DNA from: a virus
Direction: 5' to 3' (one strand)
Virus record (IMG/VR): IMGVR_UViG_3300023170_000074
Location: 1 to 36,920 of that record
Length of the DNA: 36,920 nucleotides
Each line of letters starts with the position of its first letter. Position 1 is the first letter of the stretch. A model generated the notes under the pieces. It was not told the DNA's origin and did not search any database. It was given only the letters and a program-made list of their open reading frames with translations. Made by a program: the position numbers and the translations under genes. This document shows positions 1-36,920 of the stretch, in pieces.

Positions 1-211
1 GTTTATTAATAATCCTCTTTAGATTAAAAACTAATCTTGTAAGATAATTATATGCGTCTTTTTCTTGCGCAGTTTTTAATTGTGATGCTTTCTTCAAAAT
101 TTTACCTTTATCATCAACGATACCCAGCTTGTATGCTTCGGTATCTTTAAATGGTTTTACCAATAAAGATAAAATTCTGTAAGCTACTAAATTATCAACC
201 ACTCTTGACAT
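1..211 (-). CDS. conserved phage hypothetical protein, C-terminus cut by window edge
   Basis: An open frame from ATG at 211 runs off the left edge after 70 codons. It begins MSRVVDNLVAYRILSLLVKP and continues as a helical, Lys-rich segment ending in TRLVFNLKRIINK. The start overlaps the stop of the preceding gene as TAATG, so translation is probably coupled. I recognise the pair (this gene after the 123-residue gene) as a recurrent arrangement in marine T4-like phages, but I know of no function. The true length cannot be judged here. Confidence 0.75.
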   Translation of the reverse strand, partial: MSRVVDNLVAYRILSLLVKPFKDTEAYKLGIVDDKGKILKKASQLKTAQEKDAYNYLTRLVFNLKRIINK

Positions 212-582
212 TAAATTTTCCTTAGTGTAGAAACAATGCTATTATCTATACTTATATCAGATGTTTTGATGTTGTGCTCAGGAACTTCATCTGGCATCCT
301 CCCCAGATATATCAAAAATGTTGTCAGAGCATTCCAGCTGTCTTCGTCAATTTTATAGAATAACATATTTGTTGTACTATCGCCAAAGATATTATATAAA
401 ACGATTATGTGATTTAGTATTAGTCTTTCTCTTAATACATTATTATTCTTGTATCTAGAAAATAATTTTTTAAGATAAAGAAATCGTTTTAAATCTTCTT
501 CAAATTCTTGTAAACTATGACACTGTGGATTATCATAGTGGTTCATAGCATAGACAAGAAAGTTGTTTTCGTTCAGCTTCAT
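211..582 (-). CDS. conserved hypothetical protein, 123 aa
   Basis: A 123-residue soluble protein starting MKLNENNFLVYAMNHYDNPQ. It has a Lys/Arg-rich amphipathic middle (KRFLYLKKLFSRYK) followed by a hydrophobic helix (LNHIIVLYNIFGD). No signal peptide or membrane segment is visible. It looks like a small protein that recurs in marine T4-like phages (family recognition from memory, function unknown). The ATG follows a terminator hairpin closely and no clear Shine-Dalgarno is seen, so it may depend on readthrough or on a start upstream of the terminator. Its stop overlaps the next ATG (TAATG). Confidence 0.75.
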   Translation of the reverse strand: MKLNENNFLVYAMNHYDNPQCHSLQEFEEDLKRFLYLKKLFSRYKNNNVLRERLILNHIIVLYNIFGDSTTNMLFYKIDEDSWNALTTFLIYLGRMPDEVPEHNIKTSDISIDNSIVSTLRKI

Positions 583-594
583 TATATGATATAG

Positions 595-620
595 TCAAAA
601 TGGGGGCATGCGCCCCCAAG
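595..620 (-). terminator. intrinsic terminator after the 167-aa structural gene
   Basis: A 7-bp perfect stem, TGGGGGC with GCCCCCA, closes a 4-base loop (601-618). On the minus strand it is followed by TTTT at 600-597. It sits 17 bases past the stop at 637, where an intrinsic terminator for this late block is expected. The U tract is short, so termination may be partial. Confidence 0.7.
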
Positions 621-636
621 AACCATATATCTAAAA

Positions 637-1140
637 TTATACGTCAGGAAACTCTGAGTCGTCGTCCTGATCGCCTGTTATTGAACCCATAGCGACCAAT
701 GTTTCGTACTGAATACGTCCAGCACGACCACCTGTACCTTCGATACGTCTTACCCATCCAGCATGTTGAACTGGATTACCGTCGGCAGCAATTTCAGTTG
801 CCTCAGTTGGGTCAACACCAAATACTTTAGTTGGGTCACCCATGTCTCCAGAAGTTGAAGTTGCTTCTGATGTTGTTACATACTCTGGCTTCTCAGAAAG
901 AGTATATGCTGCAGCAACAGCAACTGATGTTAAAGTTGCTCCTGGGACACCAGCCTCAACTACTGCTGATGCATCACTAGCAATAGAAACAATTCTGTAA
1001 TCTTCACCAGCGATACGAATATAATTACCTACAACTGCTTCAGTTGTGAAAGCAGTAGAAGTTCCAGTAACTGTACCATCAGCAGCAATAGCAGCTGTTC
1101 CGCTTGCCGTTTTGCTATCTTTGTTACCCCAAAGTGCCAT
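637..1140 (-). CDS. probable virion structural protein, 167 aa
   Basis: The N-terminus MALWGNKDSKTASG followed by Ala/Thr/Gly/Val-rich beta-strand sequence (residues 10-80) matches, from memory, a conserved structural protein of marine T4-like phages. The second half (GRAGRIQYETLVAMGS) ends in an acidic tail, DQDDDSEFPDV. There is no signal peptide or membrane segment. The start has a strong Shine-Dalgarno (AAGGAGAA, about 6 bases upstream). It is followed by a GC-rich terminator, consistent with a highly expressed late gene. Whether it belongs to head or tail cannot be told from sequence. Confidence 0.65.
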   Translation of the reverse strand: MALWGNKDSKTASGTAAIAADGTVTGTSTAFTTEAVVGNYIRIAGEDYRIVSIASDASAVVEAGVPGATLTSVAVAAAYTLSEKPEYVTTSEATSTSGDMGDPTKVFGVDPTEATEIAADGNPVQHAGWVRRIEGTGGRAGRIQYETLVAMGSITGDQDDDSEFPDV

Positions 1141-1155
1141 TGTTAATTCTCCTTG

Positions 1156-2325
1156 TTATCGATTTGAATTAGGTAGATTTAAAGTGTGGTGAGCGATACC
1201 ACCATATGATTTTTTGGCGGTTACCTTTTGGTTGGCTCCCGACTTTGAACCCACAGGACGACCACGACCACGCTTCACTGCAGGTTCAGCTGGCTTTTTG
1301 GGTGCGTCTTTATCATCACTATTATACGAAGTACCATAGGTTCCCTTATGTGTTACAACTCCAGGTCTACCCTTGTCGTACTCATATTCTTTTAAATATT
1401 CTGCGAATGAAGGTGTATCATAATCTTCCTTCTTTACAGATGCTTCTTTTGCTTTCATTGCTTTCATTCTTTCACGATGCTTTCTAAATACATCATCGTT
1501 CGCTTCTTTGCTTGATGGAGTAGTTTTACGAGCACCATATTCACCTGTATCAACTTCTTCTCTCATTCCTTCTTCCCTTTCTGCTCCGAGTTTAGCAGCG
1601 ATTGCCATTTCTCTTTTCTTTTCTTTTGACTTACCTTTGAACTGTGGAGCATCAGACTTTTGAAAATCTTTAATAACATCGCCCATGTCAGTTTTAGCAA
1701 GATCCATTTTCTCTTCAATAGACTCAACTTCTTCTTTCTTCATCTGCTTTTGCTTTTCCATTTCAGCTCTACGCTCAGCAGGTGAAGGAATACGAACAGT
1801 TTTAACGTTGGATTTATCTTGCATCATTCTTGACAATGCTTTTCTTGCCATACTTTCTTCCATCTCATCGCCACGTTTCTTGGCTTTTTCTTTTTCGTCC
1901 TTTTGCTTTTGACGTTCAGCATCAGTACCGCTATTGTGGAAGTTAATTCTGTGCCTTGGATGCACCTTATTATCTTTACCCATTTCCATGTCAGAACTAT
2001 ACATGTCTTCTTTTTTTGTTTGTCCGCTCATGCCTTTTTTCGCTAGGTGTTTGGCAATTGATGGACCAAGACCATATTTACCAGCTTTGGCTGGAGGATT
2101 TTTTCTTGGTGGATCTGGATCAAATGGAGGATCTTTTGCCTCAGTTTTTACTGGCTTTTTAATGGTAACAGGATAAACCTTACCACCCATCATAAACTTA
2201 TCTTTGCCAGCACGATGAGCCGCAGATGCTTTTGTGATAAACTCGTTAGCATCCTCTTCGTAGTCAGAAGGAACTTCAATCTGAACTCTCTCAGTTGCCT
2301 TCTTTAGATCTTTATATTTTTTCAT
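1156..2325 (-). CDS. charged, disordered phage protein with C-terminal AT-hook
   Basis: A 389-residue protein dominated by Lys and Glu, with long predicted disordered or coiled stretches (for example RRAEMEKQKQMKKEEVESIE) and many Lys/Asp-rich low-complexity runs. Near the C-terminus is a KRGRGRP core, the classical AT-hook that binds the minor groove of AT-rich DNA. There is no enzymatic motif. It lies among virion genes, so a scaffold, internal head or DNA-associated structural role is possible, but this is inference. The start is ATG at 2325 with AGGGAAA about 8 bases upstream. The same AT-hook core appears in the 73-aa membrane protein at 8220-8441. Confidence 0.65.
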   Translation of the reverse strand: MKKYKDLKKATERVQIEVPSDYEEDANEFITKASAAHRAGKDKFMMGGKVYPVTIKKPVKTEAKDPPFDPDPPRKNPPAKAGKYGLGPSIAKHLAKKGMSGQTKKEDMYSSDMEMGKDNKVHPRHRINFHNSGTDAERQKQKDEKEKAKKRGDEMEESMARKALSRMMQDKSNVKTVRIPSPAERRAEMEKQKQMKKEEVESIEEKMDLAKTDMGDVIKDFQKSDAPQFKGKSKEKKREMAIAAKLGAEREEGMREEVDTGEYGARKTTPSSKEANDDVFRKHRERMKAMKAKEASVKKEDYDTPSFAEYLKEYEYDKGRPGVVTHKGTYGTSYNSDDKDAPKKPAEPAVKRGRGRPVGSKSGANQKVTAKKSYGGIAHHTLNLPNSNR

Positions 2326-2361
2326 TTTCGAAATTTCCCTAGCTTTTTACAGTTATATTAT

Positions 2362-2628
2362 TTATTCCTTTACGATTTCCAAAACTAAATCGCCATCGCC
2401 CTTCAATAATCTATGGTAGGACATTTTTGGTATAAAATAATCCTCATCTTCCTCTAATCTCACTGGCAACTCATTATCTTTTTGAAGCATCCAACCTTTG
2501 CCAATTAAAACTTTTATTGTTCTGTCTTGTTTATCTCTATGCCAAACTAAAAAATCTTCGTCTAATTCTTTAGGAAACCTTCTTATGGTATGCCACGGTA
2601 AATCTAGATCATAATATACTTCGCTCAT
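2362..2628 (-). CDS. hypothetical protein, 88 aa
   Basis: A small acidic soluble protein (MSEVYYDLDLPWHTIRRFPK) with alternating Trp/Leu/Asp strands and a LKGDGDLVLEIVKE C-terminus. I do not recognise the family. It is tightly packed, 6 bases after the stop of the upstream gene, so it is probably translated from the same late message. The Shine-Dalgarno is weak. Confidence 0.65.
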   Translation of the reverse strand: MSEVYYDLDLPWHTIRRFPKELDEDFLVWHRDKQDRTIKVLIGKGWMLQKDNELPVRLEEDEDYFIPKMSYHRLLKGDGDLVLEIVKE

Positions 2629-2634
2629 ATTTAA

Positions 2635-3201
2635 TTACCAGAAGAAGTTTCCACCTCCAGAAAGTCCTAGTTGTTTGGCATACCTTGGTGTTCTGCATGC
2701 CCAATAACTTGGAGTTGTTTTATCATTTCTAGTACTACACTTATGCCTAGCAGCAAAACTTGCTCTGGCTTTAGGATCATTCAATTTAACTGACAATCCT
2801 GTAGTATCTCCCCACTGAACCTTCTTAACATTTTTAGTCTGAGGATCTCTAACATAAACATAAAACTTTTTAGATCCACCACGCTTTGGTTTGTTTAGTT
2901 CAACGTCATCCTTTTCTTCCGTATACATAGGACAATCTAGAGGAACATGTTCTCCGTTAAACTCAGCAAATTCACCAATTTCTGTTTCTTCTAATAGAGC
3001 CTTATCAACTCCAAATACTTCTAAAGTTCCCTCAGCTACCATCTGCCTAGCAGTTTGCCATAAAGCAAAATACTGTTCTGATCCAACACGGTAAACGTTT
3101 TCCTTCAAAGGAACTTCGTTTTCTATGTGCCAATCTATGGCTTCAGTAGCCTCTGTTAAATTTTGATCAACAGGATTTAAATAATCTTTAAACTTAATCA
3201 T
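2635..3201 (-). CDS. conserved phage protein with Cys/Trp-containing C-terminal domain
   Basis: A 188-residue protein. Residues 1-100 begin MIKFKDYLNPVDQNLTEATE and are acidic. Residues ~108-188 form a conserved-looking basic domain with FYVYVRDPQTKNVKKVQWGD, CSTRNDKTTPSYWACR and a Gly-rich end, GGGNFFW. This C-terminal domain recurs in T4-like marine phages, where I recall it as uncharacterised or structural. Two Cys residues near an Arg/Trp cluster could bind metal, but only two are present. The start overlaps the stop of the nucleotidyltransferase fusion gene (ATGA). Confidence 0.7.
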   Translation of the reverse strand: MIKFKDYLNPVDQNLTEATEAIDWHIENEVPLKENVYRVGSEQYFALWQTARQMVAEGTLEVFGVDKALLEETEIGEFAEFNGEHVPLDCPMYTEEKDDVELNKPKRGGSKKFYVYVRDPQTKNVKKVQWGDTTGLSVKLNDPKARASFAARHKCSTRNDKTTPSYWACRTPRYAKQLGLSGGGNFFW

Positions 3202-5492
3202 TTTGTAGAACTCTTATGCGATAGTCTTTTCTTTTCTAATTGACGAACACGTGGTACCATCTTTATTGCTATCCTATTTAGAATAGGTGTTAGACGCTTA
3301 ACTCTAGCTTCTAATCTTTCTTTTTCTGCAACTGAAATCTTTTTAAGATCTCTACCTTTAGTAAATCTTTGCTTTAACGCTTTGACTGCTAACCTTCTTG
3401 CTCTTTTATTGATAACCTTCATTGGGGAATATCTTTTTAAGGCAATCTTAACAGCTCTCTTACGTTTTGCTTTTGTGCGCATCAATCTTTGCTTAGCACG
3501 AATTCTTTCTATTCTTGATAAAACTTCGTCAAGCACTTCAAGTTCTTCGTTGACTTTTTTCTTATCCTCATCGTCAACTTCTTCACCAGTTTCATCATCA
3601 ACCATCTCAAAGTCGTCGTCATCATAAGCATGGTTTACGATATCGTCGTCGGTAATACCTTTAGCGACCATATCTGCTATCTTTTCAATTTTTTCATCAG
3701 TCATCTCTTCGCTATCATCATCTTCCTCAAAGAAAGCATCATATGACTTGTTATAGTTGACACCTAAAGTTTTACCGTCGTCTTTAAGTTTAATTTGTTT
3801 GTCTGCTTTTTTAATTTCTTCAGTGCGATACTCATGCTTCATAGTATCTAATTGAGGATTTTCTTTCTCGTCCTTTTTACCAAGCAATCTCTTCAAATCT
3901 TTATAGCTCATAATAGATTTTGCTAGATTGTAGTTGCTTGATGTATCAATTTTTTCTGACTCAAACTGACCAACCTTAGTAGTTCCATCAGGTTGCCTAA
4001 TTGCTTCCTCCAGATCAGTAGCATCTTCACGTAAGTCTTTGTCTGCTCCGTGGTAAGTTCCCTTACCTTTAGTAACATATGAGTTTACTCTAGCAAGTCC
4101 CCACTGCTCTGGTGTAGTTCCTGGACGATGTCCTGAGTTCCAAGCAGCAACACCACGCTTATAAACTTTCATCAAAGTGCTATATGACATCCCAGACTTT
4201 TGCGCTTTCTTTTTTACAGCTGCATTTTCTTCTATCGTTTCTTCTTTTAATCTAGATGCCTGAGTAGGAATCATCTTTTCATCATAGTTAATTCCTGCCA
4301 TCTTAGCAGTCTTCAACATGTTCAACAAAATTTTATATCCGTTCTTAGACATTGGCAACTTGCGAGCATTTCTAAGACCCATATTTACCAGTTGTTCTGG
4401 ATTACTTTTCTTTTGCGCATCTTCAATACCAAGTGTTGTAGCAATAATTCTAGCAACTTTGATTTTATCCGCAGCAGTAAATTTTATTGATTCCATGTTT
4501 TCTCCGTAGAGTTCTTTATATTTTTTTGTATGCTTTGAGGGTTTTGTTTTAGCAGTCTTATCTCCTGGAGCTGGTTTATATGCTTCAGGATCTTTGTCGC
4601 TTAACTTGTCTGCCTTGTTCCAGTGTGCTGCTCTAGCTTTAGCTGTAGAAGGTGACAACCCACTAACATATTTTTTTGGTAAACCTGATTCTTTATCTTT
4701 TGCTACTTCATTTAGAGGAGATACTTCTTGAAGCCACTTACTAACAAGCGATCCGTCTTCTTGTTTCAATAGCAGATGATTAGAACCTCTCTTAACTATT
4801 TCTAATTGAGAGCCATCACACTCTACTAGTTCTCCAACATTATATATTTCTTCTTTAAAATACTTTTCTCGTATATCGTCAACTTCAAACTTAATAGATT
4901 CTTTAATAGGATCTAGTCCCATACCAGATCTAACTTCGTTCATCAATCGTTTAGCATCCATAGTAGTTAATGTGTTAGGAACGCCCCTCTTAAACGCATT
5001 AAAGTTACCTTTTTTAGCAGCTTCACGCATTTTAGTAGCTGACATACCAGAAGCAGAATCACCGTCAGGATCTCTTTCTCCTGCGGAAATTACTTCTATA
5101 CTATCAAAATTGTATTCTTTACCGTTGTATCTATCGAGTAGCGTTTTAAATTCGGATACTCTATCACTACCAGCAACTAACACGATACTCTTGTATTTTT
5201 TGTTTAGATGCTTAACAACCTCGATAATTGTTCGCATATTATCTGTAGCTGCAACAAACTTAGTTCTGGGGAACATTCTCCTCAGATAGTATACTTTACG
5301 GGCAACAGGGAGAGGATTTTTCTTAGAATCTTTAGTTTTCGATACAAAAACTGCAGAATCTGAGCCGACAGATAGCTTCTTGACTGCTTTTACTAGCAGT
5401 TCATGCCCTATTGTGGGAGGATTGAATCTACCAAATGCGAATACAATTTTCTTATTCGGCAGTTCATTTAAAAACTGTCTATAACCTTTCAT
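3198..5492 (-). CDS. large fusion protein with N-terminal NMNAT/cytidylyltransferase-type domain
   Basis: A 764-residue mosaic. Residues 12-180 are a nucleotidyltransferase of the (H/T)xGH class: GRFNPPTIGH (T27-H30) and SATKMR (151-156), the counterpart of ISSTxxR. Such enzymes transfer AMP or CMP to a phosphorylated substrate, as in NAD or CDP-alcohol synthesis. Residues ~219-256 (ELVECDGSQLEIVKRG) and ~433-478 (MSYSTLMKVYKRGVAAWNSG) are modules seen in marine T4-like phage proteins of unknown role. Residues ~588-650 are strongly acidic (EEDDDSEE) and ~655-764 strongly basic and helical (KAKRKRAVKIALKRYSP), suggesting nucleic-acid or capsid association. It is preceded by a TATAAATA late box, so it may be a late protein, possibly packaged. 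Confidence 0.8.
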   Translation of the reverse strand: MKGYRQFLNELPNKKIVFAFGRFNPPTIGHELLVKAVKKLSVGSDSAVFVSKTKDSKKNPLPVARKVYYLRRMFPRTKFVAATDNMRTIIEVVKHLNKKYKSIVLVAGSDRVSEFKTLLDRYNGKEYNFDSIEVISAGERDPDGDSASGMSATKMREAAKKGNFNAFKRGVPNTLTTMDAKRLMNEVRSGMGLDPIKESIKFEVDDIREKYFKEEIYNVGELVECDGSQLEIVKRGSNHLLLKQEDGSLVSKWLQEVSPLNEVAKDKESGLPKKYVSGLSPSTAKARAAHWNKADKLSDKDPEAYKPAPGDKTAKTKPSKHTKKYKELYGENMESIKFTAADKIKVARIIATTLGIEDAQKKSNPEQLVNMGLRNARKLPMSKNGYKILLNMLKTAKMAGINYDEKMIPTQASRLKEETIEENAAVKKKAQKSGMSYSTLMKVYKRGVAAWNSGHRPGTTPEQWGLARVNSYVTKGKGTYHGADKDLREDATDLEEAIRQPDGTTKVGQFESEKIDTSSNYNLAKSIMSYKDLKRLLGKKDEKENPQLDTMKHEYRTEEIKKADKQIKLKDDGKTLGVNYNKSYDAFFEEDDDSEEMTDEKIEKIADMVAKGITDDDIVNHAYDDDDFEMVDDETGEEVDDEDKKKVNEELEVLDEVLSRIERIRAKQRLMRTKAKRKRAVKIALKRYSPMKVINKRARRLAVKALKQRFTKGRDLKKISVAEKERLEARVKRLTPILNRIAIKMVPRVRQLEKKRLSHKSSTK

Positions 5493-5523
5493 TATTACCC
5501 ATCTATATAATTAACTGTAAATA

Positions 5524-5531
5524 TATTTATA
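5524..5531 (-). promoter_or_regulatory. T4-type late promoter box TATAAATA
   Basis: An exact TATAAATA on the minus strand, 32 bases upstream of the ATG at 5492 and in a short AT-rich gap between genes. This is the T4 late consensus recognised by gp55-containing polymerase, and gp55 is encoded in this window. No good -35 element is needed or seen. In an AT-rich genome chance occurrence cannot be excluded. Confidence 0.55.
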
Positions 5532-5542
5532 TAATTTTTATT

Positions 5543-6400
5543 TTAATTATCTATCAAAAGTACATCAAATGCAGCTGTCATACGAGCATTATTTGAACGA
5601 ACTGTAGCTCTTACGTCAACATCTGATTTTTCTGGTATAGCTACTGGAAATTGAAAAACGTAGTTATATGGTCCACCAGCACCTGAAACCTCAAAACTGT
5701 GTCCAACTCTAAATGCATCTTGACCAAAATATCTAACAAACATATCCCCAGTTGCATCTGCTCCATACTGCACTGATGCTATTCCTTGCATAAGGTATGC
5801 AGTTTTTCCTGCAGGAACTGTATAGATAGCCATTAAAGTTTGAGATTTTTCTATGTTAATTCTCAGTACTTCTGTTCCACCTCGAGAAACTCTTATCTGA
5901 GAAGTATTAGTACCATTAGTACTATATGCACGGTAAACTCGTTTAAATGTTACTGAACCTGTAGCAGTGCTTCCACTAATTGTAAAATCTTCATATGTTG
6001 GCTCGTAATTTTCATCAAGTCCTTCTACTCTAAACGTTAATCCATTATCTGTAGTTACTGTTGAACCATTAGCAGCAGTTGTTAAAACTGTTAATGTGCC
6101 AGCAGTATTAAATGCCGACCAAGGGTATGCTGTATCACTTTTGTCCCAGACAGTGCCACTTGTATTTTGAGACATCGCAGGAACAGCACCAAATTTGTGT
6201 ATAAATGTGTGTCCAGCAACTAAACCTTGAGAAATAGATAATCCCCATGGCTGTAAACTTGCCCCTATGGCTGATCCAGAAATATTTGCATCGACATAAA
6301 TTGGATTTAAAGAACTATTAACAGACGTGTCTTTACTGACTGGGATTGGATTTCCCTCATCATTTTTTATTTCCTGATTATCTGTAAATAAGTATGTCAC
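5543..6400 (-). CDS. probable virion structural protein, 285 aa (GTG start)
   Basis: A beta-rich protein with many Gly/Thr/Ser/Asn, beginning MTYLFTDNQEIKNDEGNPIP and ending AFDVLLIDN. Stretches such as TVPAGKTAYLMQGIASVQYG and VAIPEKSDVDVRAT resemble T4-like cyanophage virion structural proteins (memory-based family recognition). There is no signal peptide. The start is GTG at 6400, overlapping the stop of the nuclease gene as GTGA, with AAGG 8 bases upstream, so it is translationally coupled. A neck, baseplate or fibre-associated role is plausible but unproven. Confidence 0.65.
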   Translation of the reverse strand: MTYLFTDNQEIKNDEGNPIPVSKDTSVNSSLNPIYVDANISGSAIGASLQPWGLSISQGLVAGHTFIHKFGAVPAMSQNTSGTVWDKSDTAYPWSAFNTAGTLTVLTTAANGSTVTTDNGLTFRVEGLDENYEPTYEDFTISGSTATGSVTFKRVYRAYSTNGTNTSQIRVSRGGTEVLRINIEKSQTLMAIYTVPAGKTAYLMQGIASVQYGADATGDMFVRYFGQDAFRVGHSFEVSGAGGPYNYVFQFPVAIPEKSDVDVRATVRSNNARMTAAFDVLLIDN

Positions 6401-6810
6401 AGTTTAACCTTTCCTTCAGCAATAAGTCTTTCACGATTTGCCATATGCTGATCTTGAACAAGTTTTTTATTTTCTCCGTTGTACTGTACAGCATGACCCT
6501 CTTCGATAAGTCTTTCTGAGATCATTCCAACTGGAGTCCAAAAGTCTCCAAGGATACGACCAAACTTACCTTTAGAATCATATTCTTTACAGCATAAGAT
6601 AGACTTCTTACCTAGCATTTCTTTCAACCTTGCTTTACTAGCAAGACCAAATATTTTTTCTACCTTGTCTCTGGTTCTAGATTCTGGAGTGTCTATACCT
6701 GATATTCTAACTCTCTCATCTTTTAATATGATACCAAATCCTAAGTCAATATCAATATCAACAGTATCCCCATCTACAACACGTTTAATAATAGCGTGAT
6801 ATTCGTACAT
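6397..6810 (-). CDS. thermonuclease (staphylococcal nuclease family)
   Basis: A 137-residue single-domain SNase. It shows the family signatures: RVVDGDTVDIDIDLG near the N-terminus, ERVRISGIDTPESR (the Arg, Asp and Glu catalytic set) and GRILGDF carrying the second catalytic Arg. SNases are Ca2+-dependent enzymes that cleave DNA and RNA to 3'-phosphonucleotides. No signal peptide is present, so it would act in the cytoplasm or within the virion. I chose ATG 6810 over ATG 6825: it has GGAG 9 bases upstream and makes a TAATG overlap with the preceding stop, whereas the longer form lacks a ribosome site. It lies between virion genes. Confidence 0.9.
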   Translation of the reverse strand: MYEYHAIIKRVVDGDTVDIDIDLGFGIILKDERVRISGIDTPESRTRDKVEKIFGLASKARLKEMLGKKSILCCKEYDSKGKFGRILGDFWTPVGMISERLIEEGHAVQYNGENKKLVQDQHMANRERLIAEGKVKL

Positions 6811-7640
6811 TAAATTACTCTCCATCCAGAACGATAAACCATCTGTATACCGCCATTGTCCATTTGCAAACTAAATCCACCCGCATCATTATCTACTGTG
6901 CCTGAAGCATTTATAGGATTTGTGGAAGCATTGCCTGATTCATCTTTAATAACCAACACTCTACCATTGGTAGCAGTCGATGGTAATGTTATTGTTACAG
7001 TACCAGCGTAGTTAACACCAATATACCAGTCTCCATCTTGGACTATATATGTATCAGTCTCAACTAATGTTGTATTGTAAACAACATCTCCAGTTTCAAT
7101 GGTGTCGCCAATCCACTTCTTTGTTGTGGCATCATACTTTAAATACTTACCATCTTGTTTAGCTGAATTGCGATTAACATCATCCAAAAACTCTAAACGA
7201 ACTTCACCAGATCCTGGACCATGCGCTGAGATTTTTCCTAACCACTGCTCAAGATGTTTTATCTTTTTGCGAATATCATCTACATCTCTAGAGGGTGCAT
7301 CTGGATTTGGTTGCTGAAAAGTTTTACCAGTAAGGTATTTGTTTACCTCATCCATATCTAAAGTTTGCTCATCAACCAAAGTTTCTTCTTCTTTGATTGG
7401 CTCTGGCAAAACTTCTGCGATAATCTGTTGAGCTTCTTTTTTACCTTCTGTTTCTTCAGGTAATATTTCTACTTCTTTTTTGATAGAAGATAACTGAGAA
7501 AACAAATCTGATAAATCTGATTTGACATTTTCTTTGACTTCTGCTCTTACGCTGGCAATAAGTTTCCCTGTAGGATCATTCTCAGAATAATCCTTTTTGC
7601 CTTCAGAAATAACTTTTAGAAAATCTCCTAAACCGCTCAT
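6810..7640 (-). CDS. probable virion structural / fibre-like protein, 276 aa
   Basis: The first ~120 residues are acidic and helical (MSGLGDFLKVISEGKKDYSE). A coiled-coil-like segment, DDIRKKIKHLEQWLGKI, leads into VRLEFLDDVNRNSAKQDGKY and a beta-rich C-terminal half (TVTITLPSTATNGRVLVIKD, MVYRSGWRVI) typical of phage fibre and virion proteins. This suggests a trimeric helical stalk with a beta tip (inference). The start at 7640 overlaps the previous stop as ATGA; a longer reading from 7685 would sit inside the upstream gene. Confidence 0.7.
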   Translation of the reverse strand: MSGLGDFLKVISEGKKDYSENDPTGKLIASVRAEVKENVKSDLSDLFSQLSSIKKEVEILPEETEGKKEAQQIIAEVLPEPIKEEETLVDEQTLDMDEVNKYLTGKTFQQPNPDAPSRDVDDIRKKIKHLEQWLGKISAHGPGSGEVRLEFLDDVNRNSAKQDGKYLKYDATTKKWIGDTIETGDVVYNTTLVETDTYIVQDGDWYIGVNYAGTVTITLPSTATNGRVLVIKDESGNASTNPINASGTVDNDAGGFSLQMDNGGIQMVYRSGWRVI

Positions 7641-7873
7641 GCTAACGCTAGTAATCCTTCCGCAGCTGCCACAATGTAACGGCAAGCAACTTCGTCATCA
7701 GCAAGTTCCTGTGCTGCTCTAACTTCTACGATCTGCTGCACTAAGAAGTCATATTCTTCTTTGTTTAGATCGCCATCTTTATACTGCTGTTCAAAAGTTA
7801 ACAGGTCTTTCGCTAATGATGCTGCTGGTCCATCACCAGTAGCAACTTGTCTAAGTTCTTCTAATACGCTCAT
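7637..7873 (-). CDS. small helical hypothetical protein, 78 aa
   Basis: A predicted all-helical acidic protein (MSVLEELRQVATGDGPAASL, ending IVAAAEGLLALA). It is coupled on both sides by ATGA overlaps (7873 with the lipoprotein stop, 7640 with the fibre-like gene). A G-rich ribosome site (GGGGGGGAAG) lies directly upstream. Family not recognised beyond a general resemblance to small marine myovirus proteins. Confidence 0.7.
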   Translation of the reverse strand: MSVLEELRQVATGDGPAASLAKDLLTFEQQYKDGDLNKEEYDFLVQQIVEVRAAQELADDEVACRYIVAAAEGLLALA

Positions 7874-8217
7874 CTTCCCCCCCAAGCACTAACAATAGTG
7901 TCAATTCTAGTTTTTTGAACTTTTAAAATACCTTCACAAAAAGTCTCATTTTTAGAATCCTTTGCTTTGATTAATGCCTCCTTCAACTGCGAAACATTTT
8001 CAGCTTGAGGATCTTCTCTCAACTCAGTATAGACTGATAGTCTATTAACATCATCAATAACATAATCCCAAGTGCTCTTATCAGCACAGTCTAGACTGTC
8101 AACATCTACCTTAGCATTAACTAGCATAGAAAATTCAACAGGATCGTGGGGAACAGGAAAAATGAATGAACATGCACTCAAACAAAGAACTGCTGTTAAT
8201 GATAGTAAGTTTCTCAT
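7870..8217 (-). CDS. predicted lipoprotein, 115 aa
   Basis: MRNLLSLTAVLCLSAC is a short lipoprotein signal with lipobox L13-S-A-C16, so the mature protein should be a membrane-anchored lipoprotein starting at Cys16. The remainder is soluble and helical with two further Cys (C43 and C94), possibly a disulfide in the periplasm. Similar small lipoproteins occur in marine T4-like phages. The role is unknown: an outer-membrane spanin or a superinfection-exclusion protein are possibilities, but no coiled coil typical of o-spanins is obvious. It follows a small inner-membrane protein gene by 2 bases. Confidence 0.75.
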   Translation of the reverse strand: MRNLLSLTAVLCLSACSFIFPVPHDPVEFSMLVNAKVDVDSLDCADKSTWDYVIDDVNRLSVYTELREDPQAENVSQLKEALIKAKDSKNETFCEGILKVQKTRIDTIVSAWGGR

Positions 8218-8219
8218 AA

Positions 8220-8441
8220 TTATTTTTTCGCTGCTGGTTTCTTAGATCTTGGGCGACCACGACCACGCTTAACTGTTTTCTTTACTCCAGCTTCTGTTTT
8301 CTTAGCTGCAGCTTTAAGATCTTTCATGTCGATCTTACCATCTTTGTTAATGTCCAAAGACTTAGCATCACGATTGAAGTAGACCATAATGACTACCACC
8401 GCAATCAAAGCAACAATAACCCAAACCATAGTATTTTCCAT
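8220..8441 (-). CDS. membrane-anchored EF-hand protein with AT-hook tail, 73 aa
   Basis: Three recognisable parts occur in 73 residues. A transmembrane helix spans residues 6-22 (VWVIVALIAVVVIMVYF). A canonical EF-hand/dockerin Ca2+ loop lies at residues 30-41 (DINKDGKIDMKD, with D1, N3, D5, D9 and D12 in place). A Lys/Arg-rich tail contains the AT-hook core KRGRGRP. The charge pattern predicts a short N-terminal periplasmic end and a cytoplasmic basic tail. A strong ribosome site (AGGAGA, 8 bases) supports expression. It is followed by a lipoprotein gene, so the pair might act at the envelope. Function unknown. Confidence 0.75.
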   Translation of the reverse strand: MENTMVWVIVALIAVVVIMVYFNRDAKSLDINKDGKIDMKDLKAAAKKTEAGVKKTVKRGRGRPRSKKPAAKK

Positions 8442-8453
8442 TTTTTAAATCTC

Positions 8454-9662
8454 CTAATTTTTATTTAAAAAGTTATTTCTAGAAAACTCTAAACGATCAA
8501 CTAATTTCACTACTCTGTGATCGTGTACTGCAACAAATCCCTCAGGACTCGTAGGCACTAGAGAATTTCCTCGTTGAACAAACGATCTCATAGTTTTTAG
8601 TTTATTCAACTTTGCGACAATCATCATTTTAGCAGCTGCCAATAAAGAAAATACTTCGTAAGCAAATACTAACTTTGTATGATTATCAGTGATGAATTTT
8701 ACTAATTCATCTCGAGTAGTAATTCTACCTGCTTTTGCCTTTTCTGTCTTTAACTTCTCAATTTCTTTCTTATATTTAGCTTCTATGAACGGCACAAATC
8801 CATTCGCAACCTGAGGAGAAGTATAATCTCCAGCACGAACATTTGAGTTATTATACGATGCCATTAATGGTGCTAGAGCATCATGGTTTGCCAACTGATT
8901 TAAAAACTTCGCTGGCAATACTCTTTGTAGCTGTTTTAATTTAACAATAATATTGGTAATCTGCTGCTCCTCAGCAGGACTCATTGAAATATCTGTTGTC
9001 TCGTCTTTAATATAAGCATCGTCAAAAAAGATTTCTGGAGTCTTTTTAAGTTTTTTTACTGAGTATGTTCCAATACTAGCAGTCATAGTAGCTGGGTCAC
9101 TCCCAGCATAAGAAGTGTGAAATATAATACCCATCTTAGAAGCAAGTATTCTCTTTGCCAAATCTGATGCGACAGGAACCGCATATACATTCGTATTAGG
9201 TTTGAAAGTAACATATTTAACTCCATCAATATTCATTGGTTTCAAATCATTTTCAGTATACAAGAAATCACCTTGCACTGTTCCGTTTATACCTAATTTC
9301 TTAGCATATTTTAGAGCATACTTCATCTTCTCAACAAGTCCTGGAGCATGCCCATGATTTTCTTCGATATCTTTTTCTGTTCTGTTTAACTTTGGCGTCT
9401 TATTGAAAGCAGACTTACTAGCAACCCAGTAATCTTTTGAGCTGTGGTGGATAATGATAGAAGGACTACCATCCCACTTTGTAGTTAATTTGGCAGGAGC
9501 TGGTCTGCGTTGAACAATAGAATGGTATATGACGATAGAGTTTATGGCGTCGTTTACGCCAGATGCCCCCTCTTCAAACACTAGGTCTTCCAAGTGTGAT
9601 AGGTGGGTCAACCGATTAGTATTGTTGACCTTTTCTGAGATATATGTTTTTAGATTTAGCAT
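8454..9662 (-). CDS. conserved phage protein with nucleotidyltransferase/ligase-like KWDG motif, 402 aa
   Basis: The family is common in marine T4-like phages (I believe DUF6267, from memory). RLTHLSHLEDLVFEEG near the N-terminus is followed by TTKWDGSPS, where K62-x-D64-G65 matches motif I of covalent nucleotidyltransferases (ATP-dependent ligases and capping enzymes). GTVQGDFLYTEND (~127-139) could be the motif III acidic region. A clear motif V (KxK) was not assigned. The C-terminal half is helical and Lys-rich. The start is ATG at 9662, 12 bases from a perfect -10 box and without a Shine-Dalgarno, so the message may be nearly leaderless. The ligase-fold idea is inference. Confidence 0.75.
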   Translation of the reverse strand: MLNLKTYISEKVNNTNRLTHLSHLEDLVFEEGASGVNDAINSIVIYHSIVQRRPAPAKLTTKWDGSPSIIIHHSSKDYWVASKSAFNKTPKLNRTEKDIEENHGHAPGLVEKMKYALKYAKKLGINGTVQGDFLYTENDLKPMNIDGVKYVTFKPNTNVYAVPVASDLAKRILASKMGIIFHTSYAGSDPATMTASIGTYSVKKLKKTPEIFFDDAYIKDETTDISMSPAEEQQITNIIVKLKQLQRVLPAKFLNQLANHDALAPLMASYNNSNVRAGDYTSPQVANGFVPFIEAKYKKEIEKLKTEKAKAGRITTRDELVKFITDNHTKLVFAYEVFSLLAAAKMMIVAKLNKLKTMRSFVQRGNSLVPTSPEGFVAVHDHRVVKLVDRLEFSRNNFLNKN

Positions 9663-9674
9663 TTATTTTATATA

Positions 9675-9703
9675 ATTATACCCTATTTGTAAATTAAAGT
9701 AAA
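9675..9703 (-). promoter_or_regulatory. sigma70-type promoter, TTTACT-17-TATAAT
   Basis: The -35 TTTACT (9703-9698) and -10 TATAAT (9680-9675) are spaced 17 bp apart. It shares the TTTACTTTAATT block with the promoters before the CobS-like and VWA genes. The -10 box ends only 12 bases before the ATG at 9662, predicting a leader of about 5 bases. Confidence 0.7.
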
Positions 9704-9706
9704 GCA

Positions 9707-10429
9707 TTATCCTCTTAAAAAAGGATTTTTTTTCTTAGTTCCTGGTTTTAGGGAATAATTGCTATTTGGCATCTTACTTATCTTGATCTCAGCTTGGACC
9801 TCATAAAATTCCGATCTAGTTGCAATACGAACCTTAAAACTTCCTTGCCCCGAAAGTAGAGGTATATTTAATAATTTAAATGGATTCTTATTTGATATTA
9901 AGTAAAAATCATCACCAGCTTGCATATAATATGCTGGCTCACGCTTTCCGATAGTATAATGTTCCGTCACTACCTTACCAAGATTATAGTTTTCTTGATT
10001 AGCAATATAACGATTAACAGATGGCTGATCAAAGTAATTCTTCATAACATGAAGGGGAACTGCTCCCTCCTGCTTAAGACCTCCTTTAGTCGTTGGTATC
10101 TTTAACTTACTAAAAGGAATACCTGAGTACTTGGCAATATCTTTTAAAAACTTTTTCGCTTGAGATGATTGATTCAATATCTTAACAGCTTCTGCTGCTG
10201 CGGGAGTTTTATATGTAGTTTGCCACTTACCGCTATCATAAAATACTCTGGGGTTAGATAAGTTGTCAGTATGATTCATTTTAACTTCAAACCATGCTAA
10301 TTTTGAATTATACGAAACCTTAACATCAGCATATGAAGTATCTACTGATGGTCTAGTAGCTTTTATTCCTGGGATTGAATCTATATTTTTAGCTACTTCT
10401 TTTTCGTACCTATCTGATGCTGCGCTCAT
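9707..10429 (-). CDS. putative PD-(D/E)xK nuclease, 240 aa
   Basis: The N-terminal ~60 residues show a restriction-endonuclease-like layout: a helix with E9/E11 (DRYEKEVAKNI), then YADVKV with D35, and AWFEVKM giving E48-x-K50, i.e. D-(12)-E-x-K. The remaining ~180 residues are mixed alpha/beta with a Lys-rich end (GTKKKNPFLRG). A role in recombination, packaging or host DNA degradation is possible. The gene is coupled to the metallopeptidase-like gene by an ATGA overlap. The motif assignment comes from sequence alone, so the nuclease call is moderate. Confidence 0.6.
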   Translation of the reverse strand: MSAASDRYEKEVAKNIDSIPGIKATRPSVDTSYADVKVSYNSKLAWFEVKMNHTDNLSNPRVFYDSGKWQTTYKTPAAAEAVKILNQSSQAKKFLKDIAKYSGIPFSKLKIPTTKGGLKQEGAVPLHVMKNYFDQPSVNRYIANQENYNLGKVVTEHYTIGKREPAYYMQAGDDFYLISNKNPFKLLNIPLLSGQGSFKVRIATRSEFYEVQAEIKISKMPNSNYSLKPGTKKKNPFLRG

Positions 10430-11121
10430 TTACCTATCCCTATTTTTTTATACTTTCTTTCCCATTTAACAACTTGCTGTAATAACTTATTTAGTGCTGC
10501 ATTATTTTTATGGTCTTTCTCAAAAGTTCTGAGATAGTATGATAGAGTAGGGGAAATACTTCTTTTCTTAAAATTTAAGTCTGCTGGAGTTTTATTTGGA
10601 TGATAATACAATAAATCTAGATAAATGCAGTGAGCATACGCTTGTATTTCATCAAAATTAGACAAATATCTGCGTTCTTCGTCTCGCTTTAATTTTCCAG
10701 TTTTCTTATATGCTAGGTAATAATTGGCGAACTCACCATCTCTACGCTCAAACTGCATAAAGTGTATAAGTTCATGCATCATCATTTGGATAAACTTAAA
10801 TTTAAATCTAGTCCAAGTAGTACCAGTAAAAACAAACTGGTCGAACGACTTATCCATAATAATGGCACTTATTCTACGATCTTCCATATCGTATTCACCA
10901 GCAACTGCTATGTATTCATCGAATACTTTAGATCTACTTCGTTTATATAACTTGACGCTGGTACGCCATTTTTTACAGTAATTAGATAAACCTCGATAAT
11001 CGTTTCTATAATTATCGAGGTCTACCCAAATTTTAGACGGAATGAACTTTGCCCTGAATGGACGTTCTTGAAAGGGAATGAAGTCTACAAAATCAAAATT
11101 TAATTTTTCTATTAAATTCAT
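10426..11121 (-). CDS. putative zinc metallopeptidase-like protein (HELIH), 231 aa
   Basis: MMMHELIHFMQF contains an HExxH zinc motif (H116-H120) in a predicted helix. SNFDEIQAYAH ~38 residues later offers E158 as third ligand, the pattern of gluzincin or SprT-like proteases. No signal peptide is seen, so a cytoplasmic enzyme is expected. The substrate is unknown. ATG 11121 is chosen over the upstream TTG at 11133 because GGAGG lies 6 bases before it. The gene heads the late-looking block and is preceded by both a sigma70-like promoter and a TATAAATA box. Confidence 0.65.
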   Translation of the reverse strand: MNLIEKLNFDFVDFIPFQERPFRAKFIPSKIWVDLDNYRNDYRGLSNYCKKWRTSVKLYKRSRSKVFDEYIAVAGEYDMEDRRISAIIMDKSFDQFVFTGTTWTRFKFKFIQMMMHELIHFMQFERRDGEFANYYLAYKKTGKLKRDEERRYLSNFDEIQAYAHCIYLDLLYYHPNKTPADLNFKKRSISPTLSYYLRTFEKDHKNNAALNKLLQQVVKWERKYKKIGIGK

Positions 11122-11146
11122 TTTATCCTCCAAAGTAGATGATATT

Positions 11147-11175
11147 ATTATAACCTACCTTGGATTATTTATAAA
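11147..11175 (-). promoter_or_regulatory. sigma70-type promoter, TTTATA-17-TATAAT
   Basis: The -35 TTTATA (11175-11170) and -10 TATAAT (11152-11147) are spaced 17 bp apart, with the -10 26 bases upstream of ATG 11121. The -35 region overlaps a TATAAATA late box, so the site could serve as an early promoter, a late promoter or both. Confidence 0.55.
11166..11173 (-). promoter_or_regulatory. T4-type late promoter box TATAAATA
   Basis: An exact TATAAATA on the minus strand in the gap between the glycosyltransferase and metallopeptidase genes, 45 bases upstream of ATG 11121. It would mark the entry to the late block that contains the virion genes. Overlap with a sigma70 -35 makes the assignment ambiguous. 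Confidence 0.55.
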
Positions 11176-11180
11176 CCTTT

Positions 11181-11978
11181 TTAGAAAAATTCTTCTAGAG
11201 TACTCCTCTGACTTGATTCATATGCCTGTTTCCACTTAATTTTAAGTGCTTTCTTTACCAATCCCTTCCATGGACCAGTGGTTTGTTCTTTCTCATAAAC
11301 CTCCACAAAATCGGGAAACTTTTCTGCTAGTATTTCCTGACCTCTATTGTGGTTCTCAATGGTTCTGTAAGTCTCACATCCACCCTTAGTATTGGTGGCA
11401 GAAGGATTGACTCTACAATGATTGAACACTACATTTTGAAATCCAGTGGTGAGTAGTTGTAATGTAAGGTAAAAATCTTCTGGCATTAAAAGATAATTTT
11501 CACCCCAGTCTACACTATTAGGATCAAACTTCTCAGAATAAAACACGTTGGTATATACTCTAGTGTTAAACGAAAATGGCTTTTCGTTGGGTGGAGTATT
11601 GTGAGTAGAAAGTCCACCATGAACATATCCGTCGTCCATAAAACTTTCTATCTTGAGGAGCATATCAGAAAACTCTGCCTCAGTCATAGCAACACCTTTG
11701 AGTTCTGAATTAATTGTTACAAACTTAAGATCGTCATCCATAACAAATATTCTTTTGCCCTTCCAGTTTTGCCCGATATGCTTTCTAGTTACAGCAATAC
11801 CTTTAGTTCCTGAAGGAAGTTTCCATACGTTACAAGATTGGTACTTATCTTTCATGTAATCATATTCATGCTCTTGAACGACCAAGGTAACTATATTATG
11901 AAACTTTGTTGGTATATTACTTAAAGTTATTTGGTTGTCACATCTACCTAATGTTGGGATAATAATTTCTATACTCAT
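11181..11978 (-). CDS. putative TET-associated DNA-base glycosyltransferase (GT-A type), 265 aa
   Basis: A GT-A fold is suggested by MSIEIIIPTLGR at the N-terminus and a DxD metal/nucleotide-sugar motif in RIFVMDDDLKF (D81-D83). The overall pattern, with GIAVTRKHIG before the DDD and EDFYLTLQLL later, resembles the phage TAGT family that glycosylates oxidised 5-methylpyrimidines. It directly follows the TET/JBP-like gene with no gap, which is the expected context. The C-terminus STLEEFF mimics the clamp-binding tail of gp43 (NLEEFFG), suggesting tethering to gp45 during replication. The start is ATG 11978 with GGAG 6 bases upstream, inside the TET-like gene. The substrate sugar cannot be predicted. 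Confidence 0.7.
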   Translation of the reverse strand: MSIEIIIPTLGRCDNQITLSNIPTKFHNIVTLVVQEHEYDYMKDKYQSCNVWKLPSGTKGIAVTRKHIGQNWKGKRIFVMDDDLKFVTINSELKGVAMTEAEFSDMLLKIESFMDDGYVHGGLSTHNTPPNEKPFSFNTRVYTNVFYSEKFDPNSVDWGENYLLMPEDFYLTLQLLTTGFQNVVFNHCRVNPSATNTKGGCETYRTIENHNRGQEILAEKFPDFVEVYEKEQTTGPWKGLVKKALKIKWKQAYESSQRSTLEEFF

Positions 11979-13283
11979 TTATGACTCCACTAATCTATTA
12001 TGTTCTGAAATGCCTTCTTCACCAAGTTTACTTCTCAAATAATCATACCATTCTTGCTCCTTCCACATCCCTGGACTAACACCGTTCCACAGTTTTCTTT
12101 GAAGAGGATGATCAAGATTTTTTCTTCTTGACTCAACATATTCATATCTAGTATTTTCATATTCATATGAACCAAGTTCAAGCATTTTTTCTCTGAGATA
12201 ACAAACCAAAGAAACTCTATGTGAACCTTCTTCACAAACTATTGGTGTGTTACCGTGAATACACTCATGATTATTAATCAGTAACAGATCTCCAGGTCTT
12301 ACGTTAATTGCTATTCTAAGTTCAGGAAGTACTAAGTATCCACCAGTATATCTACCATCATTAGATAGAACTAGAAGATTAGATAGTCCATCAGTAAAGT
12401 CTCCAGCATCTCTATGGCAAGCTGTTCTAAATGTCTTATTGACAGTAACTGTAGTAAATACTGTTTCAGGAACTACAAACTTTGGATCAATTTTATTAAT
12501 CGCTTCCTGTTGAGCAGCATGTCTTTTAGGTAAAAGATTTTGAAATCCTTTAGAAAGATTCTTTAAAAATGGAAAAGACATTTTAAATTTATCAAAGTTG
12601 TCTCTAGTATACGATGTGGCTCTACCATAAGGTATCCTAGGATACCGATCAAACCAACCAGCAATACCAGAATCTACTGGGTTGCCATAGGTAGTTTCAC
12701 TAATATATTTTTCTATCTCTCTGACAGCTTCAGCTCTTTTCTTATGATCAAATCTTTTGATAGATTCTAACCAAACATCAAAGTCAAAACCCTCATGTAT
12801 TCTATAGATAACCCACACATTATTTTTACCACCACCCAATGCTTTCTTTCTAGATTCTTCCGTGGGGTACTTTGCGTTGACTACGTCGATTGGATCTTCT
12901 GCGAGAAAAAAATCACTAGCACTTTCGTGTTTTAATAATTCGTCCATCATTTCTTGTTGATAGTTAGTTACCCAAACTCTAGTACCGTCTCCAACATTAG
13001 TTCCGTCTTTAGTTCCAGACGCTAGACCTCTGTTTTCTGTACTAACAGCAGCACCTATCAAACCATCATAAGCATCTTTCTGCTCTTGTTCATTGAAATA
13101 ATTTTTTCTAAACTTGAAAGCAATCCGCTTCTCACTTACTTGATCTGTATCTTCAAGATTATTAGAAGGAAGATAACAATCAGTATCTTTATCAATTAAA
13201 ATATCATAATAACTGTCGTCTACAAATTTACCCAGAAGATCTTCACAGTCAATTAATTTGTCAGCAAGTATAGTTCTTACCAT
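11979..13283 (-). CDS. TET/JBP-like 2-oxoglutarate/Fe(II) dioxygenase, 434 aa
   Basis: The catalytic core lies at ~280-365. CHRDAGD gives H290-x-D292, NNHECIHG gives the distal iron ligand H343, and SHRVSLVCYL gives R356 for 2-oxoglutarate. The spacing and the segments TGGYLVLPE and NVRPGDLLLI match the TET/JBP family (double-stranded beta helix), which hydroxylates the methyl group of 5-methylcytosine or thymine in DNA. The N-terminal ~280 residues are not recognised. ATG 13283 has an excellent ribosome site (AGGAG). The next gene is a glycosyltransferase, which supports base hypermodification. A generic prolyl-hydroxylase-like role is the main alternative. No DNA C5-methyltransferase is in this window. 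Confidence 0.75.
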   Translation of the reverse strand: MVRTILADKLIDCEDLLGKFVDDSYYDILIDKDTDCYLPSNNLEDTDQVSEKRIAFKFRKNYFNEQEQKDAYDGLIGAAVSTENRGLASGTKDGTNVGDGTRVWVTNYQQEMMDELLKHESASDFFLAEDPIDVVNAKYPTEESRKKALGGGKNNVWVIYRIHEGFDFDVWLESIKRFDHKKRAEAVREIEKYISETTYGNPVDSGIAGWFDRYPRIPYGRATSYTRDNFDKFKMSFPFLKNLSKGFQNLLPKRHAAQQEAINKIDPKFVVPETVFTTVTVNKTFRTACHRDAGDFTDGLSNLLVLSNDGRYTGGYLVLPELRIAINVRPGDLLLINNHECIHGNTPIVCEEGSHRVSLVCYLREKMLELGSYEYENTRYEYVESRRKNLDHPLQRKLWNGVSPGMWKEQEWYDYLRSKLGEEGISEHNRLVES

Positions 13284-13291
13284 ATAAACTC

Positions 13292-14683
13292 CTAAAATTT
13301 AAATCCATCAAAACTAATTTCTTTTTTCGCTCTTCTACCAAATTCACTATTATCAAAAACTGGAGTATCATCTTGCCCAGAATCTGCTATATTTTCTTGC
13401 GCTGAAACCTCAACATCATATAGTTTCATTTTACTTCTATCAATACCAACAATAAATCTCTTATAACTACTAGGATCAGCATATCTGTTCTTCAACTGCT
13501 TAACCATTATCTGATTAAGCTGCTCAAGCTCTTCAGTTGATATTAGAGCAAACATAAAATCAACAGTTGCTGGCAAACCAAAAGACTCAGAAGTATCTGT
13601 CAAGTCAACGTCAGTGTTAGAAAAACCAGATCTAGTAGTTTGTGTAGCACTTAGTATAGGAACATTATATTCTACAGCCAAACCTCGTAGTTCTTCAGCA
13701 ATGCTTTTAATATATGTATAAGAGTTTACATTCGCTCCTTGACGAATACGTTGACTTGAACAAATGTTTAGATAGTCAATAACGATAACATCTGGAACAA
13801 AATCACGTTTCATTTTTAGTTCATCAATTAAAGAACGGAAATGACCAGCATGAGCACCTGCAGTTGGATACTCTTTAACTACCAACCTACCTTGAGTTTT
13901 AGTTTTCAGTTTTTCAAGTCTGTTTATGAAGATTGATTTTTCAACAACCTTCAACTCATCCATGGATAAGTTTAGTAAGTTAGCATCAATACGCTCTGCG
14001 ATTCTTTCCTCAGCCATCTCCATAGTAATATAGAGAACATTTTTACCCTGAAGTAAAGCAGCAGCTGAAACGTGACACATGAACAATGACTTACCGACAC
14101 CAGTGCCAGCAAGCGCAACGTTGAGTGTTTTCTTAGAAAGACCACCTTTGGTTATAGTGTTGAACATACCAAGATCAAAGGGCATCTTTTCTTCAACTTT
14201 ATGATAGAAAGCATACCGTTCTTCACCGTCTTCAAGATAATCGTGACCGACATGTTTATCAAAAGAAACTGCCAATGCTTCTTGAAGTAAGGAAGGTATG
14301 GCATCTGCAGTCAAGACAGTATTTTTACCATCTATGATACCGATAGATTCCATTATACCATTATGAAGTGCCTTTTCTTTACAGAATTTTTCGCTACGTT
14401 CTAGTAACCAATCTTCATTGACATCTTCACCTGATAAACTATCAACAGATTCTTGTAATGATTTGTGCTCAACATCAGACAAGTCCCTACGATTAGAAAC
14501 TTCAATAGAAAGAATTTCTTTCGTTAGTGGTTTGTTGTAGTCAGTGTAAAATTTAGAAACAATTTCAAAAACTATTTTCTCTTGACGATTTTGAAAATAA
14601 TCTTTCTTTAAAAACGGTAATACTTTTCTTGCATAGTCTTCATTATGTATCAGATTGTTCAGGATCGTCTGTTCTATTCTCAT
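13292..14683 (-). CDS. 41: replicative DNA helicase gp41 (DnaB-like)
   Basis: A 463-residue hexameric 5'-3' helicase of the T4 replisome, which unwinds ahead of gp43 and works with the primase. Walker A AGTGVGKS lies at 192-199, VIVIDYLNICSS forms Walker B, and QTTRSGFSNTD follows in the RecA-like core. The N-terminal domain ([15 protein letters not shown]) aligns with the start of T4 gp41 (475 aa). ATG 14683 is preferred over the adjacent TTG. The start lies 41 bases inside the preceding small gene, an unusually long overlap. Confidence 0.95.
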   Translation of the reverse strand: MRIEQTILNNLIHNEDYARKVLPFLKKDYFQNRQEKIVFEIVSKFYTDYNKPLTKEILSIEVSNRRDLSDVEHKSLQESVDSLSGEDVNEDWLLERSEKFCKEKALHNGIMESIGIIDGKNTVLTADAIPSLLQEALAVSFDKHVGHDYLEDGEERYAFYHKVEEKMPFDLGMFNTITKGGLSKKTLNVALAGTGVGKSLFMCHVSAAALLQGKNVLYITMEMAEERIAERIDANLLNLSMDELKVVEKSIFINRLEKLKTKTQGRLVVKEYPTAGAHAGHFRSLIDELKMKRDFVPDVIVIDYLNICSSQRIRQGANVNSYTYIKSIAEELRGLAVEYNVPILSATQTTRSGFSNTDVDLTDTSESFGLPATVDFMFALISTEELEQLNQIMVKQLKNRYADPSSYKRFIVGIDRSKMKLYDVEVSAQENIADSGQDDTPVFDNSEFGRRAKKEISFDGFKF

Positions 14684-14999
14684 CAATACCGCCTGTATAT
14701 ACTATTCCATTCATAATTAACTGCTCACTTAGCAGCTCCATCAAGAAGTCACCCAACTCTTCTTCAAAGTCTTCTTTATTATAAAGCACTCCACCATCAT
14801 CATGAACTTCATAATCAAACTTCAATTTGAGTTTATCTTGACCCTTGTCCTCTTCAAACTTTACTGCACCATATGAAAATATTATACCACTATGTTTCCC
14901 CTCTGTCAACATTAATGCTTCTGTTTTTGCATCATCTTTCTTTTCTAAGACCTTATGTGGTCTTATTGGAGCATCTTCATGAAACTCCTCATGCAACAT
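14643..14999 (-). CDS. small acidic protein between uvsX and gp41, 118 aa
   Basis: Starts [20 protein letters not shown] and is rich in Asp/Glu ([20 protein letters not shown], ending DDPEQSDT). No catalytic motif is visible. In T4 this position (between uvsX and 41) is occupied by gene 40, but I see no sequence evidence of homology. ATG 14999 is chosen because GAAGG lies 8 bases upstream; longer readings lie in uvsX. It overlaps the uvsX stop by 11 bases and the gp41 start by 41 bases. Confidence 0.7.
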
Positions 15000-16050
15000 C
15001 TTCATCACCTTCAGAATAATCTTTTGGTGCAGGTGGGTCTTCATGACCAAACAAATACTTAGATTGACAATACTCGTCAATAACTTTTAGTGTATCATAA
15101 TCAAAATACTTTTCAACATCTTGCATAATATGTTTACCAAAAACTTTTTTACCGTCTGGTAATTCAATACGTCCACCTTGCGACTTCCAAAGACCTGCTT
15201 CAATAGCCAAGTCAGTCAAACCATGATAACGATCTAAACCTGTAGTAAACGAAAGTTTAGTTTCAACCATAGATTGTTCACGTGTGAATCTAGACTTTTG
15301 CAACTTACATTTAATAATATTACCAATAACTTCAGTTCCGTCTTTATCTTTAGACTTACTCAGATAAACAATAGTTGAAGCAGCATACTTCAAACCAGAA
15401 CCGCCACCCATTTCCTGCATAGGAATATAAGAACCTACTGTGGTATACGTGTGATTAGTAACTAGCATTGGCACATCAAGTTTAGATAACTTCAAAGATA
15501 ATATTCTAAAGGCACCACGAATAAGTTGTGCTCTAGTCATATCTCTAACATCTTTACCTGAAGCGGCATCTTCCATCTCTTTACTAGTTGACAGCATACC
15601 CAAAGAATCTAGACACATCATTAATGGTGGTCTGTCACCTTTTTTAGTTTTCTCATATCCTTCAAGAATTTTAACTGCTTGAGTTCTAAACTCTTGAATA
15701 GTAGAAACTGGAACGATAACAAATCTGCTAGTGTCAATACCTCTATCCTCTAGCATCTTTTTAGTCAGCGCACCCTCAGTTTCAAAATAAATTATACCTG
15801 AATTTTCATCAGTGCTCAAAAAACTTTTACAAATACCTAACGCATAGAACGTTTTTCCTGTTGAAGATTCTCCTGCCAATGCTGTAACTTTGTTAGAAGG
15901 TAAACCACCGAAAATGGTACCAGACAAAAGAGCATTAAAAGCATAGGAACCAGTATCAATAAAAGCATCAGTATCACCGACAACACCCTGATCGGCAACT
16001 CCAGCAAATTCATTGTCCAACTCCTTTACGATTGATTTTAAAAATTCCAT
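14989..16050 (-). CDS. uvsX: recombinase UvsX (RecA-like)
   Basis: A 353-residue T4-type RecA homologue that forms filaments on single-stranded DNA for strand exchange, repair and recombination-dependent replication. Walker A is GESSTGKT (~60-67), and Walker B-like [12 protein letters not shown] and the [12 protein letters not shown] segment of the core are present. Partners in this window are the mediator UvsY and helicase UvsW. ATG 16050 has GAGG 5 bases upstream; a TTG at 16089 would give an unsupported extension. It follows the 2OG oxygenase gene by 7 bases. Confidence 0.95.
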
Positions 16051-16057
16051 ATTAACC

Positions 16058-16609
16058 TCACGGATTGTTTTTCGAATGTGGTACATCAAATACGAATGTT
16101 ATTCTTACTTCATCACCGATGTTCTCAGTCCCATGTTCAAGTTTATTATTAAACCACAACAAAGTTCCTGGTTCTACATCATAATACTCATCACCTACAT
16201 AATAACGATACTTACCTTGAATAGAAAGATGATAGCGATCTTTCGTTTGATAATAACTACCTATATCAATGTGAGCACCGACGTGACCAGCAACTGGCAA
16301 CGAAAGAAACCCACAACGTTTAAACTTCTTGAAGTGCCTCTTTAAAAACTTAATTATCTCAGTATGACGCTCATACGCAGGCGTAGGAATACATATCTCA
16401 GTATCCCCAACATATTCTTCAGGTTTAGTTATACCACCAATAACTAGTTGCAAAACATCTGCTTCTATTTTGGGGAACCCATGTTTATCTATATTACTCT
16501 TCACACCCTCAATAGTTTTATTGTTACCCCAATCTTCAGGGTATTGTTTCAACTGATTGAGTATTTTAGATACATTAATACCTGTTTTAATTATGCGTAT
16601 ATTTTTCAT
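16058..16609 (-). CDS. aspartyl/asparaginyl beta-hydroxylase-like 2OG-Fe(II) oxygenase, 183 aa
   Basis: [11 protein letters not shown] supplies H113-x-D115, [13 protein letters not shown] the distal H159, and [10 protein letters not shown] the 2OG-binding R169. The fold and spacing match the Asp/Asn beta-hydroxylase type common in marine T4-like phages, and are distinct from the TET-like enzyme further downstream. The substrate is unknown (protein or small molecule). It is coupled to gp43 by an ATGA overlap and sits just before uvsX, so it is embedded in the replication block and probably expressed early to middle. Confidence 0.75.
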
Positions 16610-19113
16610 CCAAAAAATTCTTCTAGATTAGCTTGTGGTTCAACATACCAGCCCATTGGTTCTATAATAGTTTTCAAAGGATCAAGAAATACTTTCTCAT
16701 ACATAGTATTATAATCTATATACGAATTTAAATCAAATTCTTTTGGTAGTGTTTGCAAGAAAGCAATCACGTCTTCAGAAAATGGATTTGGTTTGCTAAC
16801 ATAAACAAATTTTATCTTATCTCCATCTTTAATTTCTGGATACTTTTTAGATATCTTCAATCTTTTACAATGATGGTTGAATAACAAAGCACCACGCACA
16901 TGGATTGGAGTACCCTTAGTATATATTGGAGAACCAGCATACTGTTTCATTCCATTAACACCTCTTGGGAAAGAAATATCTTCTACTGGCAAGGAATTAA
17001 ATACTTTCCTATAATCTTCTACAAATTTATGCAGAACCTTTTCGTCTCCTCCCAAAACTACATTAACAGCATCCTTTAGTTTTTCTCGGATAACTGCAGG
17101 TGTGGAGGACTTGACAATTTCTAGTCCCATAACCTTTAGTTTTGGTTTGGCATATTGAACACCCTCAGAATTATGGACGTTCAGCACGTATCTCTTTTTC
17201 GCAGTCCAGATACCTTTATCAGCAAGAACTTCTCGCTTCATGACCATTTTTTGATCATAAGCATTCATATACTGAGCCAACTCATTATAACACTTATCTA
17301 TATATGGTTGAACTTTATCTTCACAAAATCTATCCATTAATGAGATAATCTTTTCAGTTGGATTATCTTTGAAGAACTTCTCAACCAACTTCTCAAATGT
17401 TACATAAATTGAATCCGTATCAACAGCAATAATATAATCTTCATTTTTAGTACCAAGTATCTCGTTCATAAATTCGTTCATCTTATTATGAATCCAACGA
17501 ATACTTAACTGTCCTGAAGTAGTGATACCCTCAGCCATACGAATATCAAAGTAACGGAAATACTGATTGCCCATCGCACCATAAGCAGAGTTCAAAGCAA
17601 TCTTCATTGCCATCTGCAGATTGTTCAATCTAGATATTTCTTTGAGTAGTTCTGGTTCCTTGGTTTTTTCATAGTCTTGTTCAACAGCAAGCATCATCTT
17701 TTTATATTTGCTTCTGTCAACATACATCTTATTCATCAACTCAGGAAATATACCTTGCTTCTCTTTGCTATAACACCAGCCATTAGCAGTCATAGAAAGG
17801 TTTCTTTCTTTAACTTCACTGGTATCTACATTTTGTTTCAACAAACTATTTACTTTACAGTTAACATTAAAATCCTTAACCATGGTTTCAGGACTGATGT
17901 TATATTGCATAATCAAGTGGGGGTATAGACTGTTCAAGTCAAATGAAGCAACCCAGTTATGCATGCCAAGTATAGGGTCTTTAACAAACGCACCCTCAAA
18001 CTGAGCACTCTTTTCAGTAAAACTTTTTTGCGGGATAACTATGTTTTTGCTCTTCAAGTGATTATAGATAATCGCATCCCACATACGAACCTGAGAATAA
18101 ACATCCTCATAGTTTATCTTAGCATTATATGCCATAGTTAAGATAAGCTCGATCAGCTTCATCTTATCTTCAAGTTTATCAACCAACTCAACGTCATGAA
18201 TATTATACTCAACAAACTTTTGCCAGTCACCTTCATAGAAGTCTTTGAAGTTTTCAAACTCACTGTGGTCTAGTTTGTTAGCACCAAGTTCAACAAAGGC
18301 AATGTGATCTAGACGATAAGACTCTTGGTTTGAATAAGTAAACTTCTTATAGAGATCGAGATAATCTAAGGAAGCAATACCAACCACATCATAAGCAATT
18401 TCTTTGTTACCCCTAACATAGATTTCTCTACGACGAATCATTTTCCAAGGAGAAAACTTTTGAGCATCCCTAGTGCCAAGGATACGTTCAATCCTACCCA
18501 AAAGATATGGAATATCAAAAAAGTTTGTGTTCCACCCTGTGATAATGTCAGGATAGTTTTTCTGCCAGAACTCCATAAACTTCTTGAGCATAGTATACTC
18601 ATCTTTACATTCAATATACATAACATCGTTACGTGTATTATTAAACGGACGAGTACCAAACGTTATGGTTTTCTTTGTGGTAAAGTCTTTGATTGAAATT
18701 AGAAGAACTGCCTCGTTAGCAGTTTCAATATTTGGGAACCCTTCTTCAGTTGCGGTTTCAATATCAATCGTAAAGATTCTTATCTTATCAATATCAAACA
18801 CCACTTCACCAGTATAGTTGTCACTTATATACTGAACAACATAGTTTGTATTTCCGTAGATCTCAAACCCCTCAACACCGTCGTATCTAGAGATAAAATC
18901 TTTACAGTCTGAGATAGTTCCTGGAGTAATCTCATAAACAGGTTTACCCTCTAAAGTTTTCCAAGGGATAGATGAGACACCGATAGATTTATTTGGAACA
19001 AACAGGGTGGGGACGAAGTCAAAGGTATGTTGAAAGCGTTTACCGTCTTCATACCCTCGCACCAAAATTTGATTACGCTTTTGGTGAACGTTAGTATAGA
19101 AAGTGTTGGACAA
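16606..19113 (-). CDS. 43: DNA polymerase gp43 (family B), TTG start
   Basis: An 835-residue replicative polymerase with proofreading. Exo I is TIDIET (D117, E119), Exo II ITGWNTNFFDIPY, Exo III YNIHD (D307); Pol A is FDLNSLYPHLI, Pol B KIALNSAYGAMG, Pol C VDTDS (D565, D567), plus KKRYVL. It is slightly shorter than T4 gp43 (898 aa). The C-terminus NLEEFFG is the expected clamp-binding peptide. The only start matching the family N-terminus is TTG at 19113, with GAGG 7 bases upstream, and no in-frame ATG lies nearby upstream. A sigma70-type promoter lies 35 bases before it. Confidence 0.96.
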   Translation of the reverse strand: MSNTFYTNVHQKRNQILVRGYEDGKRFQHTFDFVPTLFVPNKSIGVSSIPWKTLEGKPVYEITPGTISDCKDFISRYDGVEGFEIYGNTNYVVQYISDNYTGEVVFDIDKIRIFTIDIETATEEGFPNIETANEAVLLISIKDFTTKKTITFGTRPFNNTRNDVMYIECKDEYTMLKKFMEFWQKNYPDIITGWNTNFFDIPYLLGRIERILGTRDAQKFSPWKMIRRREIYVRGNKEIAYDVVGIASLDYLDLYKKFTYSNQESYRLDHIAFVELGANKLDHSEFENFKDFYEGDWQKFVEYNIHDVELVDKLEDKMKLIELILTMAYNAKINYEDVYSQVRMWDAIIYNHLKSKNIVIPQKSFTEKSAQFEGAFVKDPILGMHNWVASFDLNSLYPHLIMQYNISPETMVKDFNVNCKVNSLLKQNVDTSEVKERNLSMTANGWCYSKEKQGIFPELMNKMYVDRSKYKKMMLAVEQDYEKTKEPELLKEISRLNNLQMAMKIALNSAYGAMGNQYFRYFDIRMAEGITTSGQLSIRWIHNKMNEFMNEILGTKNEDYIIAVDTDSIYVTFEKLVEKFFKDNPTEKIISLMDRFCEDKVQPYIDKCYNELAQYMNAYDQKMVMKREVLADKGIWTAKKRYVLNVHNSEGVQYAKPKLKVMGLEIVKSSTPAVIREKLKDAVNVVLGGDEKVLHKFVEDYRKVFNSLPVEDISFPRGVNGMKQYAGSPIYTKGTPIHVRGALLFNHHCKRLKISKKYPEIKDGDKIKFVYVSKPNPFSEDVIAFLQTLPKEFDLNSYIDYNTMYEKVFLDPLKTIIEPMGWYVEPQANLEEFFG

Positions 19114-19147
19114 AAGAAATCCTCAAAAGAAATAACAAACAGGTATA

Positions 19148-19176
19148 ATTATACTACAAGGTAGTATTATAGTAAA
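19148..19176 (-). promoter_or_regulatory. sigma70-type promoter for gp43, TTTACT-17-TATAAT
   Basis: The -35 TTTACT (19176-19171) and -10 TATAAT (19153-19148) are spaced 17 bp apart, directly after the stop of the 70-aa gene and 35 bases before the gp43 start. Same hexamers and spacing as the three other TTTACT promoters in this window. Confidence 0.75.
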
Positions 19177-19179
19177 GTT

Positions 19180-19392
19180 TTATTCTTGTGTTGCAAGATA
19201 TTCCAAAAAAGAAGCAGCTGCAGTTTCATTAGTAAAACATTTTACATGAACAATATCTCTGTCGATTGTGTGTGCTGCTACAACAAGTACCTGTTTACTT
19301 TTCATCACAGATACTTTAAAAATCCAGTTCCCCTTCTTTACAGGAATGAAAGAAGCAAGACCGTTGGGGAGAAGTGTAACTCTATTATTCAT
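19180..19392 (-). CDS. hypothetical protein, 70 aa
   Basis: A small protein starting MNNRVTLLPNGLASFIPVKK with alternating hydrophobic strands (VLVVAAHTID) and a helical end (AAASFLEYLATQE). Family not recognised. No Shine-Dalgarno precedes ATG 19392; instead a strong UUCG-loop hairpin ends 12 bases upstream, which may control initiation or processing. A TTG at 19428 would extend the protein through that hairpin and is less likely. Confidence 0.6.
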   Translation of the reverse strand: MNNRVTLLPNGLASFIPVKKGNWIFKVSVMKSKQVLVVAAHTIDRDIVHVKCFTNETAAASFLEYLATQE

Positions 19393-19403
19393 AGAGGTAT
19401 TTA

Positions 19404-19425
19404 GGGATAGACCGAAGTCTACCCC
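19404..19425 (-). promoter_or_regulatory. stable UUCG tetraloop RNA hairpin between small genes
   Basis: On the minus strand GGGGTAGAC pairs with GTCTATCCC (9 bp, one G-U) around a TTCG loop closed by C-G. It follows a stop codon by 7 bases and precedes the ATG at 19392 by 12. No T run follows, so it is more likely an mRNA stability, processing or translational element than a terminator. Confidence 0.65.
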
Positions 19426-19431
19426 CAAATA

Positions 19432-19581
19432 TTAAACGTGCCAGTGTTTTCTAGATTGAAACACCTTTGACCAATGCTCTACCTCAGAAATAGATGTTGG
19501 TCGTTTACTCATAATAAACTGCTCAAGCTCATTGTTTGGCGTGTCGAAGAATGAAGTTAGGAATTTAATTATGCGTTGCAT
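19432..19581 (-). CDS. small conserved hypothetical protein, 49 aa
   Basis: A short frame starting MQRIIKFLTSFFDTPNNELE and containing SEVEHWSKVFQSRKHW. It resembles a family of ~50-residue marine T4-like phage proteins with an amphipathic N-terminal helix and a VE(Y/H)W motif (memory-based). The start overlaps the preceding small gene by 13 bases, with AAGG and GGGA upstream. Function unknown. Confidence 0.65.
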   Translation of the reverse strand: MQRIIKFLTSFFDTPNNELEQFIMSKRPTSISEVEHWSKVFQSRKHWHV

Positions 19582-19679
19582 TTGCAAGATCCCTTCAAAC
19601 TTTCAATGAGTTGTTTAGCATTTTTGCTTTTACCCATTCTGTTGAATCCTGCTGCTGCTCTTGCCATTCCAACTTCCAT
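19569..19679 (-). CDS. small hypothetical protein, 36 aa
   Basis: Starts MEVGMARAAAGFNRMGKSKN and ends SLKGSCKCNA, with a C-x-C near the end. I chose ATG 19679 because GGAG lies 9 bases upstream; an in-frame ATG at 19718 would add 13 residues but lacks a good ribosome site. It overlaps the next small gene by 13 bases. It resembles short phage proteins of unknown role. Confidence 0.55.
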   Translation of the reverse strand: MEVGMARAAAGFNRMGKSKNAKQLIESLKGSCKCNA

Positions 19680-19723
19680 ACCAAAACACTCCAATTTGCA
19701 TAATAAATGTCTAATCATTTTGA

Positions 19724-20215
19724 TCATTTATCATCGCTTTCTGCGAGAAATTGCTTCTCGCCATCGGAAGGTTGGTTAATTTCGATTTTCTTTGGCTTCT
19801 TATGCTCTGGAATAATACGCTCAAGGAAGATCTTAAGCATACCATTAATCATATCAGCACCCTGAATCTCGATATGATCGTTCAAAGCAAATGTTCGTGT
19901 GAAGTTTCTTGTCGCTATACCTTTGAATAGGTAGTCGTCATTATCTTCATTAGCGTTACCCGATACAACTAGTTTGTCTTCAACAAATTCAATTTCGATT
20001 TCAGATTTGCTGAAGCCAGCAACTGCCATCTCAATCGTGTACTTGTTCTCGTCAACCTTTTTAATATTGTAAGGAGGGTAGTTAGGGATGTTTTTTGTGA
20101 TATCGTCGTGTAGTTTTGCTAGACGATTAAATTGATCATCGTAACCTACAAAAAATTTATCAAAATCTTTGAAGGATGATGGATTAAAGAACGTATCTAG
20201 ACCTTTAAGAGTCAT
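19724..20215 (-). CDS. hsp20: small heat-shock protein Hsp20 (alpha-crystallin domain), 163 aa
   Basis: An ATP-independent chaperone found throughout marine T4-like phages. The alpha-crystallin domain spans ~45-140: YTIEMAVAGFSKSEIEIEF, KLVVSGNA, RTFALNDHIEI and NGMLKIFLERIIPE. KKIEI is the C-terminal I-x-I anchoring motif. The N-terminal arm (FNPSSFKDFDKFFVGYDD) is Phe-rich as usual. AAGGAG sits 7 bases before ATG 20215. It lies between a structured RNA leader and three short genes. Confidence 0.93.
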   Translation of the reverse strand: MTLKGLDTFFNPSSFKDFDKFFVGYDDQFNRLAKLHDDITKNIPNYPPYNIKKVDENKYTIEMAVAGFSKSEIEIEFVEDKLVVSGNANEDNDDYLFKGIATRNFTRTFALNDHIEIQGADMINGMLKIFLERIIPEHKKPKKIEINQPSDGEKQFLAESDDK

Positions 20216-20322
20216 GTGTTTCTCCTTTTCAGCGAGTTAATAAAATTTGCTACCCAATAGGCGTAGCTATTTGGTGGTTTTAACTGGACCACCAACCAGT
20301 TCCCATTCCGTAGGAATCAGAA
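20216..20322 (-). promoter_or_regulatory. structured leader upstream of hsp20 with mutually exclusive hairpins
   Basis: A 107-base gap with overlapping potential stems. TGGTGGT (20272-20278) pairs with ACCACCA (20288-20294), while AACTGG (20282-20287) pairs with CCAGTT (20296-20301); the two cannot form together. A third, imperfect stem joins CCAATAG and CTATTTGG. There is no T run and no clear promoter. It may be an RNA switch or attenuator for hsp20, or the 3' processing end of the PqqA-like message. Inference from pairing only. Confidence 0.4.
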
Positions 20323-20394
20323 TTACTTATTAGCGATATACATCGTGACTTCAAAGCCAAAACGCATTTCGGTATATTCAGGTGTTGACCACAT
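20323..20394 (-). CDS. pqqA: PqqA-like peptide (pyrroloquinoline quinone precursor), 23 aa
   Basis: A 23-codon frame beginning MWSTPEYTEMR and ending GFEVTMYIANK. It matches the PqqA pattern M-W-x-x-P, R11-x-G13, E15-V-T-x-Y19-I-x-N-K at the same positions and length as the Klebsiella-type peptide. Glu15 and Tyr19 are the residues that PqqE crosslinks to build pyrroloquinoline quinone. The ribosome site AGGAG lies 7 bases upstream of ATG 20394. No pqqB-E genes are in the window, so any use would rely on host enzymes. It could also be a decoy or a signal peptide. It sits between a small conserved gene and hsp20. Confidence 0.8.
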   Translation of the reverse strand: MWSTPEYTEMRFGFEVTMYIANK

Positions 20395-20465
20395 ATGTGT
20401 TCTCCTAAGTTATAACTGTCCATTATTGAGCATTATTACTTATTCATAGACACACATATTTGACC

Positions 20466-20490
20466 TAGTGAAAATCATTAGTTTCCACTA
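20466..20490 (-). promoter_or_regulatory. hairpin downstream of the 54-aa gene
   Basis: On the minus strand TAGTGGAAA pairs with TTTTCACTA (9 bp, one G-U) around a 7-base loop. It lies 14 bases after the stop at 20504 and 72 bases before the PqqA-like start. There is no U tract, so it may be a processing or stability hairpin rather than a terminator. Confidence 0.45.
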
Positions 20491-20503
20491 AATCAAAATT
20501 TAT

Positions 20504-20668
20504 TTAAGCAGCTTGTGCTTCCTTTTCCTTATCTGCTTGTTCGTTGACTTGTGGCTGTCCTTGCTCTTTGATCTTTGCGACTAGAGTTACTACTTCATCA
20601 AATGGATGGCGACCCAATACACGAAGAATCATATTTACTTCCTCAAGACTCAATTCAAGTTTAATCAT
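20504..20668 (-). CDS. small conserved phage protein, 54 aa
   Basis: Starts MIKLELSLEEVNMILRVLGR, continues HPFDEVVTLVAKIKEQGQPQ and ends in a Lys/Glu/Ala tail. This is a recognisable short family next to regA in marine T4-like phages: a helix-loop-helix of unknown function. The ATG lies inside the last codons of regA (8-base overlap), with AGGA upstream in regA. It was missed by a 60-residue length cut-off but is well supported. Confidence 0.8.
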   Translation of the reverse strand: MIKLELSLEEVNMILRVLGRHPFDEVVTLVAKIKEQGQPQVNEQADKEKEAQAA

Positions 20669-21098
20669 TCACTTTCCTTTCATTTAGTTTTTTACCAATG
20701 TTATATTTTTGAACAAGTTCCCACTGTTCCTTTTCCTTATAGGAAACTACTTTAATCTGAGACAGAGATGCTTTGTTATCTGCCTTAGAAGAATCTACAA
20801 TTTTTAATAACTCCCAATCTTGCAACAACGAAGCAATAGCATTTCTTCTCTCGATATCATTGCTAGTAATATTTGCTTCTTTACCGTCCAAAGCAAATAG
20901 TTCTTTGAAGTGAACTATAAAATATTTACCTTGCTTGTGCAAAATATGGCAGGATTGATATAATACCTGCTCTTTCTTGGACGCTATTCCTATCCGAGTT
21001 AGTGTTTCCCGAACCTTCAAAAAGTTATCTGGTTCTGGGAGTGTAATCTCCAACATAGAATCAGGAGTCCAATCATAATAGATTGTCTCAACGCTCAT
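20661..21098 (-). CDS. regA: translational repressor RegA
   Basis: A 145-residue RNA-binding repressor of early phage mRNAs. The core FLKVRETLTRIGIA, VLYQSCHILHKQGKYFIVHFKE and WELVQKYNIG matches T4 RegA (122 aa) closely. T4 RegA binds the initiation regions of 44, 45, 62 and its own message. The start at 21098 is coupled to the gp62 stop (TAATG) and adds ~14 residues over T4; an internal ATG at 21056 (MLEITLPEPDNF) fits the T4 N-terminus better, so the true start is uncertain. Confidence 0.93.
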   Translation of the reverse strand: MSVETIYYDWTPDSMLEITLPEPDNFLKVRETLTRIGIASKKEQVLYQSCHILHKQGKYFIVHFKELFALDGKEANITSNDIERRNAIASLLQDWELLKIVDSSKADNKASLSQIKVVSYKEKEQWELVQKYNIGKKLNERKVND

Positions 21099-21478
21099 TA
21101 TTCTTTACCACCCTTTTGTAATTTTTGTTCAATAATATTTAATTGTTCTTGAGAAAGAAGTTTAATCGCTTCTTTTGCCTTTTCTCTAGAATAATTAAAG
21201 TACTCCATTACTAGTTCCAAAGGTTTATCTATTTCTTGCTTAGCCCACTTAGAAAACCTTTTTTTCTTTGGTATACTATTTAGTAAAAAATAATATTGCC
21301 ATTTCTTATCTAGATTAGAGTACCGATTCATTTCATTAGCATAAAGAACGGTATCATGAAAATAAGATAATCCTCTATTGCTCAAGAAAGGATCATAATA
21401 CTTTATGTTTAACGGATCCTCTTCTAATAAATCTTTCTTAGATAAATTTATGGAATTTAAAAAGTCAAATGGGTTCAT
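21098..21478 (-). CDS. 62: clamp loader small subunit gp62
   Basis: A 126-residue protein (MNPFDFLNSINLSKKDLLEE) in the canonical order 44-62-regA. Segments KKWQYYFLLNSIPKKKRFSK and VMEYFNYSREKAKEAIKLLS match the compact gp62 of marine T4-like phages, which is shorter than T4 gp62 (187 aa). With gp44 it loads gp45 onto primer-template DNA. ATG 21478 overlaps the previous stop (ATGA); a TTG at 21505 is rejected. Two small genes separate it from gp44. Confidence 0.85.
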   Translation of the reverse strand: MNPFDFLNSINLSKKDLLEEDPLNIKYYDPFLSNRGLSYFHDTVLYANEMNRYSNLDKKWQYYFLLNSIPKKKRFSKWAKQEIDKPLELVMEYFNYSREKAKEAIKLLSQEQLNIIEQKLQKGGKE

Positions 21479-21666
21479 GTGATCATCTTTCTTGACTGAA
21501 CCCAATCTTCAGCTAAATCCTCAGCGACTTGTATTGATGTATAAGTTCGCCAATCATCTATCTCTAAAGCAGCATCCCAGTAATTTACCTGATACATTCC
21601 TTCTGCTGTTCGGTAAATTCTAGCACACCTATTAGTATCATCCGTATATTCACTTAGTAAATTCAT
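21475..21666 (-). CDS. hypothetical protein, 63 aa
   Basis: A small acidic protein (MNLLSEYTDDTNRCARIYRT, ending EDWVQSRKMIT) with Trp and Tyr residues. Family not recognised. It is inserted between gp44 and gp62 and coupled on both sides by ATGA overlaps, so it is translated with the clamp loader. Confidence 0.7.
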   Translation of the reverse strand: MNLLSEYTDDTNRCARIYRTAEGMYQVNYWDAALEIDDWRTYTSIQVAEDLAEDWVQSRKMIT

Positions 21667-21998
21667 AACAATCCAATCTCTTTTGCGTGTTTAGTGTTTA
21701 CTACGATTTCTCTGTCTCCACCGTAAGTATCACTGAGGACTTCTTTAATCTCATCCCAAGTTTTACCTTGCGCTAGAAACGTATCGTCTTCAGAACTGAA
21801 AAGATAAAATATTTCCCCATGCTTCTCAACAGTTGCTAAAATATTATTATCTACCTCTGGTTCTTCTGACTCATATGCACCATCTGCTATTGACTCTAGC
21901 ATTTCTATGGTTTCCATTTTTCGTCTATTGTAACCAGCTTTAAATGCCGTGACGTAAATAATAAGACCGATAAAGAAACTCAGTAATAAATCAAACAT
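21663..21998 (-). CDS. membrane-anchored hypothetical protein, 111 aa
   Basis: The N-terminal segment FDLLLSFFIGLIIYVTAFKAGY is a single predicted transmembrane helix, followed by an acidic cytoplasmic domain with FYLFSSEDDTFLAQGKTWDE. It overlaps the end of gp44 by 8 bases. A membrane protein inside the clamp-loader operon is unexpected; a link between replication and membrane is speculation. Family not recognised. Confidence 0.7.
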   Translation of the reverse strand: MFDLLLSFFIGLIIYVTAFKAGYNRRKMETIEMLESIADGAYESEEPEVDNNILATVEKHGEIFYLFSSEDDTFLAQGKTWDEIKEVLSDTYGGDREIVVNTKHAKEIGLL

Positions 21999-22944
21999 TG
22001 TTGAACCTGCAAGATGACATTACCTCTGTTAATGCTGCCATATTATTTAGTTCATGGTCAGCAACGAACGCAGACTTGTACTGATAATCTGCTAGGATAA
22101 GAACCAGTTGGGGAATACTGTTCTTATCCAAATACTCTACAGCTTTATCGTACAAACTTCTAAACAACGAGGTGGTATCTATATCAGAGTTTTTACCAAG
22201 CCACTTCCTAGTAGATGGGAAGTCCTTGTTCTTGAGAAACTTGATAAGTTCTTTGAAGTTCTCATCATTTAAGTTTACAAGAATACCAGAATCAATAACA
22301 CCTGAAGCAGAGTATCTTTGAAGTTCGTTTAAGATTCTACGGTAATCTGGGAAATGTTTAGTAGCCAGTTCAGCAACAACCTTCTGGTCATACTCTACAT
22401 TCTCTAGATCAAGAATCTGTAGAACTCTTTTAAAGAACCCATTTAATACAGTTGGCTTTTCTTTGTTATCGATCTTAAACTCAACAACAGAACACCGACT
22501 GTGTAAAGGTGCTATGATTCTGTTTTTAAAGTTGCAGGTGAGGATAAATCTACAGTTGTTTGAAAACTCCTCAATGAATCCTCTCAACGCTGGTTGCGTA
22601 CTATTGGCATTCAGGTAATCTGCCTCATCTAGAATAACGACTTTCTTTGCGTCAGTCAAAGAAACCGTTGAGGCAAAGGACTTGATATTTGTCCTGAGAT
22701 TGTCGATACCTGATTCTTCGGATCCATTAATGAATAGATATTCTGCACCTATTTCATTACATAGAGCTTTTGCTACCGTAGTTTTACCCACACCTGCAGA
22801 GCCACTAAACAGAAAGTTGGGTAACTCTCCCTTCTTTATATAGTCATGAAAAGTTTTTTTCAAACTATTGGGAAGAATACAATCATCAATTTTTTGTGGA
22901 CGATATTTTTCAACCCACAAAAAGTCTCTCTCACTCACATCCAT
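21991..22944 (-). CDS. 44: clamp loader large subunit gp44 (AAA+ ATPase)
   Basis: A 317-residue homologue of T4 gp44 (319 aa). Walker A is GSAGVGKTT, Walker B VVILDEAD and the arginine-finger SRC motif lies in PLHSRCSVVEF. It forms the ATPase ring that opens and loads the gp45 clamp together with gp62. The ribosome site TTGGAG lies within a 40-bp repeat that is also found upstream of the neighbouring 110-aa gene. The gp44 message is a classic RegA target in T4. Confidence 0.95.
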   Translation of the reverse strand: MDVSERDFLWVEKYRPQKIDDCILPNSLKKTFHDYIKKGELPNFLFSGSAGVGKTTVAKALCNEIGAEYLFINGSEESGIDNLRTNIKSFASTVSLTDAKKVVILDEADYLNANSTQPALRGFIEEFSNNCRFILTCNFKNRIIAPLHSRCSVVEFKIDNKEKPTVLNGFFKRVLQILDLENVEYDQKVVAELATKHFPDYRRILNELQRYSASGVIDSGILVNLNDENFKELIKFLKNKDFPSTRKWLGKNSDIDTTSLFRSLYDKAVEYLDKNSIPQLVLILADYQYKSAFVADHELNNMAALTEVMSSCRFNNV

Positions 22945-22981
22945 AATATAATCTCCAAGATTTATTCAAAAGTAAAATTAG
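22942..22981 (-). repeat. 40-bp direct repeat, copy A (before gp44)
   Basis: Matches 23314-23353 at 37 of 40 positions in the same orientation, 372 bp apart. It carries the gp44 ribosome site and ATG plus a non-coding relic that reads like the end of gp45 (TACTTTTGAATAAATC). Confidence 0.9.
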
Positions 22982-22983
22982 AT

Positions 22984-23316
22984 TCACATAAAACATTCCA
23001 AAGTATTTCTGTCAAAAAGATCTTCAATTTCGTAGTTTACCAAAAACTTGCCACATCGTTCTAGATTTTTAGTTTTTTCATTCCAGACGTCAACATGGTA
23101 ACGACGTAAATCTTTTTCCCTAAAACAGTTGTCTTCGATATCTTGTTTATATGACTTAACATATACTTGTGATTTGGGGATATATTTTTTTACCAGTGGA
23201 TCATTAACATCGTCATGTTCAAAACACCACGCCCAAATTAAATCAGTAGACAAACCTCCCCACAAATTGGAAGTTACAGAGTGCGGCGTTTTGCGATCTC
23301 TAATAACAGTTTTCAT
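22984..23316 (-). CDS. hypothetical protein inserted between gp45 and gp44, 110 aa
   Basis: A soluble protein starting MKTVIRDRKTPHSVTSNLWG with several Trp, Cys and His residues (LIWAWCFEHDD; C-terminus DRNTLECFM). I do not recognise it. It breaks the normal gp45-gp44 adjacency and is bounded by a 40-bp direct repeat that includes the gp45 3' end and ribosome site, as if acquired by a duplication or recombination event. The ribosome site is GGAG, ~10 bases before the ATG. Confidence 0.75.
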   Translation of the reverse strand: MKTVIRDRKTPHSVTSNLWGGLSTDLIWAWCFEHDDVNDPLVKKYIPKSQVYVKSYKQDIEDNCFREKDLRRYHVDVWNEKTKNLERCGKFLVNYEIEDLFDRNTLECFM

Positions 23317-23353
23317 AGTATAATCTCCAAGATTTATTCAAAAGTAGAATCAG
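23314..23353 (-). repeat. 40-bp direct repeat, copy B (gp45 3' end and ribosome site)
   Basis: Covers the last codons and stop of gp45, the intergenic ribosome site and the ATG of the 110-aa gene. The partner is at 22942-22981 with three mismatches. Here the gp45 codons are functional, so this copy looks ancestral. Confidence 0.9.
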
Positions 23354-23993
23354 CTTCAACTGCTACGTAGTATACCAAGTCTCCTTTCGTACTTTTAAAT
23401 CTTGAAATTTTACGACTACTAATTGATACATCATAATCGCCTGGGATCATCTTAAGGTTATCAACTTTAAGATTAATCGTGAATGATTTATTTGTATCGC
23501 CTATCTGTTCTTCAAAACTATTTTTTGATTTGTTTTTCTTATCGCCAACAACAACTGTAAGTTTTGTTCCGTCACCAACGAAGGAAACGTCAGAACCATG
23601 TAAGACTGAAGAAGTTCTTTGAATCATGGATAGATTTTTCTCAGTAAGTTTGAAATCAATATCTGATTCAGGAAAAACTATTTCTTTGGTAGGTATAACT
23701 AAGTTAGTAGCATCTGAAGAAATAAATTTAATCGCTTGATTACCTTGCCTAATCTTAACATACTTTTCCTCAAAGTCCAGTTCAGGATCTTCGAACAAAC
23801 TCATAGCACTGAGAAACTCATTAAGATCATAGATACCAAACTCTTGCGGAAAAGATTCCGTAACAGTGGTAGATGCCATAATGTTTTTCTGCGCTGATAC
23901 TGTTTTTAACGCATTCCCTGCTTTAAATAAAATATTGCTGTTAATTCCAGCAAAGTTTTTTACTAAGGCAAGTGTTTCTTTAGAAAGTTTCAT
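23334..23993 (-). CDS. 45: sliding clamp gp45
   Basis: A 219-residue processivity clamp (T4 gp45 is 228 aa): MKLSKETLALVKNFAGINSN, DLNEFLSAMSLFEDPELDFE, KFISSDATNLVIPTKEIVFP and VYYVAVEADSTFE. It forms a trimeric ring tethering gp43 and also acts as mobile activator of late transcription through gp55. ATG 23993 has GAGG 5 bases upstream (an upstream GTG is rejected). The AU-rich initiation region resembles T4 RegA targets. Clients in this window with matching C-terminal tails are gp43, gp55 and the glycosyltransferase. Confidence 0.93.
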   Translation of the reverse strand: MKLSKETLALVKNFAGINSNILFKAGNALKTVSAQKNIMASTTVTESFPQEFGIYDLNEFLSAMSLFEDPELDFEEKYVKIRQGNQAIKFISSDATNLVIPTKEIVFPESDIDFKLTEKNLSMIQRTSSVLHGSDVSFVGDGTKLTVVVGDKKNKSKNSFEEQIGDTNKSFTINLKVDNLKMIPGDYDVSISSRKISRFKSTKGDLVYYVAVEADSTFE

Positions 23994-24004
23994 AATCACC
24001 TCAT

Positions 24005-24343
24005 TTAATCATCAATAGAATATTTTACATCATGTTCATACAAAAACATTAGGCAACACATTGCATGTGCCAAGTGATGAATACCTGATTCTGGATCATC
24101 TATTTCTCCTTCTTTCCATGCCCAGATATGTCTTTGCATAGCATCAAAATATCTGCGCTTAGAATCAGGAACGATTTGCCAGTTATCTGGTTCATACTTT
24201 TCAGCTCCAAACGTTAAGACCTTCACCGTTTCTTTTAGAGCAAGTGGTGGCAATAAACCATAACGAAGTTTACCTCCGTCAAATTTTCTACCCCCAACCT
24301 CAGTAGTTTGAGATTCTTCAACAATTTGTTTTAAAGTTGGCAT
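24005..24343 (-). CDS. dATP/dGTP diphosphohydrolase-domain protein (MazZ-like), 112 aa
   Basis: GGRKFDGGKLRYGLLPPLAL, FGAEKYEPDNW, MQRHIWAWKEGEIDDPESG and HHLAHAMCCLMFL match the dATP/dGTP diphosphohydrolase N-terminal family (all-alpha NTP pyrophosphohydrolase, Mg2+ bound by Glu/Asp). Such enzymes convert dNTPs to dNMP and pyrophosphate. They are widespread in phages and do not by themselves indicate a 2-aminoadenine genome. ATG 24343 follows a terminator hairpin, with GGA upstream; a TTG at 24355 is rejected. It lies directly before gp45. Confidence 0.8.
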   Translation of the reverse strand: MPTLKQIVEESQTTEVGGRKFDGGKLRYGLLPPLALKETVKVLTFGAEKYEPDNWQIVPDSKRRYFDAMQRHIWAWKEGEIDDPESGIHHLAHAMCCLMFLYEHDVKYSIDD

Positions 24344-24352
24344 AATATATTC

Positions 24353-24376
24353 CAAAAAGAGGGGGGAGATCCCCCC
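24353..24376 (-). terminator. intrinsic terminator after the 69-aa gene
   Basis: On the minus strand GGGGGG pairs with CCCCCC around a 4-base loop (24376-24361), followed by TCTTTTTGG. It lies 7 bases past the stop at 24383 and just before the pyrophosphohydrolase start. Confidence 0.8.
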
Positions 24377-24382
24377 ATCAAA

Positions 24383-24592
24383 TTAGCGTTTTGCTTTAGC
24401 ACTCATTGCGTAACGCATGGTAGAAGTACCATCAGACAACTTAGTACGGTTGCCAGTGATCTTATAACCAGAACTACGTAGTTGGTAGATAGCATCATGC
24501 GGATTCTTTAGTCCGTACCAACCAGTAATTTGCTTTGCAGTTACTGCCTTACCTTTTTGTAGTTGAGTTAAAAGTTTCGCTTGTTTTGACAT
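24383..24592 (-). CDS. small helix-turn-helix-like protein, 69 aa
   Basis: A basic protein starting MSKQAKLLTQLQKGKAVTAK; ITGWYGLKNPHDAIYQLRSS and YKITGNR look like a winged-helix recognition unit, as in small phage DNA-binding proteins. It stands as its own unit, with terminators at 24620-24660 upstream and 24353-24376 downstream. A transcriptional regulator is plausible (inference). The start is ATG 24592 with GGAG upstream. Confidence 0.7.
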   Translation of the reverse strand: MSKQAKLLTQLQKGKAVTAKQITGWYGLKNPHDAIYQLRSSGYKITGNRTKLSDGTSTMRYAMSAKAKR

Positions 24593-24619
24593 ATTATAGT
24601 CTCCATTCCATCATTAAAG

Positions 24620-24660
24620 AAAAAAATAGTAGTGGGAAGGATGGCAACTCCCCACTACTG
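24620..24660 (-). terminator. intrinsic terminator after the 127-aa gene
   Basis: On the minus strand AGTAGTGGG pairs with CCCACTACT (9 bp, 14-base loop, 24659-24628) and is followed by ATTTTTTTC. It starts 15 bases after the stop at 24674. Confidence 0.85.
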
Positions 24661-24673
24661 ATCTAGAAAAGAG

Positions 24674-25057
24674 TTACACGTTAATACCGTTGGCACGCAA
24701 CTCATCTAGAAACTCGTCTTCAGTATACCCTGATACTGGTTTAACTGTAACCTCTACGTCATCGACAATGCTCTGTATTTCTGACTTCTCATAGTCAGCT
24801 TTTTCTTGCTCTGTCAATCCCTTTGTCTCTGGTCCTGGGAAAGCAAGCACACCTCTACTAACCTGATTGTTCTTAGAAAGCCAATGAGGATATCCAAGTT
24901 TTGGTGCACCAGCTTTTCTATTATTAAAAATTTCATGCCAGATAGTATGCATCTGCTTTGATGTTATAGTCTCAGCTGACGCTAACTCTGGATGGTACTC
25001 AACAAAAGTATCTACTAATTTCTTTTGAGCATTTGACAAATCATTATATTTTAACAT
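24674..25057 (-). CDS. hypothetical protein, 127 aa
   Basis: Begins MLKYNDLSNAQKKLVDTFVE and contains KLGYPHWLSKNNQVSRGVLA and an acidic C-terminal part (YTEDEFLDELRANG). A helical DNA-binding or structural accessory protein is possible but not shown. ATG 25057 has GGAAAG upstream; a TTG at 25072 is rejected. A TATAAT box at 25085-25090, with a poor -35, may provide its own promoter. It ends in a strong terminator. Confidence 0.7.
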   Translation of the reverse strand: MLKYNDLSNAQKKLVDTFVEYHPELASAETITSKQMHTIWHEIFNNRKAGAPKLGYPHWLSKNNQVSRGVLAFPGPETKGLTEQEKADYEKSEIQSIVDDVEVTVKPVSGYTEDEFLDELRANGINV

Positions 25058-25103
25058 AATCTTTCCGTTCAATTCAATAATATAATTATACTGGAGTTCT
25101 TAT

Positions 25104-26219
25104 TTAAACGCTACTTTCTTTTTCAGTATTTCCAAAGTCTTCGCTATTTGGCTCAGAACCAACTTTATCAAACAAGTCGATAAATGCTAGTTTGGTTACA
25201 CTGTCAAATCTGTTGCAGCAAAGTTCAATCGCTTTCTTTTGATCTTTGAAGATAGAAAAAGCACGAACGATATGAGTCATTCGACGAGTAGTGATTGTTT
25301 CATCAACACCACCCTCAGCAAAGGTTCTACGTATAGCATCAGCCCACTTTACCATAATCTTCGCAAACTCTTCATCAACACAACCAAACGACTCCATAAG
25401 TTTGATAACGATTTTAGTTTCAACAGACAGTGAAGGATAATCCTGCTCAAGGGTAACAGCAAATCTCTCAAGGAATGCTTCATTCAAAACATTAGTGCCA
25501 ATGTAACGACCATCGTCAGATCCCTTACCTTTGGTGTTAGCAGTAGCAATAATGTTAAACCCAGCAGCAGGAGTGATCACTTCGTTCTTAAGTTTAAAGT
25601 AATATGGCTTACCCTCAAGTATTGGCTGCAAACATAACAACGTATTTGGAGCACCAGCGTCAATCTCATCAAGCAACAGAGTTGTGCCAGTACGCATAGC
25701 AATTAGTACTGGACCTTCAACAATCTGAACATTACCGTCAACCAAAGTTTTAGTTCCGATCAGTTGCTCTTCGTCAGACATCATGTTTAGATTAACACGA
25801 ATTAATGGTTGTTTACGTTTGGCACAAACTTGTTCAACCATAGTTGACTTACCGTTACCAGTTGGACCACTGATATAAACTGGATAGAACTGCTTAGAAG
25901 AAACAACAGTATCTATGTCTCGATAATTTCCAAACGGAACAAAATTGGAATCTTGTGTTGGAATTAGAGATTTAGTATCAGTATAGTCCACGTGTACAGA
26001 TTTAGTAGGTTCAGGTAACTTTGGTGCAGCATTACCACCGTCAATAGAATATAATCCTCGACCAACAGTATTTTTCATAAGTTCATATGGCCACGAGTTA
26101 GTTCCCAATGCCTCACGAACTTGAAGGATTTCTTTCTTTGTAACTTTACCTGTCTTAACAGAATCAGGAAACATCTCAGATATTTTTTCTACAAAAACAG
26201 TTTCATTTAATTTAGCCAT
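25104..26219 (-). CDS. cobS: MoxR/CobS-type AAA+ ATPase, 371 aa
   Basis: Walker A GPTGNGKST (118-126), Walker B in TTLLLDEIDAG, sensor-1-like NIIATANTKGKG and NEAFLERFAVTLE with the arginine finger define a MoxR-class AAA+ ATPase. Marine T4-like phages label it CobS, after the cobaltochelatase subunit. The adjacent VWA protein suggests instead a MoxR-VWA chaperone pair that remodels a protein complex; true cobalamin synthesis would also need CobN. ATG 26219 has GGAG 7 bases upstream; a TTG at 26237 is rejected. Confidence 0.85.
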   Translation of the reverse strand: MAKLNETVFVEKISEMFPDSVKTGKVTKKEILQVREALGTNSWPYELMKNTVGRGLYSIDGGNAAPKLPEPTKSVHVDYTDTKSLIPTQDSNFVPFGNYRDIDTVVSSKQFYPVYISGPTGNGKSTMVEQVCAKRKQPLIRVNLNMMSDEEQLIGTKTLVDGNVQIVEGPVLIAMRTGTTLLLDEIDAGAPNTLLCLQPILEGKPYYFKLKNEVITPAAGFNIIATANTKGKGSDDGRYIGTNVLNEAFLERFAVTLEQDYPSLSVETKIVIKLMESFGCVDEEFAKIMVKWADAIRRTFAEGGVDETITTRRMTHIVRAFSIFKDQKKAIELCCNRFDSVTKLAFIDLFDKVGSEPNSEDFGNTEKESSV

Positions 26220-26265
26220 CACATTTCTCCATAACAAAATAATAATTTAACAACTCAATAACATT

Positions 26266-26294
26266 AGTATACTGCAACTTTGAATTAAAGTAAA
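26266..26294 (-). promoter_or_regulatory. sigma70-type promoter for the CobS-like gene, TTTACT-17-TATACT
   Basis: The -35 TTTACT (26294-26289) and -10 TATACT (26271-26266) are spaced 17 bp apart. It lies in the gap after the VWA gene and shares a 34-bp block (33 matching) with the promoter before the VWA gene. Confidence 0.75.
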
Positions 26295-26301
26295 GTTTTT
26301 T
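26268..26301 (-). repeat. repeated promoter cassette, copy A
   Basis: Matches 28461-28494 at 33 of 34 positions. A further 14-bp exact match (26322-26335 and 28504-28517) covers the preceding stop-codon region in both places. The two copies flank the VWA gene. Confidence 0.85.
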
Positions 26302-26332
26302 CCAAACTTTTTTACTAATTAAAATCAATAAC

Positions 26333-28432
26333 TTACGCAATAATATCAACAAACCTATCTAAAAGGATCTTAGAAGTGGTCTGTTTAGTCATAAATTTAG
26401 TAAACTGTTTGGCTAATTTATTCGGTGTCATAGAATCATCAGCTACCAGTTCCTCGTTGTCATCTTTCATCTTATTCATTGGAATTATAAACATCGCATC
26501 TTTCGTTGTATTCTGTAGGTTATAGTAACCAGATTCACGGAATGACTTTTTAGCAGCGACAGTTATTTCCGAAACCGCATTAGAATAATAATGTTTAATA
26601 TCTAATCTGTTTGCATATACAGCATTAGAAATTTGACCTTTAGTGTTGGGGCAAATATAAAATCCAATGACTTTAACATCATGTCTGTTCTTGAGCATAT
26701 CAATAAACATATCTGTTTCAGCAGTTGATTGTTTGCCATAGTTTGAATCAGGCATTCTGTATTTCTTTTTAGTTACATGATCAACAATAAAGTTAGTAAG
26801 ATATTTACCATCCTCATATCTTGGTATGTCTTTCAATGTTCTAAATCCTTCGCCATCAGACAATGTGACCATGGTCATTTTTTGAATGTTAGTAGAACGA
26901 GTAATCTCAGGAATGTACTTCAACATATACCGCAAAGCATCATTCAATGGTGTTCCGTGTAAATTATATTTTGGTCCATTACACACGTTAAAAACTTTGG
27001 TATCAAAAAGTCTGCGACACATCTCAGTAAACTCTTTTTTAGACATATCGCTTGACAAAAATTCTAATAATCTAAAATTAATAGCAGCGGGAACTTTTCT
27101 AGCAGACAAAGCAGCATTGTACTCATCATACACTTCGTGGTTTTGCCCATCGTACTTTGATACTTCATAAGAGTTGCTGAATGCGAGAACTCTAAACGGT
27201 ATCTGAGTTTTTCTGCAGAACATTGCCAAAGATATCAACTGTTTTATAGTATCATGAATAACACGATCCATAGAAGCTGACCAGTCTAGTAAAAATACCA
27301 TACCATGATTTTTAGAGTCAGCGATCGTAGTAATCTGTTTAAAGATATCGTCTTTAATTTTGTAGGCAAAAATCTTTTTCATATCAAGTGAACCACTCTT
27401 TGAAACTTTGGCTCGCTTATATTGATCAGCAGATTTCTTAAGTTCAAACTGTTTCACCAAGTAGTTCACAACCTTAGTAGAGTCTTGCATAAATCTAGAA
27501 AACTGTGAATCTACTGATTCTATTTGATCATCAAGCATCCACCATGGGCGGTCAGGATTAGCAGTTTCCTCTAGGATAGTTTTGTATCCAATAATAGGAT
27601 CAGTCTTGTAGTTTTCTAATAACTCGTATTCAACATAAAAAGAATTAGGATCTGCCATTTCTTGAATATTCTTTTTCATGTTTTCTTGAGTCTCAGAAAT
27701 TGGCTCTTCGTTGAACTCATCTGAAGAACCACCAGTCGGCTCGTAATCAGCTTCGCCCTCATCAACTTCTTCATCTTGAGATTGATCCTGTTGACTTTGT
27801 GCTTCAGAAGTCATTTCTTCTTCTTCCTCGTCATCATCAGAATCCATCTGCATCATCTCTTCAGATAACTGCTCTTTCTCTTCTTCCATTTTTTCTTTTT
27901 CTAAGTCGTATAATTCTCTTGCTATCTGCAACACTTCTTCTTCAGTTTCAGCAAGTTCAATACGCTTAACATATGGAAGTTCTTCTGAGTTAAACTTAAC
28001 GCCACAGAAGATACCTAGTTTGAAATAAAGGTTTGCTCTATCGATAAATGGTAGTTTGTTTATATCTTTATCTTTGATACCAAACAAGTCACGTTTGTTC
28101 AAATCTTTATAACCAGATAGAAAATACTTTATCATTCCTGGATATAGACGTTTAACTAATTTTTCGATTCGAGCATCTTCAATAACATTCACAAAAGAAT
28201 GGAACCCACGTCCCATATCTTTGATAGACTCAAGCATATCAAGTGAAGTGTATAAAGCATGCCCGATCTCATGACCGACCAGCATAGTCTCTAAATCTAG
28301 AGACATATCCTTCCATTGCGGAAGAGTGAGGACTCTGGTCTTTACATCAAAAGAGGCAGTCTCAACAGGTTTGCGAGTAACTGATAGATTTTCAGTAGCA
28401 AGCAAATTAGCAACTTTATCAATATAATTCAT
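26333..28432 (-). CDS. cobT: HExxH metallopeptidase-like + VWA (CobT-like) protein, 699 aa
   Basis: The N-terminal part has VGHEIGHALYT (H54, H58 zinc ligands) and NVIEDARIEK with E85 as probable third ligand, a zinc-metallopeptidase layout. Residues ~180-250 are a highly acidic linker. Residues ~375-600 form a VWA domain with MIDAS DWSAS (383-387) and TLSDGEG. CobT-type VWA proteins partner CobS-like AAA+ ATPases, whose gene follows. It may form a remodelling or proteolytic machine rather than a cobaltochelatase. It has its own promoter, and its flanks carry repeated promoter cassettes. Confidence 0.85.
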   Translation of the reverse strand: MNYIDKVANLLATENLSVTRKPVETASFDVKTRVLTLPQWKDMSLDLETMLVGHEIGHALYTSLDMLESIKDMGRGFHSFVNVIEDARIEKLVKRLYPGMIKYFLSGYKDLNKRDLFGIKDKDINKLPFIDRANLYFKLGIFCGVKFNSEELPYVKRIELAETEEEVLQIARELYDLEKEKMEEEKEQLSEEMMQMDSDDDEEEEEMTSEAQSQQDQSQDEEVDEGEADYEPTGGSSDEFNEEPISETQENMKKNIQEMADPNSFYVEYELLENYKTDPIIGYKTILEETANPDRPWWMLDDQIESVDSQFSRFMQDSTKVVNYLVKQFELKKSADQYKRAKVSKSGSLDMKKIFAYKIKDDIFKQITTIADSKNHGMVFLLDWSASMDRVIHDTIKQLISLAMFCRKTQIPFRVLAFSNSYEVSKYDGQNHEVYDEYNAALSARKVPAAINFRLLEFLSSDMSKKEFTEMCRRLFDTKVFNVCNGPKYNLHGTPLNDALRYMLKYIPEITRSTNIQKMTMVTLSDGEGFRTLKDIPRYEDGKYLTNFIVDHVTKKKYRMPDSNYGKQSTAETDMFIDMLKNRHDVKVIGFYICPNTKGQISNAVYANRLDIKHYYSNAVSEITVAAKKSFRESGYYNLQNTTKDAMFIIPMNKMKDDNEELVADDSMTPNKLAKQFTKFMTKQTTSKILLDRFVDIIA

Positions 28433-28458
28433 AATATATCCTTTTTCAATATATTATT

Positions 28459-28487
28459 ATTATACTGCAACTGTGAATTAAAGTAAA
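28459..28487 (-). promoter_or_regulatory. sigma70-type promoter for the VWA gene, TTTACT-17-TATAAT
   Basis: The -35 TTTACT (28487-28482) and -10 TATAAT (28464-28459) are spaced 17 bp apart, with the -10 27 bases before ATG 28432. The best-matching member of the TTTACT family here. Confidence 0.78.
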
Positions 28488-28494
28488 GTTTTTT
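28461..28494 (-). repeat. repeated promoter cassette, copy B
   Basis: Partner of 26268-26301 (one mismatch in 34). Lies between the end of gp46 and the VWA gene. Confidence 0.85.
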
Positions 28495-28514
28495 TATTCT
28501 TTTAAATCAATAAC

Positions 28515-30227
28515 TTATAAAATAATTGAAAAATCATTACGTTTTTCGAATCGTAAGACATTGTGAAACTTATCTACAAGCTGGTCTCCCTTGTGACTTA
28601 TGACGAAAACATTATTATTTTCTCCCATAGTTGACATCACAGATAAAAAGTAATCTGTTCCCGCTGAGTCTAAGGAAGAATCAAATATCTCATCTAGTAT
28701 TAGTAGATTAGTGTTAACTGAGTTTTTCATCTTGGCTATCTGCCGCCAAGTAAATAATATAGCAATGTCGATACGCATCTTCTCGCCTTCACTGAAAGAA
28801 GCATATGTGAACTCATCACGATGCCTAGATTTAATTACCTCATTAAATGCTTCATCTAATTCAAAGTGAACATAAAAATCCATGGCTGTCAAATATTTGT
28901 TGATCAGCTTATTCATAACTGGAAGATACTCACGGATAATACTAGTTTTTATTCCAGTATCTTTTAGTAAGGTAGCAGCAATTTCTTGGAGGTTTCTCCT
29001 TTCAGCAACTAGAGCTTTCTTATCTATCATTACCATAGCATCCTCAGCCATGGTTTTTAGTTTTTCTTTCTCTAAAGTTATATCTTCGTTATCTTGGTTT
29101 TCAGTTTCTTTTTCTTCCAATAAAGTTGTAATCAATTTATTCAAAGTGCTGATACTACTGTTTATCCCAGAAATTTCAATAGTCTTTTCTGTTATTTCTG
29201 TTTGAACTTTCTTAATTTCTTCTACTCGTAAAGACAACTTATCTAACGCAACGTTCAAAGAATCTAGCGCAGAAATATTTTTTTGCTGATCTTCTTTAAG
29301 TTTATTTACCATACTAGATTTATGATCAGTAGGTATAGACTGAGCACAGCTTGGGCAGTTGTCATTGGTTTCAAAGAAGTTTAACGTATTACCGATATCT
29401 TTATTGCTATGAGTTTTTTTACTAATCAAACTTTTTGCTTGATCAATATTTTCTAGAACCGCATCGTTATCTTGTATCTTTTCTTGTAAGACCTTAACTT
29501 GCTCAGTCAAAGTTGTTACTGAAGAATTTAGTCTTGATATCTCAGCATTATTATCTACTATCTTCTTATCAATAGCAACTACACTATCTTTCTTTGCCTG
29601 CGATATCTTCAATATAATTTCTTTTTGAGATTCTATCTTACCCTTTAGTAATCTGATATCTTGCTCTATAGAAAGTAGTTCATCTTTAGTTGAAACAACC
29701 TTTTCTTTCAATAGTTGATTCATGGTAGAAAATATTCTTATATCTAAAATATCTTCGATAACTTCCCTACGAACGTTGGGCGGCAGTTGCATAAAAGGAA
29801 TAAAAGATGCGCTGCCTAGGATAACTACCTGAGTGAAAGATTTATAATTTAATTTTAGTATTTGTTGTTCTAAAGTATTTTGATAATCTTTTAGTGCTGC
29901 GTCTTTTTGTAATAACTGATCGTGTTTATATATCTCAAAAACGTTTGGCTTTATACCACGCACAACTTTATATGGCACACTACCAACAGAAAACTCTATT
30001 GTTACTAAAGTTCCTTTTTGATTAACACTATTAATTAGTTGGTTTTTCTTAACATCTCTAAACGGTCTACCGAACAAACCAAAGCATAGAGCGTCTAGCA
30101 CAGTAGACTTACCCTCACCGTTTTTACCTACTACTAGAGTAGACTTGTGATTGTTAAGAATAATTTTATTTTCTGAATTTCCTGTTGATAGAAAATTCTT
30201 CCAACTCACAGATTTAAAGATTATCAT
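28515..30227 (-). CDS. 46: recombination nuclease ATPase subunit gp46 (Rad50/SbcC-like)
   Basis: A 570-residue SMC-type ATPase (T4 gp46 is 560 aa). Walker A is GKNGEGKST (34-42), the zinc-hook CPSC lies at 291-294 between coiled-coil arms, the signature is YASFSEGEKMRID and Walker B NLLILDEIFDSSLD. With gp47 it processes DNA ends for recombination and host DNA degradation. The start overlaps the gp47 stop (ATGA), so subunits are made in balance. Confidence 0.95.
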   Translation of the reverse strand: MIIFKSVSWKNFLSTGNSENKIILNNHKSTLVVGKNGEGKSTVLDALCFGLFGRPFRDVKKNQLINSVNQKGTLVTIEFSVGSVPYKVVRGIKPNVFEIYKHDQLLQKDAALKDYQNTLEQQILKLNYKSFTQVVILGSASFIPFMQLPPNVRREVIEDILDIRIFSTMNQLLKEKVVSTKDELLSIEQDIRLLKGKIESQKEIILKISQAKKDSVVAIDKKIVDNNAEISRLNSSVTTLTEQVKVLQEKIQDNDAVLENIDQAKSLISKKTHSNKDIGNTLNFFETNDNCPSCAQSIPTDHKSSMVNKLKEDQQKNISALDSLNVALDKLSLRVEEIKKVQTEITEKTIEISGINSSISTLNKLITTLLEEKETENQDNEDITLEKEKLKTMAEDAMVMIDKKALVAERRNLQEIAATLLKDTGIKTSIIREYLPVMNKLINKYLTAMDFYVHFELDEAFNEVIKSRHRDEFTYASFSEGEKMRIDIAILFTWRQIAKMKNSVNTNLLILDEIFDSSLDSAGTDYFLSVMSTMGENNNVFVISHKGDQLVDKFHNVLRFEKRNDFSIIL

Positions 30228-31288
30228 ACTATTTCTAGATTAGTAGCTTCAAGATATAACTCTCGCATAAAAGATTTTATTTTTTGTTTATCTGATGTTG
30301 TGTCAACAGAATCTACGTAGTTATCTAAAACGTCTAACGTATTTTCTAAGTTAATAGTTTCCTCAACTATCCCCGTTTCAAACTCAGAATAATCTTCTAT
30401 AATTTTCAGTTCATAGATATCGCTATTATATAACGAATTTAATAAAGAGTCAAATTTATGATGATTGTTTTTCTCAACCACAATAAGTTTTATATATTTC
30501 TCAACAAAGTTGTTAACATCTAAGTTATCAATATATGCTACATTTTCTTCGTTATCATTATAAATTATCTTCTCAAATATGCGATATGGATTTTTCACAA
30601 ACTCCAAAGTCATAGTTTGATCATCAAAGATGTGAAAACCTTTGGGGTCATTATAATCTTGCCATGTTATTTCCATTGGCGTACCCACATAAGTTATATT
30701 ATCTTGAGAAGACTTCGTGTGATAATGACCACTTAATGTTGTATGATAATTTGAAAATAGATTTTTACTTATACCGTCATGACTTTCCATACCACGATAC
30801 ATAGCAAACCCAGCTATCTCAAAATGTCCAGCGCATAAATCTGATTTAGAATTTTGAATATACTCGACAACTTCATCATAGTTCTCATCACACATCCAAG
30901 GAATCATATCAATAGTAACTGCCCCAAGGTTAATTGTGTTTGGCTTACTATGTAAAGTAACATTATTATACTCACCCAAAACCAAGCCAGTAGAATTAAC
31001 TTCTAAGGATTCTCTCCAAAAAATATCATGATTACCTAACAGTGTATGTAGGTGAATATTATTGTCTTTGAGTGGATTGAAAAAATATTTTTTTGCTCTA
31101 TTCAATGATAGAAAGTTAATATATTTTCTACGATCGAACAGATCGCCCAGCTGAACAACTGTGCTTATGTTATGTTCTTTGAGGTATGGAAAAAATACAT
31201 TATCGTAAAATTTTTCACAGTAAGAATGAAAACGATTGCTGTCATTCCTCATACCAAAATGAGTGTCGCCGAGGATAGCAAACTTCAT
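30224..31288 (-). CDS. 47: recombination nuclease subunit gp47 (Mre11/SbcD-like)
   Basis: A 354-residue metallophosphoesterase. Motifs are GDTHFGMR (I), QLGDLFDRR (II), LLGNHDIFW (III), a central His in AGHFEIAG, and SGHYHTKS (GHxH). It is a Mn2+-dependent exo/endonuclease acting with gp46 to resect ends and make single-stranded DNA for UvsX. Size is close to T4 gp47 (339 aa). It follows the gp55 stop by 1 base. Confidence 0.95.
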   Translation of the reverse strand: MKFAILGDTHFGMRNDSNRFHSYCEKFYDNVFFPYLKEHNISTVVQLGDLFDRRKYINFLSLNRAKKYFFNPLKDNNIHLHTLLGNHDIFWRESLEVNSTGLVLGEYNNVTLHSKPNTINLGAVTIDMIPWMCDENYDEVVEYIQNSKSDLCAGHFEIAGFAMYRGMESHDGISKNLFSNYHTTLSGHYHTKSSQDNITYVGTPMEITWQDYNDPKGFHIFDDQTMTLEFVKNPYRIFEKIIYNDNEENVAYIDNLDVNNFVEKYIKLIVVEKNNHHKFDSLLNSLYNSDIYELKIIEDYSEFETGIVEETINLENTLDVLDNYVDSVDTTSDKQKIKSFMRELYLEATNLEIV

Positions 31289-31289
31289 A

Positions 31290-31820
31290 TTAGTCTTTCA
31301 TAAAGTCATCAAGGGAAGGAGTTTTCTTTGGTTTTTTCTTTTCTTTTAATTTGATGAAGGAGTCGTCAAAGTTATTGTTTCTTTGAATAAACTCTATATA
31401 CGCATTATGTAGATCAGCATTATCCGCATCACCATCTACTTCAAAAGAATCAAACGGTAACTCTTGTATCAGCTGATTTTTTATGTAAGACTGCTTCTTT
31501 TCTCTTTGAATCCTACGAAGAAAAGCGTAATATATTATCTGAGTAAAATATGAAAATGGATTAGAAGATTTAGCAGGATCAAAGTTATCTATATACTGTA
31601 AACAGTTTTCAATACCATCTGATATCATCTCATCTCTATATGAGTAGTTGATAAAATTTGGTTTATATGATAAATGGTTTGCTATCTTAAGGATACATTC
31701 ACCGATATAATTATTTACTTGAGGTTTTGGTAGATCTTTTTCTTTTGCTTCTTGTACTTTGGATCTATATTCTTTTATAGACTCCAAAAAGTCTGCATTG
31801 TTTACGTAATGTTTCGCCAC
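31290..31820 (-). CDS. 55: late-transcription sigma factor gp55 (GTG start)
   Basis: A 176-residue sigma-like protein (T4 gp55 is 185 aa): YRDEMISDGIENCLQYIDNF with NPFSYFTQIIYYAFLRRIQR matches the sigma region 2 core. The C-terminus SLDDFMKD is the expected gp45-clamp contact. It directs host RNA polymerase to TATAAATA late promoters, and two exact copies occur in the left half of this window. The start is GTG 31820 with GGAG 6 bases upstream. Its own promoter is sigma70-like. Confidence 0.92.
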   Translation of the reverse strand: MAKHYVNNADFLESIKEYRSKVQEAKEKDLPKPQVNNYIGECILKIANHLSYKPNFINYSYRDEMISDGIENCLQYIDNFDPAKSSNPFSYFTQIIYYAFLRRIQREKKQSYIKNQLIQELPFDSFEVDGDADNADLHNAYIEFIQRNNNFDDSFIKLKEKKKPKKTPSLDDFMKD

Positions 31821-31852
31821 TTAATACTCCAATCATTTTTATACTAGTAGAT

Positions 31853-31881
31853 AGTATACCGCAAAAGTAGTTTAATAACAA
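31853..31881 (-). promoter_or_regulatory. sigma70-type promoter for gp55, TTGTTA-17-TATACT
   Basis: The -35 TTGTTA (31881-31876) and -10 TATACT (31858-31853) are spaced 17 bp apart, 33 bases before the GTG start. The surrounding 147-base gap (31821-31967) holds no convincing gene. Confidence 0.65.
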
Positions 31882-31967
31882 ATTGTTTTTCTTGTTTCCA
31901 ATAAAAAATACTTTATTTTAATTTTAAAAACAGGCATAATAATGGTGTGGTGGGGTTAAGGGAATAT

Positions 31968-32474
31968 CTAATTAATAGTTTCATTACCTTTAACAAACGT
32001 TACTTTCCACTTTTCTTCTAGCTCTTCTATCTTTGCATCTACCTCTTCTTCATACCTTTCTCTAGCCATTTCATTTAGTTTCCTAGAAATTTCTTCTACT
32101 GTGTCATACGTATCTTCGTATTCATCTTCCTCTTCTTCTATTACTTCTAGGTAACCATCTGCATTTTCTCTAACAGGTACAACTTTTTCATATTCATTTA
32201 ATAATTTAAGATATTGTTTGGCTACAAGCTCATTCATATTCTTAACAAAGATAATTTGTGTCTTTTCTAAACAAAATTCTTTGGTTTCTACGAACGATGA
32301 CCATGGTGTTATGGTAACATTTTCTGCTGGCTGTTTGGTAATAGGATTTACCGTTGGATATAATTTTATTAACATGGGGTCTTTAAAACTAACTGTGGTA
32401 GTTGTTTCCCCATCGTACTTTGCTAGTACTTGTTCGCCAGAAACTAATTTTAGTACTACGTATCTTTCAGTCAT
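31968..32474 (-). CDS. possible Sm-like phage protein, 168 aa
   Basis: The N-terminal ~85 residues are beta-rich (MTERYVVLKLVSGEQVLAKY, FKDPMLIKLYPT), with a strand pattern like Sm/LSm proteins; I recall such proteins of cyanophage origin. The C-terminal half is very acidic and helical (EVIEEEEDEYEDTYDTVEEI). An RNA-binding role would fit but is inference. It is coupled to uvsW by an ATGA overlap and precedes the gp55 promoter. Confidence 0.6.
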   Translation of the reverse strand: MTERYVVLKLVSGEQVLAKYDGETTTTVSFKDPMLIKLYPTVNPITKQPAENVTITPWSSFVETKEFCLEKTQIIFVKNMNELVAKQYLKLLNEYEKVVPVRENADGYLEVIEEEEDEYEDTYDTVEEISRKLNEMARERYEEEVDAKIEELEEKWKVTFVKGNETIN

Positions 32475-33967
32475 AGATTTACCTCCGCTACTTTGTATTT
32501 GAACTTTTCTTCAGAATACGTTTTTACACGCTCTAAGAAATGATTCAAAGTATGATTCTTCCATGACTTCCAGTGCAAATCATCTGCAATATCATAAAGG
32601 TTACACTCAGTTTTTCCATTTTTCAATCTCAATCCTCTTCCTATCGATTGTAAGTTTCTAATTTTACTTTTCGTTGGAGAAGCAAATATAATATTCTCTA
32701 GTGATGGAATATTTATGCCTGTACTAAACGTCCCATAAGAAGCTACGATAATAGCATCGTTTTCTTCATCAGTTATATGTCTGATGTTCTCACGTTGTTC
32801 AGTATCAGTTCCACCGTATACAAAAAATACTTTTCTACCTTCTTTCGCTTTTTGAAGAATCTGTCCGTATAGTTCCTTTCCGTGTTTTTCAACATACTGA
32901 AAAAGAACTAAAGTATTTCCTTTTGACGCTAGAGCCAAATTTCTAATAAATTTATTTCTAGTATCATTTAATACTAACCAATCCATTTCTTCTTGGTAAG
33001 TATTATTCTTTCTTGCTTTGCGAGTTTGTTCATCATATTTTAATAGTATACACTGTATATTTAGGGTCGCTAAATGGTTGCTATCCATAAGTTCTTTAGT
33101 TGTAGTAACTTTATGAACAGGTCCAAACAAACCTTCTAATACTAATTTGTGAACTTGTTTACCGTCTAATGTTCCAGTAGTACCTATACGATAACGAATA
33201 TTTTGCATCTTTTCCATTACCGTAGTTAACGACTTGGCTTTAAACTGGTGAGCTTCATCACCAAAGATAACATCAAACTGATCAAACCAAGACTTTGGTT
33301 GTTTGTAGATAGATTGCCAAGTAGTAATTAATACGTCTTTACTAAACTCACGAGTAAACCCAGAGTATAGTTTTTGACATTGGTGTTCAGCACTAAAGGT
33401 ATTATCGTTAGAAGAATAATCTTGAAAGTCAGAATACATCTGTTCTACCAGAGAAGTAGTTGGTACGATAACTATTGACTTTCGTTTAGCAGTTAAATGC
33501 CAACGTATTAAAGAATATATTATTAATGATTTACCAGAAGCGGTGGGCGATAGTAATAAAATACGTTCGTCGTTTAATGATCGTAATATTGCATCTGTCT
33601 GGTATTCTCGAACCTCAATCTGGTTCCCTTTGCTGTGCGGATTAATGAGACTGAGAAATTCTGTGATTTGCTCTTCTGTAATATTGTGCGTTCTGACAGC
33701 AGTCTTAAAATCATCGTTTGGAACGAACTGGACTTTCTCGTGATTACGCTCAGCGAACTGAAGCAAGTAATTGTATAATCCTGCGTATAATGTTTTTCGG
33801 TGCAAATCATAGAGTCTAATCCATCCATCCCATAACCTCGCTTTATATTGTGGTGTAAACTGATACCCAGGAACTCTAAACTTAAAAAAGTCCGAAAGGT
33901 TTTTTTCAACTGCAGGCTCTGCAAATACTCTTAAATGTACTTCACTAATCTTTTCAACATATATCAT
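32471..33967 (-). CDS. uvsW: recombination helicase UvsW
   Basis: A 498-residue superfamily 2 helicase. Walker A is SPTASGKS (140-147), DEAH box GDEAH (~237), motif III GTTGTLDG and motif VI QSIGRGLRLK. T4 UvsW (~500 aa) unwinds D-loops, R-loops and Holliday junctions and switches origin-dependent to recombination-dependent replication. It is coupled upstream to the methyltransferase gene (ATGA). Confidence 0.95.
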   Translation of the reverse strand: MIYVEKISEVHLRVFAEPAVEKNLSDFFKFRVPGYQFTPQYKARLWDGWIRLYDLHRKTLYAGLYNYLLQFAERNHEKVQFVPNDDFKTAVRTHNITEEQITEFLSLINPHSKGNQIEVREYQTDAILRSLNDERILLLSPTASGKSLIIYSLIRWHLTAKRKSIVIVPTTSLVEQMYSDFQDYSSNDNTFSAEHQCQKLYSGFTREFSKDVLITTWQSIYKQPKSWFDQFDVIFGDEAHQFKAKSLTTVMEKMQNIRYRIGTTGTLDGKQVHKLVLEGLFGPVHKVTTTKELMDSNHLATLNIQCILLKYDEQTRKARKNNTYQEEMDWLVLNDTRNKFIRNLALASKGNTLVLFQYVEKHGKELYGQILQKAKEGRKVFFVYGGTDTEQRENIRHITDEENDAIIVASYGTFSTGINIPSLENIIFASPTKSKIRNLQSIGRGLRLKNGKTECNLYDIADDLHWKSWKNHTLNHFLERVKTYSEEKFKYKVAEVNL

Positions 33968-34497
33968 TCAATTAAAACTATGCCATTACCTGACATTCCC
34001 TTTCTAGTTGCTACCCAAACTAATGTTGGAACTGTAGCATATGGTTTTATTTTGTTTACCCACCAATCTATATCTTTTTGGATAAGATGGACGTCCCTAC
34101 CATCAGCCAAATATCTTCCTGTTGCCCAATTGGCTATTCCGTGGTATGCGAACTTGTTTGCTTTTTTATATATAAGTTCTAAAACACTATCTAATTGTTC
34201 TTCCTCGATATGTTCTAATACATCGGTATTTATTACTGCGTCAAATGTTCCAGAAGGAACAACATCTATACCTTCTACCGCAGGATCATATAAGGAAGGC
34301 ATTATACCCCATAGGTATAACTCGTGTAAATTTCTAGAGGTGTATTGTTTACCTTTGCCAGAACCAAAATCTAAGATAGATTGTATTTTACGCTTTCTAA
34401 TTTCTGGTTGTAAAAGTTTACCATGCCTATTGAAAGAAGCTCCCCAATATCTTTGAGGGTCTTTATGTTGTTCTTTATAATCTTCTATTATATCCAT
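33964..34497 (-). CDS. class I SAM-dependent methyltransferase, 177 aa
   Basis: Motif I SILDFGSGKGKQY (~41-53) binds S-adenosylmethionine and FDAVINTDVLEHIEEEQLD (~85-103) is the post-motif region of small-molecule or sugar-type methyltransferases. There is no DPPY or PC catalytic motif, so it is not a classical DNA base methyltransferase. ATG 34497 overlaps the uvsY stop (TAATG) with AGGA upstream, and the stop overlaps uvsW. The substrate is unknown. Confidence 0.8.
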   Translation of the reverse strand: MDIIEDYKEQHKDPQRYWGASFNRHGKLLQPEIRKRKIQSILDFGSGKGKQYTSRNLHELYLWGIMPSLYDPAVEGIDVVPSGTFDAVINTDVLEHIEEEQLDSVLELIYKKANKFAYHGIANWATGRYLADGRDVHLIQKDIDWWVNKIKPYATVPTLVWVATRKGMSGNGIVLIE

Positions 34498-34934
34498 TAC
34501 ATTCCTACTAGGAACTGTTTCCATTTAATACCATTGGATATTTGAAAGTCTCTAGATTTTATCTGCGTCATAACAGACTCTAGGAAATATATAATAGAGT
34601 TAAGATATTCTACTTTGATATCTAAGTTGTTGAGGTCATCGTCGCCAGATAAGAACTCGTCCATCTCGTTCTTTAATGGCTTAACACCTTGCCACTGATC
34701 CCAGCCAAGTCTTTCAAGTTCTTGTCTGGATAGTTCGCCACGATAATATCTAAACTTAGTTTTTCTAAGTATATTATATTCGTGTTTAACTTTAGATAAA
34801 CGTAGTTTGTTATCTATTAAATACTGAATGTATTTGGCGTGGAGGTTTGGGGTCTTTGTAGATTCTTCACCTAAGTGATCGTCGTCAATCCTAGAATCTT
34901 CTTCCCACATTTTTTGCATATCTTCAAGTTTCAT
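34497..34934 (-). CDS. uvsY: recombination mediator UvsY
   Basis: A 145-residue protein aligning with T4 UvsY (137 aa): the MKLEDMQKMWEEDSRID start, KLRLSKVKHEYNILRKTKFR, YYRGELS and the end ESVMTQIKSRDFQISNGIKW, cf. T4 DAIKSRGFAIK. It loads UvsX onto gp32-coated single strands. The upstream gap has a promoter and the ribosome site is TTGGAG. Confidence 0.92.
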   Translation of the reverse strand: MKLEDMQKMWEEDSRIDDDHLGEESTKTPNLHAKYIQYLIDNKLRLSKVKHEYNILRKTKFRYYRGELSRQELERLGWDQWQGVKPLKNEMDEFLSGDDDLNNLDIKVEYLNSIIYFLESVMTQIKSRDFQISNGIKWKQFLVGM

Positions 34935-34960
34935 AATATCTCCAATTTATTTCCCATTAT

Positions 34961-34989
34961 ATTATACTATAAATTTTATTTTTTATAAA
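34961..34989 (-). promoter_or_regulatory. sigma70-type promoter for uvsY, TTTATA-17-TATAAT
   Basis: The -35 TTTATA (34989-34984) and -10 TATAAT (34966-34961) are spaced 17 bp apart and lie in the gap before uvsY. The -35 overlaps the last codons of the upstream gene. The region is very AT-rich, so the match is only moderately specific. Confidence 0.5.
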
Positions 34990-35516
34990 AATTTATATCT
35001 TGCATATCTAAAAATTACATCTCCTACAAGATACTGAACATCACTATTCGTAGCTTGAAACTGTAAAGTGGTTATTGAGAGCGGAAAGACATCATGAAAC
35101 TGAACTGTTTGAACTGCAACGTTGTTAGATCCAAGTATTTCCAAAGATGCATCTGAATAGTTTTTAGCTAGATCGTTTAATAGTTGCCTATCATCATCAG
35201 AATTAAATGATATGTATTGATCGTAGTTTTCTGGGAATCCAAGGGCAATCAGCCAGTTATGCACTTGGATGTAGTTTGCCATACTTTCATCAATTAGAAA
35301 TCTAACATTCAATGTATCGTACGTTAGCATTTCTCCAGGAAGAGGTTGTACTGAAAATGGAGTATTCATTTCTGGCGAACCAATAGTTATCCCAGGAAGA
35401 TTAACCTCCTGACAAAAATATGTTACAGTTGGTGCCTTTTGAATACTAAATCTAAATCCATTAGGTGAAAGAGGATTTATATTAGAAGGTACGGGACAAG
35501 CTAGAGTTCCTGCCAT
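34983..35516 (-). CDS. tail-tube-type structural protein, probably gp3 position, 177 aa
   Basis: Starts MAGTLACPVPSNINPLSPNG. The body TYFCQEVNLPGITIG, TYDTLNVRFLIDESMANYIQ and QVQYLVGDVIFRYARYKF-like end (VQYLVGDVIFRYARYKFL) show the tail-tube-related fold found in T4-like marine phages next to gp23, where I recall gp3 (tail completion and sheath stabiliser) annotations. Tube gp19 is an alternative. ATG 35516 has GGAG upstream; a longer reading would cross the terminator hairpin. A CCTAAATA box (~35540-35547) could be a variant late promoter. Confidence 0.7.
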   Translation of the reverse strand: MAGTLACPVPSNINPLSPNGFRFSIQKAPTVTYFCQEVNLPGITIGSPEMNTPFSVQPLPGEMLTYDTLNVRFLIDESMANYIQVHNWLIALGFPENYDQYISFNSDDDRQLLNDLAKNYSDASLEILGSNNVAVQTVQFHDVFPLSITTLQFQATNSDVQYLVGDVIFRYARYKFL

Positions 35517-35550
35517 GTTTACTCCATAAATGTTTTTAATATTTAGGCAA

Positions 35551-35580
35551 ATAAAAAAGGAGGATCCGAAGATCCTCCTC
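35551..35580 (-). terminator. intrinsic terminator after gp23 with UUCG loop
   Basis: On the minus strand a perfect 9-bp stem (AGGAGGATC with GATCCTCCT, 35579-35558) encloses a TTCG tetraloop and is followed by TTTTTATTT. It lies 73 bases after the gp23 stop. The strongest terminator in the window, fitting the most abundant late transcript. Confidence 0.92.
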
Positions 35581-35606
35581 AAAGTACCGCTTCTACGTCG
35601 GCTTCA

Positions 35607-35633
35607 TCAATAAAAATCAGTTCACTTTATTGA
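35607..35633 (-). other. AU-rich hairpin downstream of gp23
   Basis: TCAATAAA and TTTATTGA form an 8-bp stem with an 11-base loop between the gp23 stop and its terminator. Possibly an mRNA stability element; no gene is seen in this 70-base stretch. Confidence 0.35.
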
Positions 35634-35652
35634 CAAAACCATATGATTAAAA

Positions 35653-36920
35653 TTACATTAAGTTTGTAACTTTAACCATTCTGTAGTAGTAGTTCTCGTC
35701 TGCTGTTAGTCCACCAGAACCATCAAGCTCAACGAAAGGATTAGCAACAAGACCGTAACGAGTCTTGAATCCAATCTTAGGCTGGAAGGTGTTAGGATCA
35801 ACTGCACGAACCTGCTGGAGAGGAACGTATGGGCAGTAGAAAATACCAGCATCAAAAGCAGATGTACCTTTGTAACCAACACAGAAGAATTGGTTAGCAT
35901 CGTTAGCATTGCTTGAATATGGATCAACATAAACTTTGTACTTACCGTTAAGAACACCAGCAAAAGTTGTTGATGACTCGTCAACGTTCAAGTTTGTGCT
36001 GAGAGCAGGAGCGTAGTCAAGTACGCCAGCCATTGCTAGAGCAGAAGCAACGTCTGAAGAAGTGATAATGAAGTTACCACGACCACGACGTGTTTGCTGA
36101 GCAATCACATTAGCTTCACGCTCGATTTGGAACAAGAGACCTTTGAACTTCTCAACTGACCAACGACCATTTGAGTCGGTGTCAAGATCGAAAGTACCTG
36201 AAGTAGTCGTACCAGCTACTGCACCGTTTTTAGCAGTTGTGTAGATTGTACGGATAACTTCACGGTTGATCTCAGCAAGAATCTCAGCAGAAAGAATGTT
36301 GCTGAGTTCAGCTTCTGCGTCAAGACCATGAACACTCTTCATGTCCTGAGCAAGTTCGATCGAGTATTCAGCTTTAAGAGCACGTGTCTTAGCTGTTACG
36401 CTTGTACGCTCGATAGAGAAAGCCATCTGATTGAAAGCACCAGCAAGTGAAGCACCTGAACCAAGAGCCTCGCCCTCGCCCGTAGATGTAGCTTCACCAG
36501 TTGTGTAAGTACCGCTAACTGGGTTAGAACCCTGATGAGCACCTTCACCTGAGAAATCAGAATCAGCTTCGTTGTAAAGAGCTTCTGTACCGCCCATTGT
36601 GCCATAGCGTGACTTCATTGCGAAGATCAAGCCAGTAGGCTGAGTCATTGGCTGAACGCCAGCAACGTCATAAGCGATAAGTTGTGGCATAGCACGACGA
36701 ACCAGTGAAATCAATACTGGGTCAAATTTAGCCATACCGCCTGTGTTAGGATATGCAGCTGCATTGTTGGTAGGAGCACCTGATGCCTCGGTGATCATAT
36801 CAGCTTGCTTACCCATTTCACGTTCTTGGTTCTCAAGAAGAACTGCCGTAACTTCTTTACGGTAGTTATCTTTAATTTCTGGAAGAGATTCGTGGTTAAG
36901 AACTGGTGACCACTTCTCCA
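35653..36920 (-). CDS. 23: major capsid protein gp23, N-terminus cut by window edge
   Basis: 421 residues to the edge, beginning EKWSPVLNHESLPEIKD. The core VRRAMPQLIAYDVAGVQPMT, TGLIFAMKSRYG, ADSDFSGEG, QMAFSIERTSVTAKTRALKA and AEYSIELAQDMKSVHGLDAE is diagnostic of T4-like gp23. Only a few dozen residues are missing. ITE|ASG (cut at 36787/36786) fits the (I/L)xE cleavage rule of prohead protease gp21. The gene ends before a strong terminator, and no upstream promoter is visible within the window. Confidence 0.97.
   Translation of the reverse strand, partial: EKWSPVLNHESLPEIKDNYRKEVTAVLLENQEREMGKQADMITEASGAPTNNAAAYPNTGGMAKFDPVLISLVRRAMPQLIAYDVAGVQPMTQPTGLIFAMKSRYGTMGGTEALYNEADSDFSGEGAHQGSNPVSGTYTTGEATSTGEGEALGSGASLAGAFNQMAFSIERTSVTAKTRALKAEYSIELAQDMKSVHGLDAEAELSNILSAEILAEINREVIRTIYTTAKNGAVAGTTTSGTFDLDTDSNGRWSVEKFKGLLFQIEREANVIAQQTRRGRGNFIITSSDVASALAMAGVLDYAPALSTNLNVDESSTTFAGVLNGKYKVYVDPYSSNANDANQFFCVGYKGTSAFDAGIFYCPYVPLQQVRAVDPNTFQPKIGFKTRYGLVANPFVELDGSGGLTADENYYYRMVKVTNLM

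Follow-up and report, generated by a model that had tools for sequence, protein, structure and literature searches.

A pqqA gene in a T4-like phage contig

The window, by which we mean the whole 36,920-base virus contig that was analyzed, carries T4-like genes for the major head protein, tail tube, DNA polymerase, replicative helicase, UvsX, sliding clamp, and translation repressor. At positions 20323 to 20394, on the minus strand (read from 20394 to 20323), lies a gene of 23 codons for PqqA, the PQQ precursor peptide. Its translation, MWSTPEYTEMRFGFEVTMYIANK followed by a stop codon, is a complete frame of 23 amino acids that scored above the cut-offs of both Pfam PF08042 (40.3 bits against 21.1, covering profile positions 1 to 19 of 19) and the NCBIfam PqqA equivalog TIGR02107 (47.1 bits against 20, positions 1 to 21 of 21). 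When the entire record was searched blind in all six frames with PF08042, this place alone was returned (E value of 1.1e-10), and the same search of 14 control genomes gave no match. All of the hallmark residues were present (M1, W2, P5, R11, G13, E15, V16, T17, Y19, I20, N22, and K23); by chance, 2 × 36,920 positions should yield about 2.4e-9 occurrences of the hallmark pattern. The peptide has the Glu-x-x-x-Tyr crosslink spacing, and the predicted crosslink residues, Glu15 (codon at 20350 to 20352, minus strand) and Tyr19 (codon at 20338 to 20340, minus strand), match Glu16 and Tyr20 of Methylobacterium extorquens PqqA (PMC10906245). The sequence before the minus-strand frame is TATAACTTAGGAGAACACAT, and the start is preceded by TTAGGAGAACACAT and then ATG, with a Shine-Dalgarno-like AGGAG at 20402 to 20406 (minus strand), 7 bases before the ATG. 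The plus-strand reading of 20323 to 20394 was rejected since its translation was nonsense, and an overlapping mechanical 47-amino-acid open reading frame at 20280 to 20423 was without support.

Profiles for PqqB, PqqC, PqqD, and PqqE found nothing in the window, and in a Methylophilus control genome each of them recovered the corresponding gene. Location beside pqqBCDE, a common but not a defining trait of PqqA, was thus lacking. This is not decisive against PqqA identity because chromosomal pqqA also occurs apart from operons: three of the five chromosomal copies in a methylotroph production strain lie outside them (PMC9851590). Judged from its sequence, the window gene encodes a genuine PqqA, a host-type metabolic gene lying within a real phage genome, as is characteristic of phage auxiliary metabolic genes. 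The initial annotation had described a full-length PqqA-like gene at these positions, with a strong ribosome site, agreement at every hallmark position, a very low probability of chance occurrence, and no pqqB-E in the window. All of these points held, the gene being on the minus strand.

The pqqA gene stands alone between two genes of the same strand. Upstream, across a 109-base gap (20395 to 20503), is a 54-amino-acid protein of unknown function (20504 to 20668, minus strand) with no family match, and downstream, across a 107-base gap, is the small heat shock protein gene hsp20 (19724 to 20215, minus strand; PF00011/phrog_432). A translation repressor family protein (20661 to 21098, minus strand; phrog_242, E value of 1.3e-61) belongs to the same gene block. 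The upstream gap held no promoter match on the minus strand, and a promoter and terminator search near pqqA found nothing above chance.

Other genes of the window were recorded in passing. At 11181 to 13283 (minus strand), a TET/JBP-type 2OG-Fe oxygenase gene (PF12851) adjoins one for a TET-associated glycosyltransferase (PF20691), suggesting that the DNA of this phage carries oxidized and glycosylated bases. An aspartyl/asparaginyl beta-hydroxylase-like protein (PF05118) was encoded at 16058 to 16609 (minus strand), in the phage replication block, and was present in relative L335 too. At 25104 to 28432 (minus strand), an AAA_5 ATPase (MoxR/CobS-like) was followed by a 699-amino-acid protein without a Pfam match; pairs of an AAA_5 ATPase and a large partner occur in T4-like cyanophages as cobS/cobT-like genes.

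Conservation and selection in related phages

Loci of relatives were selected through the neighboring hsp20 and not through pqqA. In 19 of the 69 adequately covered hsp20-related contigs, a same-strand pqqA preceded hsp20 by 107 to 1,012 bases; the remaining 50, with at least 1.3 kb of upstream sequence, had no pqqA there, and 11 further hsp20 loci were too short upstream to be scored. Thus, not all members of the broader T4-like group carry pqqA. Contig L248 was almost the same phage as the window (99.95% identity over 6.3 kb). L068 was more diverged, with shared proteins about 46 to 83% identical to those of the window and the gene order kept, and its pqqA (70% identity) occupied the identical slot; the 54-amino-acid neighbor was kept in both. 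In L107, pqqA lay near the capsid gene, and L125 had it in another orientation, so the gene also moved or was gained more than once.

For pqqA, dN/dS was about 0.10 across the loci selected through hsp20 and 0.145 at those codons that the search pattern described below does not fix, and third codon positions of phage pqqA were approximately four times more variable than second positions. By these substitution patterns, phage pqqA is under purifying selection. The initial annotation had named loss of the frame in close relatives as a sequence-based ground for refutation, and the frame survived this test, given the shared slot in L248 and L068 and the low dN/dS.

Distribution of pqqA among viruses

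A back-translated PqqA pattern found a pqqA frame in at least 120 IMG/VR contigs, each frame being 23 codons long with a Shine-Dalgarno-like site; by our own estimate, far below one chance match is expected in the whole collection. A Shine-Dalgarno-like motif preceded all 146 phage pqqA copies. A 24-residue form, with the ATG one codon earlier, occurred in three contigs and in Melnitz, among relatives found by other means. Both E15 and Y19 were invariant in 127 distinct phage genes, and when the pattern was left unconstrained at these two positions, only the already-found contigs were returned and no variant without a crosslink residue was seen. Clustering of the contigs by shared frames merged nearly all of them at a loose threshold; at four shared frames, 13 groups were formed, three of them large, which gives no more than rough support for several lineages.

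A reference collection of 50,697 phage records was searched with the PqqA peptide. The true matches were nine records of Methylophilales or Methylophilaceae phages (Methylophilaceae phage P19250A and Methylophilales phages Venkman, MEP301, MEP401, MEP402, and four Melnitz strains), which belong to several unrelated lineages, and the uncultured podovirus ctXG6705. Every methylophage record recovered from the collection carried pqqA, but these records are not a complete denominator, since MEP431 to MEP434, HIM624-A, pHIMB624-A, Venkman EXVC038S, MG-MtP1, and RSA-MfP1 (a filamentous phage) are also listed in the taxonomy. No PqqA match was found in this collection for Pseudomonas or Klebsiella phages, whose hosts are able to make PQQ. 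Two matches labeled Acinetobacter phage were set aside as host-like, with a pqqABCDE operon among chromosomal-type genes (the complete operon being seen in one of them). One record labeled Acinetobacter phage MD-2021a, L008 (CAKLQF020000010.1), contained pqqABCDE and a polyphosphate kinase gene and resembled a bacterial chromosome, so that by its content it is probably mislabeled as phage; the other record with this label was CAKLQH020000055.1. Plasmid matches lay on large replicons, most of which belonged to Burkholderiales and Rahnella, and were unrelated to the phage question.

None of the reference phage carriers had a gene labeled pqqA. The records of MEP301, MEP401, MEP402, P19250A, and Venkman list no feature at the frame, and those of Melnitz-1 and ctXG6705 show a hypothetical protein drawn on the opposite strand. 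No PHROGs family matched the window PqqA, and phage pqq genes go unmentioned in the publications on Melnitz, MEP301, and MEP401/402. PqqB, PqqC, PqqD, and PqqE were absent from all of the pqqA-bearing phage records examined.

Quinoprotein genes on viral contigs

One pqqA-bearing viral contig, G199 (72 kb), encoded a quinoprotein dehydrogenase-associated SoxYZ-like carrier (TIGR04557, above the cut-off) 115 bases from pqqA, a 624-amino-acid XoxF-type methanol dehydrogenase whose best solved relatives are the lanthanide-dependent XoxF structures 6oc5 and 6dam, and a formate dehydrogenase alpha subunit (TIGR01591, above the cut-off). No terminase or capsid gene was identified on G199, and its viral nature therefore rests on the IMG/VR listing and on phage-type genes, namely, matches to ribonucleotide reductase and DNA ligase together with tail fiber-like proteins and a phage-like Hsp20. 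This gene set agrees with that of the T4-like viral population VP_266 from Lake Baikal, which contains PqqA and a methanol dehydrogenase (PMC7678222). A PQQ dehydrogenase domain was found in 1 of the 31 viral records examined.

Among the side observations, the viral contig L333/L334 (IMGVR_UViG_3300025120_009955, 33,989 to 42,789) carried a C1 oxidation set consisting of XoxF, formate dehydrogenase alpha, the quinoprotein-associated SoxYZ carrier, and PqqA, and further encoded DnaK, GroEL, Hsp20, and curlin-like proteins.

Host peptides and the host of the window phage

Forty of the 146 phage peptides were identical to a chromosomal PqqA in the sampled set. Among 187 Methylophilaceae genomes, 185 had pqqA and 168 had PqqE above the cut-off; about 171 carried two or more pqqA copies, with up to 12 in a genome (summarized by hand). 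These counts match the published statement that Methylophilaceae have 3 to 12 copies of pqqA while the other pqq genes are typically single (PMC4109929).

The phage peptides nearest to the window PqqA were those of L105 (22 of 23 residues) and L083 (21 of 23), whose contigs otherwise share little or nothing with the window. The window peptide agreed with the PqqA of a Rhodocyclaceae metagenome-assembled genome (MAG), L237, at 21 of 23 residues and with the common Methylophilaceae form at 18 of 23. Thus, the host of the window phage may be outside the Methylophilaceae, and on the evidence of the peptide it is probably a PQQ-making beta- or gammaproteobacterium. Two other routes to the host were uninformative: the best polymerase matches were cyanophages at 56% identity, and the capsid resembled its counterparts in pelagiphage HTVC008M and methylophage Melnitz equally (68.6% identity). 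All isolated pqqA carriers infect Methylophilales, and their hosts belong to PQQ-making methylotrophs. The expectation in the initial annotation of a host with PQQ-dependent dehydrogenases is therefore supported as to the kind of host that isolated carriers infect.

Proposed supply of PqqA to the host pathway

We consider it likely that phage pqqA supplies PqqA to the host PqqDE and thereby sustains PQQ-dependent alcohol oxidation during infection. PqqE, together with PqqD, crosslinks a Glu and a Tyr of PqqA, and a protease, PqqB, and PqqC complete PQQ (PMC10906245). PqqA is the sole consumable of this pathway, one peptide being spent per PQQ, whereas PqqB, PqqC, PqqD, PqqE, and the protease are reusable and already present in the host; the phage would supply only the consumable part. 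Phage-made PqqA would bind host PqqD, host PqqE would crosslink it at Glu15-Tyr19, and the crosslinked peptide would be trimmed and oxidized by PqqF/G, PqqB, and PqqC to PQQ. In this way, PQQ-dependent alcohol (mainly methanol) dehydrogenases could stay loaded and energy could keep flowing after host expression drops. A phage that brings in pqqA and nothing else of the pathway therefore mirrors the hosts, which multiply pqqA alone. We infer that the gene is expressed, that host PqqDE processes the peptide, that PQQ rises, that the phage benefits, and that the host of the window phage is a PQQ-making methylotroph.

Engineering work gives partial support for a benefit of PqqA supply, and there is mixed evidence for this supply being limiting. 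The PQQ gain in Acetobacter was 29% on overexpression of pqqAB but eightfold with the full operon (PMC7936290), whereas a Gluconobacter extract given PqqA peptide converted it to PQQ at 70 to 80%, as cited in PMC9851590.

Of the three options raised in the initial annotation, boosting of host PQQ synthesis was thus the one favored, given the invariant E15 and Y19, the frequent identity with chromosomal PqqA, and the PQQ-making methylotrophs infected by the isolated carriers; there was no positive evidence for a decoy or for a different modified peptide. A decoy or brake that titrates PqqD/PqqE, lowering or redirecting host PQQ synthesis, would bind the same proteins and would accord with the missing pqqB-E, but we regard it as improbable. 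Such a peptide would be expected to lose a crosslink residue, and the invariance of E15 and Y19 in the 127 distinct genes, seen even when the search was unconstrained there, argues against it, as do the peptides identical to chromosomal PqqA and the occurrence of XoxF with pqqA on one viral contig.

It is very improbable, in our assessment, that the supplied PqqA feeds a role of PQQ outside methanol oxidation, such as an antioxidant role or other quinoproteins, in a nonmethylotrophic host. The window peptide does resemble the PqqA of the Rhodocyclaceae MAG and of a Burkholderiales MAG, and these groups are not always methylotrophic; however, the isolated carriers all infect methylotrophs, and phages of nonmethylotrophic PQQ producers had no match except for the two host-like contigs. 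We attach scarcely any probability to a precursor of a different modified peptide, that is, an antimicrobial or signaling RiPP produced with enzymes of the host or the phage. PqqA is itself processed by a radical SAM enzyme, and an orphan precursor gene without an adjacent modifying enzyme would be compatible with this, but the equivalog-level match covered the full profile, there was no variable core region, and the identity with host PqqA in many phages argues against a different product. Finally, phages often pick up host DNA and the frame is tiny, but a functionless captured fragment or spurious frame is highly improbable in view of the chance expectation of about 2e-9 in the window, the purifying selection, the same locus in the diverged L068, and the recurrence in unrelated phages.

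Relation to known systems and significance

Compared with bacterial PqqA (PF08042/TIGR02107, for example, of Methylophilaceae), the phage peptide has the same length, hallmarks, and crosslink Glu and Tyr, and in many phages its whole sequence equals the bacterial one. In contrast, the phage gene stands alone without pqqBCDE, and the window copy adjoins hsp20 and phage replication genes. The Baikal population VP_266, for which a methylotroph host was predicted, is likewise a T4-like phage with PqqA, but its contig, unlike the window, also encodes a methanol dehydrogenase, the two being likened by description and not by sequence (PMC7678222). Viral pqqA has further been listed, without detail, from reservoir sediments (PMC13188868). 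The novelty implied in the initial annotation was therefore too high: phage pqqA itself has been known, from one Baikal viral population, since 2020 (PMC7678222). What seems new is the breadth of viral pqqA, its presence in isolates, and the evidence of selection.

The proposed supply of PqqA by phages has a parallel in a better-known system. Through their photosystem genes, which are auxiliary metabolic genes, cyanophages provide a single limiting component. As with phage pqqA, one part is given and the rest of the host pathway is borrowed; unlike the photosystem proteins, which are long-lived, the part given here is a substrate of 23 amino acids consumed once per cofactor. The phage habit of carrying pqqA alone parallels that of the Methylophilaceae, in which pqqA is multiplied and the rest of the operon is not. 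A broader reading, which in our judgment could fall either way, is that a lone pqqA is near universal in phages of aquatic methylotrophs, was acquired again and again in unrelated lineages that differ in tail type because PQQ supply is limited by its single-use precursor, and went unannotated in isolates because it is just 23 codons long. If so, pqqA would be an auxiliary substrate gene of phages and not an auxiliary enzyme gene.

The cultured pairs (Venkman and Melnitz on H5P1, MEP301, and P19250A) make it directly testable whether phages sustain methanol oxidation by feeding in the consumable of a cofactor pathway. More generally, the case shows that very short auxiliary genes are going unnoticed. 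Overall, phage pqqA probably represents a widespread means of keeping the host supplied with the cofactor during infection.
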